In this document: piece by piece, positions 1 to 64,000 of the stretch
Numbering within the stretch: the first letter of the stretch is position 1
How the letters are laid out: each line of letters opens with the position of its first letter
NCBI RefSeq assembly: GCF_011516765.1
Contig: NZ_JAAABN010000001.1
Location: 496,001-560,000, forward strand
Direction: 5' to 3'
DNA: 64,000 bases
Origin: Acetobacter sicerae
Lineage (GTDB): Bacteria; Pseudomonadota; Alphaproteobacteria; Acetobacterales; Acetobacteraceae
Notes under the pieces: model-generated
What the model saw: only the letters and a program-made list of their open reading frames with translations
The model's database searches: none
What the model was told of the DNA's origin: nothing
Program-made: the position numbers and the translations under genes

Positions 1-9
1 GCTCTTCAT
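1..9 (-). CDS. possible start of the next gene, cut by the window edge
   Basis: An ATG on the minus strand (bases 9 to 7) overlaps the TGA stop of dusB in an ATGA arrangement, the same coupling seen at many junctions in this window. Only three codons (M-K-S) are visible, so the product cannot be read. In many Alphaproteobacteria the gene after dusB (nifR3) is ntrB, which is only a guess here. Confidence 0.3.
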
Positions 10-1115
10 GCCGCCTGAAGTGTGTCGGCCTCACTCCTCGCTTCACCCGTGTGATTGCCATCGCCACGCGAGCGGTGCGGCGCACGGACAGCGCCCGCCG
101 CGATCTGCCGGTCATAGAACGCGTTGATCGCGTCGATCACCTCGGCCGCCGTGTCCATGCGGTTTACGGAAGCACGGAAGCCTGCCGATTCTGGCAGGCC
201 AGCCGAATACCAGGAGACGTGCTTGCGGGCGAGCCGCAGGCCGGGATGCTCACCGAAATGGCGCAGCATCGAATCATAGTGTTCCAGTACGACAGCGCGT
301 TCAGTCGCCAGATCAGGGTCAGCGGGTGTTTCGCCTGTGCGGAGCGCTTCCGCTACCTGCCCAAGGAACCATGGACGACCGTACGCGCCGCGTCCGATCA
401 TCACGCCATCGGCTCCCGAGAGAGCAAGCGCCTGTCGTGCGTCGTCAACCGTGACGATATCGCCGTTCACGATCACCGGCAGACGGACAGCTTCCTTCAC
501 CTGACGGACGAAAGCCCAGTCAGCGGAGCCGTTATAGAACTGCTGTCGGGTCCGCCCGTGAACCGTGATCATGCGGATGCCGCATTCCTGCGCGATACGG
601 GCAAGATTGGGCGCGTTCAGATGATCGTGATCCCAGCCCATCCGCATCTTCAGCGTGACAGGCACATTCACCGCTTTCACCGTCGCCTCAAGCAGACGCC
701 CCGCCGCGACTTCGTCACGCATCAGGGCCGAACCCGCCATCTGACCAACCGCGACCTTCTTCACCGGGCAGCCGAAATTGATGTCGATGATGTCCGCGCC
801 TTTGCTGACGGCAATGCGGGCCGCCTCCCCCATGGCGTCGGGATCGCACCCGGCCAGCTGGATGGAATTCGGTCCGGCGGCGTCAGCGACTTCGGCCATC
901 CGAAGCGTCGCTTCATTTTCGCGCACCATCGCCCAGGACGCGATCATCTCGGAGACCACCAGTCCCGCGCCGAAACGGCGGGCGAGCCTGCGGAACGGAA
1001 CATCCGTCACGCCCGCCATTGGTGCGAGAATGACGGGTGCATCCAGCACAACGCCACCAAGATCGATCGGCGCGAGGTCAAGCCCCTCCGCCCTGTTCAT
1101 TTCTGCCGTGCCCAT
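6..1115 (-). CDS. dusB: tRNA-dihydrouridine synthase DusB
   Basis: This 369-residue enzyme is an FMN-dependent TIM-barrel protein that reduces specific uridines in the tRNA D-loop to dihydrouridine with NADPH. The family signature is clear: APMAGVTDVPFR near residue 31, the catalytic cysteine in DINFGCPVKK (Cys116), the LKMRMGWD and TVHGRTRQQFYNG segments, and the phosphate-binding VNGDI and MIGRGAYGRPW motifs. Length and order match DusB/NifR3. A second in-frame ATG lies five codons in (base 1100), and neither start has a strong ribosome binding site. A short gap of 67 bases separates it from the antiporter upstream, so the two may share a transcript. Confidence 0.96.
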   Translation of the reverse strand: MGTAEMNRAEGLDLAPIDLGGVVLDAPVILAPMAGVTDVPFRRLARRFGAGLVVSEMIASWAMVRENEATLRMAEVADAAGPNSIQLAGCDPDAMGEAARIAVSKGADIIDINFGCPVKKVAVGQMAGSALMRDEVAAGRLLEATVKAVNVPVTLKMRMGWDHDHLNAPNLARIAQECGIRMITVHGRTRQQFYNGSADWAFVRQVKEAVRLPVIVNGDIVTVDDARQALALSGADGVMIGRGAYGRPWFLGQVAEALRTGETPADPDLATERAVVLEHYDSMLRHFGEHPGLRLARKHVSWYSAGLPESAGFRASVNRMDTAAEVIDAINAFYDRQIAAGAVRAPHRSRGDGNHTGEARSEADTLQAA

Positions 1116-1182
1116 GATGTCGTCAACCTACCTGCGCGCGCGCAGGAGTTCAACAGAATCTCCATGCAACGGGCTCCCACGG

Positions 1183-3783
1183 CTACTCCTTGGATGCAGA
1201 GAGGTATTTCATGCTTCCCGGCCCTTTTGGCTCCGGACCGGGCTCCTTCGTCCCCACCATCTCAAGGGCGCTCGTCTCACTCCGCGCTCTTACCTTGGCG
1301 AGGTCATCCAGATTTCTGGCCACGATGGGGTATTCTTCGACCAGCCTTCTGAAACGATGGGCCGGAATGGCGAGCATGTGGCCAAAGCGAACCGCGCGCA
1401 CCGTCCCCGGCATCGGACCGTTCTCAATCGCTTCGCGTGCGCCAATAATGTCGCCCGCTCCATAGTCGATATCGCGCTCACTGACATGCATTTCGGCACG
1501 CCCGGCGCTCACGAAAAACACCGTATGCGCCTTGTGACCCCGTTTCAGCAGGGCCTCACCCACAGAAGGAAAACGGAGGGATGCTGTCTGCGCCAGATCG
1601 TGCAGCGCCACGGCGGGCAAACCCTTGAAGATGAGAGCGCCGCGCAGACGGGTCTCGATGTTGTTACGCAGATTGAAGGTCATACGCCGGTCAAGACGGA
1701 CACGACGCCGGTCCACATCCTTGTGCAGTTCCCGCGAGAGTTCGTCGCTGATCAGCGATTCCGCATGCAGCGTATCGATTTCCTGAGCTTCCAGACGGAT
1801 GACGATCTGCCTGAAAATGCGGGTCTCCAGCGCTTCCGAATAACCGGGATAATGCAGCCGCAGGGCCAGCAGCGCCTCGTCCAGCATCTTGCGCTGACGC
1901 GACAGGGTTTCCGCCACGATTTCGCTGACACGCGTGCCGAGCGTCGGTTCCATCATGTCCTTCAGGAAACGGGCCAGAGCCAGCGAAACCAGATGACTGA
2001 CCATCAGCATCTCGAACCGTTCCGCCATGGCCGCCATGAGCGGCTTGTCATAATGGAACCGGTTATGGATGGTCTGCGCAATCCGGAATTTCATTGACGG
2101 TTTGAGACGTTTCCGGAGCGCCTTGACGTAACCGAAGCGTCCCTCCAGCCGGGCTCCGTCCGCCATGGCGTCCGAAGTCCGCAACAGCGTTTCCATCACG
2201 CGGCGCGACAGTCCCTGAATACGGAACAGATCCAACAGGATGGACCGCTCCTGATTGGCGACCGTAATCAGAGCCAGCGTAACGCGCTGACGGTCACCGA
2301 GCGCCGTATCGAACGTGTTGGCGGAGCGTTCCTCGTGGCTGCGGACTTCCAGCGCATCGATCACCGACCGGGTGGCGTCGGTCGAGAAACCAAGCTCTTC
2401 ACCGGTTTCTTTCGCCCGTTCGGCCACTTTCTCAAGAGAGATGCTCAGCACCTGATGTCGCAACGCCTGATCCATTGGCGACAGCTGATCGAGCTTCAGG
2501 AACAGCACCACGGATTTCAGGGTCGTGCCATTCACCAGCAGGGTGATCAGCACGAAGCCCGTGGCGATGATACCAATGAAGTGCGCAACCGGCGTGGAGA
2601 CGTGCGGATTTTCCGTGACCGCCAGCGCCAGAGCCAGCGTAATGGCGCCACGCAGGCCGCCCCACACCATTGTCACCTTGAATGGTGTCGGAACCGGAGG
2701 CGCCAGACGGGTCCAAGCCAGAACAGGCAGCAACCCGAACACCACAGCACCTCGCGCCACCAGCCCCGCAGCGCTCGCAATCAGAATCAGCACCACATCC
2801 CAGCGGGTCATGCCGACCAGCAGGCGCGGGATCAGCATCGAGGCCAGCACGAAGACGAGTGACCCGGCCCAGAACACCAGCTGCTGCCACAGCTCGTTCA
2901 GGAACTGCCATGTCTGGGGCCGGAACGTGGACGGCCCATACACCGAAAGCGTCAGCCCGGCGGCGGCGGTCGCCACCACGCCTGACACCCCGATCACTTC
3001 ATCGCACAGAATATAGACGATGTAGGGCAGCGCGACGGTCATGGTCGTTTCGGCCGCCGGAGCGTTGCCCAGTGCGGTGATGATATAAAGCATCATACGC
3101 GCGCCGATGACGCCGATCGCGATGGCCCCGGAGAATGAAATGACAAAAGAAAGGGCAGCGCTGCCGATATGAATCGACTGATGTGACGTCACTGCTGCCA
3201 GCAGAACCGCGAAGATGGCGATGGCGGCGGCGTCATTGAGAAGCGCCTCGCCCTCCACCAGACGGGTCAGGCGCGAGGAAGCACCGATGTCACGGAAAAT
3301 TCCGGCCACGGCAGAGGGGTCCGTGGTCGCCACGATCGAACCAAGCAGCAGACAGACGATGAGCGGCATCTGCGCGAACGGCATCAGGGCGAACCCGATG
3401 GTCGCGGTGGACACCAGCACCGCGACGACAGCCAGCAGAAGGACAGTCGCGGCCTCGTCAGCCAGTCGCCTCACGTCGATGACGAGCGCGCCCTGAAAGA
3501 CCAGCACAGGCAGAAAGACCAGCAGGAAGACCTCACTGCTGACGGGAAAGTCGAGGAAGGTTTCAGCCACCCCGTTCAGGGCCGTTCCCGCGACGCTGGG
3601 TATTTTCCCGGTATAGGTGCTGCGGATGATCAGGTCCGCACCACCACCGATGACGATGCCGACCAGAGCCAGAAGCACGGTTTCCGACACCTCAAAGCGT
3701 CGGGCGACGGGCTGCACCGCACTCACAACAACCAACAGCAGCGCAATTGCCAGCAGAACTGCCGCCAGGCCCGTCACTTCCAT
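1183..3783 (-). CDS. CPA1-family Na+/H+ antiporter with C-terminal cyclic-nucleotide-binding domain
   Basis: This is an inner-membrane cation/proton antiporter of about 866 residues. The first 420 residues form 11 to 13 hydrophobic segments with the CPA1 signatures TDPSAVAGIF and GEALLNDAAAI, which hold the transport-site acidic residues. A long, mostly helical cytoplasmic region follows. From about residue 720 to 840 a cyclic-nucleotide-binding fold is recognisable (GEALLKRGHKAHTVFFVSAG, then the GAGDIIGAREAI turn), similar in layout to plant SOS1 antiporters and their bacterial relatives. The likely role is sodium and pH homeostasis, with the tail as a regulatory sensor. I chose the ATG at 3783 because AGGGG lies seven bases upstream; a TTG directly before it is less likely. 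Confidence 0.92.
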   Translation of the reverse strand: MEVTGLAAVLLAIALLLVVVSAVQPVARRFEVSETVLLALVGIVIGGGADLIIRSTYTGKIPSVAGTALNGVAETFLDFPVSSEVFLLVFLPVLVFQGALVIDVRRLADEAATVLLLAVVAVLVSTATIGFALMPFAQMPLIVCLLLGSIVATTDPSAVAGIFRDIGASSRLTRLVEGEALLNDAAAIAIFAVLLAAVTSHQSIHIGSAALSFVISFSGAIAIGVIGARMMLYIITALGNAPAAETTMTVALPYIVYILCDEVIGVSGVVATAAAGLTLSVYGPSTFRPQTWQFLNELWQQLVFWAGSLVFVLASMLIPRLLVGMTRWDVVLILIASAAGLVARGAVVFGLLPVLAWTRLAPPVPTPFKVTMVWGGLRGAITLALALAVTENPHVSTPVAHFIGIIATGFVLITLLVNGTTLKSVVLFLKLDQLSPMDQALRHQVLSISLEKVAERAKETGEELGFSTDATRSVIDALEVRSHEERSANTFDTALGDRQRVTLALITVANQERSILLDLFRIQGLSRRVMETLLRTSDAMADGARLEGRFGYVKALRKRLKPSMKFRIAQTIHNRFHYDKPLMAAMAERFEMLMVSHLVSLALARFLKDMMEPTLGTRVSEIVAETLSRQRKMLDEALLALRLHYPGYSEALETRIFRQIVIRLEAQEIDTLHAESLISDELSRELHKDVDRRRVRLDRRMTFNLRNNIETRLRGALIFKGLPAVALHDLAQTASLRFPSVGEALLKRGHKAHTVFFVSAGRAEMHVSERDIDYGAGDIIGAREAIENGPMPGTVRAVRFGHMLAIPAHRFRRLVEEYPIVARNLDDLAKVRARSETSALEMVGTKEPGPEPKGPGSMKYLSASKE

Positions 3784-3932
3784 CAAATTCCCCTTCAGCG
3801 CAGCGGTCCTGCGCCGGTTCTCAATCCTGTCTCACAAGACTTACCCCAGAACGGTTTCCCGTACTGTGAGCTTGTCCCTATTGCGGAACATTTCGGGCAA
3901 CCATATGGCGCGCCTACTCAGAACCATAAATG

Positions 3933-3952
3933 ATCCCGGGAAGGTCCGGGAT
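3933..3952 (-). terminator. hairpin downstream of the EF-hand-like repeat gene
   Basis: A perfect 7-bp stem (ATCCCGG with CCGGGAT) encloses a 6-base loop. It lies 85 bases past the stop of the minus-strand gene ending at 4038 and about 150 bases upstream of the antiporter start. Only a weak T-rich stretch follows on the minus strand, so terminator function is uncertain. Nothing else recognisable was seen between 3784 and 4037. Confidence 0.4.
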
Positions 3953-4037
3953 TCCTGCCCCGGACGCAATCCCACTTCATGGCCCGCCCACACAGCCGAA
4001 ACTCGCATCGCCTTCACGCTCTATCACAGATATCGCA

Positions 4038-4778
4038 TCAGTGGTGGGGCGCTACCGGGACGGACGCAGCGGGCGCGCAGGCTGGAACCGGAGGCATCGT
4101 CTGTATGGCGACAGGGGCCGCCATCGGCGCGACGACGAGCACCGACCGGGTTGCCGCAACCGGCGCTGCAGGAACGACACCCGCTCCGTGCCCGGCAGGA
4201 AGCGCAACGGTCGCAATCTTGACCGGCTTTGCCGACGGCACAGGCTGTCCGGGATAATAGACAGGCCCCTTGTAGGCTTCACCAATCTGGGACGCATTCA
4301 GGAGATCGACCTTATCGTCCCCGTTGGCGTCACCAGCCAGAGGGGTTTTCTCTGGAAGTGCGACGGGAACATTCCTGCCGATCCTGACTGGCTGCGCCTG
4401 CGGAACAGGGTGTCCTGCGTAATACACCGGCCCCTTGTAAGCCGCTCCTATCTGCGCATCGTTGAGAAGATCAACCTCGGCGTCACCTGTCGCATCCCCC
4501 TCAACCGTTTGATTCTGGCCCAATTTGACCGGTTGCGCCTGAGGAACAGGCTGCCCCGGATAATAAACAGGCCCCCGATACGCTGAAGCAAGCTGCGCAT
4601 CGTTGAAACGATCAACAGCAGCATCGCCTGTCGTCACATCTCCGGCTGGAACCGGGCGGTGTACATGGGAAATTTTTGACGTCTGAGCCTGTTTCTGCGC
4701 CGTCGCCGGCCCGGACAACGCAACCCCCAGCGAAACCGATGTCAGGAGCAACAGAATCCGCCCCATATTTTTCCGCAT
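4038..4778 (-). CDS. secreted protein with three EF-hand-like / GPVYY repeats
   Basis: I do not recognise a named family for this exported protein of 246 residues. A signal peptide is clear: RKN, then the hydrophobic stretch GRILLLLTSVSLGVAL, ending near ATAQ. Three related units of about 40 residues follow at roughly 46-86, 94-134 and 149-188. Each starts with an acidic loop (GDATGDAEVDLLN or GDANGDDKVDLLN) that resembles an EF-hand or dockerin calcium loop, continues with an A/SQIG..Y helix-like piece, and ends in GPVYYPGQPVP plus a PVKIG strand. The first loop is degenerate. The C-terminus is Ala/Pro/Val-rich. I chose the ATG at 4778 because it opens directly into the signal peptide; an in-frame ATG lies at 4820. 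Calcium binding is inferred from the loops only. Confidence 0.75.
   Translation of the reverse strand: MRKNMGRILLLLTSVSLGVALSGPATAQKQAQTSKISHVHRPVPAGDVTTGDAAVDRFNDAQLASAYRGPVYYPGQPVPQAQPVKLGQNQTVEGDATGDAEVDLLNDAQIGAAYKGPVYYAGHPVPQAQPVRIGRNVPVALPEKTPLAGDANGDDKVDLLNASQIGEAYKGPVYYPGQPVPSAKPVKIATVALPAGHGAGVVPAAPVAATRSVLVVAPMAAPVAIQTMPPVPACAPAASVPVAPHH
4215..4643 (-). repeat. three diverged tandem coding repeats
   Basis: Three copies of a roughly 120-bp unit lie inside the secreted-protein gene, at about 4521-4643, 4377-4499 and 4215-4334, separated by short variable linkers. They encode the acidic loop plus the GPVYY(P/A)G(Q/H)PVP motif. The copies are similar but not identical at DNA level, so the duplication is old and the pattern has been kept at protein level. 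Confidence 0.75.
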
Positions 4779-4967
4779 GCTTTCCGCTCTTCCTTCCGCC
4801 TCATTTTGAACACCGATCATTCCACATGCGATCTCTTTTCGATACGCCTCATGGACAGATCAATGCCTCCATTACAGGAAGCGACCAGCCTGAAAACCCG
4901 AAAACAGGCCAGACCGAAAACTTCGGCTGACCTGCTTTCCTGATCAGTTCGCTTCTTCAGCCCCGAA

Positions 4968-5177
4968 TCAGTGGGTGGATGCACCCGTCGAGTTGGTGAT
5001 GCCCTGCTGGGCAGCGCTCGCACCACGGGACACATCATGACCGACCGCACTGACATCCTTGCCAGCGCCATGGACAGCATTACATGCCGCAAGGCTCAGC
5101 ATGAAAGCCGCCGCGCCGGCGAGACGGACAATACGGCCGCCGGTTGTTCTAGCCTTGATCATTTTAACATTCTGCAT
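4968..5177 (-). CDS. entericidin-type small lipoprotein
   Basis: This is a 69-residue lipoprotein precursor of the entericidin EcnA/EcnB family. It has a basic N-terminus, a hydrophobic stretch ending in the lipobox LSLAAC, and the typical mature sequence NAVHGAGKDVSAVGHDVSRGA. In enterobacteria EcnA/EcnB form a toxin-antidote pair of envelope lipoproteins; most alphaproteobacterial homologues are single copies of unknown role, as here. I chose the ATG at 5177 because GGGAG lies about 11 bases upstream. The ATG at 5162 has no ribosome binding site. Confidence 0.85.
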   Translation of the reverse strand: MQNVKMIKARTTGGRIVRLAGAAAFMLSLAACNAVHGAGKDVSAVGHDVSRGASAAQQGITNSTGASTH

Positions 5178-5417
5178 TTCTGTTTCAGCTCCCAGATAGC
5201 GTGATGACCTGAGAACGCCTGTCATTACGGAAGGTTGCGCCGATTTAACCTCCATACATGAACAAACAATGAGATATCCTGCGCGCCGTGTCGTCAGAAT
5301 GACGTCATGAACGGATGGTCAACTGCGACCAGACTCTACAAAGGAGTGGATTGCAGAAAAATTCATGATCTGGCTTCTTTATGGGGTCACCCACAGAAAA
5401 CAGGCAGAAAATTCAGA

Positions 5418-5720
5418 ATGTCAGCGCCAGGTGATGACAGCACCAATACTGTTGGCCGACCGGCACACAGGCCGGACCGCCCTTCGGCCGGAAAAGGCGA
5501 AAAGAAGCCCAAACCCGAGACATCGCACCTGACGCCGGCGGCAGAAGCAGCGCGCCAGAAACGCCTCGCGGATGAGGCCGAGGCCTTGCGCGCCAACCTC
5601 AGGCGGCGTAAGGCGCAGGCACGTGCGCGGACCGCGATGGAAACATCATCAGACCGCCAGGATTTACCAGAGAGCGGCGATGCCTCGTGCGCTTCCCCCA
5701 CCATTCCGGAGACCCCCTGA
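5418..5720 (+). CDS. small charged protein coupled to dcd
   Basis: I cannot name this 100-residue protein. It is hydrophilic, with a Lys/Pro-rich first third and a likely helix ([20 protein letters not shown] followed by [10 protein letters not shown]) with coiled-coil character and a strong positive charge. It has no signal peptide or membrane segment. Its TGA stop shares a base with the dcd start codon (TGATG), so the two are probably translationally coupled. An in-frame start exists at 5307, but the ATG at 5418 leaves a compact protein. The arrangement suggests co-expression with dcd-murA; no function can be assigned. Confidence 0.65.
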
Positions 5721-6274
5721 TGCCAATCATGCCTGACACCTGGATCCGAGACAGGGCGCTCAATGCCGGCATGATCGAGCCTTTTGTGGAAAACCAGAAG
5801 CGTGATGGCGTCATCTCCTACGGCCTGTCCTCTTACGGCTATGATGCCCGCGTCGCCGACGACTTCAGAATTTTCACCGATGTGAACAGCGCCATCGTCG
5901 ATCCGAAATCCTTCAGCGCGGACAGCTTCGTCTCCCGCAAGGCCGATGTCTGCATCATTCCGCCGAACAGCTTCGTCCTGGCGCATACGATCGAGTATTT
6001 CCGCATTCCGCGCGACACGCTGGTGGTCTGCCTCGGCAAATCCACCTACGCCCGCTGCGGCATCATCGTGAACGTCACCCCGCTGGAACCCGAGTGGGAA
6101 GGTCAGGTGACGATCGAAATCAGCAACACGACCCCCCTGCCCGCCCGGATCTATGCGAACGAAGGCATCTGCCAGTTCCTGTTCTTTCAGGGCGCGTCTC
6201 CCTGTGAGGTCAGCTACGCCGACCGTGCGGGGAAATATATGCACCAGCGCGGCGTCGCGACACCGAGGCTCTGA
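5720..6274 (+). CDS. dcd: dCTP deaminase
   Basis: Dcd deaminates dCTP to dUTP, the main route to dTMP precursors in many Gram-negative bacteria, and acts as a homotrimer. The 184-residue length is typical. Visible signatures are the [12 protein letters not shown]-terminal segment, the nucleotide-binding [10 protein letters not shown] loop, and [14 protein letters not shown], which holds the catalytic glutamate. The C-terminus ([12 protein letters not shown]) is also family-typical. The ATG at 5720 overlaps the stop of the preceding small gene by one base; a longer in-frame start at 5687 lies inside that gene and is less likely. murA follows after three bases. Confidence 0.96.
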
Positions 6275-6277
6275 GAT

Positions 6278-7540
6278 ATGGACCGTTTCATCATCCGGGG
6301 CGGCAGGCCTCTTCATGGCGAGATCACCATCGGTGGCGCCAAGAACGCTGGTCTGAAACTCATGGTCGCCGGCCTGCTGACGGCTGAGCGTCTGGTTCTG
6401 ACCAATGTGCCGCGCATCGCCGATATCGCCACGATGCGCGATCTGCTGGTCCAGCACGGCGTTACCGTTGAAGATCTCAAGGGCGACGGCACGTCCTATT
6501 CCATCGGCGGCGAGATCACGAACACCGAAGCGCCCTACGACATCGTGTCGAAGATGCGCGCCTCCATCCTCGTGCTCGGTCCGCTGCTCGCCCGTTGCGG
6601 CAAGGCCCGTGTCTCCCTTCCCGGCGGCTGCGCCATCGGCACCCGTCCGGTGGACATGCACCTCAAGGGGCTTGAGACACTCGGCGCGGAAATCCGTCTT
6701 GAGGGCGGCTACATCAACGCTACCGCTCCCAAAGGACTGATCGGCGACCGCGTCATCCTGCCGTTCGCCTCGGTCGGCGCGACAGAAAACCTGCTCATGG
6801 CCGCAACGCTGGCCAAAGGACGCACCGAGATTGTCAACGCGGCGCGCGAGCCGGAAATTGGCGATCTGGTCGCCTGTCTCAACGCGATGGGCGCAAAGAT
6901 TACCGGTTCGGGCAGCGGCACGCTGGTCATTGACGGCGTGGACTCCCTGCATGGCGCGGAACACAGGATCATGCCGGACCGTATCGAATGCGGGACATAT
7001 GCCTGCGCCGCGGGCATCACCGGTGGCGACCTGAAGCTCCTTGGCGGTCGGGTGGACGATCTCGGCGCGGTTGTCCGGGCGCTGGAAGAAACCGGCGTTG
7101 AAGTGACGCAGGAAAGCTACGGCATGCGGGTGCGTCGCACCGGTGCGCTGCGTGGCATCGACATCATGACCGAGCCCTATCCCGGTTTCCCGACCGACAT
7201 GCAGGCCCAGTTCATGGCGATGCTGGCGGTGGCTGAAGGCGCCTCGATGATCACCGAGACGATCTTCGAAAACCGTTTCATGCATGTGCCGGAACTCAAC
7301 CGGATGGGCGCGCGGATCAACGTGCATGGCTCTTCCGCGATTATCCGCGGCGTGCATGCCCTTTCCGGCGCACCGGTCATGGCCACGGACCTGCGCGCCT
7401 CGTTCTCGCTGATCCTCGCTGGCCTCGCTGCGCATGGAGAGACGACGCTCAGCCGGGTCTATCATCTTGACCGTGGTTATGAAGCGGTCGAGAAAAAGCT
7501 GGCGGCCTGTGGCGCGAACATCGAGCGCGTGAAGGGCTGA
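6278..7540 (+). CDS. murA: UDP-N-acetylglucosamine 1-carboxyvinyltransferase MurA
   Basis: MurA transfers enolpyruvate from PEP to UDP-GlcNAc, the first committed step of peptidoglycan synthesis in the cytoplasm. The 420-residue sequence has Lys22 in [11 protein letters not shown], the active-site cysteine in [13 protein letters not shown] (Cys118, the residue attacked by fosfomycin) and the [15 protein letters not shown] segment with the catalytic aspartate near 307. Its two repeated half-domains fit the EPSP-synthase fold. Because Cys rather than Asp is present at position 118, this form should be fosfomycin-sensitive. It starts three bases after dcd and is probably co-transcribed with it. 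Confidence 0.98.
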
Positions 7541-7572
7541 ACCCTATCTGAAAAAAGCAGGAGGAGGACATC

Positions 7573-8541
7573 ATGACAGAAACAGATCTCCGGCAGTTTG
7601 TTGACCCGGAACTGCGTCCTCTTCTTGACCGTCTTGGACCAGCCTCGCTGGATGCCGCATCTCTTCCGGCTGCACGGGCCAGCCGTCAGCCGCCTCCCGG
7701 AATGAAGGACGACCTTCCGGTCATAACAGCCGAGCGGCTGATCCCCGGGATGCCGGATGACCCGGAGGTCCGGGTTCTCGTTATCGAACCCGAAGCGAGT
7801 TCCGACATGCCTCGCCCTGCTGTTCTGCATATCCACGGCGGCGGATTTGTCATGGGCACACCGGACGCCATGGCTCCCACACTGCGCCGGTGGGCTCTGG
7901 AACTGGACTGCATCATTGTCTCGGTGGATTACCGGCTGGCTCCGGAACATCCTTTCCCTGCTCTCATGGAAGATTGTTACGCTACCCTGCTGTGGATGGC
8001 GGACAAGGCCGGGGAGTTGCATATTGACGCGAGACGCATCGGTGTGGCGGGTGAAAGCGCTGGAGGTGGACTGGCCGCAGGTCTCGCCCTGCTGACGCGC
8101 CAGCGCGGCGGTCCGGCGCTTGCGTTTCAGAACCTGCAATACCCGATGCTCGATGATCGCACTGTTCTCGCGACACCGGAGATCCCCGGCAGCGGCGCTT
8201 TTGTCTGGACGCCGGAAATGAATCTGTTCGGATGGGAATCCTATCTGGGAACCACACCGGGAGAGGATGGCGTCTCTCCGTTCGCCGCGCCTGCCCGCAC
8301 CGCCTCGTTCAACGATCTGCCGCCAACCTATATCGGCGTCGGCTCGATCGACCTCTTCCTGCCGGAAGACCTGAACTACGCGACGCGCCTCATGCAGGCG
8401 GGTGTTCCTGTGGAACTGGAAGTTTTCCCGGGAGCCTTCCATGCATTCGAGCTTGATCCACGTGCCGGTGTCACAATCCGGTCGTCCACAAGACGCCTTG
8501 ACGCCATGCGACGCGCCATGGCTCTCCCATACGCTGGCTAG
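7573..8541 (+). CDS. alpha/beta hydrolase, hormone-sensitive-lipase family
   Basis: This 322-residue cytoplasmic hydrolase has no signal peptide. It carries the HSL-family oxyanion-hole motif HGGGF (residues 88-92), the nucleophile elbow GESAGGG with Ser162, and a likely Asp260 (GSIDLFLPED) and His290 (GAFHAFEL) completing the triad. Such enzymes act on short acyl esters or lactones; the natural substrate cannot be read from sequence. A strong ribosome binding site (AGGAGGAGG) precedes the ATG. It lies 32 bases after murA on the same strand and may be read through from it, though the functions are unrelated. Confidence 0.9.
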   Translation: MTETDLRQFVDPELRPLLDRLGPASLDAASLPAARASRQPPPGMKDDLPVITAERLIPGMPDDPEVRVLVIEPEASSDMPRPAVLHIHGGGFVMGTPDAMAPTLRRWALELDCIIVSVDYRLAPEHPFPALMEDCYATLLWMADKAGELHIDARRIGVAGESAGGGLAAGLALLTRQRGGPALAFQNLQYPMLDDRTVLATPEIPGSGAFVWTPEMNLFGWESYLGTTPGEDGVSPFAAPARTASFNDLPPTYIGVGSIDLFLPEDLNYATRLMQAGVPVELEVFPGAFHAFELDPRAGVTIRSSTRRLDAMRRAMALPYAG

Positions 8542-8582
8542 GCCCGTGTTCTCCGCTGCCTCCCGAACTTGACCTCTGCTAC

Positions 8583-8618
8583 ATTCCGAAACAGACTGTT
8601 ACAGTCACGGTTCGGAAT
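8583..8618 (+). promoter_or_regulatory. nested inverted repeat covering the RBS of the pepsin-like gene
   Basis: The outer arms are ATTCCGAA (8583-8590) and TTCGGAAT (8611-8618), perfect over 8 bp. Inside them GACTG (8594-8598) pairs with CAGTC (8602-8606) around a 3-base centre. The right outer arm holds the only plausible Shine-Dalgarno bases (GGAA) for the ATG at 8624. It could be an mRNA hairpin that limits translation, or an operator with two nested half-site pairs. A terminator role for the upstream hydrolase gene is less likely, since only TTTC follows. Confidence 0.6.
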
Positions 8619-8623
8619 TTCTC

Positions 8624-10051
8624 ATGCGCTCTTCCGCTTTTCGTCTCGGCCTGCGAGCTGTTTTCGCCACTCTGTTTCTGACTGGCGCAACAGCCCTCTC
8701 GCCCGTTACACTTCACGCCCAATCTGGAAAAATCGCTGCTTTCGATAAAAGCATGATCCATCAGGACCCTGATGGTTCCTACTATCTTTCAGCACGCGAC
8801 AAACTCGGCGTCATACTTCAGATGGAAGATGGAGATGTTATCGGGCTGAGCAAAGTCATCGAGCATCTCAAGGCCAGCCCTACGGCGTCTCCGCTTGAAA
8901 AGGTTTTTGAAGCCCGGCTTTCACTGGCGGCCATTGCGCGGAGTGCCGGTAATTTTTCCGCATCCAACGAACAGCTCGATAAACTCGCTCATGCTCTTGG
9001 CCCAATGGCTGACCCGGAGCGCATGATCACGCCTCTCGGTCTGATCATAGCGACCATGCGGACTGGCAACTTCTTTCTCGATGGTGACATCCATGCGTGG
9101 GCAATCGCGACAGACGCCATGCGCAGACAATACCTTGAGCCGCTTCGGGCGTTCTATCACATCCCGGATCTGACAGTGCGAAACGCTTCCCAGATGGATC
9201 TCGTGGTTTCACCAGACACCATACCGGAACAGAGCGTCAGCCTTTCCCCAAGCGAGACCATTCCCTTCTGGCAAAGCACACAACTGGTGAATGGCCACCA
9301 GCCGATCAACGCAAAAGGCCGCGTAACCGTTGACGGAGAAAAAACCGACGCTGTCTTCGATACGGGTTCGGATACCCTGTCAGTGCCAAGCGGCTTCGCC
9401 AGACGACACAACCTGCGGGTGATCGCAAAAAGCTCCCTGATTCAGGATGGCGCGGGGCACTCCTTTTTTGCGACATCGCAGTTTGTGATTGTGCCGTCCC
9501 TGAATATTGGCGGAACAGTTTTTCGTAACCAGATCGCATCCGTCACCAGCCCGGATAGTCCTGTCATTGTCGGGCTTCAGCAACTGCTGAAATTATCTCA
9601 CGTGACTTTCAGCAAAACAGGGCTCGAATTTGGTTCGGAAAAGCCTCTGAACTGCACGGATCCTATTGTTCTCGCTACGCTCAGAAGCGGACAGAAGGCC
9701 TGGCTGATGGATATTGTCACACTGAACGGAAGTCAGGATTTCACTATTGTCGATACGGGTAACAACGTTCCGGAGATACTGGAAGTCAATACGCCTTCCC
9801 TGACACCCTCACTCCGACAACATGCTTTCCGCGAACACCTGGCTACGATTGCAGGAGAACAGACTGCAATCGTAGCGATTGAACAAGCCTCGGTCGCCTT
9901 TGGCTCGCAGCAACTCATGGCGCCTGTTCGCTACCAGCAGACCCCGGTCCATATGCGACCGTTACTGACAACAGCCATCCTGAATTACGGAACCATCCAG
10001 TTTGACAGAAACAGCCGCGTCTTCTGCGTCAATCTTCAGACAACCCGATAG
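8624..10051 (+). CDS. exported pepsin/retropepsin-like aspartic protease with two lobes
   Basis: This 475-residue protein starts with a signal peptide (basic start, hydrophobic core, end near LHAQ) and is probably periplasmic. A helical region of about 180 residues comes next. Two retropepsin-like halves then follow. The first has the active-site motif FDTGSD (Asp246) and a later IVGLQQLLKLSHVTF segment that matches the hydrophobic-hydrophobic-Gly strand of retropepsins. The second has VDTGNN (Asp377) and a matching closing segment AILNYGTIQFD. Two catalytic Asp in one chain is the pepsin layout; most bacterial members have one and work as dimers. DTGN instead of DTG(S/T) in the second lobe is a mild deviation. 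The substrate is unknown. Confidence 0.82.
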   Translation: MRSSAFRLGLRAVFATLFLTGATALSPVTLHAQSGKIAAFDKSMIHQDPDGSYYLSARDKLGVILQMEDGDVIGLSKVIEHLKASPTASPLEKVFEARLSLAAIARSAGNFSASNEQLDKLAHALGPMADPERMITPLGLIIATMRTGNFFLDGDIHAWAIATDAMRRQYLEPLRAFYHIPDLTVRNASQMDLVVSPDTIPEQSVSLSPSETIPFWQSTQLVNGHQPINAKGRVTVDGEKTDAVFDTGSDTLSVPSGFARRHNLRVIAKSSLIQDGAGHSFFATSQFVIVPSLNIGGTVFRNQIASVTSPDSPVIVGLQQLLKLSHVTFSKTGLEFGSEKPLNCTDPIVLATLRSGQKAWLMDIVTLNGSQDFTIVDTGNNVPEILEVNTPSLTPSLRQHAFREHLATIAGEQTAIVAIEQASVAFGSQQLMAPVRYQQTPVHMRPLLTTAILNYGTIQFDRNSRVFCVNLQTTR

Positions 10052-10115
10052 TAACGGGCTATATTACTCTTACAGCATAGGAATTAGAGCAAACGGCGGC
10101 CTTGTTTAAAGAATG

Positions 10116-10158
10116 GGCATTCATCTGCTCTGTATCAGTTGCAGAACAGATGAATGCC
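10116..10158. terminator. long intergenic hairpin between convergent genes
   Basis: GGCATTCATCTG (10116-10127) pairs perfectly with CAGATGAATGCC (10147-10158). After a C/A mismatch the stem continues with TCTG and CAGA around a 9-base loop. It sits between two convergent genes, where a bidirectional terminator would be expected. There is no U-run on either side, so function is uncertain. Confidence 0.5.
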
Positions 10159-10180
10159 GGAAATATATGATTAAACCTTA

Positions 10181-10909
10181 TTATCTGCTTTTTGTATTTT
10201 TATGTTTATTCTGAAACTGTTCGATTTCTCCACGCAGATTGCCAATCGGCGCAGCATTGATCGTGTCCTGATAGGTATTGCCGTCCCAGAGCCAGCGATC
10301 CGAACCATCCACCATAAGATCATACATGCCACGATGACTGGTCGGCAGCACGGCAATCTGACCGCTTACGGAATCCAGGATTTTCACCCAGTCCTGACCC
10401 TTGTGCAGATACACATCGGTTGAACATCCAGCCGATCCACATAATGCGGCCGACTGAAGTTCAATGAACAGTGCAACATCGCCTTTTTGGGTCGAAAGCG
10501 GAGCCGAGCCTATCAGCACAAGAGGCTCTTCCTTGTGACGGCGCGATGTCGCGATGTCCTCAGCCGCGAGTTTACGCGCTTCCCTGTCCAGTTCCGTTCC
10601 CGGCTGCTGGGTCAGAATGACAGGATTGCCTTTCGACGAAGCACTCGTCGTTTTAGAGGTGGCGCGATGCCTTGTATGGGAGGTGGTGTGATGGGTCTGC
10701 GTGGTGGCCGCCTGTACATACCCTGATGAAAACACCAGAGAGGACAGACAGGCTCCCAGCATGACCGCTGACCGTTGCCCGCGAAGACGCTGCTGAACAG
10801 ATGAAGCCGTCACTGCGAAGCGTTTTACTGATGGCGACAGGGAAAATGAATGCAAGACTGAAAAACTCCACCTGACGATCATGCCCGAAGGGTCATGACG
10901 AAGACACAT
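10181..10909 (-). CDS. exported protein of unknown function with a Cys-pair domain
   Basis: I do not recognise a named family with confidence. A hydrophobic segment ending near GYVQAA looks like a signal peptide, but it lies about 50 residues from the first ATG. The true start may therefore be internal, for example the GTG at 10813. A His/Thr/Ser-rich linker follows. The C-terminal 110 residues contain a CGSAGC pair followed by VYLHKGQDWVKILDSVSG and RGMYDLMVDGSDRWLW. This resembles envelope proteins with a CG..GC motif and a W-rich closing strand, so a disulphide is likely. The C-terminus is Lys/Asn-rich. Envelope location is inferred. Confidence 0.7.
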   Translation of the reverse strand: MCLRHDPSGMIVRWSFSVLHSFSLSPSVKRFAVTASSVQQRLRGQRSAVMLGACLSSLVFSSGYVQAATTQTHHTTSHTRHRATSKTTSASSKGNPVILTQQPGTELDREARKLAAEDIATSRRHKEEPLVLIGSAPLSTQKGDVALFIELQSAALCGSAGCSTDVYLHKGQDWVKILDSVSGQIAVLPTSHRGMYDLMVDGSDRWLWDGNTYQDTINAAPIGNLRGEIEQFQNKHKNTKSR

Positions 10910-10962
10910 CAACCACTTATTCCTGCTACCATACCGTAATTCCCTGAAGGAGCGAGACGATC

Positions 10963-11217
10963 TTGCAGGACATCCCTTTTTCCATTCAGCCGGGTCTGTA
11001 CCGGCATTACAAGGGGGGACTTTATACAGTCCTTCATACGGTGCGTCACAGTGAAACGGAGGAGTGGCTGGTTATCTATCGAAGTGAAGCCCACGGCACC
11101 CTGTGGGCGCGACCGTTGTCCATGTGGACCGAACTTGTCGATGGCAGACCCCGGTTCGCCTTCGTGGAACCCGACGAGGGCAGCAGATCCGGAGACAGGT
11201 TTTCAGGGCGAGCCTGA
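10963..11217 (+). CDS. DUF1653-family protein
   Basis: This 84-residue protein matches the DUF1653 pattern: GLYRHYKGGLYTVLHTVRHS, then EEWLVIYRS and WARPLSMWTE. The family is a small, soluble beta-rich domain of unknown function found across bacteria. The start appears to be a TTG at 10963 with AAGGAG about ten bases upstream, as no ATG lies between that site and the conserved region. It ends just before a strong bidirectional terminator. Confidence 0.88.
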   Translation: MQDIPFSIQPGLYRHYKGGLYTVLHTVRHSETEEWLVIYRSEAHGTLWARPLSMWTELVDGRPRFAFVEPDEGSRSGDRFSGRA

Positions 11218-11231
11218 GATCTTTCCATAAA

Positions 11232-11267
11232 AAAAGTCCTCTCCAACGTGCGCTGGAGAGGACTTTT
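11232..11267. terminator. strong bidirectional intrinsic terminator
   Basis: A perfect 14-bp stem (AAAAGTCCTCTCCA with its complement) encloses an 8-base loop. The A-run and T-run at the two ends let it work on both strands. It separates the convergent DUF1653 and DUF2501 genes. Confidence 0.92.
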
Positions 11268-11288
11268 CCTGCCGGACTGTCCGAAATA

Positions 11289-11702
11289 TCAGATCAGAGA
11301 CTTGGCGCGGGCCAGAACTGATGAGCAGACATTGCCCTGAGCAGCAGGTTCCAGCGACGTGATGGTCGAACGGTTGCCGTTGATCAGGAACTCACCTGAT
11401 GAACCGATCGCGTAGTCCATGTTGCCATTGTGATCCATGGGAACAGCGTTCGTCTTGGCGTTGATCGCAGCCTGAAGCGAGTCACCATCATCGTGAGAGA
11501 CCTGATTGGTCTCCACGCAATAGTTCAGCAGGCCAGCCACGTTGGCCGGAGAAACGGAAGCGACATCTGCCGGAGATGCAACAGCCGTAGGAGCCTTGCC
11601 GTAAACAGCAGGCAGTTCGGCGGCATGGGCTGAAAGTGCGACGGACGCGGCGCCCGCGACAAAAGACGTCGCAGCAAGAACGCGAAGGTAAAAACGGGTC
11701 AT
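11289..11702 (-). CDS. exported DUF2501 (YjjA-like) protein
   Basis: This 137-residue protein has a signal peptide (RFYLRVLAATSFVAGAASVA ending in AHAAE). Its mature part fits DUF2501: SPANVAGLLNYCVETNQVS, a central MDYAIGSSGEFLING, and the closing NVCSSVLARAKSLI. Two conserved cysteines (in NYC and NVC) probably form a disulphide in the periplasm. Escherichia coli YjjA belongs to this family; no biochemical role is established. AGGAG lies six bases before the ATG. Confidence 0.85.
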   Translation of the reverse strand: MTRFYLRVLAATSFVAGAASVALSAHAAELPAVYGKAPTAVASPADVASVSPANVAGLLNYCVETNQVSHDDGDSLQAAINAKTNAVPMDHNGNMDYAIGSSGEFLINGNRSTITSLEPAAQGNVCSSVLARAKSLI

Positions 11703-11848
11703 CGAAAGCTCCTGTTGCTTTGTCGGTATGTTGCTTCAATGCAATCTTCCGCGCAACACATGCAGGAGGCATAGGGCCATGTCTCACGGGGGAAACAGGC
11801 GTTCACAATATCGGGAGGTTTGTAAAACCCCGTTCAGAAAAGTCTTTC

Positions 11849-11922
11849 TGGAGCGGGTGAAGGGAATCGAACCCTCGTATGCAGCTTGGGAAGCTGCCGT
11901 TCTACCATTGAACTACACCCGC
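11849..11922 (-). tRNA. tRNA-Gly (anticodon CCC)
   Basis: A full cloverleaf can be drawn. The acceptor stem is GCGGGTG with CACCCGC and a U discriminator, CCA is encoded, the D-arm is AGTTCAATGGTAGA, and GGTTCGATTCC forms the T-arm. The anticodon stem GCAGC/GCTGC holds the loop TTCCCAA, giving CCC. The sequence is close to bacterial tRNA-Gly(CCC). A 14-bp perfect palindrome (11942-11955) lies 20 bases upstream of its 5' end. Confidence 0.97.
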
Positions 11923-11999
11923 ATTCCCCTGCTCTATAATCTGCCCGATCGGGCATGGCAATCACTCCACGCCCACTGCCACGCCCGGCGGATAGATCA

Positions 12000-13505
12000 T
12001 CAGAGTTTCGACGGAACTCTTGGTGAACGCACGGTCTGCTCGCTCCATCCGCCCCCAAGGGCGCGATAGAACGTCACGATATTTTCATATCGAGCGACCT
12101 GCACCGCCACACGGGACTGCTCCGCCTGAAGCAGATTCCGCTGCATGACCAACTGATTGAGATAGGAGTCCGTTCCCACGGAATACCGCATCTTGGAGAG
12201 ACGGTACGCATCGGCCATCTCATGAACATAGTCGTCCATGCGGCGGCTCTCTTCCAGATAGGTGGCGCGTGCCACAAGCGTATCCGACACCTCGCGGAAA
12301 GCCGTCTGGATCGCCTTTTCATATGTCGCCAGCTTGATGTCCCTGCCCGCCTTGGCAGATTCCAGATTTCCCCTGTTCTGACCCCAAGTGAATATCGGAA
12401 TGCTGACATTGGGTTGCAGACCCCATGTCGTCGCTGGAGCCGTAAACAGACGGTGGAACAGCAGACTGCTGACGCCATCTGTCGCCGTCAGTGTGAATTT
12501 CGGGAAGAACGCGGCGCGGGCCGCGCCAATGGTGGCGTTTGCCGACAGCAGATCATGCTCGGCGGCAATGATGTCCGGACGCCGGAACAGAAGATCCGAC
12601 GGGAGTCCGGCTGGAATATCCGCCATCAGGTTCTGCTCGCCCAGCGGACGGGCCGGAGGGAGATCGGCCGGGATCGGCGCACCGATCAGCAGGGTGATGT
12701 TGTTTTCATCCTGCGCCACAAGCCGGGTCTGCTGCGCCTGAAGCTGACGGGCCTGATCCACCTGCGTTTCCGCCTGTCGCACGGTCAGCAGGTTTTCTTC
12801 ACCATGATCGTAGCGCAGGCGAATGAGCTTGAGATTCTCATCCAGATTCGCGACTGCCCTGTTGGCGATGTCGAGAACTTCCTTATCCCCCAACCAGGCC
12901 AGATAGGCGTTGGCGACCTGCGAAACGATGCTGATCCGCACGGACCGTTCGGCCGCCACCTGTTTCAGGGCGGCTTCGGCCGTCGATTTCGACAGACTGC
13001 GGATACGACCGAAAATATCGATCTCATAGGAAGAAAAACCGATGCCCGCACTGTAATAACGGAATGTCGAAATGGTCTCACCGACGCCCGGCGCGAAGCT
13101 GAAACCGGCAGTCTGGGACGGAGCCATATACATCGCCTGCCCCGTCGCCCCGATGGGCGGAAGCAGAGACGCGTGCTGCACGTCATATTGCGCCGCCGAC
13201 TGCGCGATGTTCGCTACGGCGACACGCAGATCACGGTTCTCACGCATGGCGATCGCAATCAGCGCCTTGAGACGCGGATCAACAAAGAAGTCCGCCCAGC
13301 CGATATCAGAAGCCGGTGTTTGCAGGACGTCTTCAGCCTTCTTCGGCTTCGCCATCGGCTCGGCAGGATAGGCGCCCGCCACAGGCGCTTTCGGCCTGTG
13401 ATAGGTCGGCTCCATGGTACAGCCCGCCAGCAGCATCGCCGCCATGGTCATACTGCCGGAACGGGAGACCACTCCACTACGGACGCGAGAAAGAACGCTC
13501 ATCAT
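12000..13505 (-). CDS. RND efflux outer-membrane lipoprotein, NodT/OprM family
   Basis: This is the outer-membrane channel of the tripartite pump encoded here, a 501-residue precursor. It has a lipoprotein signal with lipobox LLAGC and the two OEP repeats typical of the TolC/OprM family, seen as DIGWADFFVDPRLKALI, LRVAVANIAQS and RRPDIIAAEHDLLSANATIG. It should form a trimeric beta-barrel with a long periplasmic helical tunnel. Two adjacent ATGs (13505 and 13502) overlap the stop of the pump gene; GGAGG spacing favours the second. It is the last gene of the operon. Confidence 0.95.
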   Translation of the reverse strand: MMSVLSRVRSGVVSRSGSMTMAAMLLAGCTMEPTYHRPKAPVAGAYPAEPMAKPKKAEDVLQTPASDIGWADFFVDPRLKALIAIAMRENRDLRVAVANIAQSAAQYDVQHASLLPPIGATGQAMYMAPSQTAGFSFAPGVGETISTFRYYSAGIGFSSYEIDIFGRIRSLSKSTAEAALKQVAAERSVRISIVSQVANAYLAWLGDKEVLDIANRAVANLDENLKLIRLRYDHGEENLLTVRQAETQVDQARQLQAQQTRLVAQDENNITLLIGAPIPADLPPARPLGEQNLMADIPAGLPSDLLFRRPDIIAAEHDLLSANATIGAARAAFFPKFTLTATDGVSSLLFHRLFTAPATTWGLQPNVSIPIFTWGQNRGNLESAKAGRDIKLATYEKAIQTAFREVSDTLVARATYLEESRRMDDYVHEMADAYRLSKMRYSVGTDSYLNQLVMQRNLLQAEQSRVAVQVARYENIVTFYRALGGGWSEQTVRSPRVPSKL

Positions 13506-16500
13506 GTCGCCTCCGGCGTGGCGGTGGGAGGAAGTCTGTCATCGTCACGGCGCTCCGACAGGCGACGCACCCTGAACAGGCGCAGCACCAGAACAAAGAA
13601 CAGCGGCACGAAGAAGATGGCCAGGAAGGTCGCGGTCAGCATGCCGCCGACCACGCTGATACCGATGGCCTGACGTGCGGCGGAACCGGCGCCCGAGGCG
13701 ATGGCCAGCGGGAGCACACCCAGCACGAAGGCGATCGACGTCATCAGGATCGGGCGCAGTCGCTCGCGTCCAGCGTTGACCACGGCCTCTTCCAATGTCT
13801 GCCCCGCTTCGAAGTTCGCCTTGGCGAATTCGACGATCAGAATGGCGTTCTTGACCGCCAGACCGACCGTGGTGAGCAGGCCGACCTGGAAATAGACGTC
13901 ATTGTCGCGGTTGCACCACAGTGTGGCGGCAATGGCGCCCAGCACGCCGAGCGGAATGACCAGGATCACCGCGAAGGGGATGGCCCAGCTTTCATACAGA
14001 GCCGCAAGGCAGAGCAGGATGACGGTTGCGGCCAGCGCATAGAGTGGACCGGTCGAAGAGCCAGCCGCCATCTGCTCGAAGGACAGGCCGGTCCATTCAT
14101 AACCGATGCCGGGCGGCAGATCGTTCAGGATCTGCGTAATCGCGGCAATGGCGTCGCCGGAGCTGTAACCGACCGCAGGCTGACCGAGAATTTCAAAGGC
14201 GTTCAGGCCGTTGTAGTTCTCCACCTTCTGCGGCCCGACAATCCAGTTCCCGCTGACAACAGCATTGAACGGAACCATCGTCCCACCCGTGTTGCGCAGG
14301 TACCAGGCGTCCAGATCAACCGGCACCATGCGCGAGGACGGCATGCCCTGAATATAAACCTGCTTCACACGGTCATCGCGCATGAACTGGTTCACATAGA
14401 TGGAACCCAATGCGCCGTTGACCAGCGTGTTGATGTCCGCAACCGACACACCCAGCGCGTTGGCTTTTTCACGGTCAATATCAAGATGATATTGCGGCGC
14501 GTCTTCCATGCCGTTCGGACGGACAGCCATCAGGCGTTTGTCCTGCGCAGCGCGTCCGAGAACCATGTTACGGGCGGCAAGGAGCTGGTCATGACCAACA
14601 TGGCCACGATCTTCCAGCTCAAGGTCGAAGCCTGAAGCGTTACCCAGTTCGAGCACGGCAGGCGGATTGATGGCGAAAATCTGCGCCTCCGGGTCACCCC
14701 AGAAATGCATCATGATACGCCCGGCGACAGCCGCCGCGCCCTGCCCCGCTCCCGTGCGCTCATCCCACGGTTTCAGCTTGATGAAGAAGGCGCCGGCACT
14801 CTGTCCCTGCCCGGCAAAGTTGAAGCCGTTCATGACATAGACGGACTCAACATTCGCGCTCTCGGTCTTGAGAACGTAATCCGAGACCTTCTTCGTGACT
14901 TTCGCCGTCTGTTCCTGCGTCGCGCCCGGAGGCGTCGTCACCTGTCCGAAGATCAGGCCCTGATCCTCGTCGGGAAGGAAGCCGCCCGGAAGGCGCATGA
15001 ACAGGAAGACCGCGCAGGCCGTAATCACGGCAAACCCGATCATCGACAGGACCCGATGGCCGATGATCAGATTGACCCCACGCAGATAGCCATGCGTCAG
15101 ACGGTTGAAGGCACGGTTGAACCAGCCAGCCAGTCCCCTGGTCTTTTCATGCTCGCCCGGCTTGAGCATCGTCGCGCACAACGCCGGGGTCATGATCATC
15201 GCCACCAGCACGGACAGCCACATGGCGGCGCAGATGGTGATGGAGAACTGGCGATAGATCACACCCGTGGAGCCGGTGAAAGCCGCCATGGGCAGGAACA
15301 CGGCCGTCAGCACCAGCACGATGCCGATCAGCGCGCCGGAGATTTCATCCATCGACACACGGGCCGCTTCTCTCGGTGAGAGATTCTTCTCGTGCATCAC
15401 GCGCTCGACGTTTTCGACAACGACGATGGCGTCATCCACCAGCAGGCCGACGGCCAGAACCATGGCAAGCATGGTCAGTGTGTTGATCGAGAACCCCAGA
15501 GCCGACAGGAAGCCGAACGTGCCGAGCAGCACCACCGGAACAGCGATGGTCGGGATCAACGTGGCGCGGAAGTTCTGGAGGAACACCAGCATCACAAGGA
15601 AGACGAGCCCGATTGCTTCAGCAAGGGTAACGACCACTTCATGGATGGACAGGACGATGAACGGCTCGGTATCGAGCGGGTAGAAGGTCTTCAGCCCGGC
15701 CGGATAGAACTTCTCAAGACGCTTCACTTCCTCACGCACGGCGGCTTCGGTCGTCAGCTGGTTGGCGCCGGGCGTCAGCTTCAGCGCCATACCGGCGGCC
15801 GGATGGCCGTTATAAAGCGAGTTGAAGTTGTAGCTCTGCGCGCCGAACTCCACCTTGGCGACGTCGCCGATGCGGACCTGTGAGCCGTTGGGCATGACCT
15901 TCAGCAGGATCTTGCGGAACTCCTCGGGCGCCGTCAGTCGTGTCGGACCGATGATGGTCGCATCCAGACTGGCGCCCGGCACCGCAGGAAGACCACCCAG
16001 TTCACCTGACGAGACCTGAATGTTCTGGCTCTGGATAGCCGCCTGCACGTCCCCTACGGTCAGCCCGTAGCTGTAAAGTTTGCGCGGATCGAGCCAGATA
16101 CGCATCGCGTATTCCGAACCGAACAGGGTGTGATCGCCCACGCCGGTGACACGAGACAGCGGATCGGACACGTTGGAGGCAACATAGTCCGCGATATCCT
16201 GCGCGTTCATGGAGCCATCGGCGGAGATGAAGCCGATGACCATCATGAAGTTCTTCACGGCCTTGGCGACCGTAAGACCCTGCGCGGTCACTTCCGTTGG
16301 AAGACGTGGCTGGGCAAGCTGCAGCTTGTTCTGCACCTGCACCTGCGCAATGTCAGGATTGGTTCCCTGCTCGAAGGTCAGGTCGATTTCCATCTGACCC
16401 GACGCATAGGACTGCGACGAGATATATTCGAGATGATCGAGACCGAACATCTGCTGAAGGATCGGCCGCACCACCGTGTTGTTCACGGTTTCCGCCGAAG

Positions 16501-16654
16501 CGCCGGGATAGGTCACACTGACGGAGACCTGTGGCGGGGCGATGGATGGATACTGCGCGATCGGCATGCGGAATATGGCCACACTGCCTATCAGCATGAT
16601 GATAAGGCCGATGACCCACGCGAAGACCGGCCGGTCAATGAAGAAGCGTGACAT
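13502..16654 (-). CDS. RND multidrug efflux permease, AcrB/HAE1 family
   Basis: This is the 1050-residue inner-membrane proton-driven pump. The start SRFFIDRPVFAWVIGLIIML is the classical HAE1 N-terminus. Proton-relay aspartates lie in TM4 (VGLLVDDAIVVVENVER), and the two-fold layout of six TM helices plus a large periplasmic porter loop is evident. Substrates are probably amphiphilic drugs, dyes, bile-like compounds or solvents, but specificity cannot be read. The gene sits between its adaptor (5-base gap) and its outer-membrane channel (4-base overlap), and the operon is divergent from a TetR regulator. Confidence 0.97.
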   Translation of the reverse strand: MSRFFIDRPVFAWVIGLIIMLIGSVAIFRMPIAQYPSIAPPQVSVSVTYPGASAETVNNTVVRPILQQMFGLDHLEYISSQSYASGQMEIDLTFEQGTNPDIAQVQVQNKLQLAQPRLPTEVTAQGLTVAKAVKNFMMVIGFISADGSMNAQDIADYVASNVSDPLSRVTGVGDHTLFGSEYAMRIWLDPRKLYSYGLTVGDVQAAIQSQNIQVSSGELGGLPAVPGASLDATIIGPTRLTAPEEFRKILLKVMPNGSQVRIGDVAKVEFGAQSYNFNSLYNGHPAAGMALKLTPGANQLTTEAAVREEVKRLEKFYPAGLKTFYPLDTEPFIVLSIHEVVVTLAEAIGLVFLVMLVFLQNFRATLIPTIAVPVVLLGTFGFLSALGFSINTLTMLAMVLAVGLLVDDAIVVVENVERVMHEKNLSPREAARVSMDEISGALIGIVLVLTAVFLPMAAFTGSTGVIYRQFSITICAAMWLSVLVAMIMTPALCATMLKPGEHEKTRGLAGWFNRAFNRLTHGYLRGVNLIIGHRVLSMIGFAVITACAVFLFMRLPGGFLPDEDQGLIFGQVTTPPGATQEQTAKVTKKVSDYVLKTESANVESVYVMNGFNFAGQGQSAGAFFIKLKPWDERTGAGQGAAAVAGRIMMHFWGDPEAQIFAINPPAVLELGNASGFDLELEDRGHVGHDQLLAARNMVLGRAAQDKRLMAVRPNGMEDAPQYHLDIDREKANALGVSVADINTLVNGALGSIYVNQFMRDDRVKQVYIQGMPSSRMVPVDLDAWYLRNTGGTMVPFNAVVSGNWIVGPQKVENYNGLNAFEILGQPAVGYSSGDAIAAITQILNDLPPGIGYEWTGLSFEQMAAGSSTGPLYALAATVILLCLAALYESWAIPFAVILVIPLGVLGAIAATLWCNRDNDVYFQVGLLTTVGLAVKNAILIVEFAKANFEAGQTLEEAVVNAGRERLRPILMTSIAFVLGVLPLAIASGAGSAARQAIGISVVGGMLTATFLAIFFVPLFFVLVLRLFRVRRLSERRDDDRLPPTATPEAT

Positions 16655-16659
16655 GCTGC

Positions 16660-17895
16660 TTAGTTTTTCCCGGCGTCTGAGGAGGACGCGCCAGCAGGCT
16701 GGGCGTCTGAAGGCTGGGTATTGGCAGGTTGCGCGTCAGGGGCAGCGGCTTCCTTGAACGGCGTAACCGTGACCTTGTCGCCCGGATGCACTTTCTGAAG
16801 GCCGATCACCACCACCCGGTCTCCTGCCTTCAGGCCGGAGCTTACGATCCAGTCACTGTCATGCGTGGAGCTGGTCGTGATCGCGCGCTGGGCGACCTTG
16901 TCCCCTTCTTCCACGACCATCACCTGCGGATCACCATGACTGTTCCGCGTCACAGCCTGCTGGGGCACGAGCAGAGCCTGCGGATTGGTGCCCTCATCGA
17001 GCGTTGCATGCACATACATGCCCGGCAGGAGGTATTTCTGCGGATTGGGGAAGACGGCCCGGACTACGATTGTCGCTGTGGCTTCATCCACATTGACTTC
17101 GCTGAACTGCATCTTTCCGACCTGATCGTATGTGGAGCCGTCCTCCAGCTCCAGCGAGACCGGCACGGAATTGTCGGCATTGGTGTGAATCTGTCCTGCG
17201 GCAACCTCGCGGCGCAGACGAAGCAGGGAAATCGCGGGCAGATTGACGTCAACGTAAATCGGGTCAAGACGCGTGATGATGGCGAGGTTGCTCGACTGAC
17301 CGGCCTGCACCAGAGCGCCGACCGTCAGGATCGTACGACCGATGCGTCCGGAAATCGGCGCGTTGACGTGCGTGTAGCGCAGATTGGTGGCGGCGTTTTC
17401 CACCTGTCCCTTCGCGATCAGGATCTGGGCGTCGGCGGAGCGCGAGGCGGCCAGAGCGTCGTCATATTCCTGCTTGCTGACGGCGTGCGCTGCTTTCAGC
17501 GGACCATAACGCTCCAGCTTGGCCTTTGCCGTAATGGCATTTGCCTGAGCCTGCGCGAGTTGACCGTTGGCGCTGTCATAAGCCGCCTGATAGATGCTCG
17601 GATCGATCTGATAGAGCTGCTGCCCGGCCTGCACATCCGTTCCCTGAACGAACAGGCGCTTCTGGATGACGCCGCTGACCTGCGGGCGGACCATTGCGAT
17701 TTCATAGGCTTCGGTACGTCCGGGAAGCACGGTACGAATCTGGACCGGACGGGGCTTCACGGTCAGCACTTCCACCTGCTGTGGCGGTGGCGCACCCTGC
17801 TGCGGGGCTTTCTTGTTACAGGCAGTCAGAACCAGCAGGCTGGCAACCGATGCGCACAGGGCCGGGGCTGAAAAACTACGGACGGGGCTTTTCAC
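16660..17895 (-). CDS. RND efflux periplasmic adaptor, AcrA family
   Basis: This 411-residue membrane-fusion lipoprotein links the pump to the outer-membrane channel. It has an N-terminal lipobox (LLVLTAC), a lipoyl half-motif (PGRTEAYEIAMVRPQVSGVI), a helical hairpin rich in Ala/Gln, the second lipoyl half (YTHVNAPISGRIGR), a beta-barrel, and a Pro/Ala-rich tail ending SSSDAGKN. Translation appears to start at a GTG (17895) with AGGA about eight bases upstream. It is the first gene of the operon. Confidence 0.95.
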   Translation of the reverse strand: MKSPVRSFSAPALCASVASLLVLTACNKKAPQQGAPPPQQVEVLTVKPRPVQIRTVLPGRTEAYEIAMVRPQVSGVIQKRLFVQGTDVQAGQQLYQIDPSIYQAAYDSANGQLAQAQANAITAKAKLERYGPLKAAHAVSKQEYDDALAASRSADAQILIAKGQVENAATNLRYTHVNAPISGRIGRTILTVGALVQAGQSSNLAIITRLDPIYVDVNLPAISLLRLRREVAAGQIHTNADNSVPVSLELEDGSTYDQVGKMQFSEVNVDEATATIVVRAVFPNPQKYLLPGMYVHATLDEGTNPQALLVPQQAVTRNSHGDPQVMVVEEGDKVAQRAITTSSTHDSDWIVSSGLKAGDRVVVIGLQKVHPGDKVTVTPFKEAAAPDAQPANTQPSDAQPAGASSSDAGKN

Positions 17896-17951
17896 GGATA
17901 CATCCTGCTGATTGTGTGTAGAATAGAAACGGGAACGGCATGATCGGCCCT

Positions 17952-17970
17952 GTTCCTTAAAAAAAGGAAC
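17952..17970. promoter_or_regulatory. palindrome 1 in the tetR-RND control region
   Basis: GTTCCTT and AAGGAAC form perfect 7-bp arms around AAAAA. It lies 57 bases upstream of the adaptor start, in the divergent intergenic region. It may be an operator or a leader hairpin of the efflux transcript. Confidence 0.45.
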
Positions 17971-18000
17971 AATTGACGAATCTCATTGCCTGATTGAATA

Positions 18001-18016
18001 GAAACTACCTAGTTTC
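18001..18016. promoter_or_regulatory. palindrome 2, candidate TetR operator
   Basis: GAAACTA-CC-TAGTTTC is a perfect 7-bp inverted repeat with a 2-bp centre, a size usual for TetR-family operators. It lies about midway between the divergent starts, next to a possible -35 TTGACG (17973-17978). TetR-family repressors next to RND operons commonly bind such a site to repress both directions. Confidence 0.6.
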
Positions 18017-18092
18017 CTAACCTCAGGTCAAGCCTGCTCTGTCACATCATCCAATGGACAGATCCTGCGCGAAGGCGCACATGGGGATGGTT

Positions 18093-18776
18093 ATGAATGT
18101 TAAGGAACACCAGCATTCTTCCTGCCGTGGCCCAGGTCGACCACCGGAAATGGCGGAGTGCGAACGGCGTGAGCGAATTCTCTCTGCGGCGGATGAAGCC
18201 CTGCGGAGATATGGTTATCAGGCCGTCTCCATGGACAAGGTCGCCCAGTGCTCCGGCATGTCCAAACGCACGCTGTATCAGCAGTTCCCGTCCAAACAGG
18301 ACCTGTTTCAATCCCTGATAGAAAAACGGCTCTTCTGTTTTTCACTGTCCATCCGCGAACATGCCCGCACCTCCGAAGACGAACTGATCGGACTGCTGGA
18401 CGATCTGGCGGCTCACCTCACCCGGCCGGAAACCATCGAACTGATCCGCGCCATCATCGCCAGCGCGTCGGAGGCCGAAGATCTTCGTGACATCATGAAC
18501 AGCCTCAAGCAGTGCGGGAAATCGAACGTCCTGCAGGCATGGCTATGCGCCTACTGCACGCAGCATGGTCATCCCGAGACACGGATAGACCGCAAGGCCC
18601 AGCAGCTCTTCAGCCTGACCGCAGGAGAGAGAATGCTGCACGCCCTGTTCAACAAGGAAACCAGCGCTGAAGAATCCCGCGCCGTCATTGCTGAAGGCGC
18701 CCGCCTCTTTCTCGCCGGCCTCCATGCGGAATGGGGCCAGTCTCCTGTCGGGATCGCGCAACAGTCTTCCCGATAA
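18093..18776 (+). CDS. TetR/AcrR-family repressor, divergent from the efflux operon
   Basis: This 227-residue regulator has an N-terminal TetR helix-turn-helix, visible as RERILSAADEALRRYGYQAV, SMDKVAQCSGMSKRTLYQQF and PSKQDLFQSLIEKRL, followed by an all-helical ligand-binding domain. A short basic arm (GPGRPPEMAECERR) precedes the DNA-binding helices. The likely role is repression of the adjacent adaptor-pump-channel operon, relieved by pump substrates. I chose the ATG at 18093 because GGGGA lies five bases upstream; in-frame ATGs also lie at 18054, 18081 and 18087. Confidence 0.9.
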   Translation: MNVKEHQHSSCRGPGRPPEMAECERRERILSAADEALRRYGYQAVSMDKVAQCSGMSKRTLYQQFPSKQDLFQSLIEKRLFCFSLSIREHARTSEDELIGLLDDLAAHLTRPETIELIRAIIASASEAEDLRDIMNSLKQCGKSNVLQAWLCAYCTQHGHPETRIDRKAQQLFSLTAGERMLHALFNKETSAEESRAVIAEGARLFLAGLHAEWGQSPVGIAQQSSR

Positions 18777-18857
18777 CCTGTTTTTTCTGTCCGGCCTTTA
18801 TTTCCCCACGATTTGAGGAGCATGAGAGAGCCCGGTTCAATAGCCGGAGATTCGTCT

Positions 18858-20732
18858 GTGCGTCGTCTTGCTCTCGTTGCCCTCGGTGTGGTCGGTCTGA
18901 GCGCCGTGGTCTGCGGCGGTGGTTTCCTTGCCCTCTCCCATCTTGATCTCGCCGCACTCGCAACCCGAAAGTTGACCAAGGCGACCGGGCGCACAGTGCA
19001 TGTCGGCAGCGCGCACGTCTCTCCGGGCCGCTGGCTGACGCTCGATGTCGATGATCTCAGCATCGCCAATATCCCGAACGGCAGCAGGCCGGAGATGATC
19101 ACCCTCGGTCATCTCCATACGCAGGTGCGTCTGATGTCGCTTCTGCATGGACCTGCCGAAACCCGTGATCTCGTGCTGACCCGCTTCTCCGGTCTGTTCG
19201 AACGCACGGCAGATCGCACCCCGAACTGGCGGTTTGGCGCACCATCCCGACCGGACAGGAAACCGGAAGCAAAGAAAGAGACAGCAGCGGACTGGAACTG
19301 GTTTCCCGGCATCCGGCAGGCGACCATCAAGGACAGCGAAATCATCTATCGCTCGGCGAACGGGCACGCCTATCGCACCACCCTCGATACTGTCACGCTC
19401 TCTTCAACAAGCGACAGCAGTCCTTTCGAAATGACCGTCGCGGGCGGCTATAATGACACCCCCATCGCGCTTACGGCTCATCTTGGTCCGCTGACCATTC
19501 TGCGTCAGGCCGGAAAACTCTACCCGACCAACCTGCATGTCTCATCCGGAGATCTGACGCTCGATCTCGACGGCGCCATGACCGACCTGTTCGATTTTGA
19601 CGGCATTGACGGAAAGCTGACCCTGCGCACACCGACATCAGCGCCCCTGATGGCCATCGCCGGTGCGAACCCTGACAGCTTCAGCATGGTTCTCAATCTG
19701 GAAGGGCATTTTACACACAAGGGCGATGTCTGGACGATGACCCGGACCACCGGCCTTCTGCGCGACAACCCCATTGAAAACGCCGACATCACCTTCACCG
19801 AAGGCAAATCAGGCTCTCCTGATGAAATCACCGGAAACATGGCGTTTGCAAAGCTCGACCTGAACGGCCTGCAGTCCGCCAGCCAGAGCAGTCCGAAATC
19901 CGGACAGCACGTCACCGACATCCCGCTTGTGGCCCCTGCCCGCCCCGATCCGCTGTTCGACGTCCATCTCTCAGCCCGATCCGTGCGCTACAACAACCTT
20001 GTGTTTTCCGACGCAAGCCTTGCGGCAAGCCAGCAGCCCGGCAGAATCAACATCTCCTCCCTGCAACTCGGCTGGATGAAGGCGTCACTGCACGCTTCGG
20101 GTGAGATCGCCACTCATCCGCGCGGCTCCTCGCTGCATGCCACAGTGGATGTAAGCAAAGCCGATATCGACACGTTCCGCAGACAGGCCGGCCTTGCGCC
20201 CGTGCCTGTCAGTGGCTCGCTGTCCTTTCGCGTGAAAGCGAGCGCGGACGGGGTCAGCACCCTGAATGAGGCGTCACGGAATGCGGATATCCAGGCCGTG
20301 GTCGGCATGAACAGCGGCCTGATCAGCAAGGAAGTCATCGGCATCGCCTCGACCAACATCGGCACGCTGTTCGGCACGATGAAGGGCACGACACCTGTGA
20401 CCTGCCTGCTCGGCGCTCTGAAAATGAGTCGCGGTGAAGGTGCTGTCGTGCCGCTGCGGATCTATACACCAGCCGGATCCATTGTCGGAGAAGCGCTGTT
20501 CGATCTCAACCGACGCTGGTTCGAATTGGCTTTCCAGAGCCGGGGAGCCGCCGCTCTGGCGCTCGACATCCCCATCCGCGTGAGCGGTCCGTTCAACAGC
20601 CCTTCCATTGGCCTTGCCGGATGGTCCGCGCGGGGACGCGCCCTTCTGAAAGACGCGCAGAGCATCAACACCCTGCCCACCGAAATGGCGTCGTTCACGC
20701 CGGGCCGGGCCTGTCTGAGCGTCATGAAATGA
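18858..20732 (+). CDS. AsmA-family inner-membrane-anchored protein
   Basis: This is an AsmA-like protein of about 624 residues. A single N-terminal membrane anchor (RRLALVALGVVGLSAVVCGG) is followed by the AsmA N-terminal pattern (LTKATGRTVHVGSAHVSP, then LTLDVDDLSIANIPNG). The C-terminal part, rich in short beta-strands, has the closing LLGALKMSRGEGAV and LALDIPIRVSGPFNSPSIG segments of the family. AsmA relatives are thought to act in phospholipid transport or assembly at the outer membrane. The GTG at 18858 has GGAG eight bases upstream. The ATG at 18822 also reads in frame, but its AGGAG is only one base away. Confidence 0.88.
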   Translation: MRRLALVALGVVGLSAVVCGGGFLALSHLDLAALATRKLTKATGRTVHVGSAHVSPGRWLTLDVDDLSIANIPNGSRPEMITLGHLHTQVRLMSLLHGPAETRDLVLTRFSGLFERTADRTPNWRFGAPSRPDRKPEAKKETAADWNWFPGIRQATIKDSEIIYRSANGHAYRTTLDTVTLSSTSDSSPFEMTVAGGYNDTPIALTAHLGPLTILRQAGKLYPTNLHVSSGDLTLDLDGAMTDLFDFDGIDGKLTLRTPTSAPLMAIAGANPDSFSMVLNLEGHFTHKGDVWTMTRTTGLLRDNPIENADITFTEGKSGSPDEITGNMAFAKLDLNGLQSASQSSPKSGQHVTDIPLVAPARPDPLFDVHLSARSVRYNNLVFSDASLAASQQPGRINISSLQLGWMKASLHASGEIATHPRGSSLHATVDVSKADIDTFRRQAGLAPVPVSGSLSFRVKASADGVSTLNEASRNADIQAVVGMNSGLISKEVIGIASTNIGTLFGTMKGTTPVTCLLGALKMSRGEGAVVPLRIYTPAGSIVGEALFDLNRRWFELAFQSRGAAALALDIPIRVSGPFNSPSIGLAGWSARGRALLKDAQSINTLPTEMASFTPGRACLSVMK

Positions 20733-20756
20733 AGCGGAGCCATGCCAGAGCCCCTG

Positions 20757-20786
20757 TTGACGACACGCGGTTTTTTCCGCGATAAC
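20757..20786 (+). promoter_or_regulatory. promoter for the metZ leader
   Basis: TTGACG (20757-20762) and GATAAC (20781-20786) are separated by 18 bases. Transcription would begin near 20793, just upstream of the riboswitch at 20807. The spacer contains the small hairpin CGCGG-T6-CCGCG. Confidence 0.55.
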
Positions 20787-20806
20787 CTTTGCCTCCCCCG
20801 TCAGGG

Positions 20807-20863
20807 GCCTCGTGATTTGTATGGCCGGCTTGCGGCGAGGTAAAAGAAACGCGCTAAAGAGGC
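20807..20863 (+). promoter_or_regulatory. SAM-II (SAM_alpha) riboswitch aptamer
   Basis: This is an S-adenosylmethionine-sensing aptamer upstream of metZ. The P1 stem is CCTCG (20808-20812) with CGAGG (20836-20840). The conserved loop reads TGATTTG, then GCCGGCTTGC, and the 3' pseudoknot strand reads TAAAAG then GCGCTAAAGAGG. This order matches the SAM-II consensus known from alphaproteobacterial methionine genes. High SAM should lower metZ expression. Confidence 0.88.
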
Positions 20864-20864
20864 T

Positions 20865-20886
20865 CTGGCGGGATCCATGCCGCCAG
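20865..20886 (+). promoter_or_regulatory. hairpin right after the SAM-II aptamer
   Basis: CTGGCGG (20865-20871) pairs perfectly with CCGCCAG (20880-20886) around an 8-base loop, one base after the aptamer. Only GTTTCC follows, so it is not a classical terminator. It may still be part of the expression platform, because the metZ start is about 110 bases from the aptamer, too far for direct masking of the ribosome binding site. Confidence 0.5.
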
Positions 20887-20975
20887 GTTTCCACGGTCGA
20901 AGCCCCGTGCAGGAATGGCAGGATTCTGAATGATCCGGCGTTTCTGCTGCGGACAGAACGGAACCGAGACCGAGC

Positions 20976-22211
20976 ATGACTGACACGTCCATCAAAACAA
21001 CGTCTCCCGAAGTCGCCGCCACGTGGCGCACCGCCACCCGCCTGATCCATGGCGAAGTCGAGCGCACGCCATATGGCGAGACGAGTGAAGCTCTTTTCCT
21101 GACCTCCGGCTTTGCCTACGACAATGCCGAGCAGGCCGCCGCCACCTTCACGGGTGAAGCGGTGCATTATCAATACAGCCGCTTCGGCAACCCGACGGTC
21201 GACGCCCTGCAGCGTCGCCTCGCCGATCTGGAAGGCGCGGAAGCCTGCGTCTGCACGGCGACCGGCATGGGCGCTGTCTCCTCCGCTCTTCTGGCGCAGG
21301 TGAAGGCTGGAGACCGCGTTGTCGCGTCCCGCGCCCTGTTCGGCTCCTGTCACTGGATCGTCGCCAATCTGCTGCCGCAATATGGCGTGGAAACCGTTTT
21401 TGTTGACGGTGGCGATCTCAAGGCGTGGGATGAAGCCTTCAGCAAGCCGACAACCGCCGTGCTGCTCGAAAGCCCGTCCAACCCCATGCTGGATGTGCTC
21501 GATATCGCCACCATCGCCGAGCGGGCGCACAGAGCCGGTGCGATCGTCATTGTCGATAACGTGTTCGCCTCGCCTGTCTACCAGAAGCCGCTGGAACTGG
21601 GCGCTGACGTGGTGGTGTATTCCTGCACCAAGCATATCGACGGTCAGGGACGCGTGCTCGGCGGAGCCATTCTGGGCCGCAAGGACTGGATCAACGACAC
21701 GGTGCTGCCCTTCACGCGCAACACCGGCAACGCCCTGTCGCCATTCAACGCATGGGTCATGCTGAAAGGCCTTGAGACGCTCGCCCTGCGTGTCGATGCG
21801 ATGACCCGTAACGCAGCCGCTGTGGCCGACTGGCTCGCAAGCGCTCCGGGCATTGTCAGCGTGCGTTATCCGGGTCGCAAGGATCACCCGCAGCACGAAC
21901 TGGCCGCACGCCAGATGAGTGGTTTCGGTTCGCTGATCGCCTTCGAGGTCGCCGGTGGGCAGGAAGGCGCATTCGCGTTCCTCAACGCCCTGCGCATCAT
22001 TCTGATCTCCAACAATCTTGGTGACGCCCGCTCACTGGCGACCCACCCGGCGACGACGACCCACATGAAGATCGGTCCTGAGGAGCGCGCGCGCCTCGGC
22101 ATTGCTGACGGCGCCATCCGCCTGTCGATCGGTCTGGAAGATTCTGCAGATCTTATCGACGATCTCGCCCGCGGTGTTGCAGCCCTGAAAAGCCGCGGCT
22201 TCGCAAACTGA
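20976..22211 (+). CDS. metZ: O-succinylhomoserine sulfhydrylase MetZ
   Basis: MetZ is a PLP enzyme of the Cys/Met-metabolism family that makes homocysteine from O-succinyl- or O-acetylhomoserine and sulfide, the direct sulfhydrylation route to methionine. The 411-residue sequence has the PLP lysine in YSCTKHIDGQGR (Lys219), Asp194 in VIVDNVFASP, and the cofactor phosphate-binding segment TATGMGAVSSAL. Overall it resembles MetZ more than MetB or MetC, but a cystathionine enzyme cannot be fully excluded. It lies behind a SAM-II riboswitch, which supports the methionine assignment. apaG follows after 18 bases. Confidence 0.93.
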   Translation: MTDTSIKTTSPEVAATWRTATRLIHGEVERTPYGETSEALFLTSGFAYDNAEQAAATFTGEAVHYQYSRFGNPTVDALQRRLADLEGAEACVCTATGMGAVSSALLAQVKAGDRVVASRALFGSCHWIVANLLPQYGVETVFVDGGDLKAWDEAFSKPTTAVLLESPSNPMLDVLDIATIAERAHRAGAIVIVDNVFASPVYQKPLELGADVVVYSCTKHIDGQGRVLGGAILGRKDWINDTVLPFTRNTGNALSPFNAWVMLKGLETLALRVDAMTRNAAAVADWLASAPGIVSVRYPGRKDHPQHELAARQMSGFGSLIAFEVAGGQEGAFAFLNALRIILISNNLGDARSLATHPATTTHMKIGPEERARLGIADGAIRLSIGLEDSADLIDDLARGVAALKSRGFAN

Positions 22212-22229
22212 ACAAGGGAGTTCCCGATC

Positions 22230-22706
22230 ATGTCCTCGAGACCGCCCATGCCGCCCAAGCTGTTCGAAGACCCGGAAGCGGCTTTGAACGAAGCCATTGC
22301 GGCATTGCCGTCCTACGAGGCCACGACCGGGAATATCCGGATTGTCGTCCGGGCCTTCTGGCTCGACGACCAGTCCCAGCCGGATGAGCATTCCTACTGC
22401 TGGGGCTACCGTATCCGTATCGAGAACCATGGGCCGAACACGGTCCAGCTTCTCGAACGGTCATGGGAAATCATTGACGCCAACGGGCATGTCGACCGCG
22501 TTCGTGGCGACGGCGTGGTGGGCGAGCAGCCCATTCTCGAGCCCGGTGGCGGTTTTGAATATACCTCCGGCGCATCTCTCGACACGCCAAGCGGTATCAT
22601 GCGCGGCTTCTTTCACATGGTGGAGGAACCGGGCAGACGGCTCTTTGATGCGCGCATTCCGGCCTTCAGCCTCGACAGCCCCTATCAGCCGAGCATGCTC
22701 CACTGA
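22230..22706 (+). CDS. apaG: ApaG-domain protein
   Basis: This 158-residue protein is ApaG. It has the [20 protein letters not shown] segment, [20 protein letters not shown], and the closing [12 protein letters not shown] of the immunoglobulin-like beta-sandwich. ApaG has been linked to Co2+/Mg2+ handling in Enterobacteria, but its molecular role is unsettled. Fusion of the same domain to F-box proteins in eukaryotes points to protein interaction. It is 18 bases after metZ and probably co-transcribed, an arrangement common in Alphaproteobacteria. Confidence 0.95.
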
Positions 22707-22789
22707 TTTCCCCACACATTTCCCGCAGTGACCCGGTCGCCATGAGACCCGATGGCACACGCCCACCTATTCCAGCAGAGATCTACCTG

Positions 22790-23401
22790 ATGACCAATCC
22801 TCCTACTCCAGTCCGCCCTTCCCGCGAGGAAGCCGAGGAGGCCGTCCGGGTCCTGCTGCGCTGGGCCGGTGAAGATCCGGCGCGCGAAGGACTGCTCGAC
22901 ACGCCTTCCCGTGTCGCCCGCTCCTACGAAGAGTTTTTCGAAGGCTATGCCGTCAATCCGGAAGAGCTTCTTCAGCGCACCTTCTCGGAAGTCGACGATT
23001 ATGACGAGATCGTCCTGCTGCGTGACATCCGACTGGAAAGCCATTGCGAGCACCACATGGTGCCGATCATCGGTCGCGCCCACGTCGCCTACCTCCCCCG
23101 TAAGCGGGTTGTCGGCATTTCCAAACTCGCCCGCGTGGTGGAAGCCTATTCCCGGCGTTTCCAGATTCAGGAGCGCCTGACATCCCAGATCGCCAACACG
23201 ATCGACAGTGTGCTTGAACCCTATGGCACGGCAGTCATCATTGAAGCCGGACACCAATGCATGACCACACGCGGCGTGCATCGTCCCGGCGTATCCATGG
23301 TGACCAGCCGCATGCTGGGCGTTTTCCGCGACAACTCGGATACGCGCCGGGAACTGCTGTCCATGCTGAACCGTCCCGGCATGAGTGAATTTTCTGCCTG
23401 A
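22790..23401 (+). CDS. folE: GTP cyclohydrolase I FolE
   Basis: FolE converts GTP to 7,8-dihydroneopterin triphosphate, the entry to folate (and possibly queuosine) synthesis. The zinc and active-site residues are visible: Cys86 and His89 in [11 protein letters not shown], and Cys157 in [11 protein letters not shown]. The [18 protein letters not shown] and [14 protein letters not shown] segments are also family-typical. It is therefore the zinc-dependent type IA enzyme. I chose the ATG at 22790 (203 residues); an in-frame ATG at 22742 has no ribosome binding site. A strong terminator follows the stop. Confidence 0.97.
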
Positions 23402-23406
23402 TACAC

Positions 23407-23446
23407 TGACCTGAGAGCATGATGTGCTTTCAGGTCACATTTTTTT
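23407..23446 (+). terminator. intrinsic terminator of folE
   Basis: TGACCTGA (23407-23414) pairs with TCAGGTCA (23430-23437). The stem continues through a G-U pair and AGCA/TGCT to a 5-base loop. A run of seven T starts at 23440. It closes the metZ-apaG-folE stretch. Confidence 0.93.
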
Positions 23447-23472
23447 AAGTCTGTCGGGCGAACGTAGCGTTC

Positions 23473-24918
23473 ATGACGTCATCGCCCGCACCCCAACCCG
23501 ACAATACAGCCTTTTTCTCCGATGCCGGCACGCAGTTGCAGCGTGAAGGACGGATTCTGGAAGCGGAAGCCGTCTACCGAAGGCGAATTGGCGAAGAGCC
23601 CCGCGATGCGCTCACTCTGAGTAATTATGGCGGATTGCTGGTCGGCATCTGCCGCTTCGAGCCTGCGCTCGAGGTTCTGAGTCGAGCCGTTGCTCTGGCT
23701 CCGCAGCTTGCCGACGCCTGGTGCAATCTGGGCAACGCTCTGCAATCACTGCAACGCTATGACGAGGCGATTGCCGCCTATTCAAAATGTCTGAACATCA
23801 GTCTGGAACACCCTCTCGCGGCGAGCAATCTGGGAGTCGCCCTGGATAGCCACCGGGGCCAGCACGAGATGGCCCAGAAGTTTCACCGGGTTGCCGTGGA
23901 GCTGGCCCCCGATAGCCCCGAAACCCACACGAACTACGCTCTCTCGCTGCTCGCTCAGGGCAACTACCCGGAGGGTTTTGCCGAGTATGAGTGGCGCTGG
24001 AAGATCAGGACAGCTCGTCACCACGGTTTTGACGCCCCTCTCTGGCGAGGGGAACGATTCGACAGCGAAAGGCTCCTGATTCACACCGAGGGTGGTTTCG
24101 GCGACGTCTTGCAATTTTCCCGTTTCATTCCGCTGATTGCCGAACGTGGCGGCACGGTTGTCGTACGTGTCAGACCCGAACTGCTAGGGCTGCTGGCCCG
24201 GTCCTTTCCGCAGGCCCGCTTTGTCAGCGAAACAGTTCCATCCCCTGCACATGACCTTCAGTGCCCTGTCCTCAGTCTGCCGCTCGCACTGAATATGACG
24301 CTTGATACCCTGCCTTCACCAGAAGGTTTTCTGAAACCCGATCCCGAAAAGGTCCGCAAATGGGCACAGCGTATCCAGCAGGACACGCCTGCCGGTCATC
24401 CTCTCAGAATCGGTCTCGTCTGGGCGGGTGCGCCGCATAGTGAAATTCGCGAAGCGGAAGTTGCTGACAGACGTCGCTCAACAACGCTCGCAGCACTGGC
24501 TCCTTTGGCTGAGAGCGCTCCGGACGTCGCCTTTTTCAGCTTGCAGGTCGGCGATCAGTCCTGTCAGGCGCGCACACCACCGGCTGGAATGAAACTCATT
24601 GATTACACTGACGAGTTGCACGATTTCGGAGACACGGCGGCGCTGATCGCCAACCTTGACCTCGTTATCGCCGTTGATACGTCCACCGCCCATGTCGCGG
24701 CCGGTATCGGCAAGCCTGTCTGGCTGTTGTCACGTTATGACCAGTGCTGGCGCTGGCTTTCCAACCGCACGGATTCTCCATGGTACAAGAGCGTGCGGAT
24801 CTACCAGCAGGATAAACCGCTCGACTGGTCTGGTCCTGTGACGCGCATTGCAACGGATCTGAAGACGCTCGACCGAGAGTATCAGTCCGAGAAAGCGCCC
24901 GAAACGACCGACGCCTGA
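23473..24918 (+). CDS. TPR protein with C-terminal glycosyltransferase-like domain
   Basis: The N-terminal 170 residues of this 481-residue protein are tetratricopeptide repeats, for example ADAWCNLGNALQSLQRYDEA and ETHTNYALSLLAQGNYPEGF. The C-terminal half has a Rossmann-type pattern like that of GT9/GT41-related TPR proteins: IHTEGGFGDVLQFSRFIP, RIGLVWAGAP, NLDLVIAVDTSTAHVAAGIG and a closing CWRWLSNRTDSPWYKSVRI. Proteins of this design are common and are presumed sugar transferases acting on envelope or surface proteins, but activity has rarely been shown. No signal peptide or membrane segment is visible. It is transcribed alone and faces parE across a terminator. Confidence 0.87.
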   Translation: MTSSPAPQPDNTAFFSDAGTQLQREGRILEAEAVYRRRIGEEPRDALTLSNYGGLLVGICRFEPALEVLSRAVALAPQLADAWCNLGNALQSLQRYDEAIAAYSKCLNISLEHPLAASNLGVALDSHRGQHEMAQKFHRVAVELAPDSPETHTNYALSLLAQGNYPEGFAEYEWRWKIRTARHHGFDAPLWRGERFDSERLLIHTEGGFGDVLQFSRFIPLIAERGGTVVVRVRPELLGLLARSFPQARFVSETVPSPAHDLQCPVLSLPLALNMTLDTLPSPEGFLKPDPEKVRKWAQRIQQDTPAGHPLRIGLVWAGAPHSEIREAEVADRRRSTTLAALAPLAESAPDVAFFSLQVGDQSCQARTPPAGMKLIDYTDELHDFGDTAALIANLDLVIAVDTSTAHVAAGIGKPVWLLSRYDQCWRWLSNRTDSPWYKSVRIYQQDKPLDWSGPVTRIATDLKTLDREYQSEKAPETTDA

Positions 24919-24926
24919 CAAAGCCT

Positions 24927-24959
24927 CCTTCCCGGTTCAAGGCACCGGGAAGGTTCTTT
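24927..24959. terminator. terminator between the TPR gene and parE
   Basis: CCTTCCCGGT pairs perfectly with ACCGGGAAGG (10 bp) around a 7-base loop, followed by TTCTTT on the plus strand. The genes on both sides converge. Confidence 0.88.
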
Positions 24960-24963
24960 CGGG

Positions 24964-26997
24964 TCAGATATCGAGCATTTCCACTGACTGCGACTGGGCG
25001 TGTTCCTGAATGAACGCAAAACGCAGTTCTGGCTTGCGTCCCATCAGACTTTCCACACGCTCCCGCGTCTCCAGCCTGTCGTCAGAATGGATCATCACGC
25101 GCAGCAGAGTGCGACGCTTCGGGTCCATGGTGGTCTCCTTGAGGTCTTTCGGCGGCATTTCGCCAAGACCTTTAAATCGGGAGACTTCCACTTTCGCGTT
25201 CGCCTTGAACTCCGTTTTGATCTTCCGGTCCTTGTCGGCATCATCCATCGCGTAAACCGTCTTGGCAGCATGCGTCAGACGGTAAAGCGGCGGCTGAGCC
25301 AGATACAGATGCCCGGAACGCACAAGTTCAGGCAATTCACGGTAGAAGAATGTCATCAGCAGCGAGGCGATGTGTGCGCCGTCCACGTCGGCATCGGTCA
25401 TGATGATGACGCGCCCGTAGCGCAGCCGCGTCAGATCAAAGCGATCCCCGGTCCCGCAGCCCAGCGCTTCCACCAGATCACTCAGTTCCTGATTGCCACG
25501 CAGCTTTTCGCTCGTGGCACTGGCGACATTGAGAATCTTACCGCGCAGCGGCAGTACTGCCTGCGTTTCACGGTTACGCGCCTGTTTGGCCGAGCCACCA
25601 GCCGAGTCACCCTCCACAAGGAAGATTTCGGTTTCTTCGGCTTTTTCACGGGTGCAGTCCGTCAGCTTGCCGGGCAAACGCAGACGGCGTGTAGCGCTCT
25701 TACGCGGTGTATCTTTCTGCTCACGGCGACGAATACGATCTTCCGCCCGCTCGACCACGAAGGCCAGTAACGAATCAGCCTGCGTCGGATTGCCAGACAG
25801 CCAATGATCGAAACGGTCACGAAGCGCAGTCTCGACCAGCTTCGATGCCTCGGCGCTGGTCAGCTTTTCCTTGGTCTGCCCCTGAAACTGCGGATCACGG
25901 ACAAAAGCGGAGAGCTGGATTGCCGTGCAGCCGAGAATGTCCTCAGCCGTGACAATGCTCGCACGCTTGTTCGACCGCTGATCGCCCCATGCACGGAAAC
26001 CTTTGACCAGAGCCGCACGGCAACCGGCTTCATGCGTGCCGCCGAGTGGTGTTGGAATGGTATTGCAGAATGACACAAAGCTGGCCGTGCCGGATTCGAG
26101 GAAGGCGATCGCCCATTCGACCTTGCCACCTGATACACCGTTGGTTTCAGGAAGTTCGGCGTCACCGGACCAGATAGGAGCCAGCAGCGGCGCATTTTTA
26201 CCGAGCTCATCGGCCAGACTGTCGGCCAGACCTCCCGGAAAATGCAGAACGGCTTCGGCGGGAGTTTCGTCACCAGCCCTGATCAGTGACGGATCGCAGT
26301 TCCAGCGGATCGTCACCCCACGGAACAGGAAGGCTTTCGAACGGCACAATTTATAGAGGCGAGCAGGCTGGAACGCATGGGTCCCGAAAATTTCCGGATC
26401 AGGCTGAAAGCGTATCTGCGTGCCGCGCCGGTTGGGAGCAGCGCCAACCTTTTCTATGGCTGTCTGCGGAATGCCCCGCGCATAGACCTGCCGCCACAGC
26501 GTCCTGTCGCGTGCGACCTCCACTTCCATGCAGGTCGACAGTGCATTGACCACGGATGAACCCACGCCGTGCAGACCGCCGGATGTCGCATAGGACTTGC
26601 CCGAGAATTTACCGCCAGCATGCAGCGTCGTGAGAATGACTTCGAGCGCCGAACGGTCTGGAAAACGGGGATGCGGATCGACGGGAATACCGCGTCCATT
26701 GTCCCGCACCGTCAGCCAGTTGCCGGACTCGAGCGTGACATCAATGGTCGTGGCATGGCCAGCGACCGCCTCGTCCATCGAGTTGTCGAGAATTTCAGCG
26801 GCGAGATGATGCAGCGCGCCCTCATCCGTCCCGCCGATATACATGCCGGGACGACGACGGACAGGCTCAAGCCCTTCCAGCACCTCAATGGAGCTGGCGT
26901 CATATTGCTGACCCGACGCTGACGCAGCCTGCTGCGTTTTTTGCGGCGTCGGCTGGGAGGGAGAAGAAGATCCGGTGCCTGAGAAAAGATCGCTCAT
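24964..26997 (-). CDS. parE: DNA topoisomerase IV subunit B ParE
   Basis: ParE is the ATPase subunit of topoisomerase IV, which decatenates daughter chromosomes together with ParC. The 677-residue sequence has the GHKL ATPase motifs (AAEILDNSMDEA, VRDNGRGIPVDPHP, GLHGVGSSVVNALS) and the TOPRIM domain (EIFLVEGDSAGGSAKQARNR, PLRGKILNV, IMTDADVDGAHIASLL). The order and length fit ParE rather than the longer GyrB of Proteobacteria, which carries an extra insert. The first 30 residues are a low-complexity Ser/Gln/Pro lead. No parC is present in this window. Confidence 0.95.
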   Translation of the reverse strand: MSDLFSGTGSSSPSQPTPQKTQQAASASGQQYDASSIEVLEGLEPVRRRPGMYIGGTDEGALHHLAAEILDNSMDEAVAGHATTIDVTLESGNWLTVRDNGRGIPVDPHPRFPDRSALEVILTTLHAGGKFSGKSYATSGGLHGVGSSVVNALSTCMEVEVARDRTLWRQVYARGIPQTAIEKVGAAPNRRGTQIRFQPDPEIFGTHAFQPARLYKLCRSKAFLFRGVTIRWNCDPSLIRAGDETPAEAVLHFPGGLADSLADELGKNAPLLAPIWSGDAELPETNGVSGGKVEWAIAFLESGTASFVSFCNTIPTPLGGTHEAGCRAALVKGFRAWGDQRSNKRASIVTAEDILGCTAIQLSAFVRDPQFQGQTKEKLTSAEASKLVETALRDRFDHWLSGNPTQADSLLAFVVERAEDRIRRREQKDTPRKSATRRLRLPGKLTDCTREKAEETEIFLVEGDSAGGSAKQARNRETQAVLPLRGKILNVASATSEKLRGNQELSDLVEALGCGTGDRFDLTRLRYGRVIIMTDADVDGAHIASLLMTFFYRELPELVRSGHLYLAQPPLYRLTHAAKTVYAMDDADKDRKIKTEFKANAKVEVSRFKGLGEMPPKDLKETTMDPKRRTLLRVMIHSDDRLETRERVESLMGRKPELRFAFIQEHAQSQSVEMLDI

Positions 26998-27051
26998 GCC
27001 CGGTTCTGTCTCCCTCTACAGATGATTCGTCAAGAACTCAGATTGCAGACG

Positions 27052-27585
27052 TTATGCCTTGCGGGCTGTGCGACGGCGGGCGCGGCTGCGCGTCTGCGTG
27101 GTTTTCTCTACGGCAGGCGCAGCACAGGTCTCAAATGTCGCAGGCTGCGTGATGTCTTTCGCCTGCGCATATTTCGAAAGGTCGTGCTCGTCATCCAGAG
27201 CAACGACTTCATCGAACATGCCCATGCGCTGGTCACAGAATATGGTGCCGGACTGAAGACCTTTTTCGGACTGCACGTTCGCGAGCTGCGTAATGTAGTC
27301 GTCATGCTCAACCTGAGCCCGCTTTCCGTATGTCGTGCGGAAATAGGTGTTCAGGCGCTGCTCCTCAGCCAGAAGCTTGGTGCGGAACTTCTCGACAAAG
27401 CTGTTGTAGCGGTCCTGAGCCTTGCAGGAGAGGGCTGTCACCATCAGTTCGCTTTTGAGGCCCTGCACATCGAAAGCTTCGGCAGCCGGGGAACCGCTGC
27501 AACTGGCGGCAAAGGCCCCGGAACCAGCGGTAAGACCAAGGGAAACCACACTGGCGATCGCGAGACGGAACAGACCTGTGGACAT
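27052..27585 (-). CDS. exported protein of unknown function with a basic tail
   Basis: I do not recognise the family of this 177-residue protein. A signal peptide is evident (GLFRLAIASVVSLGLTAGSG, ending AFAAS). The mature part is helical with four cysteines (ASCSGS, LSCKAQ, IFCDQR, ETCAAP), suggesting two disulphides in the periplasm. The conserved-looking core includes DVQGLKSELMVTALSC and DDYITQLANVQSEKGLQSG. The last 15 residues are strongly basic (SRARRRTARKA). GAGG lies a few bases before the ATG. The next gene is divergent and also encodes an exported protein with a basic tail. Confidence 0.8.
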   Translation of the reverse strand: MSTGLFRLAIASVVSLGLTAGSGAFAASCSGSPAAEAFDVQGLKSELMVTALSCKAQDRYNSFVEKFRTKLLAEEQRLNTYFRTTYGKRAQVEHDDYITQLANVQSEKGLQSGTIFCDQRMGMFDEVVALDDEHDLSKYAQAKDITQPATFETCAAPAVEKTTQTRSRARRRTARKA

Positions 27586-27930
27586 GAAAAGCCTCTTTGA
27601 AAGAGATGGAATATAACGTGCTCAGACGTATGCACTGCCCGCATCCTGATGGCGAGAGGATTCTGAAACCTGTTTCTCAACCTGTCGTCTCAAAGCACGG
27701 TTTTATCGACATATTATCGTGAAAGATTTTCAGACATATCTGTCATGCGGCCATAATACCGCCGTGATTGTGGCGTTTCGACGGCATCCGTCTCCTGCAT
27801 CCGTACAATCGTCCCGCGCCATGCCTTTCAACCAGCAGTCGGATGCTCTAGAGCGGGATGGATTTCATTGCGGTCGGTGGATTCGCCGCCAGTCCGCCCT
27901 GTTGTCAACAGCTATAAGCGGAGCCTTTAC
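27586..27930. other. divergent intergenic region, no gene seen
   Basis: These 345 bases lie between two divergent exported-protein genes. I found no convincing coding sequence and no known riboswitch. It should hold the promoters of both genes. The region is more AT-rich around 27690-27720, but I cannot assign -10 and -35 boxes with confidence. Confidence 0.5.
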
Positions 27931-28479
27931 GTGCGTCTTAAAGTCCTAGCCGTGCCTGTGCTGGCCACCAGCTTTCTGGCCGGATGTAATCATGGTCCGC
28001 TTCAGAGCGGTCGCTATGGGTCACCTGATCCGTTCGGCTACATGAAAACATCCGCCGTCTGCCAGACCACCAAACCGACGACCGACGCCCAGGGCGATCG
28101 CGTAGCCACCATGACTGTCCGCAGCGATGACGGACGTTGCGTTCTGGCTGTCGCCCCACCTGATGGCGGCGCTTACGCGTCCTTCGGCGTCTCCCCCACG
28201 CCTGAACACGGCAAGGCGTTTCTCTATACGCTCGATGGGCAGACACAGATCGCCTACACGCCCGTCATGGCGTACGCCGGTGCTGACAAATTCTCGGTTG
28301 TGCTGATCCGTGGTCCCGGCCAGAAGCGTGACAACCTGACCGTCAATGTCACAGTCGACGCAACAGGTGTTGTCATACCGAAGCCAGCCGTCAGCGCCCC
28401 AACGCCCGAACACAAGGAAACGCGCAAGGCGACGACGACGACCAAACGCCGCACGGTGACGAAAGCGCGCAAACGCTAA
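27931..28479 (+). CDS. putative lipoprotein with a Lys/Arg/Thr-rich tail
   Basis: This protein of about 182 residues begins at a GTG with GGAG eight bases upstream. A classical lipoprotein signal follows: RLK, the hydrophobic VLAVPVLATSF and lipobox LAGC. The mature part has two further cysteines (SAVCQT, GRCVLA), which could pair, and beta-rich segments (VATMTVRSDDGRC, DKFSVVLIRGPGQ). It ends in a basic, Thr-rich tail (KATTTTKRRTVTKARKR). I know no function. The tail may bind acidic surface polymers such as peptidoglycan-associated or capsular material; that is inference. A longer in-frame start at 27868 would spoil the signal peptide. Confidence 0.75.
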   Translation: MRLKVLAVPVLATSFLAGCNHGPLQSGRYGSPDPFGYMKTSAVCQTTKPTTDAQGDRVATMTVRSDDGRCVLAVAPPDGGAYASFGVSPTPEHGKAFLYTLDGQTQIAYTPVMAYAGADKFSVVLIRGPGQKRDNLTVNVTVDATGVVIPKPAVSAPTPEHKETRKATTTTKRRTVTKARKR

Positions 28480-28514
28480 GTCTGCACGTCACATGCGACA
28501 GTTCTGACGATTGT

Positions 28515-28543
28515 CCTGATGCACTGACTGACAGTGCATCAGG
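28515..28543. terminator. 12-bp hairpin between convergent genes
   Basis: CCTGATGCACTG pairs perfectly with CAGTGCATCAGG around a 5-base loop. It lies between the lipoprotein gene and the Rrf2 gene, which converge. There is no clear U-run, so the terminator role is inferred from stem strength and position. Confidence 0.6.
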
Positions 28544-28545
28544 CG

Positions 28546-28995
28546 TTATATCGAAAAGGTGATCGGTTCCGTCAGAGGCCGACGCAGTCCAGCCGTTTCA
28601 GCCTTCCTGACAAGATCATCCAGCGTGATTTCACGCAGTCTGGCGGTAATCGCCTCATCCTCTTCACGCCAGAAAGGATCAAGAACCTTCTGGTAGAGAT
28701 CTCCTGAAGAGCCGTCATCGGTCTCCGGATCTGTATTCACCACCGTAGAGACGATTTCCGAGATGGAAATATCCCTTCTCGGCCGCCCCAGCCGATAGCC
28801 TCCCCGCGGTCCCCTGACGCTCTCCAGCAGCGATGAACGGGACAGCATCTGCAGCAGGGGTTCGATGCCCCGTCGGACCAGTCCGGCCCTCTGGGCAATG
28901 TCCGCTGCATTCACGGTACCGGTCCGCCCCGCATAAAATGCAACATCCAGCATGATCATAACGCCGGTCATTGCACGGTCGCGTCGCAAAAACAT
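28546..28995 (-). CDS. Rrf2-family transcriptional regulator lacking Fe-S ligands
   Basis: This 149-residue regulator has the Rrf2 winged helix: VNAADIAQRAGLVRRGIEPL, LLQMLSRSSLLESVRGPRGG, and the wing YRLGRPRRDISISEIVS. Iron-sulfur Rrf2 proteins (IscR, NsrR, RirA) carry three conserved cysteines in the following loop. Here that stretch reads NTDPETDDGSSGD and contains none. It should therefore not bind a cluster, like CymR, the cysteine-metabolism repressor of Bacillus. It is divergent from cysK, which fits a sulfur role. I chose the ATG at 28995 because GGGGAAGG lies close upstream. Confidence 0.88.
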   Translation of the reverse strand: MFLRRDRAMTGVMIMLDVAFYAGRTGTVNAADIAQRAGLVRRGIEPLLQMLSRSSLLESVRGPRGGYRLGRPRRDISISEIVSTVVNTDPETDDGSSGDLYQKVLDPFWREEDEAITARLREITLDDLVRKAETAGLRRPLTEPITFSI

Positions 28996-29022
28996 TGAGC
29001 CTTCCCCAAAGCCATTCATTCC

Positions 29023-29042
29023 GCCGACAATTAGCCGACAAT
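29023..29042. promoter_or_regulatory. direct repeat upstream of the Rrf2 gene
   Basis: Two exact copies of GCCGACAAT start 11 bp apart (29023-29031 and 29034-29042), one helical turn. They lie 28-47 bases upstream of the Rrf2 start, between it and cysK. Candidate binding site for the regulator itself. Confidence 0.4.
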
Positions 29043-29135
29043 CCGCACGATGGCGACATATCCATGCCATGAAAGTGAAAAGCAATGAAAGCAACACTTA
29101 TCCACATTGCTCTGTCGTGCTATTTCACCAGCCTA

Positions 29136-29150
29136 TCCCGATTTGCGGGA
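29136..29150. promoter_or_regulatory. TCCCG-N5-CGGGA palindrome upstream of cysK
   Basis: A 5-bp inverted repeat with the sequence TCCCGATTTGCGGGA lies 100 bases before the cysK start. A closely similar site occurs at 47276-47291 upstream of the SDR gene. Confidence 0.35.
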
Positions 29151-29250
29151 AGCGATGTCTGTCCAGGACTTCAGCCAGATCGATTCTCCGTGGCGGCACG
29201 GTTCAAACCCCTGTCCTGCCGGCAGAGAGCGCCAGAAAAGAGGTTATGCA

Positions 29251-30240
29251 ATGGTCTCCGAGACGCCAGCCGACCGTATTGATTTCAAGCTTGCCCCTCC
29301 TCGCGGACGGATTTTCGATTCCGTGGTGGATGTGGTCGGCGGCACCCCTCTGGTTGGCCTGCCTCGCATGATGGAAGAAGACAGGCTTGAGGCCCGCGTT
29401 CTCCTCAAGCTTGAGTTCTTTAACCCACTCGGATCGGTGAAAGACCGCATCGGCGCCGCCATGGTGCTGGCGGCGGAAGAACAGGGCCTCATCACTCCCG
29501 GAAAGAGTGTTCTGGTCGAACCCACATCCGGCAATACAGGCATTTCTCTGGCGTTTGTCGCTGCTTCCCGTGGGTATCGTCTGATTGTGACCATGCCGGA
29601 GGGCGCATCCATTGAACGTCGCAAAATGCTGCGGCTGATGGATGCACAGGTTGAACTCACCCCTTCCCGTCTTGGCATGGCGGGAGCCATTGCCCGGGCG
29701 CAGGAAATCCTCAAAACCACTCCTGACGCCTGGATGCCGGGCCAGTTCGACAATCCGGCCAACCCGCTCGTGCATGAGCAGACAACGGCTGAGGAAATCT
29801 GGGCCGATACAGCCGGCACAGTGGATGTCGTCGTCGCTGGCGTCGGGACGGGCGGCACGGCGTCCGGCATTGCGCACGCCCTGAAAAAGAAAAAACCGGG
29901 GCTTGAGGTTTTTGGTGTTGAACCTGCCGAAAGTGCGATTCTCAACGGAGATGAGCCGGGACCGCATGGCATTCAGGGTATCGGCCCCGGCTTCTGTCCT
30001 CGCACGCTCGATGTCGGAGCCCTTGATGGTGTTCTGACGGTCTCTGAACGGGAAGCCATCGCCGCCGCCCGACGCTGCGCCCGGCTGGATGGTATCCCCA
30101 TCGGCATTTCATCGGGTGCAGCCCTGCATGCCGCAGTGACGCTGGCTCATCAGCCCGAGAACAAGGGCAAGACCATCGTGGCCATCGCCCCATCTTTCGC
30201 CGAGCGCTATCTGTCCACGTCTCTTTTCAACGGGCTGTGA
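29251..30240 (+). CDS. cysK: cysteine synthase (O-acetylserine sulfhydrylase)
   Basis: This PLP enzyme makes cysteine from O-acetylserine and sulfide. In the 329-residue product Lys64 in NPLGSVKDRIGAA is the Schiff-base lysine. EPTSGNTGISLAFVAA binds substrate, and GVGTGGTASGIAHAL holds the cofactor phosphate. The closing segment around SSGAALHAAVTLA is also typical. I chose the ATG at 29251 (AGAGG seven bases upstream). An in-frame ATG at 29155 would add 32 residues without similarity to the family, though GGGAAG lies just before it. The divergent Rrf2 gene is the obvious candidate regulator. Confidence 0.95.
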   Translation: MVSETPADRIDFKLAPPRGRIFDSVVDVVGGTPLVGLPRMMEEDRLEARVLLKLEFFNPLGSVKDRIGAAMVLAAEEQGLITPGKSVLVEPTSGNTGISLAFVAASRGYRLIVTMPEGASIERRKMLRLMDAQVELTPSRLGMAGAIARAQEILKTTPDAWMPGQFDNPANPLVHEQTTAEEIWADTAGTVDVVVAGVGTGGTASGIAHALKKKKPGLEVFGVEPAESAILNGDEPGPHGIQGIGPGFCPRTLDVGALDGVLTVSEREAIAAARRCARLDGIPIGISSGAALHAAVTLAHQPENKGKTIVAIAPSFAERYLSTSLFNGL

Positions 30241-30245
30241 ATAGA

Positions 30246-30269
30246 CAACGGGGCCTTTCGGCCCCGTTG
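30246..30269. terminator. GC-rich hairpin after cysK
   Basis: CAACGGGGCC pairs perfectly with GGCCCCGTTG (10 bp) around TTTC. It lies six bases past the cysK stop, facing the OmpA-type gene. The stem is strong, but a U-run is missing. Confidence 0.65.
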
Positions 30270-30326
30270 CTCATCAGGAATAAAGCTTATACCCGCCTTT
30301 GCAGACCAGGCTTACAGAGCAGGCGT

Positions 30327-31466
30327 TCAGCGCAGAACGATTTCCACACGCCGGTTCTGAGGCTCTCTCACTCCCGGACCCGTCGGAACCATCGGGTGAG
30401 TCTGGCCATATCCCTGCACATCAATGATGGAACCGGCCACGCCGTCACGGATCAGTTCAGCCTTGACCGTCTCGGCGCGTTTGATGGAGAGCGCCATATT
30501 GTAACGCTCGCCACGCGGCCCCTGATGGGCTGCCGACGTATCGGTGTAACCTGAAACCTGAATGCGGGTCAGGGCCGTGTGCCCGGATGCCTGAGCGGCC
30601 ACGGAGACGATGGAGCGCGCGCGGTCGCTCAGCCCCGCATCATCCCAGTCAAAGAACACGAGATAGGTTCTGGCTGCCGTCGGCATCGGGGCCGGCGCGA
30701 CCTCCGCTGGCGGCGGCGGCGGCGGCGCAGGATTGAATTCGTAGCGCAGCCCCAGCATCAGGGAATGGTTGAAGTCGGTCGCTGTACTGCGGTTGTTTTC
30801 CGCCAGACCATATTCCTTGACCGTATTCCTTCCGCCAACCGTGCCAAGCGCAGTCGCATGGAAACCCTGCGGAGCCAGCATGGTCCAGAAGCGGTACTCG
30901 GCTGTCGCGGAAAGGCCCACGACCCATGGCACCGGGAAGGCAAGGCCGAAGATGCCCTGATAGGTGAAGCCACCATGAGTGCCCCGCACCTCCTCGGAGA
31001 GTGAGCGGTCAAGGCCCGTGATGCTCGTATGCATATGGGTCCAGCCGTAACCGATACCGGCGCCGAAATACGGGAACAGCCAGCTCTTACCGATATCCAG
31101 ATCGAACAGGGCGTTGGCCATCAGACCGGACGTCTGGCGACGCCCATCGCCCTTTGTGGAGACGGTGGCAGAGGAAAGCCGATGGTAATCCATGTTCCGG
31201 TAATTGCCTTCGAGTTCCACCCTGAAGCCGTTACCAAGTCCGTAACCAATCGAGCCTATGCCAACAGCACCTGTTTTCCAGGTATCGCGTCCGCTCGGCA
31301 TGTTGTGTGTCAGGCGAACCTGCTGATCCTGATTGAAAGTCGCACCACCCTCACCTGCAATATACAGACCCTGCACAGGCTGGGCGGAAGCGGCGGCGGA
31401 CAAAGCGAGGACGACAAGCGGCGCCGACAGGATTGATCCCGTAAGAAACCCGTTACGCAGCTTCAT
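30327..31466 (-). CDS. OmpA-family outer-membrane protein
   Basis: This is an outer-membrane protein of 379 residues with three parts. A signal peptide (KLRNGFLTGSILSAPLVVLA ... ASAQ) comes first. A beta-barrel of about 230 residues with alternating aromatic strands follows, for example GKSWLFPYFGAGIGYGWTHM. A Pro-rich hinge then leads to an OmpA C-terminal peptidoglycan-binding domain (TYLVFFDWDDAGLSDRARSI, VSGYTDTSAAHQGP, QNRRVEIVLR). It tethers the outer membrane to peptidoglycan. Two adjacent ATGs (31469, 31466) are possible; AGGAG spacing of six favours 31466. It is transcribed alone. Confidence 0.92.
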   Translation of the reverse strand: MKLRNGFLTGSILSAPLVVLALSAAASAQPVQGLYIAGEGGATFNQDQQVRLTHNMPSGRDTWKTGAVGIGSIGYGLGNGFRVELEGNYRNMDYHRLSSATVSTKGDGRRQTSGLMANALFDLDIGKSWLFPYFGAGIGYGWTHMHTSITGLDRSLSEEVRGTHGGFTYQGIFGLAFPVPWVVGLSATAEYRFWTMLAPQGFHATALGTVGGRNTVKEYGLAENNRSTATDFNHSLMLGLRYEFNPAPPPPPPAEVAPAPMPTAARTYLVFFDWDDAGLSDRARSIVSVAAQASGHTALTRIQVSGYTDTSAAHQGPRGERYNMALSIKRAETVKAELIRDGVAGSIIDVQGYGQTHPMVPTGPGVREPQNRRVEIVLR

Positions 31467-31736
31467 CATGTTCTCCTCACATCTGCACCGCAATCGACCG
31501 GACACTTCGACCCGGTGCAATGTCACTGCAATATCACATGGCCTTGTTTTGCCGAAACCAGGCCTTCGCGCAACTCGCAACACCGGCCACAAGACTTTTA
31601 ACTCTGAAAATTCTGCTCAGTCGTTCGGCATTTACCGCCGTTTTCTCAACATGTCTGCAAACCCGGAGAGCGCCGGAGGTTGCATGGCCCGCACGGCTTA
31701 CCGTTCATCTGTGGCTCTCATGCAACGCCTTAAGGG
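31467..31736 (-). promoter_or_regulatory. upstream region and possible leader hairpin of the OmpA-type gene
   Basis: These 270 bases hold no recognisable gene. GCACCG (31485-31490) and CGGTGC (31513-31518) could pair over 22 bases just before the ribosome binding site on the minus strand, a modest leader hairpin. I could not assign a promoter with confidence. Confidence 0.35.
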
Positions 31737-32078
31737 TTAAAGCAAGACAGCCTCGAAGGGAGGTGTCAGGTCCTCGGTTTCAAATTCGAGAACCCAGAGA
31801 TCAGGATCGCGCCCGACCTGTCTGTCCACATAAGCTTCCGCAGTCGCCTCATCGACCGGCTCAGCGCCGCTTCCCCTGATCCATGCCGGAGAGCCGTCTG
31901 GCGCACGAGTCTGTGCGAGCACAACAGCCTTTCTGTCACGCGACGTGAGAATGGCCAGCACGCCTCCCGCATCCTCGTCACCACGGCGACGACGAAAAGC
32001 CGGACATCCAGCGGAATTGGCCTGCCGCAACACGGCGCTCACCCATAAACCAGTTCTGAGACGGGGTTCCACGCTCAT
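31737..32078 (-). CDS. DUF1491-family protein
   Basis: This 113-residue protein fits DUF1491, a family confined largely to Alphaproteobacteria: EPRLRTGLWVSAVLRQANSA, GDEDAGGVLAIL, and the closing VDRQVGRDPDLWVLEFE. It is soluble, has no signal peptide, and its function is unknown. The ATG overlaps the stop of the S41 protease gene by four bases (ATGA). It is the last gene of the long gltX-to-DUF1491 operon. Confidence 0.88.
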   Translation of the reverse strand: MSVEPRLRTGLWVSAVLRQANSAGCPAFRRRRGDEDAGGVLAILTSRDRKAVVLAQTRAPDGSPAWIRGSGAEPVDEATAEAYVDRQVGRDPDLWVLEFETEDLTPPFEAVLL

Positions 32079-33856
32079 TCGGCTTCCATTCCTGCTGTGT
32101 CCGCTTCATCTGGAATCATGAAAAGAGCCGCCCTGTAGGCTGCGGGCGTTTCGAGAAGGTCACGTCCCACATCCAGATCGAGATCACCACCAAGAGCGGC
32201 CGGACAGGTTTTCCGGATTTCAAGGATCCGGGAAACAGGAACCGGGTAGCGGACACTCCGCGACTGTCCCACGGATGCGTCCTCCGGCGTATGACCGTCC
32301 CGCAGCGCCGCCATCTGCTTCTCCGTGTCGGCAGCCCCGCGGCTCGTACAAACCTGCGGCATCACCCCCAGTCCCTGAAGCGGCCAGCCAAGCGGCGCGA
32401 TCACCCGGCTCCAGGTCACGAACAGTTCACCACGATCGGGCAACTGCGCGACAGTCTGCACCAGCCCCTTTCCCATTGTTGAACTTCCCACGACCACGGC
32501 CCGGTGATGATCGGCGAGCGCCGCCGCGAGAATTTCGGCGGCGCTCGCCGTACGGCCGTCCACCAGAACGACAACGGGAAGATGATTGGTCATGTCACCC
32601 CCCTGCACGGCCCAGACATGATTCGCCTGGGGATCACGACCCTTTGTGACGACAGCCACACCGTTATCCAGCAGAAGCGCAGCAGCGGTGACAGCCTGTT
32701 GCAGCACACCGCCCCTGTTGCCCCGCAGATCGATGAGGATGCCACGCAGATGACGGTCCTGTGTCGCCTGATCGAGATACTGGCTCATTTCCTCCGCAGT
32801 CTCGGAAGAAAAGGATGTGATACGGATAATCACCAGTGGTCCTGCGCTGAAGGCGAAGACCGTTTCCGGCGGTATTCTCTCCCGTCGCAGTTGCAGCGTC
32901 CGCGTCCGCTTCTGCACCGGAGAATAAAGTCGCACTGACACGTGACTGCCGGGATCACCCGCAATGAGGGCGTTCACCTGCTCGACCGACCGACCGACCA
33001 CGCTGTGTCCGTCAACAGCAACAAGGCGTTCACCGACATCCACTCCGGCTGGCCAGGCGGGTCCATTGGTGTTGACGGCGCTGACAACCAGATGGCGCGA
33101 CGCTGTCCTGTTTCGACCTGAGGGAGGAACAGTCTGTTCATCAATCGTGATGCCGATTCCCGCATTGCCGCCACTTCGTACCGTACGGTCGGTGTCAGCG
33201 GGTGTCGGACCGACATAGCGGGAATATGGATCGAGATGATTGAACAGTTCGTCAAAGAAGCTCTGGGTCAGTCCGTCTCCCTGCACACTCTGCAGAACCG
33301 ATGAATGTTCCGTGGCGGACAGGAGGAAATCGGTCGTGAGCGCGGCCCAGTCCCGCGAACTGTTCGCGACAGGCGCAGGACGCCTCAGAACCACTGACTG
33401 TCCCTGCATGAGCTGAATTCCATCAGGAACCTCGACAACGCGCAGGGCCGGATCAAGCGCGCTGATTCCCCCCAGTCCCCAGAGACATAACTGACGTGCG
33501 TCATAGGGATGGAGAGTCCGGGGCTGCAGGAAGTCCAGAGCCGTCTGGATGACCGACCGTATGAGACTGGCGTTCAGTGGCGATGAAGTGTCCTTCTGCG
33601 CGCCCGCCTGTTCTCCGGCAGCCGCAGTCTCGCTTGGCGACGTCGCCGTCTCCTTGGCTGGCTGCTTCTGCCCGGCAACGGGAACGGCGGGAGTGTGCGC
33701 TCCATCCTTTTCCTCTTCCGGCGTTGTGGCAGCGTAGGCGCAGACTGCCGTGGTCAGCAGCCAGACAGCGACAGCCAGAGGCAGAATCACAGGACGAAAC
33801 CTGCGCAGTCCCTGAGAGTCTGAGAAAGGCAGCACGGACAGACGCGGGTTTCTCAT
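32075..33856 (-). CDS. S41-family C-terminal processing peptidase with PDZ domain
   Basis: This exported serine protease of about 593 residues starts with an N-terminal membrane anchor or signal (RPVILPLAVAVWLLTTAVCA). An Ala/Pro/Glu-rich linker follows. A PDZ domain (GIGITIDEQ ... GVDVGERLVAVDGHSV) spans about residues 230-320. The S41 catalytic core then follows, with ILIDLRGNRGG, the nucleophile in VDGRTASAAEIL (about Ser438) and the general-base lysine in STMGKGLVQTV (about Lys463). Family members trim or degrade envelope proteins from the C-terminus. The start overlaps the rnr stop by four bases, and the stop overlaps the DUF1491 start in the same way. Confidence 0.92.
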   Translation of the reverse strand: MRNPRLSVLPFSDSQGLRRFRPVILPLAVAVWLLTTAVCAYAATTPEEEKDGAHTPAVPVAGQKQPAKETATSPSETAAAGEQAGAQKDTSSPLNASLIRSVIQTALDFLQPRTLHPYDARQLCLWGLGGISALDPALRVVEVPDGIQLMQGQSVVLRRPAPVANSSRDWAALTTDFLLSATEHSSVLQSVQGDGLTQSFFDELFNHLDPYSRYVGPTPADTDRTVRSGGNAGIGITIDEQTVPPSGRNRTASRHLVVSAVNTNGPAWPAGVDVGERLVAVDGHSVVGRSVEQVNALIAGDPGSHVSVRLYSPVQKRTRTLQLRRERIPPETVFAFSAGPLVIIRITSFSSETAEEMSQYLDQATQDRHLRGILIDLRGNRGGVLQQAVTAAALLLDNGVAVVTKGRDPQANHVWAVQGGDMTNHLPVVVLVDGRTASAAEILAAALADHHRAVVVGSSTMGKGLVQTVAQLPDRGELFVTWSRVIAPLGWPLQGLGVMPQVCTSRGAADTEKQMAALRDGHTPEDASVGQSRSVRYPVPVSRILEIRKTCPAALGGDLDLDVGRDLLETPAAYRAALFMIPDEADTAGMEAE

Positions 33857-35907
33857 GCGGAAAACCCTGCAAACTGAAAGATGCACCGAAAGACGTCGTG
33901 TGACAGACCGGCGATTCTGACACGCACGACGGCCCCCTTTCGCAGGGAAAACATTGCCCATGCATCCGGAGAGGACGCTGCTGCGCCAGAACACGCTTCA
34001 CTTCCCCCACTCGAATCCGAATGCATTTTTCGGTCTGCATTTTCCCGGAAAGGAAGCAGACCGGTTGTCTGCGTTTCCGTCAATGTGACCAGAGCGCCAT
34101 CCGGGGTCGCACCAGTCACATGGCCGGACCAGATCCTCTCCTGATCCTGACATAACCAGAGCGCCAACAGACGTTGCCGCGTGACTGCGGACGCCTCGGT
34201 CGCCCGGGCCTCGGTCATGGTCAGATGCGCAGACAGAGCAAGAAGATCTCGGTCATCAGCAGGCTGCGCCTGTGCATGCGGCTCTTCCGGAACAATCGCT
34301 TCCAGAAGCATGCGGTGATTCGTCAGATCGGCATACCGACGTATCGGGCTGGTGAGATGCGCGTAGACATCCAGCTGCAGGCCCGCGTGACGCGCTGGTT
34401 CGGTGACGTAAACGGCAGGCAGACGTGGCACATCCGCCACAGCACGTGCATCGGCATGAGACCGAAAAAGCGCGGCTTTCCCCTTGTCACGCAAGACCCG
34501 TGCACCGGCATGGCAAGCTGCAATCATGAAGGACTCGACAAGATGCCTGCTTTCAAGTGGTCGGCTGTCCAAAACAGCTAAACGCCCGGTCGATCTGTCC
34601 AGTTCCACGCGAAGCAGATCCCTGTCCGCAATTCGCAGGCAACCCCGCCGTATACGTGCCGCCATCAGCGCTTCATGTGCCGCATACAGCGTATCGACCC
34701 AGCTGCGCCCCAGATCCTCATGAAGGAAAGCGTGCGAACCTTCACGCATTGCCTCAAGCTGTTCGTAAGTCAGACGCGCGCGGCTCCGTATGACGCCACG
34801 GTCGATGCGGGTGTCCGTAGGCTGCCCCTCTGCATTGAAGCGCATATCGAAGACAACGCAGAAACGGTCTTCATTAGGCCGAAGCGAACAGAGATCCTGC
34901 GACAGACGGAGGGGCAGCATCGGGACGACGCCGTCCGGGAAGTAAACGGAATGTCCGCGCCGTCGCGCTTCCATATCAAGAGCCGACCCTGGCGAAACAT
35001 AGTGCGAGACATCCGCAATGGCGACGAGTAGCCGAAAGCCCTCGCCTTCGCGTTCGGCCCAGACTGCGTCATCGAAGTCGCGTGCATCCGGACCGTCGAC
35101 CGTCACGAATGGAATCGAGCGAAAATCCTTACGACCGGATGGTAACCGCCCTTCTTCAGGGACGCTTAATCGCATGGCCTCGGAAAGAACGTCAGGCGGA
35201 AAGACTTCGGGAAGACCATATTCGGCGCGCCCCATATCCGCGACGGCCTGCGGATCGTCCCATCTGCCGAAACGGTGACAGATGTGACCTTCATCATCCG
35301 CCTGAATGAGATCGCCTTCTTTCAGACCGAGACGTTCATCTGCCGGAACCGGGCGGCAGCAGGCGCTTTGCGGGTCACAGGTCCTTACCTGTCCATCCTC
35401 TTGTTCGCCAAAAATACCGACAAAGCGGACAGGCGCCTGTCTTTTCAGTATCCGGGCTTCATAGCGGTTAGCGCCGACCGAACGCAGACGCGCCAGTAAG
35501 CAAGATCCAGCCACAAGCGGCGGTTCATCAACTGGAGGTTGATGCACGAACACGATTGGCTGACCATCTTTCGCCGCGGCTCTCCTGCCGAAAGGTTCCT
35601 CTGCCGCGATCCTGCCGAACGGTGCGCCATGCCGGTCATGACCGGTGATAACGATCTCCGCCAGCAGGGGCAGATCCGTCTCGCCGCGCAGCTTGCCGAG
35701 CAGGGATTCTTCCCGAAACACGCCATCAAGCGCCATCGCGTGCAGCACGGCCCGCACCTGCTTCTTATGATCGGGCGGCAGGCCCAGCCGACGAACCAAC
35801 TGTCCGGCTGTCAGCGGCGCAGGTGAGTCCCGAAGGACCTGCGCCAGAACATTCCTGTCCGGCAGGCCTGCGCCAGAGGACAGGAATGATCCTGTATCAG
35901 CACTCAT
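33853..35907 (-). CDS. rnr: ribonuclease R (RNase II/RNB family), short form
   Basis: This 3'-5' exoribonuclease has 684 residues. An N-terminal winged-helix segment (LTAGQLVRRLGLPPDHKKQV) precedes cold-shock-like domains. The RNB catalytic domain follows, with the metal-binding DGPDARDFDDAVWAE and the VADVSHYVSPGSALD and YFPDGVVPMLPLRLSQDLCS segments. The C-terminal S1 domain is present but carries a Ser/Ala-rich insertion and ends soon after FQFAGFSA. The basic tail seen in Escherichia coli RNase R (about 813 residues) is missing. The start overlaps topA by four bases and the stop overlaps the S41 gene by four. Confidence 0.93.
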   Translation of the reverse strand: MSADTGSFLSSGAGLPDRNVLAQVLRDSPAPLTAGQLVRRLGLPPDHKKQVRAVLHAMALDGVFREESLLGKLRGETDLPLLAEIVITGHDRHGAPFGRIAAEEPFGRRAAAKDGQPIVFVHQPPVDEPPLVAGSCLLARLRSVGANRYEARILKRQAPVRFVGIFGEQEDGQVRTCDPQSACCRPVPADERLGLKEGDLIQADDEGHICHRFGRWDDPQAVADMGRAEYGLPEVFPPDVLSEAMRLSVPEEGRLPSGRKDFRSIPFVTVDGPDARDFDDAVWAEREGEGFRLLVAIADVSHYVSPGSALDMEARRRGHSVYFPDGVVPMLPLRLSQDLCSLRPNEDRFCVVFDMRFNAEGQPTDTRIDRGVIRSRARLTYEQLEAMREGSHAFLHEDLGRSWVDTLYAAHEALMAARIRRGCLRIADRDLLRVELDRSTGRLAVLDSRPLESRHLVESFMIAACHAGARVLRDKGKAALFRSHADARAVADVPRLPAVYVTEPARHAGLQLDVYAHLTSPIRRYADLTNHRMLLEAIVPEEPHAQAQPADDRDLLALSAHLTMTEARATEASAVTRQRLLALWLCQDQERIWSGHVTGATPDGALVTLTETQTTGLLPFRENADRKMHSDSSGGSEACSGAAASSPDAWAMFSLRKGAVVRVRIAGLSHDVFRCIFQFAGFSA

Positions 35908-38612
35908 TCAGAGGACGTCTGATCTTTCGCGGTCGCTGCTTTCTTGCGGGTGGCAGGCTTCTTTTTTGCAGCCGTGGCCGTTTTCGCTTTCGTCGTCTTT
36001 TTTGCCGGCTTCTCGGCGTCGCCCTCTGCCTTGGCCTTACTCTTCGCTGTGGTCTTTGCTGCCGTTTTGGTCGTCTTTTTGGCGCCTGCCTTGCCTTTCG
36101 GCTTCAGAGGCTTGCCCTTCTCGGCCAGCAATTCCAGAGCGCCATCGAGCGTGACATCGTCCATGCTCTCGCCACGCGCCAGATTGGCGACGACCTGACC
36201 ATGCTGGACATACGGCCCGAACCGGCCCTTGCGCACCATGACCGGCTCGCCGTCCTTGGGGTGCGGCCCGAGATTGCGGATAGAGGCGATCTTCTTGGCC
36301 AGCGCGTCCACCGCACGATTCAGCCCGACTGTCAGAACGTCATCGTCCTTGTCGAGAGAGCCATAGATCGCGCCCATCTTTACATACGGACCAAAACGAC
36401 CCAGTCCGGCTTCAATCGGCTCATTGAATTCCGGGTGAATACCCACAATCCGGGGCAGGCTCAGCAGTCCGACCGCCTGATCCAGCGTCAGATTCTCCAG
36501 ACTTAACCCCTTCGGCAGCGAAGCGCGTTTCGGCTTGGCCTTCTTGTCTTCCGGGTTGGGTTCACCCTGCTGGACGTAAAGACCCCACGGCCCACGCTTG
36601 ACCGTGATGTCCTCGCCGGTGACAGGATGCTGGCCCAGCAGCTTCATCCCGTCTTTCAGTTCTTCGCTGCCGTCACCCTCGCCGCCTTCGACGGCCAGCT
36701 TCCGCGTGTACTGACATTCCGGATAGTTGGAGCAACCGATGAAAGCACCATAGCGCCCGAGTTTGAGCCCCAGACGGCCCGTACCGCAGGATGTGCAGAC
36801 TCGCGGATCGGTTCCTTCCGCGTTCGGCGGGAAGAAATGCGAGCCGAGGTCCTGATCCAGCGCGTCGATGACCTCTGTGATGGTCAGGTCTTTTGTCTGA
36901 GCCACGGCAGCGGAGAAGGCTTCCCAGAAGGCGCTCATCACCTTGCGCCAGTCAGCGTGACCTGCCGAAATATCGTCAAGCTGCTCTTCGAGCCCCGCCG
37001 TGAACTGCGGATCGACATAGCGTTCGAAGAAGGAGACGAGGAACGCCGTAACAAGGCGTCCCCGATCTTCCGGCATGAAGCGCCGGGCTTCCAGGCGCAC
37101 GTAATTACGGTCTCTCAGGACCGTCAGAATGGAGGCATAGGTGGACGGACGACCGATGCCGATCTCTTCCATCTTCTTGACCAGAGACGCTTCCGAGTAA
37201 CGCGGCGGCGGCTGCGTGAAATGCTGTTCAGCCTCCACATCGCCACGCTTGAGCGGATCGCGCTCGTTCATCGGCGGCAGCATACGGCTCTCGTCGTCCG
37301 CTGCCTTGTCGCTCTCGTCCCGGCCTTCCGTATAGAGTTTCAGGAAGCCATCGAACGCGATGATCGAGCCCGTCGCACGCAGCACGGTCTTGCCGGGCTG
37401 ATCGGCGACATCGACAGCAACCTGATCCAGCTCCGCAGACTGCATCTGGCTTGCGACAGCGCGCTTCCACACCAGCTCGTACAGACGCCGCTGCTCGTCA
37501 CTGAGATATTTCGCGACCGAAGCCGGCGTACGGCTGACATCCGTCGGACGTACGGCTTCATGCGCTTCCTGCGCATTCTTGGCCTTGGTCGAATAGACGC
37601 GCGGCTGGGCAGGCACGTAATTCGCGCCGAAATCCTTGCCGATGTGACGACGGATGTCAGCGATTGCCTCGCCAGCCATCGTGACGCCATCGGTTCGCAT
37701 ATAGGTGATCAGACCGACCGTCTCACCACCCAGCTCGATGCCTTCATAAAGCTGCTGCGCTGTCCGCATGGTGTTCTGCGCGCCCATGCCGAGCTTGCGC
37801 GAGGCTTCCTGCTGGAGCGTGGACGTCGTGAACGGCGGCGGCGGGTTGCGCTTGACCTTTTTCCGTTCGACGGATTTGACCGCGAACGTACCCCCCAGCA
37901 CCGCGTCCCGCGCGGCGAAAGCCTGCTCTTCATTGGCGAGATCGAACTGGTCGAGCTTCCGGCCGTCAAGATGCGTCAGACGCGTGGTAAAAGGAGCGCC
38001 TGCCGGCGTGAGGAATGTCGCGCCGACCGTCCAGTATTCACGGGGCTTGAAAACCTCGATCTCGGCTTCGCGCTCGCAGATCAGACGCAGCGCGACCGAC
38101 TGCACACGACCGGCGCTCTTCGAGCCCGGCAGCTTGCGCCAGAGGACAGGCGAGAGCGTGAATCCGACAAGATAATCAAGCGCACGGCGGGCGAGGTAAG
38201 CCTCGATCAGCGGCATGTCGAGGTCACGCGGATGCGCCATCGCTTCCTTGATGGCCCCCTTGGTGATCTCGTTGAACGTCACGCGCTGCACATTCACGCC
38301 CTTGAGCGCGTTTTTCTCGGACAGCATGGCCTTGACGTGCCAGGAAATCGCCTCGCCTTCCCGATCCGGGTCAGTGGCGAGATACAGTGTCTGCGCGCCC
38401 TTCAGGGCCTTCGCGATGGCCGCGACCTGTTTCTGGCCACGCTCATCGGACTGCCATTTCATGGCGAAATGGTCATCCGGCAGAACGGACCCATCCTTGG
38501 GCGGCAGGTCACGGACGTGCCCGAACGAGGCGAGAACGGTGTAACCGTCGCCCAGATATTTATTGATCGTCTTCGCCTTGGCAGGCGACTCAACCACGAC
38601 GACGTCAGTCAT
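35904..38612 (-). CDS. topA: DNA topoisomerase I TopA
   Basis: TopA is a 902-residue type IA topoisomerase that relaxes negative supercoils. The TOPRIM domain has Glu8 (VVVESPAKAKTI) and the acidic triad in LATDPDREGEAISW. The catalytic tyrosine is Tyr304 in GLITYMRTDGVTM. Near the C-terminus one four-cysteine zinc ribbon is visible (CTSCGTGRLGLKLGRYGAFI, then GCSNYPEC). Further degenerate repeats of the LGRFGPYV type follow, then a Lys/Ala-rich tail as in other Alphaproteobacteria. It is preceded by dprA (34-base gap) and followed by rnr (ATGA overlap). Confidence 0.97.
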   Translation of the reverse strand: MTDVVVVESPAKAKTINKYLGDGYTVLASFGHVRDLPPKDGSVLPDDHFAMKWQSDERGQKQVAAIAKALKGAQTLYLATDPDREGEAISWHVKAMLSEKNALKGVNVQRVTFNEITKGAIKEAMAHPRDLDMPLIEAYLARRALDYLVGFTLSPVLWRKLPGSKSAGRVQSVALRLICEREAEIEVFKPREYWTVGATFLTPAGAPFTTRLTHLDGRKLDQFDLANEEQAFAARDAVLGGTFAVKSVERKKVKRNPPPPFTTSTLQQEASRKLGMGAQNTMRTAQQLYEGIELGGETVGLITYMRTDGVTMAGEAIADIRRHIGKDFGANYVPAQPRVYSTKAKNAQEAHEAVRPTDVSRTPASVAKYLSDEQRRLYELVWKRAVASQMQSAELDQVAVDVADQPGKTVLRATGSIIAFDGFLKLYTEGRDESDKAADDESRMLPPMNERDPLKRGDVEAEQHFTQPPPRYSEASLVKKMEEIGIGRPSTYASILTVLRDRNYVRLEARRFMPEDRGRLVTAFLVSFFERYVDPQFTAGLEEQLDDISAGHADWRKVMSAFWEAFSAAVAQTKDLTITEVIDALDQDLGSHFFPPNAEGTDPRVCTSCGTGRLGLKLGRYGAFIGCSNYPECQYTRKLAVEGGEGDGSEELKDGMKLLGQHPVTGEDITVKRGPWGLYVQQGEPNPEDKKAKPKRASLPKGLSLENLTLDQAVGLLSLPRIVGIHPEFNEPIEAGLGRFGPYVKMGAIYGSLDKDDDVLTVGLNRAVDALAKKIASIRNLGPHPKDGEPVMVRKGRFGPYVQHGQVVANLARGESMDDVTLDGALELLAEKGKPLKPKGKAGAKKTTKTAAKTTAKSKAKAEGDAEKPAKKTTKAKTATAAKKKPATRKKAATAKDQTSSE

Positions 38613-38646
38613 GCTCTCTCCGCGCCAGACCGGCAGGGAGAAAGAA

Positions 38647-39813
38647 TCACCCCGTTCCGTCAGGCATCAACTGGACAACAGCTCCTCCGGGCAGCATCTC
38701 CACCCGGCCGGCAAGCTCAAGTTCGGTGAGCACCGTCAGAACCGCCGAGACCGAGAACTGACAGCGCCGCACCAGATCGTCAACCGGGACCGGTGTGAAT
38801 GAGATAAGTGAAGGAATCATTCTTCTCACACGATCAAGGTCGGCATCACCCGTTAGGGAGGGCGCTCCCCACTCCTCCTGAGCCTCTGCAAACCCGGGCG
38901 ACATCTGTCCCGCTGCCGCATGAGCGTGGCGAAGATAAGGCAGAATATCGTCAATCGTTTCGACCAGATGCGCATTACGACTGCGCAAAAGATCGTTACT
39001 GCCCCGACAGCGCGGGTCCAGCGGCGATCCCGGCACGGCGAAAAGGGCGCGGCTGTAACGATCCGCCAACTGCGCCGTAATCAGACTTCCCGAGTTCATG
39101 GCGGCTTCCACAACCACCGTGCCTAGGGACAATCCGGCAATGAGACGGTTTCGGCGTGGAAAATGACGTGCCTGTGGCTGTGTGCCCAAAGGCGCTTCCG
39201 TCACCACCGCGCCTTTTTCTGCGAGCAACGCCTGCAGGACGGCATTTTCGGCCGGATAGACAACATCCAGTCCGCCCGCGATGGCCGCGACCGAACTGCC
39301 CCATTCCGGAAATTCACCATGCAGCGCACCCCGATGCGCCGCCGCGTCGATCCCGCGGGCCAGACCGGAAATCACCGTAATTCCGGCATGGGACAATTCT
39401 GTCGAAAGACTTTCCGCGAACCGCATCCCTGCCGCGGAGGCATTACGCGCCCCCACGATTCCCACACTGCGCGGAGCCGACAGGCAGGCCGGACTGCCGA
39501 GCATGGAAAGAATGGGCGGCGAATCAGGAAGTTCGGCCAGAAGCGGTGGATAATCAGGATCGAACAGAGTGAGGATTCTGCCGCCAAGCGACAGCACGCC
39601 TTCGATTTCCCGCTCGATTTCGGCCTGTTCCGGAATTCTCAGCGGCCCTTTGCGACCGCCGCGCCGCGCCCGTTCAGGCAGAGCCGCCAACGCCTCTTCC
39701 GCTGACGGATGATCGTGCATGAGACGACGCCATGTTACCGGACCAACATTCTCGGTGCGCGCCAGCCGTAGCAGCGCTGGCAGATCGGGGTTCAGACGCC
39801 CGTCGCCGTTCAC
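38647..39813 (-). CDS. dprA: DNA-processing protein DprA/Smf
   Basis: DprA binds incoming single-stranded DNA and loads RecA during natural transformation. The 388-residue protein has an N-terminal helical part (LLRLARTENVGPVTWRRLM), the Rossmann-like core (SVGIVGARNASAAGMRFAES, then ITVISGLARGIDAAAHRGAL and GSLITAQLADRYSRALFAVP), and a C-terminal winged-helix domain (LVRRCQFSVSAVLTVLTELE). It begins at a GTG at 39813 that overlaps the plsY stop (GTGA). The upstream open frame reaches 40128 but has no similarity to DprA. Other competence genes are not in this window. Confidence 0.94.
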   Translation of the reverse strand: MNGDGRLNPDLPALLRLARTENVGPVTWRRLMHDHPSAEEALAALPERARRGGRKGPLRIPEQAEIEREIEGVLSLGGRILTLFDPDYPPLLAELPDSPPILSMLGSPACLSAPRSVGIVGARNASAAGMRFAESLSTELSHAGITVISGLARGIDAAAHRGALHGEFPEWGSSVAAIAGGLDVVYPAENAVLQALLAEKGAVVTEAPLGTQPQARHFPRRNRLIAGLSLGTVVVEAAMNSGSLITAQLADRYSRALFAVPGSPLDPRCRGSNDLLRSRNAHLVETIDDILPYLRHAHAAAGQMSPGFAEAQEEWGAPSLTGDADLDRVRRMIPSLISFTPVPVDDLVRRCQFSVSAVLTVLTELELAGRVEMLPGGAVVQLMPDGTG

Positions 39814-40448
39814 CGTGATGACTGGCCGATTCTGGGTTCGGTCCCATTCAGAAGACGACCGATATTGGTGCGATGCCGCATGAAGATGATGAAGGCGACC
39901 AGCACCCCGGCCAACGGCTTTTCCGATCCTGAAAAGGAATGTCCATTCTGGAAGAACAGAATCACAGGCATGCAGGCGAAGGCCAGCAACGCCCCGGCAG
40001 AAGAAATGCGCGTCACTTTCGCACCCACCACCCAGATTAGACAGCAGGCCAGACCGGCAAGCGGCGACATCGCCAGCACGACACCGAGTCCCGTAGCCAC
40101 ACCTTTTCCGCCCCTGAACCCGAGCCACAGGGGAAAGCAGTGGCCCAGAACGGCAAAGATCGCCGCCAGAGACGCAGCCCGGTCACCGAGTTCCGGCGGC
40201 GTCATCACCCAGGCGATGAGGACTGCGAGCGCGCCTTTCAGGCCATCCAGCAGGAGCGTTGCGGCGGCGAGCTTCCTGTTGCCCGTGCGCAGGACATTGG
40301 TCGCGCCGATATTGCCTGAACCGATCTGACGGATATCGCCCTGCCCGGATGCCGCCGTCAGCAGCAGGCCGAAAGGAATGCTTCCCAGCATGTAGGACAG
40401 CAGCATCACGCCCGCCAGCAACGTGCCGGGTGACTCGAAAAAATTCAC
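39810..40448 (-). CDS. plsY: acyl-phosphate glycerol-3-phosphate acyltransferase PlsY
   Basis: PlsY moves an acyl group from acyl-phosphate to glycerol-3-phosphate, the first step of phospholipid synthesis in bacteria without PlsB dependence. The 212-residue protein has five or more membrane helices and the three conserved loops: GSIPFGLLL followed by IRQIGSGNIGATNVLR, the glycine-rich LGFRGGKGVATGLGV, and FIIFMRHRTNIGRLLNGTE. The start is a GTG at 40448 overlapping the pyrC stop (GTGA), and the stop overlaps the dprA start in the same manner. An upstream in-frame extension to 40571 has no family similarity. Confidence 0.95.
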   Translation of the reverse strand: MNFFESPGTLLAGVMLLSYMLGSIPFGLLLTAASGQGDIRQIGSGNIGATNVLRTGNRKLAAATLLLDGLKGALAVLIAWVMTPPELGDRAASLAAIFAVLGHCFPLWLGFRGGKGVATGLGVVLAMSPLAGLACCLIWVVGAKVTRISSAGALLAFACMPVILFFQNGHSFSGSEKPLAGVLVAFIIFMRHRTNIGRLLNGTEPRIGQSSR

Positions 40449-41764
40449 GCAGCACCTCCGAAGACCCGACGCCCGTTCTTCCAGGTACCCATGACCTTCC
40501 CTTCCAGCGCCCTGCCATCGAACGGCGTGTTCTGGGCGTGACCGGGAAGCTCGCCCGCAATGACCTGCCATGCCCGGTCGGGATCAAACAGACAGAGGTC
40601 CGCCGGCGCTCCGGCGGCGAGCGTCCCCACAGGCCGCGCACCACCGCGTGCTGCTGCCCCATTCACGCCGAGCAGAACAGCGGGCCTGCACGTCAGCAGC
40701 GCCAGCGCGTCGCTCAGAGACAGGGTGCCGTCGTGATAGCGCGTCAGTGTGACGCCGAGCAGCGTGGCCAGCCCGGTTCCACCCGCCGAAGCCTGCGCGA
40801 ACGGCAGCCGCTTGTCGTCCGGGTCACGCGGCGCATGATCGGAGGCGATGGCGTCGATCGTCCCGTCCGCCAGAGCCGCGCAGATGGCCAGCCGGTCATC
40901 CTCGCGACGCAGAGGCGGCGAGAATTTGGCGTAGGTCCGGAAGTCGCCAATCGCCGTTTCATTGAGATCAAAATATTGGGGAGCCGTATCACAGGTCACG
41001 CGCACGCCACGCGCCTTGGCCTGACGGATCAGTTCTACGCCCTCACCCGTCGAGACATGCCCGAAATGCAGGCGGCCGCCGGTCATCTCCACCAGCCGGA
41101 TGTCACGGGCGATCATGATCGCTTCCGCTGCCGTCGGAATTCCGGGTAGGCCGAGACGCAGGGCCAGTTCGCCTTCCGTCGCACAGCCGCCAGCCAGTGT
41201 CGGTTCTTCCGGATGCTGCACCACCAGCGCATCGAAAGCCTGCGCATAAGTCAGCGCCAGCTTCATCTGACGCGCCGAGGCGATGGCGCGATTACCGTCC
41301 GTGAAGGCCACGGCGCCGGCTTCAGACAGCAGGCCGATCTCGGCCAGTTCAGCGCCCTGACAGCCCTTGGTGAGCGCACCGTATGGCAGGATCGAAACGT
41401 AATCAGGCTCCTCGCCACGGAACCGCAGCATCCGCACCATGGCGGGATCGTCGATGGGAGGAGAGCCGGTCGGCAGCACGGCGACCGTTGTCACACCGCC
41501 CGCAAAGGCAGCGCGGGAAGCCGATTTGACTGTTTCACGATATTCGTGGCCCGGCTCGCCGATCTCGACACGCATATCGACAAGACCGGGACAGAGAACT
41601 GCCCCCTGTCCGTCCACAATCTCGGCGCCTTCCGGCTTGCCCTCGGCGTCAGGCAGATCATGTCCCACGATCACGCCGTCACGCACCAGAAGCCGTCCCT
41701 GCCGATCCAGTCCGGATGCAGGATCAATCAGGCGTACATTTTCGAAAACGGTGCAGGTGCTCAT
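40445..41764 (-). CDS. pyrC: dihydroorotase-like protein lacking metal ligands (PyrC homologue, PyrX type)
   Basis: This 439-residue protein is clearly homologous to class I dihydroorotases, but the key zinc motif is lost. Where active enzymes have D-x-H-x-H, this one has [12 protein letters not shown] (Arg65, Glu67). The SDHAPH motif reads [11 protein letters not shown] (Arg313). His184 (VVQHPEE), His236 (GHVSTG) and Asp309 remain. In Pseudomonas a non-catalytic homologue encoded next to pyrB is needed to assemble aspartate transcarbamoylase; the ATGA overlap with pyrB here supports the same role. A functional dihydroorotase should then lie elsewhere in the genome. Automatic annotation will probably call it dihydroorotase. 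Confidence 0.9.
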
Positions 41765-42720
41765 GACCGGCCTCCACGGGACAGACGATCCAGCACGGCC
41801 ATGCGCACCGCAACACCCATCTCCACCTGCTCACGGATCACGCTCTGGTCGGAATCCGCGATCTGGCTGGCAATCTCCACGCCACGGTTCATCGGACCGG
41901 GGTGCATGACCAGCGCGCCCGGTTTCGCCAGATCGAGCCTGCGCTGATCAAGGCCGTAATAGCGGAAATACTCACGGGCGCTGGGGATCAGGCCGCCGGA
42001 CATCCGCTCTTTCTGAAGACGCAGCATCATCACCACGTCAACATCACGCAAACCGGTTTCCATCGAATGATGCACTTCAACACCGAGGCTGGCCATCGAA
42101 CGCGGCACCAGCGTCAGAGGGCCGACCAGACGGACCTTGTTCGCCATGGATGTCAGCAGATGGATATTGGACCGCGCCACACGGGAATGGGCTATGTCGC
42201 CACAGATGGCGACGGTCAGCCCTTCGAGACGGCCCAGATGACGGCGGATGGTCAGCGCATCAAGCAGCGCCTGCGTCGGGTGCTCATGCGTGCCATCGCC
42301 TGCGTTGATAACGGCAGCATCGACCTTCTGCGCCAGCAGCGCAGGCGCGCCGGACTGGGAATGACGCACCACCAGCAGGTCGGTGCGCATGGCGTTCAGC
42401 GTCGCCGCCGTATCCAGCAGCGTCTCGCCCTTGTTTACGGATGACTGCGCGACCGACATGTTCACCACGTCAGCCCCAAGGCGCTTTCCCGCCAGCTCAA
42501 AGGACGTGCGCGTGCGCGTGCTGTCCTCGAAGAACAGGTTGATGAGTGTGCGTCCCCGCAGCAGATCCCGCGGTGTCTTGCGGGACCGGCTCAGGAGCGC
42601 ATAGCTCTCCGCCAGATCAAGAATGGGTTCTATCCGGGAGGGGTGCATCCCCTGAATCCCGAGAAGGTGTCGGTCCGAGGGACCGAAAAAACGGGAGCCC
42701 CCGGACGACGCCTCAGCCAT
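41761..42720 (-). CDS. pyrB: aspartate carbamoyltransferase catalytic subunit
   Basis: PyrB joins carbamoyl phosphate and aspartate in pyrimidine synthesis. In the 319-residue sequence the carbamoyl-phosphate site is visible as [20 protein letters not shown] (STRT at about 67-70), with the second motif [16 protein letters not shown] and [12 protein letters not shown] near the end. No pyrI regulatory subunit is present. Instead the next gene (4-base overlap) encodes a non-catalytic dihydroorotase-like protein, the arrangement of class A aspartate transcarbamoylases. The start overlaps the gltX stop by eight bases. Confidence 0.96.
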
Positions 42721-44116
42721 TCTGAACGGCCCCTATCCGTGCCAGCACTTCATCACGCCCCAGAGCCGCCGCCGTGGCGTCAATGCCCGGCGAGACCGTC
42801 GTGCCGCACAGCGCGGCGCGCAGCGGCTGGGCGACTTTTCCCAGTTTCAGCTCACGCTTTTCAGCGAACAGTTTGAGCGCTTCATGGATCGGCTCCGCCG
42901 TGAAGGGCTCGACCACGGCCAGATCACGGGCCAGATCAGCCAGCATCTCCCGGTTTTCAGGAGTAAGCTGCTTCTCGGCCTTGGCGTCGAAGGACAGCGG
43001 CACCTGACGTCCAAGGAACGCGGCACTGTCCGTGAGTTCGACCAGCGTGCGGGCGCGCTCCTTGAGGCCGGGCATCAGTTCCAGCACGCGCCTGCGTACT
43101 TCCGGACCTGTTTCCACACCCTCACGACCAGCCAGACGCTCCATCACGTCATTGGTCAGACGCTCATCATCGGCTTCACGCAGATAGACGGCGTTGACGT
43201 GTTCCAGCTTGGTGTAATCCATCCGCGACGCCGAGCGGCCTACGCCGGAGAGGTCGAACAGACGGATCTGCTCGTCGCGGGACAGGATCTCGGCGTCGCC
43301 GTGACCCCAGCCGAGACGCAGCAGGTAGTTGCAGAGCGCTTCCGGCAGATAGCCCATCTCGCGGAATTCGACCACCGACTGCGCGCCATGACGCTTGGAC
43401 AGTTTCGCGCCATCGGGACCGTGGATCAGTGGCAGATGCGCGAAGCGCGGTGCTTCCCAGCCCATCGCACGATAGATCATCAGCTGACGGAAGGTGTTGG
43501 TCAGGTGGTCGTCGCCACGGATGACATGGGTGATCTCCATGTCGTGGTCATCCACCACCACGGCGTGCTGGTAGGTTGGGGTGCCGTCGGAGCGGAGGAT
43601 GATCATGTCGTCCAGCTCGGCATTGGCCACGCGGACCTCGCCCTGCACGAGATCCTCGATCACGTTCTCGCCCTCATGCGGGGCCTTGATGCGGATGGCG
43701 TACGGCGCGCCAGCAGGCGCTTCGGACGGGTCACGATCGCGCCACATGCCGTTGTAACGGGGCGGCCTGCCCTCCGCCACGGCGGTCTCGCGCATTTCCT
43801 TCAGTTCTTCCGGCGTGCAGAAGCACTTGTAGGCCTTGCCTTCCGCCAGAAGCTGGAGGGCGACTTCCCTGTGGCGGTCTTCCCGCGCGGACTGGAATAC
43901 GGGTTCACCGTCCCATGTCAGCCCCATCCATTTCAGGCCATCGAAAATCACGTCCACGGCTTTCTGCGTGGAGCGTTCCTTGTCGGTGTCCTCAATGCGG
44001 AGCACGAACTGGCCACCGCAATGGCGGGCATAGAGGAAATTGAAGAGGGCGGCGCGGGCGTTGCCGATATGCAGCAACCCGGTCGGGGATGGGGCAAAGC
44101 GCGTACGAACGGTCAT
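42713..44116 (-). CDS. gltX: glutamyl-tRNA synthetase
   Basis: GltX is a class I aminoacyl-tRNA synthetase that charges tRNA-Glu (and possibly tRNA-Gln for transamidation). The 467-residue protein has the HIGH-type motif [20 protein letters not shown], the KLSKRHG form of KMSKS, and an anticodon-binding helical domain. The motif [13 protein letters not shown] occupies the place of the zinc-binding knuckle but lacks the full set of cysteines. Many Alphaproteobacteria have two GltX copies, so this may be one of a pair. The start used is the ATG at 44116, which opens directly into [12 protein letters not shown]; an in-frame ATG lies at 44128. It heads the operon that continues into pyrB. Confidence 0.95.
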
Positions 44117-44217
44117 GACCGGGTGCATATCACGGAGCCGGAGGGACGGCTATGGAGATTTCGGAAACACCTCCCTGAAGGAGACGCACCCGTCATGCCT
44201 GACGGAGAATTGCGGCT

Positions 44218-45993
44218 CTACCGGATGGCGGGCTGCAACCGCACCATTTCCCGAAGAGCGAAACGCAGTTCCGTCTGGTCACCCGGCATCCGATCGATGT
44301 ACCGCAGCAGAACAGGCAGTATCGCCGCCGCACGTTCCTGATCCTGTCGCCACAGACGCAGGAACACCTGCAGCTGGCGTGCAAGCCACGGGGAACAGGC
44401 CTTGCTCTGCGCCCGTTCCTGCACTTCGATGACATACATGCCGACCGTCATGATCGCCATATGCTGCGAGAAGCGGGCGAAAACCACGTCATCCGGCACA
44501 TTGCGGGCCGTGCGCACCGTCCGGACCATGCTGTCCGCGTTCATGATCAGCCAGGCGCGCTCGGACATGCGACTGCGCGGGTAGGTCAGATCACGCAGAC
44601 ACCGCTGCGCCCACACGATGGTCCGGCGCAGATGGTCATCAGGACGGAACGTCAGCACAAAGCGGAACATGACAGCGGAGAAAAACACGGCGCCGAGAAA
44701 GGCGGAGGTGCCATTCAGGAATGAAATCTCGTCATAGCGCCCGGTGTTCGCAGGACCGATCAGGACCGGCAGGAACATGTTGAAGGAAAAGGCGTGATTG
44801 ACCAGCCGTGGCGTGCGGGCCGCCAGACCACCCGCCACCATCGGCACCATCAGCGCGCCCGCCAGAAGCTCCGGCGAAGTCACGCCCGGCACCACCAGCA
44901 CAACGAAGATTCCCGCCACAAATGCGCACCACATCGCGCCGCGCACAAAACCGCCCGTCGCCAGTGTCGGCGTTTCCCGCGTCGCGAGCAGTCCATAGAC
45001 CAGCGCGACATAGGACACGAAGGTGATGCCGGACGGCCACCCGGTGACTTCCCACAACAGCCACGCCCCCATGATCCCGGCGGCTGCGCGCAAGCCGTTG
45101 CGCATGCCTTCCACGCCCTGCCGCACGGAACGGGACGTAAAGCGGAATCGGTCGCCACGTTGGGGAGAGATGATCATCCGGACATGCCCGTCGGCATTGG
45201 CAAGGCTGCGCTCGATGGAGGGCCTGCCAGCCTCCGCCCTCCTCCGCGCGAACGCCGCCAGCAGCGACGCCAGAGCGGCGCGGGCATGGTCCGCCGCCCG
45301 TCCGGCTGTCGGCCCCATTTCCAGCACGTCGTATTCAATGCGGGTGGCCGCCGCCATGATGTCAGCCAGAAGAGCCTGCTGCACGGGTCGTGAGAAATCC
45401 ACCGTCTGAAGCATTGCGCTGGTATGAGCGGCGACACTTCTCAGGCGCTTCACGAGGTTTCGACGCGCGTTTCCTTCCATATCCGGAAGGCACATCATCG
45501 TCGCCACACCTTCACAGATGATACCCAGAATGATGTACGTTCCCCGCGCCATCGCCACGGAGAAGGCGGCGTCCGGGTCCGGGATGGCGTCCACCGCGAC
45601 GATGGCCGTGGTGAAACCGGCCACCAGAAAGCCGTAGCTCCGAAATCCGTCGAAGAAGGTGGCGCAGCCGCAGCACAGGCCGATCCATGCGGCCAGCCCC
45701 ACGAAGAAAATGGCCGCCTGCTGGGGAAAGGACGCAATCAGCGCCACACCGACGGAACAGCCCACCACTGTTCCGACCATCCGCCACCGGGCCTTGGAAA
45801 TCGACTCACCGCGGGAAGCTGTGGCGACCACCCAGACCGTCAGCGGCGCCCATTGCGGGCTCCCCAGTTCCATCCACATGGCGACAAGCAGGGAAAAGAT
45901 CGCCGCACAGGAAGTGCGCACTGCGAAGCCGAGATTCGCAGGCGACGGCGCGAAAAGCCAGCTCCAGTTCCGCTCTGCCGCCGCCGTTGTCAC
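44218..45993 (-). CDS. FUSC-family (aromatic acid exporter-like) membrane protein
   Basis: This 591-residue inner-membrane protein has two blocks of about five or six hydrophobic helices separated by a cytoplasmic region. The N-terminal block has the FUSC/PET pattern: NLGFAVRTSCAAIFSLLVAM, QWAPLTVWVVATASRGESIS and RMVGTVVGCSVGVALI. Relatives include AaeB, which exports p-hydroxybenzoate. The gene starts at a GTG. The next gene upstream on the same strand encodes a LysR regulator, and a LysR-type box (46084-46098) lies about 90 bases before the start, so control by that regulator is likely. A 6-bp hairpin follows the stop at 44190-44205. Confidence 0.87.
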   Translation of the reverse strand: MTTAAAERNWSWLFAPSPANLGFAVRTSCAAIFSLLVAMWMELGSPQWAPLTVWVVATASRGESISKARWRMVGTVVGCSVGVALIASFPQQAAIFFVGLAAWIGLCCGCATFFDGFRSYGFLVAGFTTAIVAVDAIPDPDAAFSVAMARGTYIILGIICEGVATMMCLPDMEGNARRNLVKRLRSVAAHTSAMLQTVDFSRPVQQALLADIMAAATRIEYDVLEMGPTAGRAADHARAALASLLAAFARRRAEAGRPSIERSLANADGHVRMIISPQRGDRFRFTSRSVRQGVEGMRNGLRAAAGIMGAWLLWEVTGWPSGITFVSYVALVYGLLATRETPTLATGGFVRGAMWCAFVAGIFVVLVVPGVTSPELLAGALMVPMVAGGLAARTPRLVNHAFSFNMFLPVLIGPANTGRYDEISFLNGTSAFLGAVFFSAVMFRFVLTFRPDDHLRRTIVWAQRCLRDLTYPRSRMSERAWLIMNADSMVRTVRTARNVPDDVVFARFSQHMAIMTVGMYVIEVQERAQSKACSPWLARQLQVFLRLWRQDQERAAAILPVLLRYIDRMPGDQTELRFALREMVRLQPAIR

Positions 45994-46083
45994 GCTCGCC
46001 CCGTTCCCTGCTCATCAGTTGATCATGGCGTTGCAAGCAGACGATAGCGCGGAAAAAGTCCAAGTCTTTCTTGTGATGGAATC

Positions 46084-46098
46084 ATAAACAGCGCTTAT
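46084..46098. promoter_or_regulatory. LysR-type box (T-N11-A) upstream of the FUSC gene
   Basis: ATAAACAGCGCTTAT has ATAA and TTAT arms around seven bases and fits T-N11-A. It lies 90 bases upstream of the FUSC start and 11 bases past the lysR stop. A possible -10 box (TATGAT on the minus strand, 46081-46086) overlaps it. Confidence 0.5.
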
Positions 46099-46108
46099 AA
46101 TACAGCTT

Positions 46109-47014
46109 TCAAAGCACGAGAGCGCTCGTCAGATCCAGACCGCTCACAGTGTTCCAGGCGCACTGCATCAGGGCGCTCATCAGAGGACGCCGGAGCCTGA
46201 TCAGCCCCACCGGCACCTCAGGCGAAGGCTCCAGACGACGGATGTTCAATCCCTGCCCTTCACTGCCGGGAGGAAGTGCGGCGATTGGCAGAATGGACGC
46301 CAGCCTTCCCGCCTTCAGTTCGGCATGCAGCAGCGCCAGCGCATTGGTCTCGAACTGGATGTCCGGCTTTTTCACCCCCGCTTTCTCAAAAGCCGCGTCC
46401 ACGATCTGACGGCTTTTCATCGAACGGTCGAAGAGACAGAGCGGCAGTTCGGCTGCCTGCGACCAGTTGCAGCGTGTCCGCCCCGGCAACGCGACACCCG
46501 GAGCGGCGGCCAGAACATGCTGTTCCTTGTAGAGGGTATGTCCTTCAATATTGGGAACGGCCGTCTGCTGGTCGAGATAGACCAGCCCCAGATTGAAACG
46601 CTCTTCCGTCAGCCCATGCATTACCTCTGCAGAAGAGACGACCGTCACTTCCAGATGCAGGGCCGGAATCGCGGCACGCAGGCTTTCCGCCAGCAGCGGC
46701 GCAATCTGTACGGCGGGCGGCATGATACCGATGGACAGCGAACCACCTGCCACGTCATGCGCGAACCCCGCTTCCTGTTTCAGCCCGTCAAGCGCCGCCA
46801 GACTCTGCCGCGCCCACGCGACGACCCGTTCGCCTTCCGGCGTAAGGCCCAGAACACGGTGACGGCGGCGCACGATGGAGACGCCCAGTTCATGCTCAAG
46901 CTGCCTGATGGCCGTGGAAAGAGCGGGTTGGGAGACACCACAATGGGCTGCGGCACGGGAAAAATGCCGGAAGTGATCGAGCGCGACCAGATAACTCAAC
47001 TGCCGGAGAAACAT
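46109..47014 (-). CDS. LysR-family transcriptional regulator
   Basis: This 301-residue regulator has the LysR winged HTH at its N-terminus (FLRQLSYLVALDHFRHFSRA, AAHCGVSQPALSTAIRQLEH, ELGVSIVRRRHRVLGLTPEG) and a periplasmic-binding-protein-like effector domain (GGSLSIGIMPPAVQIAPLLA, RFNLGLVYLDQQ). Its most likely target is the FUSC exporter gene downstream on the same strand, with a LysR-type box between them. AaeR, which controls the related AaeAB exporter, is also a LysR protein. The SDR gene on the other side is divergent and could be a second target. An in-frame start at 47035 is possible. Confidence 0.9.
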   Translation of the reverse strand: MFLRQLSYLVALDHFRHFSRAAAHCGVSQPALSTAIRQLEHELGVSIVRRRHRVLGLTPEGERVVAWARQSLAALDGLKQEAGFAHDVAGGSLSIGIMPPAVQIAPLLAESLRAAIPALHLEVTVVSSAEVMHGLTEERFNLGLVYLDQQTAVPNIEGHTLYKEQHVLAAAPGVALPGRTRCNWSQAAELPLCLFDRSMKSRQIVDAAFEKAGVKKPDIQFETNALALLHAELKAGRLASILPIAALPPGSEGQGLNIRRLEPSPEVPVGLIRLRRPLMSALMQCAWNTVSGLDLTSALVL

Positions 47015-47419
47015 CCGATCTTCCCTTCGCCACACCTGTTCGGGTCATTCAAGAACAGCGTGTCATAGACGGAAAACACCCGATCATAAAAAACCGGACA
47101 TTTCTTACAGGGATGGCGGAAAAATCTGACCGGATCTGACTGTAACCGTCCGCTTTCATCGCGGCACGATCTCTGGCGCAATCCATCTATCGGGCATGGT
47201 CGGCAGGCACCAGCATTCATCCGGATCAGGGAGCAGCCACAGACGACAGACACGAACGCTCGGTTCTCCGGACTGTCCCGATATTGCGGGAAGAATGCTG
47301 GATTTCAGGCAATTTCATTACGGATTCATCAAAAAACAAAACTGAAAGACCAATTCTGCATGGGAACATATCCGTGACCCACTGCGTTTTCGACTCAGTA
47401 GATTCGAAAAGGAAACACC
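47015..47419. other. divergent intergenic region with a TCCCG palindrome
   Basis: These 405 bases separate the LysR and SDR genes, and I find no convincing gene. The inverted repeat TCCCG-N6-CGGGA at 47276-47291 resembles the site upstream of cysK. The last 100 bases before the SDR gene are AT-rich and probably hold its promoter. GGAAA lies six bases before the SDR start. Confidence 0.45.
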
Positions 47420-48271
47420 ATGACGACCGTATTGATAACGGGTGCAGGCACCGGTTTTGGTCATGAAGTCTCACTGCGGATGGCAGAAAAAGGGTTCAAT
47501 GTCATTGCCGGCGTGGAAATCGCCGCACAGGTCTTCACCCTTTCGGAGGAAGCCCGGAAACGGGGCGTTTCTCTGCGCGTCGAGAAACTCGATGTGACCA
47601 ATGATGGAGATCGGCAAAAGGCTGCGGCCTGGGATGTGGATATCCTGCTGAACAATGCCGGCATTTCCGAAGGCGGTTCCGTCGCCGACATTCCGGCGGA
47701 CAATCTCCGCTGGCAGTATGAAGTCAACATCGTTGGTCCGGTCTCACTGACACAGATCGTGCTGAGGAACATGGTGAAGAAAAAGAAGGGAAAGATCGTC
47801 TTCATGTCTTCGGTGGCCGGTCTGACCACAGACCCGTTCGCGGGAGCCTATTCCTCCTCCAAACACGCTATCGAGGCGATCGCGTCCGCCCTCAGTCAGG
47901 AAGTCAAGGAATTCGGGATCGAAGTGGCGACGGTCAATCCCGGTCCGTTCCTCACCGGTTTCAACGACCGCATGTTCGAGACCTGGGAAAGCTGGGAAGA
48001 TGATCCATCAGAGCGTCTCTTCGACTACAGCAAGATCGCCTTCCCTCATGAGCAGTATGACCCCGAGCCGGTCTTTGAAACGACCGTTGGCGTTCTGACC
48101 GGTGAAATCGAGACCTACCGGAATGTCGAACCCAAGGAGATCATCGCCGAGCAGCGTGAGCAGCTCAATGCCGTCTGGACGCAGAAGGTTACGGATGGAC
48201 TGGGACAGCGCGCGCCTCTCGTGCAGAAGGCTTATGACATCAAGCCCGGCACGCCGGTAAAGGAAGGCTGA
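47420..48271 (+). CDS. SDR-family NAD(P)-dependent oxidoreductase
   Basis: This 283-residue short-chain dehydrogenase/reductase has the cofactor motif TGAGTGFG at residues 8-15, the NNAG motif (ILLNNAGISEGG), and the catalytic Ser-Tyr-Lys set in MSSVAGL ... YSSSKHAIEA. The acidic residue expected for NAD+ preference after strand 2 is hard to place (GVEIAAQ), so cofactor choice is open. The C-terminal 90 residues are longer than in the smallest SDRs. Substrate unknown. It is transcribed alone and ends before a strong bidirectional terminator. Confidence 0.92.
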   Translation: MTTVLITGAGTGFGHEVSLRMAEKGFNVIAGVEIAAQVFTLSEEARKRGVSLRVEKLDVTNDGDRQKAAAWDVDILLNNAGISEGGSVADIPADNLRWQYEVNIVGPVSLTQIVLRNMVKKKKGKIVFMSSVAGLTTDPFAGAYSSSKHAIEAIASALSQEVKEFGIEVATVNPGPFLTGFNDRMFETWESWEDDPSERLFDYSKIAFPHEQYDPEPVFETTVGVLTGEIETYRNVEPKEIIAEQREQLNAVWTQKVTDGLGQRAPLVQKAYDIKPGTPVKEG

Positions 48272-48328
48272 CCATCCAGCCACCCCTTTCGACTTCGGGT
48301 AAACGCATCCAAGAATTATGAGACAAAA

Positions 48329-48364
48329 AAAAGCCTGCCTCTGCTTTCGCGGAGGCAGGCTTTT
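48329..48364. terminator. strong bidirectional terminator
   Basis: AAAAGCCTGCCTC pairs perfectly with GAGGCAGGCTTTT (13 bp) around a 10-base loop, with A and T runs at the two ends. It separates the convergent SDR and mctP genes. Confidence 0.93.
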
Positions 48365-48390
48365 CAACACATCACGACAGGCAGTTACGC

Positions 48391-49899
48391 TTATTCAGCA
48401 GCAACAGCCACGCTTCGGTTCGGAACAATGACCGAAACCACGCCAGCCACGATGATGTTGACCACCAGAGCAAGCAACCCCGTGGAAACCAGTTCGGACC
48501 AGCCGCCGATGGCGAGTGTGTGGACCGGTTTCAGACCATCAGACCAGCACATTGCCAGACCGAAGACCGTGCCGACCACCCAGCCTGACAGCATCCCGGT
48601 TGATGAGAACCGGAATTTGGTGAGACCAAGGATCAGCGCAGGGAATGTCTGAAGAATGATGACGCCCCCCAGCAACTGAAGGTCGATGGCGAACTTTGCG
48701 TTCAGGAACATCACGCAGAGCAGAGCGCCGAGCTTCACACCGAACGCCGCGATCCGCGAAGTCGTCACACCTGCATAGCTCTTCGGCAGGATGTTGTTCG
48801 TCAGCAGGTTCGCCGCACCGATCGCCATGACGGCGGCAGGAACGAGCGCGCCCACAGCAATGGCCGCGAAGGCGAAGCCTGCGAACCAGTCGGGGAACAG
48901 CTTCAGGAACAGGTAAGGCACCACCATGGAGGACACGGTCGTGTCGATCCCGGCGACGTGCGCCATCATGCCGAGCAGGGCGATCAGTCCGAGCACAATG
49001 GTGTAGATCGGTAGATAAACAGCATTCTGTCGGACCGTATCAGCGGATTTCGCCGCCAGAATACCAGTGAGTGTGTGCGGATACAGGAACGCAGCCAGCG
49101 CGGAAGAAAGCGCCAGTGTCGCGTATGGCATCATCTGCCCTGCCTTCATCACGTGATCAGCGTCAGGCATCGCCACAACACTGTTCATGACGTCGAACAT
49201 GTGGCCATAGCCGCCAAGCTTGATCGGGATCAGCGTCACGGCGGCAATCACCGCGATATAGATCATGATGTCCTTGATGAACGCCGTCAGCGCAGGCGCA
49301 TGAAGACCACCGAGCCACGTATAGGCAGCGAGCGAGACAAAGGCGATGACCAGCGGAATCTGGCCCGAAAAGCCAAGAGCCTCAACGACCGTACGGATAC
49401 CGATCAGCTGGAGCGCAATATAGGGCATGACCGCGATCAGCCCGGAAAACGCAACAGCCAGTTCAAGGGTGCGGCTACCGAAGCGGGCCCGGATCATGTC
49501 CGCCGCAGTAGCATGACCGCCATCGTTGGCGATCTTCCACAGCTTCGGCATGACGATGAAGATGAACGGATAGACGATGATGGTGTAGGGTAGCGCAAAG
49601 AAGCCATAAGCGCCGACCGCATAGACCAGCGCCGGAACCGCGATGACGGTATAGGCTGTATAGAAGTCGCCGCCGACCAGAAACCAGGTGACCCAGGCCC
49701 CGAACTCACGTCCACCCAGCCCCCACTCTTCCGTGTCGTGGCCGCTATGCCCTTCGGCCGGCGCGGAAGATGGCGTTTTTTTTCCGCCTGAAAACCAGCC
49801 TTTCCAGTGAGAAACCGTGCTACCTGCGACAATCGTCAACCCGAAGAACAGGATGAAGACGACAAGCGCGATCGTATCAGATGCGGGAATGCTGTTCAT
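48391..49899 (-). CDS. mctP: monocarboxylate uptake permease, sodium:solute symporter family (MctP-like)
   Basis: This inner-membrane permease has 502 residues and about 13 hydrophobic helices in the SSS arrangement. The N-terminal GLGGREFGAWVTWFLVGGDF and YTAYTVIAVPALVYAVGAYG segments are characteristic of the MctP branch. In Rhizobium MctP takes up lactate, pyruvate, alanine and other monocarboxylates; in an acetic acid bacterium lactate or acetate are plausible substrates. A 59-residue DUF3311 protein gene overlaps its start by four bases, the usual partner of this branch. I chose the ATG at 49899, the one in the overlap. A longer frame to 49956 would run into the DUF3311 gene. Confidence 0.92.
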   Translation of the reverse strand: MNSIPASDTIALVVFILFFGLTIVAGSTVSHWKGWFSGGKKTPSSAPAEGHSGHDTEEWGLGGREFGAWVTWFLVGGDFYTAYTVIAVPALVYAVGAYGFFALPYTIIVYPFIFIVMPKLWKIANDGGHATAADMIRARFGSRTLELAVAFSGLIAVMPYIALQLIGIRTVVEALGFSGQIPLVIAFVSLAAYTWLGGLHAPALTAFIKDIMIYIAVIAAVTLIPIKLGGYGHMFDVMNSVVAMPDADHVMKAGQMMPYATLALSSALAAFLYPHTLTGILAAKSADTVRQNAVYLPIYTIVLGLIALLGMMAHVAGIDTTVSSMVVPYLFLKLFPDWFAGFAFAAIAVGALVPAAVMAIGAANLLTNNILPKSYAGVTTSRIAAFGVKLGALLCVMFLNAKFAIDLQLLGGVIILQTFPALILGLTKFRFSSTGMLSGWVVGTVFGLAMCWSDGLKPVHTLAIGGWSELVSTGLLALVVNIIVAGVVSVIVPNRSVAVAAE

Positions 49900-50075
49900 G
49901 ACTGCGCTCCCTTTTTCCAGGCAAGCCAGATCAGAACTGATGTCACCGGCACCCACGCGAACTGGTACCAGTAGAAAAACGGGAATCCGAACAGCATCGG
50001 GGTCTGGTGGTTATAGAAGGGCACCCACAGCAACCCGACAAAGGGCGCGAGGAGCAGGATATTGAAAATTTTCAT
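49896..50075 (-). CDS. DUF3311 small membrane protein, partner of MctP
   Basis: This 59-residue membrane protein reads MKIFNILLLAPFVGLLWVPF, then YNHQTPMLFGFPFFYWYQFA and WVPVTSVLIWLAWKKGAQS. It has two hydrophobic helices joined by a short aromatic loop, the DUF3311 pattern (F.FPFFYWYQ). Such proteins are regularly encoded just before SSS-family permeases and are presumed accessory subunits, like YhdT with PanF. Its TGA overlaps the mctP ATG (ATGA). Because of its size it is easily missed by gene finders. Confidence 0.9.
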   Translation of the reverse strand: MKIFNILLLAPFVGLLWVPFYNHQTPMLFGFPFFYWYQFAWVPVTSVLIWLAWKKGAQS

Positions 50076-50137
50076 TCAGCGACCACTTCTTATTATTCGT
50101 GTGTGTGTCGGATTTGTTGACACTGTAAAATGACCAT

Positions 50138-50160
50138 CGGGAAGTCAATAGAACTTCCCG
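50138..50160. promoter_or_regulatory. 8-bp inverted repeat in the mctP-selO control region
   Basis: CGGGAAGT and ACTTCCCG form perfect 8-bp arms around CAATAGA. The site lies between the divergent DUF3311-mctP operon and selO, 15 bases before the selO start. A TTGACT on the minus strand overlaps it, and a consensus TTGACA lies on the plus strand at 50117-50122. It may be an operator for either gene or a selO leader hairpin. Confidence 0.45.
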
Positions 50161-50175
50161 TGAAAGCGCAGTTTG

Positions 50176-51603
50176 ATGCCATTTTCACAAGCTTTTCATC
50201 CGGCCCTCGATCACACCCGCCTCGGCGGTCTGTTTTACGATGTCGTGCAACCCGCTCACTTCCCCACACACACGCTCCGTTATCGTAACGATCGGGCAGC
50301 GTCCACTGTCGGCCTCGACACGCTGACCGAGGACGAATGGGTTGATCACTTTGGCCGTTTCAAACCGCTCCCCGGCTCTTTGCCGCACCCGCTGGCGCTC
50401 CGTTATCACGGCCACCAGTTCCGTCAGTACAACCCTGATCTCGGCGATGGTCGCGGTTTCCTGTTCGCCCAGTTGCGTGACGACACCGGACGCCTGCTTG
50501 ATCTCGGCACCAAAGGCAGCGGCCGGACCCCATGGTCACGGGGCGGCGATGGTCGCCTGACCCTGAAAGGCGGTATTCGGGAGATTCTGGCCGCCTCCAT
50601 GCTGGAAGCATTGGGCGTTGAAACCTCCCGCGCCTTCAGCCTGATCGAAACGGGCGAAAATCTGGAACGACATGACGAGCCATCCCCGACGCGCTCGGCT
50701 GTTCTTGTGCGGCTCGGTCACTCACACATCCGTATCGGAACCTTCCAGCGCCTTGCGGCCAATGCCGAGACAGAAGCGCTGAAGCAGCTCGGTACCTATG
50801 TCCGGGAAACCTACTACCCAGACCTTTCCATCCCGGAAGACGGCAACGAAGCCCTGATCCTGTTTGAGGCCGTCTGCGGTCGCGTCGCCCGTGTAGGCGC
50901 GCAGTGGATGGCGGCGGGCTTTGTGCATGGCGTTCTGAACACGGACAATATCGCCATCACGGGCGAGAGTTTCGATTATGGCCCGTGGCGGTTTCTGCCC
51001 CGGTTCGATGCAGGCTTTACCGCCGCGTATTTCGACCATAACGGGCTTTACGCCTATGGACGCCAGCCACAGGCGCTGCTGTGGAATCTGGCCCGTCTGG
51101 CGGAATGCCTGCTGGAATTTGCCCCTCATGCCGGGCTGACGGACGTTCTTTCCGGCTTTCCTGCGCTTTATGAACGCGAACTGGACCTCGCATGGTGCCG
51201 TCGTCTTGGCGTCAATCCGGATACTCCCGAGGCCGACCGCGCCCTTCGCCATGCGGTGACGCTGTTCATGGAAACCTCCGGCATTCCGTTCCATTGCCTT
51301 CCCTTCGACTGGTATGGTGGCAGTGGTGGTGCGGAGCGTGCGCTGAATGGCGAGCGTGGTGATCTCTATCGTGACAGCGCCTTTGCAGAGGCGCGCGACC
51401 TGCTCGAAAAACGGACCCCGGTCGCCTCCTATTCCGCAGATCATCCATATTTTTCAGGCGGTCAGCCCTGTAACATGCTCATCACGACGGTCGAGGCTCT
51501 CTGGACAAAACTGAGCGAGCAGGATGACTGGTCCGCGCTTGACGCCAAGCTGGCTGAAATCGATCTGATGGCCGACGCTCTGGGTCAGTATCGCGCCCTG
51601 TGA
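50176..51603 (+). CDS. selO: SelO/YdiU-family protein adenylyltransferase
   Basis: This 475-residue protein belongs to the SelO (UPF0061) pseudokinase family, which transfers AMP to Ser, Thr and Tyr residues of proteins and has been tied to redox stress. Visible family segments are RYHGHQFRQYNPDLGDGRGF, DLGTKGSGRTPWSRGGDGRL (nucleotide-binding), and VHGVLNTDNIAITGESFDYG, which holds the Asn and Asp metal ligands. As in other bacterial members there is no C-terminal selenocysteine, and this protein also lacks a C-terminal Cys pair. The ATG at 50176 is used; a TTG directly before it is less likely. Confidence 0.94.
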   Translation: MPFSQAFHPALDHTRLGGLFYDVVQPAHFPTHTLRYRNDRAASTVGLDTLTEDEWVDHFGRFKPLPGSLPHPLALRYHGHQFRQYNPDLGDGRGFLFAQLRDDTGRLLDLGTKGSGRTPWSRGGDGRLTLKGGIREILAASMLEALGVETSRAFSLIETGENLERHDEPSPTRSAVLVRLGHSHIRIGTFQRLAANAETEALKQLGTYVRETYYPDLSIPEDGNEALILFEAVCGRVARVGAQWMAAGFVHGVLNTDNIAITGESFDYGPWRFLPRFDAGFTAAYFDHNGLYAYGRQPQALLWNLARLAECLLEFAPHAGLTDVLSGFPALYERELDLAWCRRLGVNPDTPEADRALRHAVTLFMETSGIPFHCLPFDWYGGSGGAERALNGERGDLYRDSAFAEARDLLEKRTPVASYSADHPYFSGGQPCNMLITTVEALWTKLSEQDDWSALDAKLAEIDLMADALGQYRAL

Positions 51604-51735
51604 GCATGAAGTCGGAGAAACCTCCTTCATGAACTCAAAAAATCTTCGCTTTTTGGACATATCCGGGCTTTAAGAACGGTTCTTCACCTTTAGGATGCAC
51701 CCTGCACGCGATATGTTCGCATTCCATGCGACCGT

Positions 51736-54639
51736 ATGAGGCGGGCGTATCCAGCCTTTGAACACTGCAACCTTGGGACCGGTTTCTTGGCGCGTATCAG
51801 CCGCATCCTTCCAGCCAGCCTTTCATCCGCCACGACGAAAACGTCGCTGAAACGCCGAGGTGATGAACTCGGCGGTGTTCTGCTGTGGGTGCTGGCGCTC
51901 GTCCTGACAGCCTGTTTCTGGAGCTATGACCCGCTCGACCCCTCCCCGGATGTGTCGACCGACAGAGCGCCTACGAACCTGCTTGGACGACCGGGAGCCT
52001 TTCTGGCCGATATTCTCATTCAGGCTGTGGGTCTCTCCACGGCGCTGCTGATTGTCGCCCTCGCCGCGTGGGGATGGAGAATCTTCCGGCATCGCGGTCT
52101 GAGCGTCTTCGTAATACGGGCTGTCGCCCTCTGTTTCCTCCTTCCAGTGGGGGCGGCTCTTCTTGCGGCGCTCCCCATTCTGATCACGGCCTTTCACGCA
52201 CCGGCATGGCCATCCGACGCAGGCATAGGCGGCGGGATCGGAGCCAGCATAGCGCGGGAAGCCGTTGCCGCCGGAATGTCCGCCATTGGGCCTGCGGGCG
52301 GCGTCATCATCTGGTTCCTCGGCCTGATCCTTGCCGTTCTTCTGGGCGCGCTGGCGTTCGGGCTCGACAAGAATGAATGGAACAGCATCGCCCGACTGAC
52401 AGGCGCGACCATGCTGCTCATCGGTCGGCAGCCCGGTCGCCTCGCCAAAGTGATTATTGCCCGTCAGCGTCGGGTTCTTCCGGGGCAGGAGGACGCATAC
52501 GCCCGCAGCGACTACGGCAACGGTTATGAAACAGCCGGTTCCGAAACTGGTTTTGTCGAACAGGACAACGGCAGCAAACGGTCGTGGATTCCCCGGCGCG
52601 CCAAGGCTTCCACCGCCTCGGCCGGGCAATATCTTGCAGCAAAAGCAGCGCAGGAAACCCGCTTCGCACCTCCGCCGCCGCGTTCCGAAACGGCAAGACA
52701 GCCTGCCGCCACCAGAAGCGCCGCCCCTACAGGCACCGATCTCGCTCTTCTGGCGCCCTCACCGGAATCACCTCCGGCAAACCGTCCGACTGGCCGCAGG
52801 CCCGCCAACACGGTTAACGAGGACGAAGCTGTCTACGCCCTGCCCGGCCCGGTAAATGATGCCCCGCCGCCGACCGAGCGCCTCTCAGCGTATCGGGATG
52901 AGCAGGCTGATGCTTCTGCTGATCTTCAGGCTCCGGCTCCCTTGCAGCCGGCATCGCCACCTCCGGCGACCCGGCCTGAACCCGTCACGCAGTCTGCCGG
53001 TTACGGCGCGCCTGCTGAAGGTGAAGGCAAGAAGTCCCTGCTTTCCAAACTCTTCGGGGGACGCTCGGAAAATGATGGAGGGTCAGCAGCAGGTCGACGG
53101 GAAGCTGCAAAGGCGTCTCAGGGCTGGGTTCTGCCACCTGTCTCTCTGCTGAAACTTCCCCCCGCCTCGCGGGCCGCCATGGCGCCATCGCGGGAAATGC
53201 TGGAAGGAAACGCCCGGCTTCTCGAAACGGTTCTTGCGGACTTCGGCGTGCAGGGACGGATCGTCGATCTGCATCCCGGCCCCGTGGTCACGCTGTACGA
53301 GCTTGAGCCAGCCCCCGGCATTCGCGCTGCCCGTGTCATCGGTCTGGCGGACGATGTCGCCCGTTCCCTGTCCGTGCTCAGCGTCCGTATCGCCACGGTT
53401 CCCGGCCGCAATGTCATCGGTATCGAAGTCCCTAACGCGACCCGCGAGACGGTGTATCTCTCCGAACTGTTCAAATGCCCCGAATGGGTGAACACGACAG
53501 CCCGCCTTGAACTGGCTCTCGGCAAGGATATCGCTGGCGAACCGGTCTTCGGCGACCTCGCCAAGATGCCGCATCTTCTGGTCGCAGGCACCACCGGCTC
53601 CGGTAAGTCGGTCGGGATCAACGCGATGATCCTGTCACTGCTTTTCCGACATTCGCCGGACGAGTGCCGCCTGATCATGATCGACCCCAAGGTGCTGGAA
53701 CTGTCGATCTATGACGGCATCCCTCACCTGCTGACGCCTGTCGTCACCGAGCCGAACAAGGCCGTCACCGCCCTGAAATGGGTCGTGCGCGAGATGGACC
53801 GCCGCTATCGCGCCATGGCGCATCTGCAGGTGCGTAACATCGCCGGTTACAATGAACGGGCTGCGCAGGTTCGGGAGCGCGGCGAGGAAGTGACCCGTCG
53901 CGTCCAGACCGGCTACGATCCGGAAACGGGCAACCCGATTTTCGAAGAACAGTCTCTGACGCTCGACCCCCTGCCCTTCATCGTTGTGGTCATTGACGAA
54001 ATGGCCGATCTGATGATGACGGCAGGAAAGGAAATCGACGCCGCCGTCCAGCGTCTCGCGCAGAAAGCCCGTGCGGCGGGTATCCACGTCATCATGGCGA
54101 CGCAGCGTCCGTCCGTGGACGTGATTACCGGCACCATCAAGGCCAACTTCCCGACGCGTATTTCCTTTCAGGTCATCAGCAAGTTCGACAGTCGAACGAT
54201 CCTTGGCGAACAGGGCGCGGAACAGTTGCTCGGTCAGGGCGACATGCTGTTCATGCAGGGCGGCGGTCGCATCACCCGCGTGCATGGTCCATTCGTTGCC
54301 GATAGCGAAGTCGAGGCAGTGGTTGAATTCCTGCGCGAACAGGGTGAGCCGATTTATGATGAAGACGTCATCTCCGAACGCGAGGATGACAGCGCTGCGG
54401 GAGCGTTTGAAGCCGGAAGCGGCGGTGGAGATGGCGATGCAGGCGGTCTGTATGACAAGGCGGTCGCCATCGTGATCCGCGAAGGCAAGGCGTCCACCTC
54501 CTTCGTCCAGCGTCATCTTTCGATTGGCTACAACCGTGCGGCCAAGCTGATTGAACAGATGGAGAAGAACGGTATCGTGACGGCTGCCGACCATGTGGGT
54601 CGTCGCAAGGTGCTGATCGGGCGTGGCGCAGAAGACTGA
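51736..54639 (+). CDS. ftsK: DNA translocase FtsK
   Basis: FtsK is a 967-residue septal DNA pump that moves chromosome ends to the dif site during division. It has an N-terminal block of about four membrane helices ([20 protein letters not shown] and following), then a Pro/Ala-rich linker of about 300 residues. The RecA-like motor follows, with Walker A GTTGSGKS (near residue 620) and Walker [13 protein letters not shown]. The C-terminal gamma winged helix ([20 protein letters not shown]) recognises KOPS sequences. The first ATG lacks a good ribosome binding site, so a TTG at 51787 is possible. In many relatives ftsK neighbours lolA; here lolA lies about 8 kb away. Confidence 0.96.
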
Positions 54640-54661
54640 TTTATCTGCGCCCCACTTTATG

Positions 54662-54698
54662 GAGCCATTCCGCTGCGCACCGGTCAGCAGAATGGCTC
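54662..54698 (+). terminator. hairpin after ftsK
   Basis: GAGCCATTC (54662-54670) pairs perfectly with GAATGGCTC (54690-54698). After a C/A mismatch GCTG pairs with CAGC around a 9-base loop. It lies 23 bases past the ftsK stop. No U-run follows. The design matches the hairpin at 10116-10158. Confidence 0.5.
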
Positions 54699-54839
54699 GA
54701 ACGACTTATCTGGCGTGCTTCTTCATCCGTTCAGGTGAATACGGAACCGCTCTCAATTTCAGCCTCACCCCGGTCTTAAGTTATTACTTCTGGACAGACG
54801 GTGCAGGCTTTCTCTGTTTCTGGAAACGAGTGAACGGTC

Positions 54840-55523
54840 ATGACGGGTCTCTCTTCAACACTCCCGTTTGAAACGCTCTATGAAAGCAATCAGGCGCTCA
54901 TCATCAACAAGCCCGCTGGTCTGCCGGTTCATCCCGGACCACGTGGCGGTCCAAGCGTTGAAGACTGGTTTCCCCTGATGAGCCGAAGGAAAGATGGTCC
55001 GTGGCTCGCGCACAGGCTGGACGCCGACACGGCAGGCTGCCTTGCCATTGCCCTGCGCAAACAGACATTGCTGGCGATGCAGTCCTGCTTCTCACAAGGC
55101 CTGACCCGCAAGATCTACTGGGCCATCGTGCAGGGCGTTGCTCCGGAAACAGCGGAGATTGATGAGCCTCTGAAAAAGATCAGCACGAAATCCGGTGGAT
55201 GGAGAATGTGCGCCGCTCCAGACGGACAGAACGCACGGACGACATTGAGGCGTCTCGGCACGGACGGTGTGTGTTCGTGGGTAGAGCTGACGCTCCACAC
55301 GGGCCGGACCCATCAGGCGCGGATACATTGCGCCCTTCTGGGCACACCCATCAAAGGCGACCCGATCTACGCCGAGGGGAAAACTGAATCTTCAGGTCCG
55401 TTACAGCTCCTGAGTCGGGAGCTTACGCTGCAACTTCCCACCCCGGTCACGGCAGTCGCGCCACCGCCGCCCCACATGGAGGCGGCTTTAAGACGCTGTG
55501 GGTATCATCCCCAAATCGGGTGA
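54840..55523 (+). CDS. RluA-family RNA pseudouridine synthase
   Basis: This 227-residue enzyme isomerises uridine in rRNA or tRNA. It has the RluA signature LAHRLDADTAG with the catalytic Asp61, the upstream IINKPAGLPVHPG, and the closing HTGRTHQARIHCALLGTPIKG. There is no S4 domain, so it resembles the short RluA/TruC-like forms; the target base cannot be read. It starts 200 bases after ftsK. Between them lies only the hairpin at 54662-54698 and an AT-rich stretch. Confidence 0.92.
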   Translation: MTGLSSTLPFETLYESNQALIINKPAGLPVHPGPRGGPSVEDWFPLMSRRKDGPWLAHRLDADTAGCLAIALRKQTLLAMQSCFSQGLTRKIYWAIVQGVAPETAEIDEPLKKISTKSGGWRMCAAPDGQNARTTLRRLGTDGVCSWVELTLHTGRTHQARIHCALLGTPIKGDPIYAEGKTESSGPLQLLSRELTLQLPTPVTAVAPPPPHMEAALRRCGYHPQIG

Positions 55524-55544
55524 CGCCCTTTCAGGACCGGACGA

Positions 55545-56684
55545 TCAGTTGCTGACGGCGTGCCAGGACTTGCCCTGGAATTTGTAGTCCACGTGCAGTT
55601 CTTCGATGATTTCGGAGAAGACGTGGTTGTCATACACGATCATGGACGGGATCGGACGCACCCGCATGAAATCTGCATGGAACGTGCGGTTCAGAGCGCG
55701 CTCGAACACACCGGGACCGGTCTTGTAGGGGATGTACAGACCCGGATGGAGATAGCAGTTCCGATAGAGCGACAGCAGCACGTCTTCCAGAATCGGGCTG
55801 TTCGCAACCGAACCGAAGAAGTCATTATGCACCACACTGTCATGGGTCAGGAGGAACACATGTGAGTGGTGATGGGACAGTCGCTCAAAGAACACGTCTT
55901 CGGAACGGATGCGGATATCGGCGTCGAGCCACCAGCCACCCAGCTTCTGGATGACGTGAGCGCGAAGGAAATCTGCCGCCTCGGCAGGATGACGGGTGCT
56001 CAGGAACAGGTTCCGGGCTTCGACGCCATAAACCTCATACAGCCACTGGGCGGCTTCTTCCTGATTGAAAGTCTTGACCTCAACGCCTTTGAGATTGCGG
56101 TGATATTCGAAGTTACGCTCAACTTCGTCCGGCGTTTCCCTGTCCCAGTACATGAAGATCTTACGGGGGATGAGAGCGCCCGGCACACGGCTGTCAGCCA
56201 CGCCGTTGCGCATCTGCTCGGTGTAGAGGCGGTTCATGACCTCCAGATACAGCCTGTCGCACTCCTCGCCCGTGTGGAACTCGTCGTAACAGTTGCCCAT
56301 GATGCGGGCAGCCTTGATCAGGTCGCCTGTGGTCCATGCTGTCTGGATGCCGAGGATGTAATTGTAGAGAGGAAGCGACAGGGACCGGAGCGCGTCCATA
56401 TCCGCCTGATCAAGCGGCAGACCGGCTTTCAGCTGACACAGAAGACTGACGTGCAGCAGAATGTGCGCGCCGGGGTGCTGGTCCGGAGATTTCGAATGGA
56501 GTTCATACCCGATGTGATAAACACGGGCCGCCTCCGCAACACAGCGATCGGTATGGAGAATATTGGCGAGGTAAAACGCCTTCTCGACAGTGTCGCAGCC
56601 ATGCTCGTTATAATAAGCAATGGCTCTTTCATTATTTGCCAGATCGGAGGGAGTAAGATGCGGTGGCGTTACCGGTTCAGTCAT
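55545..56684 (-). CDS. glycosyltransferase with DXD sugar-binding motif
   Basis: This 379-residue protein has a C-terminal domain of the GT32/OCH1-like type: IPRKIFMYWDRETPDEVERN, then DFLRAHVIQKLGGWWLDADI with the metal- and nucleotide-sugar-binding DAD motif. The N-terminal 160 residues are helical and resemble degenerate tetratricopeptide repeats. There is no signal peptide or membrane segment, so it probably acts at the cytoplasmic face on surface-polysaccharide intermediates. Sugar donor and acceptor are unknown. I chose the ATG at 56684 because GGAG lies eight bases upstream. It is transcribed alone. Confidence 0.87.
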   Translation of the reverse strand: MTEPVTPPHLTPSDLANNERAIAYYNEHGCDTVEKAFYLANILHTDRCVAEAARVYHIGYELHSKSPDQHPGAHILLHVSLLCQLKAGLPLDQADMDALRSLSLPLYNYILGIQTAWTTGDLIKAARIMGNCYDEFHTGEECDRLYLEVMNRLYTEQMRNGVADSRVPGALIPRKIFMYWDRETPDEVERNFEYHRNLKGVEVKTFNQEEAAQWLYEVYGVEARNLFLSTRHPAEAADFLRAHVIQKLGGWWLDADIRIRSEDVFFERLSHHHSHVFLLTHDSVVHNDFFGSVANSPILEDVLLSLYRNCYLHPGLYIPYKTGPGVFERALNRTFHADFMRVRPIPSMIVYDNHVFSEIIEELHVDYKFQGKSWHAVSN

Positions 56685-56938
56685 TCCATTTTCTCCGACG
56701 GACTTATCTGAGCAACCTATTACCAAATCCTCAGATCGTTACAACCTGAACGAATGGTCAATAGAACCCCAGCTACTCCTGATTATCATTTTTTTTCGCT
56801 AAAAACTGAAAAAGATCATTTCATGACAGACCTCCCGCCTGGGGAGCTTTTCAGACGCGCGTGAGGCCCCCTTAACAAACCGTCGGAAGATCGTCATCGT
56901 GGCGCACATTTCTGGCTCTGTCGGCAAGGGAGGCTCTC

Positions 56939-57910
56939 ATGACACGCCCGCAAAACATTCTGGTTCGTGGCGCAGGCGTCGCGGGCCTTGTCGCCGCTGT
57001 CAGACTGGCCAGTCGGGGAGCGCGTGTCACTCTGGCCGAAGCCGGACCGAAAGTCGGCTCGGGCGCGTCCTGGATGGCGGGAGGCATGCTCGCTCCCTGG
57101 TGCGAAGCAGAGTCAGCACCGCCAGAAGTAACCGAACGCTCCATTGATTCCCTCGCCTGGTGGCGCGCCAACGTGCCGGATGTGCAGTCCAACGGCAGTC
57201 TTGTGGTCGCCCCGCCCCGCGACACGGCGGAAGTCGCCCGGTTTGGACGCCGCACCAGTCATTTTCGGGAAATCGGTCCGCAGGAGATCGGCGAACTGGA
57301 GCCGGATCTCGCCGACCGTTTTCAGAAAGCGCTCTTCTTTCCGGAGGAAGGCCATCTCGATCCACGGAAGGCGCTCCCTGCCCTCGCTGATCGTCTGGTG
57401 AACGAACTGGGCGGCCGCCTGTTGCTGAATACACCGGCGGCGCCAACCGACGAAACTTTCGACTGGACAGTTGATGCGACAGGTCTACGTGCGCGGAAGG
57501 AACTTTCCTCGCTGCGAGGCGTGAGAGGAGAGATGCTTCTTCTTCACTGTCCGGATGTCACGCTGCACAGACCCGTGCGGATGCTGCATCCCCGGATCCC
57601 CATCTACATAGTGCCCCGCGCCGATCACCTGTTCATGGTCGGCGCGACAATGATCGAAAGCGAGAATGACGGACCGATGACGCTCCGGTCGATGAGCGAA
57701 CTGCTTAACGCAGCCTGGACGCTACACCCCGGTTTCGCGGAAGCCGAGATCGTGGATATCGGGACAGGTTTAAGGCCGTCCTATCCGGATAATGTACCGC
57801 TTGTGACACAGGAAGGTCGCACCATTTTCGTCAACGGAATGTACCGCCACGGCTATCTGCTGTCGCCATGGCTGGGCGCGCAGGTCGAGAAGCTCGTATT
57901 CGATTCTTAG
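56939..57910 (+). CDS. thiO: glycine oxidase ThiO (FAD-dependent)
   Basis: ThiO oxidises glycine to iminoglycine (dehydroglycine), which ThiG uses to build the thiazole ring of thiamine. The 323-residue product has the FAD-binding GAGVAGLVAAVRLASRGARV near the N-terminus, followed by the GASWMAGGMLAPWCEAE motif typical of ThiO, and the closing NGMYRHGYLLSPWLGAQVE. A strong ribosome binding site (GGGAGG) precedes the ATG. thiS, thiG and thiE follow on the same strand, which confirms the role. I see no TPP riboswitch upstream. Confidence 0.94.
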   Translation: MTRPQNILVRGAGVAGLVAAVRLASRGARVTLAEAGPKVGSGASWMAGGMLAPWCEAESAPPEVTERSIDSLAWWRANVPDVQSNGSLVVAPPRDTAEVARFGRRTSHFREIGPQEIGELEPDLADRFQKALFFPEEGHLDPRKALPALADRLVNELGGRLLLNTPAAPTDETFDWTVDATGLRARKELSSLRGVRGEMLLLHCPDVTLHRPVRMLHPRIPIYIVPRADHLFMVGATMIESENDGPMTLRSMSELLNAAWTLHPGFAEAEIVDIGTGLRPSYPDNVPLVTQEGRTIFVNGMYRHGYLLSPWLGAQVEKLVFDS

Positions 57911-57935
57911 AAGACCCGCGACTTGCGTGGTCTTC
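57910..57935 (+). promoter_or_regulatory. intercistronic hairpin between thiO and thiS
   Basis: GAAGACCCGC pairs with GCG(T)GGTCTTC: a 10-bp stem with one bulged base and a 5-base loop, starting on the last base of the thiO stop. It may protect or process the transcript and so set the ratio of ThiO to ThiS and ThiG. Confidence 0.5.
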
Positions 57936-57996
57936 CTGAAAGCCCCAAGTGATGCATGAACCATGCAAGTGACGACTTCTGGTCAGGGAGGCTGAC

Positions 57997-58194
57997 ATGA
58001 ACATTCTGGTCAACGACGAGGCCCGCGAGGTGACCGCCGCCACTCTCGCCGCGCTTGTCGATGAACTCGGCCTGAAGGGTGCCCGGATCGCCACCGCTGT
58101 AGATGGCGACTTCGTGCCGGCCTCCCGCCGTTCTCACCTGACCATTGCAGAGGGAATGAAGATTGAAATCGTCGCTCCCATGCAGGGTGGATAA
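57997..58194 (+). CDS. thiS: sulfur carrier protein ThiS
   Basis: ThiS is a 65-residue ubiquitin-like protein that carries sulfur as a C-terminal thiocarboxylate for thiazole synthesis. It begins [20 protein letters not shown], and the sequence ends in the required Gly-Gly (PMQGG). The preceding [13 protein letters not shown] strand is typical. GGGAGG lies five bases before the ATG. It needs activation by ThiF, which is not in this window. Confidence 0.95.
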
Positions 58195-58198
58195 AGCA

Positions 58199-58969
58199 AT
58201 GAAGTTTTACGGAACCGCACTTTCCTCTCCTTTGATGCTCGGAACGGCCCAGTATCCTTCCCCTGACATCCTCGCTTCCGCTGTGAAAGCGGCTCAGGCT
58301 GGGGTCATAACGGTGTCGCTGCGCCGGGAATCTGCTGGTCAGAAGGCTGGACAGGCATTCTGGTCCCTCATTCGCGAACTTGAAGTTCCGGTGCTTCCCA
58401 ATACGGCTGGATGTCACACGGTCAAGGAAGCAGTCACGACAGCCCACATGGCCCGCGAGGTGTTCGAGACGGACTGGGTGAAGCTCGAAGTCATCGGCGA
58501 AGCCGATACACTCCAGCCAGATGTGTTCGGGCTTGTCGAAGCCGCGCGTATTCTCACATCTGAAGGCTTCAGGGTTTTTCCCTACACGACTGAAGACCTT
58601 GTCGTGGCGGAGAAACTTCTCGCTGCGGGCTGTGAAGTGCTGATGCCGTGGGGTGCGCCCATCGGCTCGGGCAAGGGCCTGAACAATGTGTTCGGTCTGC
58701 GCGCTCTTCGGGCTCATTTCCCGGATGTTCCGCTTGTCGTCGATGCCGGGATCGGCGTGCCATCACACGCTGCGCAGGCCATGGAACTCGGCTATGACGC
58801 GGTTCTCATCAACACGGCCGTCGCCAAGGCTGGCGATCCCGTAGCGATGGCCCGCGCTTTCAGTCTGGCTGTCGAAGCTGGCGCTCTGGCGTATAAGGCG
58901 GACCCCATGGCGGAACGTGATATGGCGGCCCCCTCCACTCCCCTGCTCGGAAAGCCTGTGCTCGCATGA
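58199..58969 (+). CDS. thiG: thiazole synthase ThiG
   Basis: ThiG condenses deoxyxylulose-5-phosphate, ThiS thiocarboxylate and dehydroglycine to thiazole phosphate. The 256-residue TIM barrel starts [20 protein letters not shown]. Lys95 in [17 protein letters not shown] forms the imine with the sugar phosphate. The phosphate-binding ends [17 protein letters not shown] and [20 protein letters not shown] are also present. The ATG at 58199 lies five bases after thiS. An in-frame start at 58163 lies inside thiS and is unlikely. Confidence 0.96.
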
Positions 58970-59589
58970 CCCATTTACCGCTTCCACAACGCATCTATCC
59001 TGTCGTGGATCGGGCTTTCTGGATTGATCGTCTCGGCGCGGCCGGAGCGCGTTTCATCCAGCTCCGCATCAAGGACAAAACGGGCGCAGCGCTCGTTGAG
59101 GAATTGAAGGAAGGTTTGCGCTTCGCCGAACGCCATGGCGTGTCGCTGGTCGTCAACGACTTCTGGCAGGAAGCCATTCTGTGCGGCGCCCCCTGGCTGC
59201 ATCTGGGACAGGAAGATCTCGACACAGCGGACCTTGGCGCCATCCGGAAAGCAGGCATTCGGTTCGGCATCAGCACGCACTGCGTGGAAGAACTGGAGCG
59301 CGCGCTGGCGGTCAAGCCTGATTATGTCGCGCTGGGACCGATCTGGCCGACACGCCTCAAGAAGATGGCTTTTGGGCCGCAGGGCACGGAAAAACTGACT
59401 GAATGGCGGCAGCGAATTGGCGATCTTCCTTTGGTCGCAATCGGCGGCGTTACCCTCGCCCGTGCGCCGGAGTGCATTGCTGCCGGTGCGGACTGTGTTT
59501 CCGCCGTTTCCGACTTCATTCTTGCGCCTGATCCTGAAGCCCAGATTGCGGCGTGGCTGGCGGCAACAGAAAAAAACATTGCGACATAA
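58966..59589 (+). CDS. thiE: thiamine-phosphate synthase ThiE
   Basis: ThiE joins the pyrimidine pyrophosphate and thiazole phosphate into thiamine phosphate. The 207-residue TIM barrel has [19 protein letters not shown] (diphosphate-binding Gln/Arg/Lys), [30 protein letters not shown], and the phosphate loop [20 protein letters not shown]. It overlaps thiG by four bases (ATGA) and is the last gene of the thiO-S-G-E operon. thiC and thiD, which supply the pyrimidine, are not in this window. Confidence 0.95.
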
Positions 59590-59655
59590 CAATACTTCAA
59601 CGCACCGGCGACTGCTTAAATGTTCTTCAATAGCTCTGACTGATTATCCAGCCAG

Positions 59656-60222
59656 TTGGTCGGATCGAAAGTTGTTCAGCTGATACCCGTCTTAAGAAAA
59701 ACTGCCAGATTTGTGGCTGCATGCGGCCTGAGCTATGGTTTTTTCATCACCATGCCAGCATGTGCAGAAGCTTTTGATTCCAAGGATGTCACCATTCTTG
59801 GCGAGGCTCTGCACTTTGTTGTGCCTCCGCCAAAGGGAGAAATCTCCGTGGCGGTCGTCTACAATCCTGCGGTGTCAGGTTCAGAGCAGGAAGCGATGCA
59901 GATCAGCAAGGCTTTCTCCGACTCTTCACAGAATATCGATATTGTCATGCACGCTTTTGCCGTGCGTCTCGATGATCTAAATCATAACACATTTGTCGCT
60001 GTTGTATCCGCCAATGGCGCGGGCACACCTACCCTGAAAAACGCGCTCACGTCACACCACGCTGTCTGCGTGACAAGCCATCTGGACCAGGTGGAGAACG
60101 GAAGTTGCCAGATTTATCTGATCTCCCAACCAACCGTCGATATCCGCCTCAATCAGGACGCCTCTGACGCAGCGGACGTGCATTTCGCGACGGCATTCAG
60201 GATTATGGTGCGCACCCTCTGA
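59656..60222 (+). CDS. exported protein of unknown function, possibly YfiR-like
   Basis: This protein of about 188 residues appears to start at a TTG, since no ATG precedes the signal peptide (RKTARFVAACGLSYGFFITM, ending in CAEAF). The mature part is a beta-alpha protein with GEISVAVVYNPAVSGSEQEA, then FVAVVSANG, and a closing VTSHLDQVENGSCQIYLISQ. This recalls the YfiR/DUF4154 periplasmic fold, but the match is weak. Two cysteines near the C-terminus (AVCVTS, GSCQIY) may pair. It lies 66 bases after thiE and ends flush against the convergent hutG-like gene. Confidence 0.62.
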   Translation: MVGSKVVQLIPVLRKTARFVAACGLSYGFFITMPACAEAFDSKDVTILGEALHFVVPPPKGEISVAVVYNPAVSGSEQEAMQISKAFSDSSQNIDIVMHAFAVRLDDLNHNTFVAVVSANGAGTPTLKNALTSHHAVCVTSHLDQVENGSCQIYLISQPTVDIRLNQDASDAADVHFATAFRIMVRTL

Positions 60223-61134
60223 TCAGCGTGTCTTCACACACTGCGCGACATAAGCCGCCATGTCCGCAATAACCTGCTCGATTTTCTGAGCAAAACGAGG
60301 ATTCAGTCCGGAGCCGCCGTTGGCTCTCCGGCTCACATAAAGCGCACGATTCATCTCAAGCTGTATGGCGCTGACCCCTTCAGCAGGCTGGCCATAATGG
60401 CTGGTGATGAACCCGCCTGCGAACGGATGATTACGGGCCACTTTCATATTCTGGGCCAGCAGATTGCGGGCCAGCGCCTGCACATAATGCAGCTCGCTCG
60501 ATGCGCCGAAACAGTCGCCAATCACACAATCCGCTTTTGAGCCGTCCACTCCTGCCGGCATGGAATGCATGTCGAGCAGAACACAGAAGCCGTGCTTCTC
60601 TTTCATATCCCTGATCAGTTGACGAAGCTCGGCATGGTATGGATGCCAGTAGCGTCTCAGACGAGCGGTCGTCTCCGCCATGGAGAGTTTTCCTGCATAA
60701 AGCTGCCTCCCCCCGGAAACGACTACCGGGACACTCCCCAGACCCGCACGCCCACGAGCTGAAGGGCTAAGCGCCTCTTCCTCTGCTCCGGCGATCATGG
60801 CCGGATCGAGATCGAGTGAGGCTCTGTTCACATCACAGAAGACTCTCGGAAATGTAGCTGAAAGCAGGGTCGCGCCATGGGCCGGCGCGGAAGCGACCAG
60901 AGTATCGACGTGAAAATCTTCGCCACTGCGCAGCACTTCAAGCGGCAATCTGACCTGAGCAAGAAAGCTGGGAGAATAATCACGTCCCGAATGAGGTGAC
61001 GAGATAATGAGCGGTATTGATTCGCCGGCCGGACGTACAACAGTCACAGGCGGATTCGCGTGGGAACCGACAGACGTGTCTTCTTCTCTGGTGTTGAAAG
61101 AATCGCTGAAAACAGCGCCTGATTGGTCCAGCAT
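60223..61134 (-). CDS. N-formylglutamate amidohydrolase family protein
   Basis: This protein of about 303 residues belongs to the N-formylglutamate amidohydrolase (HutG-like) family, which hydrolyses N-formyl-glutamate or related N-acyl amino acids with a metal ion. Visible motifs are ISSPHSGRDYSPSF, GEDFHVDTLVASAP, the FCDVNRASLDLDP segment, and LLDMHSMPAGVDGS. The remaining histidine-utilisation genes are absent nearby, so the true substrate may differ. The ATG at 61134 is used; an upstream GTG at 61140 is also possible. Confidence 0.9.
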   Translation of the reverse strand: MLDQSGAVFSDSFNTREEDTSVGSHANPPVTVVRPAGESIPLIISSPHSGRDYSPSFLAQVRLPLEVLRSGEDFHVDTLVASAPAHGATLLSATFPRVFCDVNRASLDLDPAMIAGAEEEALSPSARGRAGLGSVPVVVSGGRQLYAGKLSMAETTARLRRYWHPYHAELRQLIRDMKEKHGFCVLLDMHSMPAGVDGSKADCVIGDCFGASSELHYVQALARNLLAQNMKVARNHPFAGGFITSHYGQPAEGVSAIQLEMNRALYVSRRANGGSGLNPRFAQKIEQVIADMAAYVAQCVKTR

Positions 61135-61236
61135 AAGCACTCAGAACAAGGGATTATTGGGGTCGTTCTGACAGGCTACACTATTTTTCTCACATGGGCT
61201 TGCCTTCTTCGCAGAGCTCTTTTAAAAGCCCGCTTA

Positions 61237-61330
61237 CCGAACAGATGGGCGCATAGCTCAGCGGTAGAGCACTACCTTGACATGGTAGGGGTCACAGGTT
61301 CAATCCCTGTTGCGCCCACCATCTGTTCGG
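61237..61330. repeat. perfect 10-bp inverted repeat enclosing tRNA-Val
   Basis: CCGAACAGAT (61237-61246) lies directly before the tRNA and ATCTGTTCGG (61321-61330) starts on the last base of its CCA end. In the precursor RNA these pair perfectly and extend the acceptor stem region by 10 bp beyond the ACC bulge. This may guide processing or act as a terminator-like structure. Confidence 0.75.
61247..61321 (+). tRNA. tRNA-Val (anticodon GAC)
   Basis: The cloverleaf is complete. The acceptor stem is GGGCGCA with TGCGCCC, the discriminator is A and CCA is encoded. The D-arm is TAGCTCAGCGGTAGAGCA and the T-arm carries GGTTCAATCC. The anticodon stem CTACC/GGTAG holds the loop TTGACAT, giving GAC. 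Confidence 0.97.
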
Positions 61331-61619
61331 TGAAAATAATTAAAATTCACGATTGCGATTTATACGAAATCTATAAAGTTTCGTGATAGAGCAGTCTCGT
61401 AAACCGCAATCCATTTCGATGCGGAAAGATTATAACTGTCCGTTACGTCAGGTCGTATCACCCGCTCCTTAAATCCAGTTGATCGTGAAAGCGGTTTTCG
61501 TGCTGCCTTGACCTCCCGCGCAGGTGACCAATTCACTGCCAAACAGAATATCATTATAAAATCAGACGAAATACACACGATAGTCATGGACTATGATTGC
61601 TCGATAGAACTTTCGACAA
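61331..61619. other. AT-rich region between tRNA-Val and the GIY-YIG gene
   Basis: These 289 bases are clearly more AT-rich than most of the window. I find no convincing gene; a 75-codon frame on the minus strand (61360-61587) matches nothing I know. No copy of the tRNA 3' end is repeated here, so no attachment site can be shown. Confidence 0.4.
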
Positions 61620-62567
61620 TCAATCATCCGTATTTTCTTCAGTCACGGCATCAAGCTGACGGACTTCCCATTCTTTATACGTAATGTCGCTATTGATCTC
61701 ACGCCAGCTTTCCGGACCATTGGCTGAGCGTCCATAAATTATGGTAGCGGCAGCACTTGGACTGGCAAAAGCGTAGTCTTTAATAAAGACGGCGCTTTGC
61801 TCGTCAGATTTTACAACGCCACCTCTCAGCAGTTCTTCATAGAGAGAATGATAGTTCGCTCCCTCCTTCCCCTGCCAGTGCGGATAAAGCTGGGAACCAG
61901 CCAGAACAATGAATTCACCTTCCCTGAGCACAGCATTCGCCTGGATTCCATACTTCGGATATTTAAGTAAGAATTCAGCTTCCGGATTACTTTTCGAATT
62001 CTCGAAATAGGGTGTCTCACGTGAGATGGAAGACACAGTCGATCCTGCCGGACGACTGCGCTGGATAAACATATCGACCCGAATGGCAGGAAGCACCACC
62101 ATAAGACTGGCAAGAAACGCTTCCATCTTGGCAATATCTGCTTCCGTCAGGCCCGGAGGTTTTGGGGAATTACCATTGTGCAGCGGCGTATGTCCGATTT
62201 CTCGCGCCATAACGATCAGTCGTGATTCAAGATATTTTACATGAGCCTTATTCAGTCGGTTTGCGCTGGCGGAAATCAGAACTGCGGTTTCCCACCAATC
62301 CTTGTCACTCGCCGCCGCGTGCTGTTTAAGCCTTACACCAAGATCTTCGGCTTCCCCGATATAGGCGCAATCCACACCGTCCTTCTCACCCAGAAGCAGA
62401 TACACCCCGGCATAGCCAGCCTCAGTCCGTTTCAGGGCTTCAGCAAGACGCGTGCGAGGCGTGACGAATACATGGCCTGTCCAGTTGAAAAGCTCGGCAG
62501 TAATCATGCCGTCCGGATGGCCATCAATATAGAAAAGTTCCAGAGAACGGCCCTTGGTATCAATCAT
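61620..62567 (-). CDS. GIY-YIG nuclease-family protein with C-terminal DUF4357
   Basis: This protein of about 315 residues has an N-terminal beta-rich region, then a GIY-YIG domain with the paired motifs GVYLLLG and CAYIGEAEDLGVRLKQH, the catalytic Arg in the latter, and the Glu in KYLESRLIVMA. The C-terminal part carries DUF4357 (FASPSAAATIIYGRSANGPE, then SWRE and YKEWE). Proteins of this layout are widely scattered in bacteria, often in accessory regions; a role in DNA cleavage or phage defence is plausible but unproven. The gene is visibly AT-richer than its neighbours and sits next to a tRNA gene, both hints of transfer. The ATG at 62567 begins the conserved part (MIDTKGRSLELFYIDGHPDG). 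Confidence 0.85.
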   Translation of the reverse strand: MIDTKGRSLELFYIDGHPDGMITAELFNWTGHVFVTPRTRLAEALKRTEAGYAGVYLLLGEKDGVDCAYIGEAEDLGVRLKQHAAASDKDWWETAVLISASANRLNKAHVKYLESRLIVMAREIGHTPLHNGNSPKPPGLTEADIAKMEAFLASLMVVLPAIRVDMFIQRSRPAGSTVSSISRETPYFENSKSNPEAEFLLKYPKYGIQANAVLREGEFIVLAGSQLYPHWQGKEGANYHSLYEELLRGGVVKSDEQSAVFIKDYAFASPSAAATIIYGRSANGPESWREINSDITYKEWEVRQLDAVTEENTDD

Positions 62568-62846
62568 GATATGGCAACCTAGCACCACCACTCCCGCACG
62601 TCATGTCGCAAGAGCAGAAATGACGAGACGTTATCAGTAATGTCCAAGGTGATTGAGATTGATTTACATATCTCTTACGAGAGTGGCCTACGCCATCTTC
62701 CCGGCATTCAGAAAAACATCAATTTTCATCATGAGAAGTAGACAGCTATCCGTACAATCTGCCCCGAATACCTACCATACGGTGCGTGAAAAGTTTTCAT
62801 ATGCTGGGAAGAAACACAGATCAGCCCTGAAGCCCCCCACAGGGCG
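62568..62846. other. intergenic region, no gene seen
   Basis: These 279 bases upstream of the GIY-YIG gene are AT-rich in the middle. No gene, terminator or repeat could be supported. The promoter of the GIY-YIG gene should lie here. Confidence 0.4.
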
Positions 62847-63506
62847 TCAGTTCTCGCGAGGCAACGCGAACAGAGAGTCTGAAACCTTCACGCCCTGCTT
62901 TACATCAGATAGCGCCACCCTTGTCTGTCGGCCCTGCGCGTCAATAACAGTCCAGCCCTGCAAACTCAGTGGCTGCTCCGACAGCAGCATAACCAGCGTT
63001 CCCTCCCCCGGAGAGGCCGTGCGAACGGCTGATATCTGAAGCGTTCCGTTCTGGCGCTGAAAACTGGTGACGGTCACATCACCCGAGAGCGAGACATGCT
63101 CACTGAGCAGCAGCCCCAGAGGTGTGCGTTCCAGTGGGATTTCCGTGGTCTGATCAAGCTGGGTATCGCGAAAAACGACTTTGCCGTCGTTTGCAACCAG
63201 CAACAATGGACTTGGCTTGTCATATTCGAACCGCATCCGTCCTGGTCGAGCCAGCCAGACAGTGCCCGTCGTGCGCTGACCATCTGGCGCAACCTGCTCA
63301 AAACGGCCTTTCATGGTGGTGACAGCGTTCATCGTGTCCTGAACGCGAGCGACCCACCCCTGATCGACCGGTGAGAGTGCAGGTTCCGCATAAGCTGCCC
63401 CGAACAGCGGAACGGGTGAGGCCATGATCATACCACCAGCCAGAAAAACAGCTCGCAGCAGAGTGGCGCTTTTCTGTCGAAAGAACATGGTCCGTGGCCT
63501 CTTCAT
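62847..63506 (-). CDS. lolA: outer-membrane lipoprotein carrier LolA
   Basis: LolA carries lipoproteins through the periplasm from the LolCDE complex to the outer membrane. The 219-residue precursor has a signal peptide (LLRAVFLAGGMIMASPVPLF, ending AAYAE). The LolA barrel follows: TMKGRFEQVAPDGQRTTGTV, RPGRMRFEYDKPSPLLLVAN, and closing strands rich in hydrophobic residues (LQGWTVIDAQGRQTRVAL). A second in-frame ATG at 63488 has a better ribosome binding site and still keeps the signal peptide. The nitronate monooxygenase gene lies 15 bases upstream on the same strand. Confidence 0.93.
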   Translation of the reverse strand: MKRPRTMFFRQKSATLLRAVFLAGGMIMASPVPLFGAAYAEPALSPVDQGWVARVQDTMNAVTTMKGRFEQVAPDGQRTTGTVWLARPGRMRFEYDKPSPLLLVANDGKVVFRDTQLDQTTEIPLERTPLGLLLSEHVSLSGDVTVTSFQRQNGTLQISAVRTASPGEGTLVMLLSEQPLSLQGWTVIDAQGRQTRVALSDVKQGVKVSDSLFALPREN

Positions 63507-63521
63507 TCCATCAGATACCGG

Positions 63522-64000
63522 TCAGCGTCCGGTCATGATCCGTTCGATGAGCTGCTTAACCGTCGGAACAAAACCGTTCGAGTAGAACGGGTCCGTCGCA
63601 AAGCGCCAGGCATTGGTGCCACCGAACATCAGGTTGTGATCAGCAATTTCAGCTTGGTCCGGCCCCTCAGCATGCGAAATCGTCTGGAGCGTTTTCTGAA
63701 TGCAGAATGAACGCGGATCGGCTCTGCGTCCGTTACTGTATTCCGGCGGACGCTGGCTCCAGTTGGAAAAACGGCATTCCGACAGACACCCCATGCAGGC
63801 TACCTGATCGGCCAGAATTTCCTTCGCACGATCTGGCGTCACGAAAATCAGGGTCGAATCCGGCGTGCGCATCGCTTCCGTGAAGCCCGCAGCTTCCCAA
63901 CCCTTGATGTGCAGCAGGTCAGCTTCGGTCACAAAGACTTCGCGTTTGCGGGCGCCGACGCCATACCGGGCCACCAGCTCACCCAGCGGTTCCGACGAAT
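63522..64000 (-). CDS. nitronate monooxygenase / NAD(P)H-dependent flavin oxidoreductase (3' part)
   Basis: The gene runs off the right edge, so only the last 158 or so residues are present. The frame stays open to base 64000 (SSEPLGELVARYGVGARK). The visible part has the family-typical CMGCLSECRFSNW cysteine cluster, DPRSFCIQKTLQTI, and the closing FGGTNAWRFATDPFYSNGFV. These belong to FMN-dependent 2-nitropropane dioxygenase-like enzymes that oxidise alkyl nitronates; the FMN-binding N-terminal barrel lies outside. lolA follows after 15 bases and is probably co-transcribed. Confidence 0.88.
   Translation of the reverse strand, partial: SSEPLGELVARYGVGARKREVFVTEADLLHIKGWEAAGFTEAMRTPDSTLIFVTPDRAKEILADQVACMGCLSECRFSNWSQRPPEYSNGRRADPRSFCIQKTLQTISHAEGPDQAEIADHNLMFGGTNAWRFATDPFYSNGFVPTVKQLIERIMTGR

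Follow-up and report, generated by a model that had tools for sequence, protein, structure and literature searches.

A predicted two-lobed aspartic protease-fold protein of Acetobacter sicerae and the probable loss of catalytic residues among its relatives

The window analysed here (the whole stretch of 64,000 nucleotides, positions 496,001 to 560,000 of contig NZ_JAAABN010000001.1 of Acetobacter sicerae) contains a gene for a protein of 475 amino acids, P0001, in which a signal-like sequence is followed by a predicted helical domain and two predicted lobes, each with a DTG motif (Table 1). The initial annotation had described an open reading frame (ORF) for an exported chain, the motifs DTGS at residue 246 and DTGN at residue 377, and a hydrophobic-Gly element after each of them. 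The ORF was confirmed, with a signal-like N-terminus (judged by eye), and both motifs are at those residues; the hydrophobic-Gly element was found after the first motif, but not after the second, where the corresponding residues are LLT. Among the 26 family rows that have a letter at this second site, only two (L024 and L025) have Gly there. Two or more DTG motifs occurred by chance in 0.7% of 20,000 shuffles of P0001.

Table 1. Features of the P0001 gene, in window coordinates.
Feature	Position	Strand	Basis
Whole gene, 475 aa, two-lobed aspartic protease-fold protein	8624..10051	+	ORF and translation
Signal-like sequence, residues 1-33, predicted cleavage near LHA-Q	8624..8722	+	read by eye
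N-terminal helical domain, residues about 34-190	8723..9193	+	DSSP of model; inside range aligned to 9iy9
Lobe 1, residues 226-342, Pfam Asp_protease_2	9299..9649	+	Pfam and model
DTGS 246-249, first catalytic motif	9359..9370	+	sequence, alignment
IVG 315-317 (I315-V316-G317), hydrophobic-hydrophobic-Gly of lobe 1	9566..9574	+	Gly in 27 of 27 rows
Lobe 2, residues 343-475	9650..10048	+	profile comparison and fold; missed by Pfam
Cys344, invariant	9653..9655	+	23 of 23 rows of alignment A2
DTGN 377-380, second catalytic motif	9752..9763	+	sequence, alignment
LLT 447-449 (L447-L448-T449), Gly replaced	9962..9970	+	alignment with ALLG/MLLG of tandem proteins
Cys468, invariant	10025..10027	+	23 of 23 rows of alignment A2

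In the Pfam search, lobe 1 was recognized as Asp_protease_2 (residues 234-317, E 5.6e-8), whereas lobe 2 and the helical domain had no match. At E up to 10, a range in which the HMMER filters drop most matches above 0.1, the only Pfam families reported for P0001 were PF13650 and PF13975. Thus, of the two kinds of profile that the initial annotation had named for such a search, the retropepsin type was found and the pepsin (A1) type was not. The two invariant cysteines of lobe 2 may form a disulfide (Cys344-Cys468) across that lobe.

Directly upstream of the gene and on the same strand is an ORF for an alpha/beta hydrolase (7573-8541, Abhydrolase_3, E 1.9e-61). A similar hydrolase ORF is upstream of the gene at four related loci (L002-L005) too, and shared transcription of hydrolase and protease gene is possible. 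On the opposite strand, 10181-10912 encodes an exported-looking protein of 243 amino acids with no Pfam or NCBIfam match at E up to 0.01, and an ORF like it adjoins the gene or its remnant at L002-L005. Further away, also on the reverse strand, 4038-4820 encodes a secreted-looking protein of 260 amino acids with three similar stretches, each containing a GPVYYPGQPVP-like motif; this protein, too, had no Pfam or NCBIfam match at E up to 0.01. The GC content of the P0001 gene is 0.538, compared with 0.596 for the window. This low value and the patchy occurrence of the family would fit horizontal transfer, but the neighbour at 10181-10912 is equally low in GC (0.532), and no conclusion was drawn. 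There was no tandem DNA repeat in 8000-10500 of the window, and promoter-like sites were at shuffle level (two found, shuffle mean 1.8).

The structure of residues 33-475 was predicted with AlphaFold2 from a 38-row alignment (A4), consisting of 27 family sequences and 11 sequences of ordinary tandem retropepsins; the model has a pLDDT of 92.1 and a pTM of 0.91. A previous model, made from five close sequences (A1), had a pLDDT of 41.6 and was discarded in favour of the 38-row model. Six helices (DSSP: residues 63-68, 72-84, 90-107, 111-129, 137-153 and 156-178) are followed by two beta lobes, with each DTG just past a strand. The model contains the helical domain that the initial annotation had placed ahead of the lobes and, together with the fold matches below, supports its proposal that both lobes of an aspartic-protease fold are present in one chain; a second DTG outside a retropepsin loop, which it had named as evidence against itself, was not seen.

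The best match to the model among solved structures, by Foldseek, was 9iy9 (E 2.2e-17, TM 0.66/0.69, rmsd 5.8), followed by tethered single-chain HIV proteases and then by pepsin-type structures. With VIA-align, 374 residues were aligned to 9iy9 (Z 26.0, rmsd 4.1), with 27-439 of the model on 25-437 of the chain, helical domain included, so that the predicted model has the three-part fold of 9iy9 from end to end. Penicillopepsin (Z 15.3, 235 residues, rmsd 3.9) and the tethered HIV protease 4eqj (Z 13.9, 186 residues, rmsd 2.9) were each aligned in one range across both lobes; given these single alignments, the lobes of the model would be set roughly as in pepsins and the tethered HIV protease. 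In a search of PDB sequences with profile A4, which includes the 11 ordinary tandem rows beside the family, 9iy9 was again first (E 2.9e-17), and both DTG motifs were aligned to its two DTG motifs; with P0001 alone, the match to 9iy9 had an E of 0.0027 and the second motif was weakly matched (1.8 bits).

The supposition that a two-lobed single chain is unusual in a bacterium was not supported. When PF13650 was searched in 21 genomes, at least one ORF with two matches was present in all 13 genomes of the genus (A. sicerae included) and in two of the eight others, and 9iy9 has the same build; thus, to have both lobes in one chain is commonplace here. There were 21 such tandem ORFs in all (P0001 itself has a single PF13650 match), two of them, L104 and L120, in the genome of the window. 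The motifs, read in 18 of the 21, were DTG then DSG in 16, DSG twice in one and DTG twice in one.

Profiles of these ordinary tandem proteins allowed the second lobe to be assessed by homology. In hhalign, the lobe 2 profile of the family (27 rows) and that of the tandem retropepsins (11 rows) aligned over 105 columns with a score of 30.1, above all 60 column shuffles (best 19.0); the helical domain, used as a negative control, scored 14.6 and 9.6. This homology is a stronger argument for the second lobe than the frequency of DTG in shuffles. Within the family (27 rows), lobes 1 and 2 matched each other with a score of 29.3 in a stretch of just 18 columns surrounding the motif (60 shuffles gave at most 16.5), compared with 95.5 over 106 columns between the two lobes of the ordinary tandem proteins (11 rows). 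Against the ordinary tandem proteins, lobe 1 of the family scored slightly higher with lobe 2 (62.6) than with lobe 1 (57.4), so that a duplication common to both groups is not supported.

Of 49 genomes of the genus, 7 have a homologue, as do 19 of 397 genomes in a sample of the taxonomic family (in 6 of the 102 genera there). In a sample of 385 genomes of the class (E 1e-6), the only homologue was in the window's own genome, and in a sample of 398 genomes of the phylum (E 0.01), the matches in 33 further genomes were all partial, covering the lobe 1 region in 32 of them and the helical domain in one. Whole-length members were found only in the sampled Acetobacteraceae, and patchily. A six-row subset of the alignment (A3) found family members in named records of Gluconacetobacter dulcium, Gluconacetobacter sacchari, Asaia krungthepensis, Asaia lannensis, Asaia sp. 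W19 and Swaminathania salitolerans, which match, in contig coordinates and in sequence, loci of six genomes of the family-level sample; Gluconacetobacter, Asaia and Swaminathania belong to the Acetobacteraceae. A scan of a contig database with P0001 alone, from which the window's own or near genomes may have been left out, found no relative.

There are 35 distinct family ORFs: the window gene, 26 others that with it form the 27-row set, and eight fragments excluded from the counts (L023 in two pieces; L004; L005; L055; and a second ORF at each of L013, L015 and L029). Of the two L023 pieces, one retains the first motif intact and the other the second, so a broken copy of the intact type is among the excluded fragments. 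Five incomplete sequences were kept: L013 (with its N-terminus in another frame), L015, L021, L022 and L035, of which L021 and L022 were translated from an open frame without a start codon. In these 27 usable sequences, both catalytic Asp are present in nine (one of them L013, frame-shifted upstream), the first only in three and neither in 14, and one truncated sequence, in which the first motif is absent, no longer has the second; one or both catalytic Asp are therefore missing from 18. In none of the 26 rows with both sites is the second Asp kept without the first. The fewest changes on the tree are four for the second Asp and two for the first; these changes are probably losses, on a tree that is midpoint-rooted and whose long branches leave some placements unsure. 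Where the second Asp is gone, the TGDN-type loop that follows it is often retained.

The nearest relative, L002, is 88% identical to P0001 and has kept both motifs (DTG and DTG); L003 (60-61% identical) has DTA and NTG. In L004 and L005, from two genomes of the genus, there is a common internal deletion (951 alignment columns); the open frame that remains consists of the signal sequence fused to lobe 2 (L004:1492-2004 and L005:1516-2028). This loss of lobe 1 makes the gene look dispensable. Both Asp are replaced in L014, L015, L016, L017, L018, L021, L026, L027, L028, L029, L030, L031, L034 and L035, all from Asaia or Swaminathania, and in several genomes two or more of these dead copies are adjacent. 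From their sequences, the dead copies are likely to be pseudoproteases.

Between P0001 and L002, omega is 0.10 at a dS of 0.66 (0.05 for lobe 1 and 0.10 for lobe 2), and for the other intact pairs it is 0.30 (L006-L007, dS 0.03), 0.40 (L011-L013, 370 codons) and 0.34 (L024-L025, dS 0.03). Five dead pairs from Asaia and Swaminathania have values of 0.21, 0.12, 0.10, 0.10 and 0.15, although these pairs share rows (L034 and L016 are each used twice) and one is near saturation (dS 1.8). Thus, by these values, constraint on the dead pairs is at least as strong as on the intact pairs.

Taken together, P0001 is likely to be an exported clan AA aspartic endopeptidase with two lobes, the build of 9iy9 and one active site per chain. 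It would be a periplasmic or secreted enzyme, as its signal-like N-terminus suggests, in which each lobe would provide one Asp of the pair (D246 and D377); as both lobes are in one chain, no dimer would be needed to form that pair. The preceding helical domain probably serves to hold or gate the substrate; the best guess for that substrate would be a cell-envelope protein or peptide. That the protein is active in this species is probable, with the doubt coming from the 18 of 27 rows that are without a catalytic Asp and from the altered second loop and Gly motif of P0001 itself. The residue after DTG in the clan is usually Ala, Ser or Thr, according to PMC12239564, whereas the second DTG of P0001 is followed by Asn.

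The most credible rival explanation is that P0001 is already a non-catalytic binding protein, in which the fold has been kept and both Asp are present by chance or for structural reasons. We consider this unlikely. In its favour, two-thirds of the family rows do without at least one catalytic Asp, several separate changes are needed on the tree, copies without the pair remain under constraint (omega 0.10-0.21 across the five row-sharing pairs) and the TGDN-type loop often outlives the Asp before it. What speaks against it is the comparison with L002: at a dS of 0.66, both proteins still have DTG in both lobes, and both lobes have low omega values. Very improbable, by comparison, is that lobe 1 dimerizes as a usual retropepsin and that the second DTG arose by chance in a domain unrelated to it. 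Pfam does see lobe 1 only, but lobe 2 matches lobe 2 of the tandem proteins over 105 columns, the model folds a second lobe, and the alignments to pepsins and tethered HIV protease cover both lobes.

The least credible explanation is that put forward in the initial annotation, namely an evolutionary intermediate between retropepsins and pepsins. There are indeed two lobes per chain, pepsins score well in the fold comparison, and the A4 profile touches candidapepsin-5 (E 0.06) and gastricsin (E 0.46). Nevertheless, P0001 had no A1 profile even at the permissive threshold (subject to the filters mentioned above), its nearest whole-chain structure is bacterial (Z 26 compared with 15.3), whole-length members among the genomes sampled are confined to the window's bacterial family, and the similarity between its lobes is much weaker than in ordinary tandem proteins.

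With P0001 thus read as a probable single-chain endopeptidase, the best reading of the family's sequences is that catalysis has been lost repeatedly. A fuller account, which we offer tentatively and with some doubt, is that P0001 belongs to a catalytically intact minority of a family of exported, two-lobed aspartic-protease folds, that this family in acetic acid bacteria repeatedly lost the catalytic pair while its fold remained under strong selection, and that the copies in Asaia and Swaminathania are duplicated dead folds with a new binding function at the TGDN-type loop, similar to inactive eukaryotic pepsin homologues. By itself, P0001 is one more divergent bacterial tandem aspartic protease, in a genus where two-lobed single chains are routine; the more interesting part is the absence of the catalytic pair across a family under continued selection. 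The nine members with both Asp and the 14 with neither provide natural material for studying at what stage, and for what reason, catalysis is abandoned in a two-lobed protease.

Literature searches gave, by title among the matches listed, nothing on the architecture of P0001, on its Acetobacteraceae family or on the missing catalytic pair in that family, and no paper on bacterial Asp_protease_2/PF13650 proteins; nor was there a paper naming 9iy9 or a relevant crystal-structure paper on a Bacteroides fragilis aspartic protease since 2023. The entry 9iy9 itself (released 2025-08-06) is an 'Exported protein', a putative endopeptidase of B. fragilis with a chain of 420 residues, which has in common with P0001 a helical N-terminal part and two DTG lobes in one chain; it differs in being from another phylum and in having only 15% sequence identity to P0001.

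Other known proteins resemble P0001 in part. The A1 pepsins are, like P0001 (from its predicted model and motifs), bilobed single chains with one Asp per lobe, but P0001 has no match to an A1 profile; their bacterial homologues are described in PMC2761423 as bilobed, with one Asp per lobe, and predicted to be intracellular. The mycobacterial proteins PE_PGRS16 and PecA have a single-chain protease domain with DTG and DSG, and PMC6819658 reports that PecA is active and that no activity was seen for PE_PGRS16. In these proteins (PDB 4EHC), unlike P0001, the domain is attached to PE_PGRS surface proteins, and no match to PF20729, their Pfam family, was among those of P0001 at E up to 10. APRc, which is one-lobed and dimeric, and RloA both share with P0001 a retropepsin lobe of clan AA. 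RloA is a dimer of one-lobed chains (PMC12239564), and P0001, with two lobes and two DTG motifs per chain, does not have the one lobe and one DTG of a single-lobed dimeric (A2-like) retropepsin. Closer to home, L104 and L120 have two retropepsin lobes per chain as P0001 does, although their motifs are DTG then DSG; they are shorter (345 and 326 amino acids), have no long helical domain in front, and have both Pfam matches and the hydrophobic-hydrophobic-Gly element in both lobes, where P0001 has each in lobe 1 only. P0001 shares with this tandem group of clan AA an Asp_protease_2-type lobe 1 with DTG and IVG and a second lobe with DTGN-377 in the expected loop. As the Gly element of the second lobe is missing, it is by fold, without a full match of motifs, that P0001 is grouped with the tandem bacterial retropepsins, as a divergent relative.
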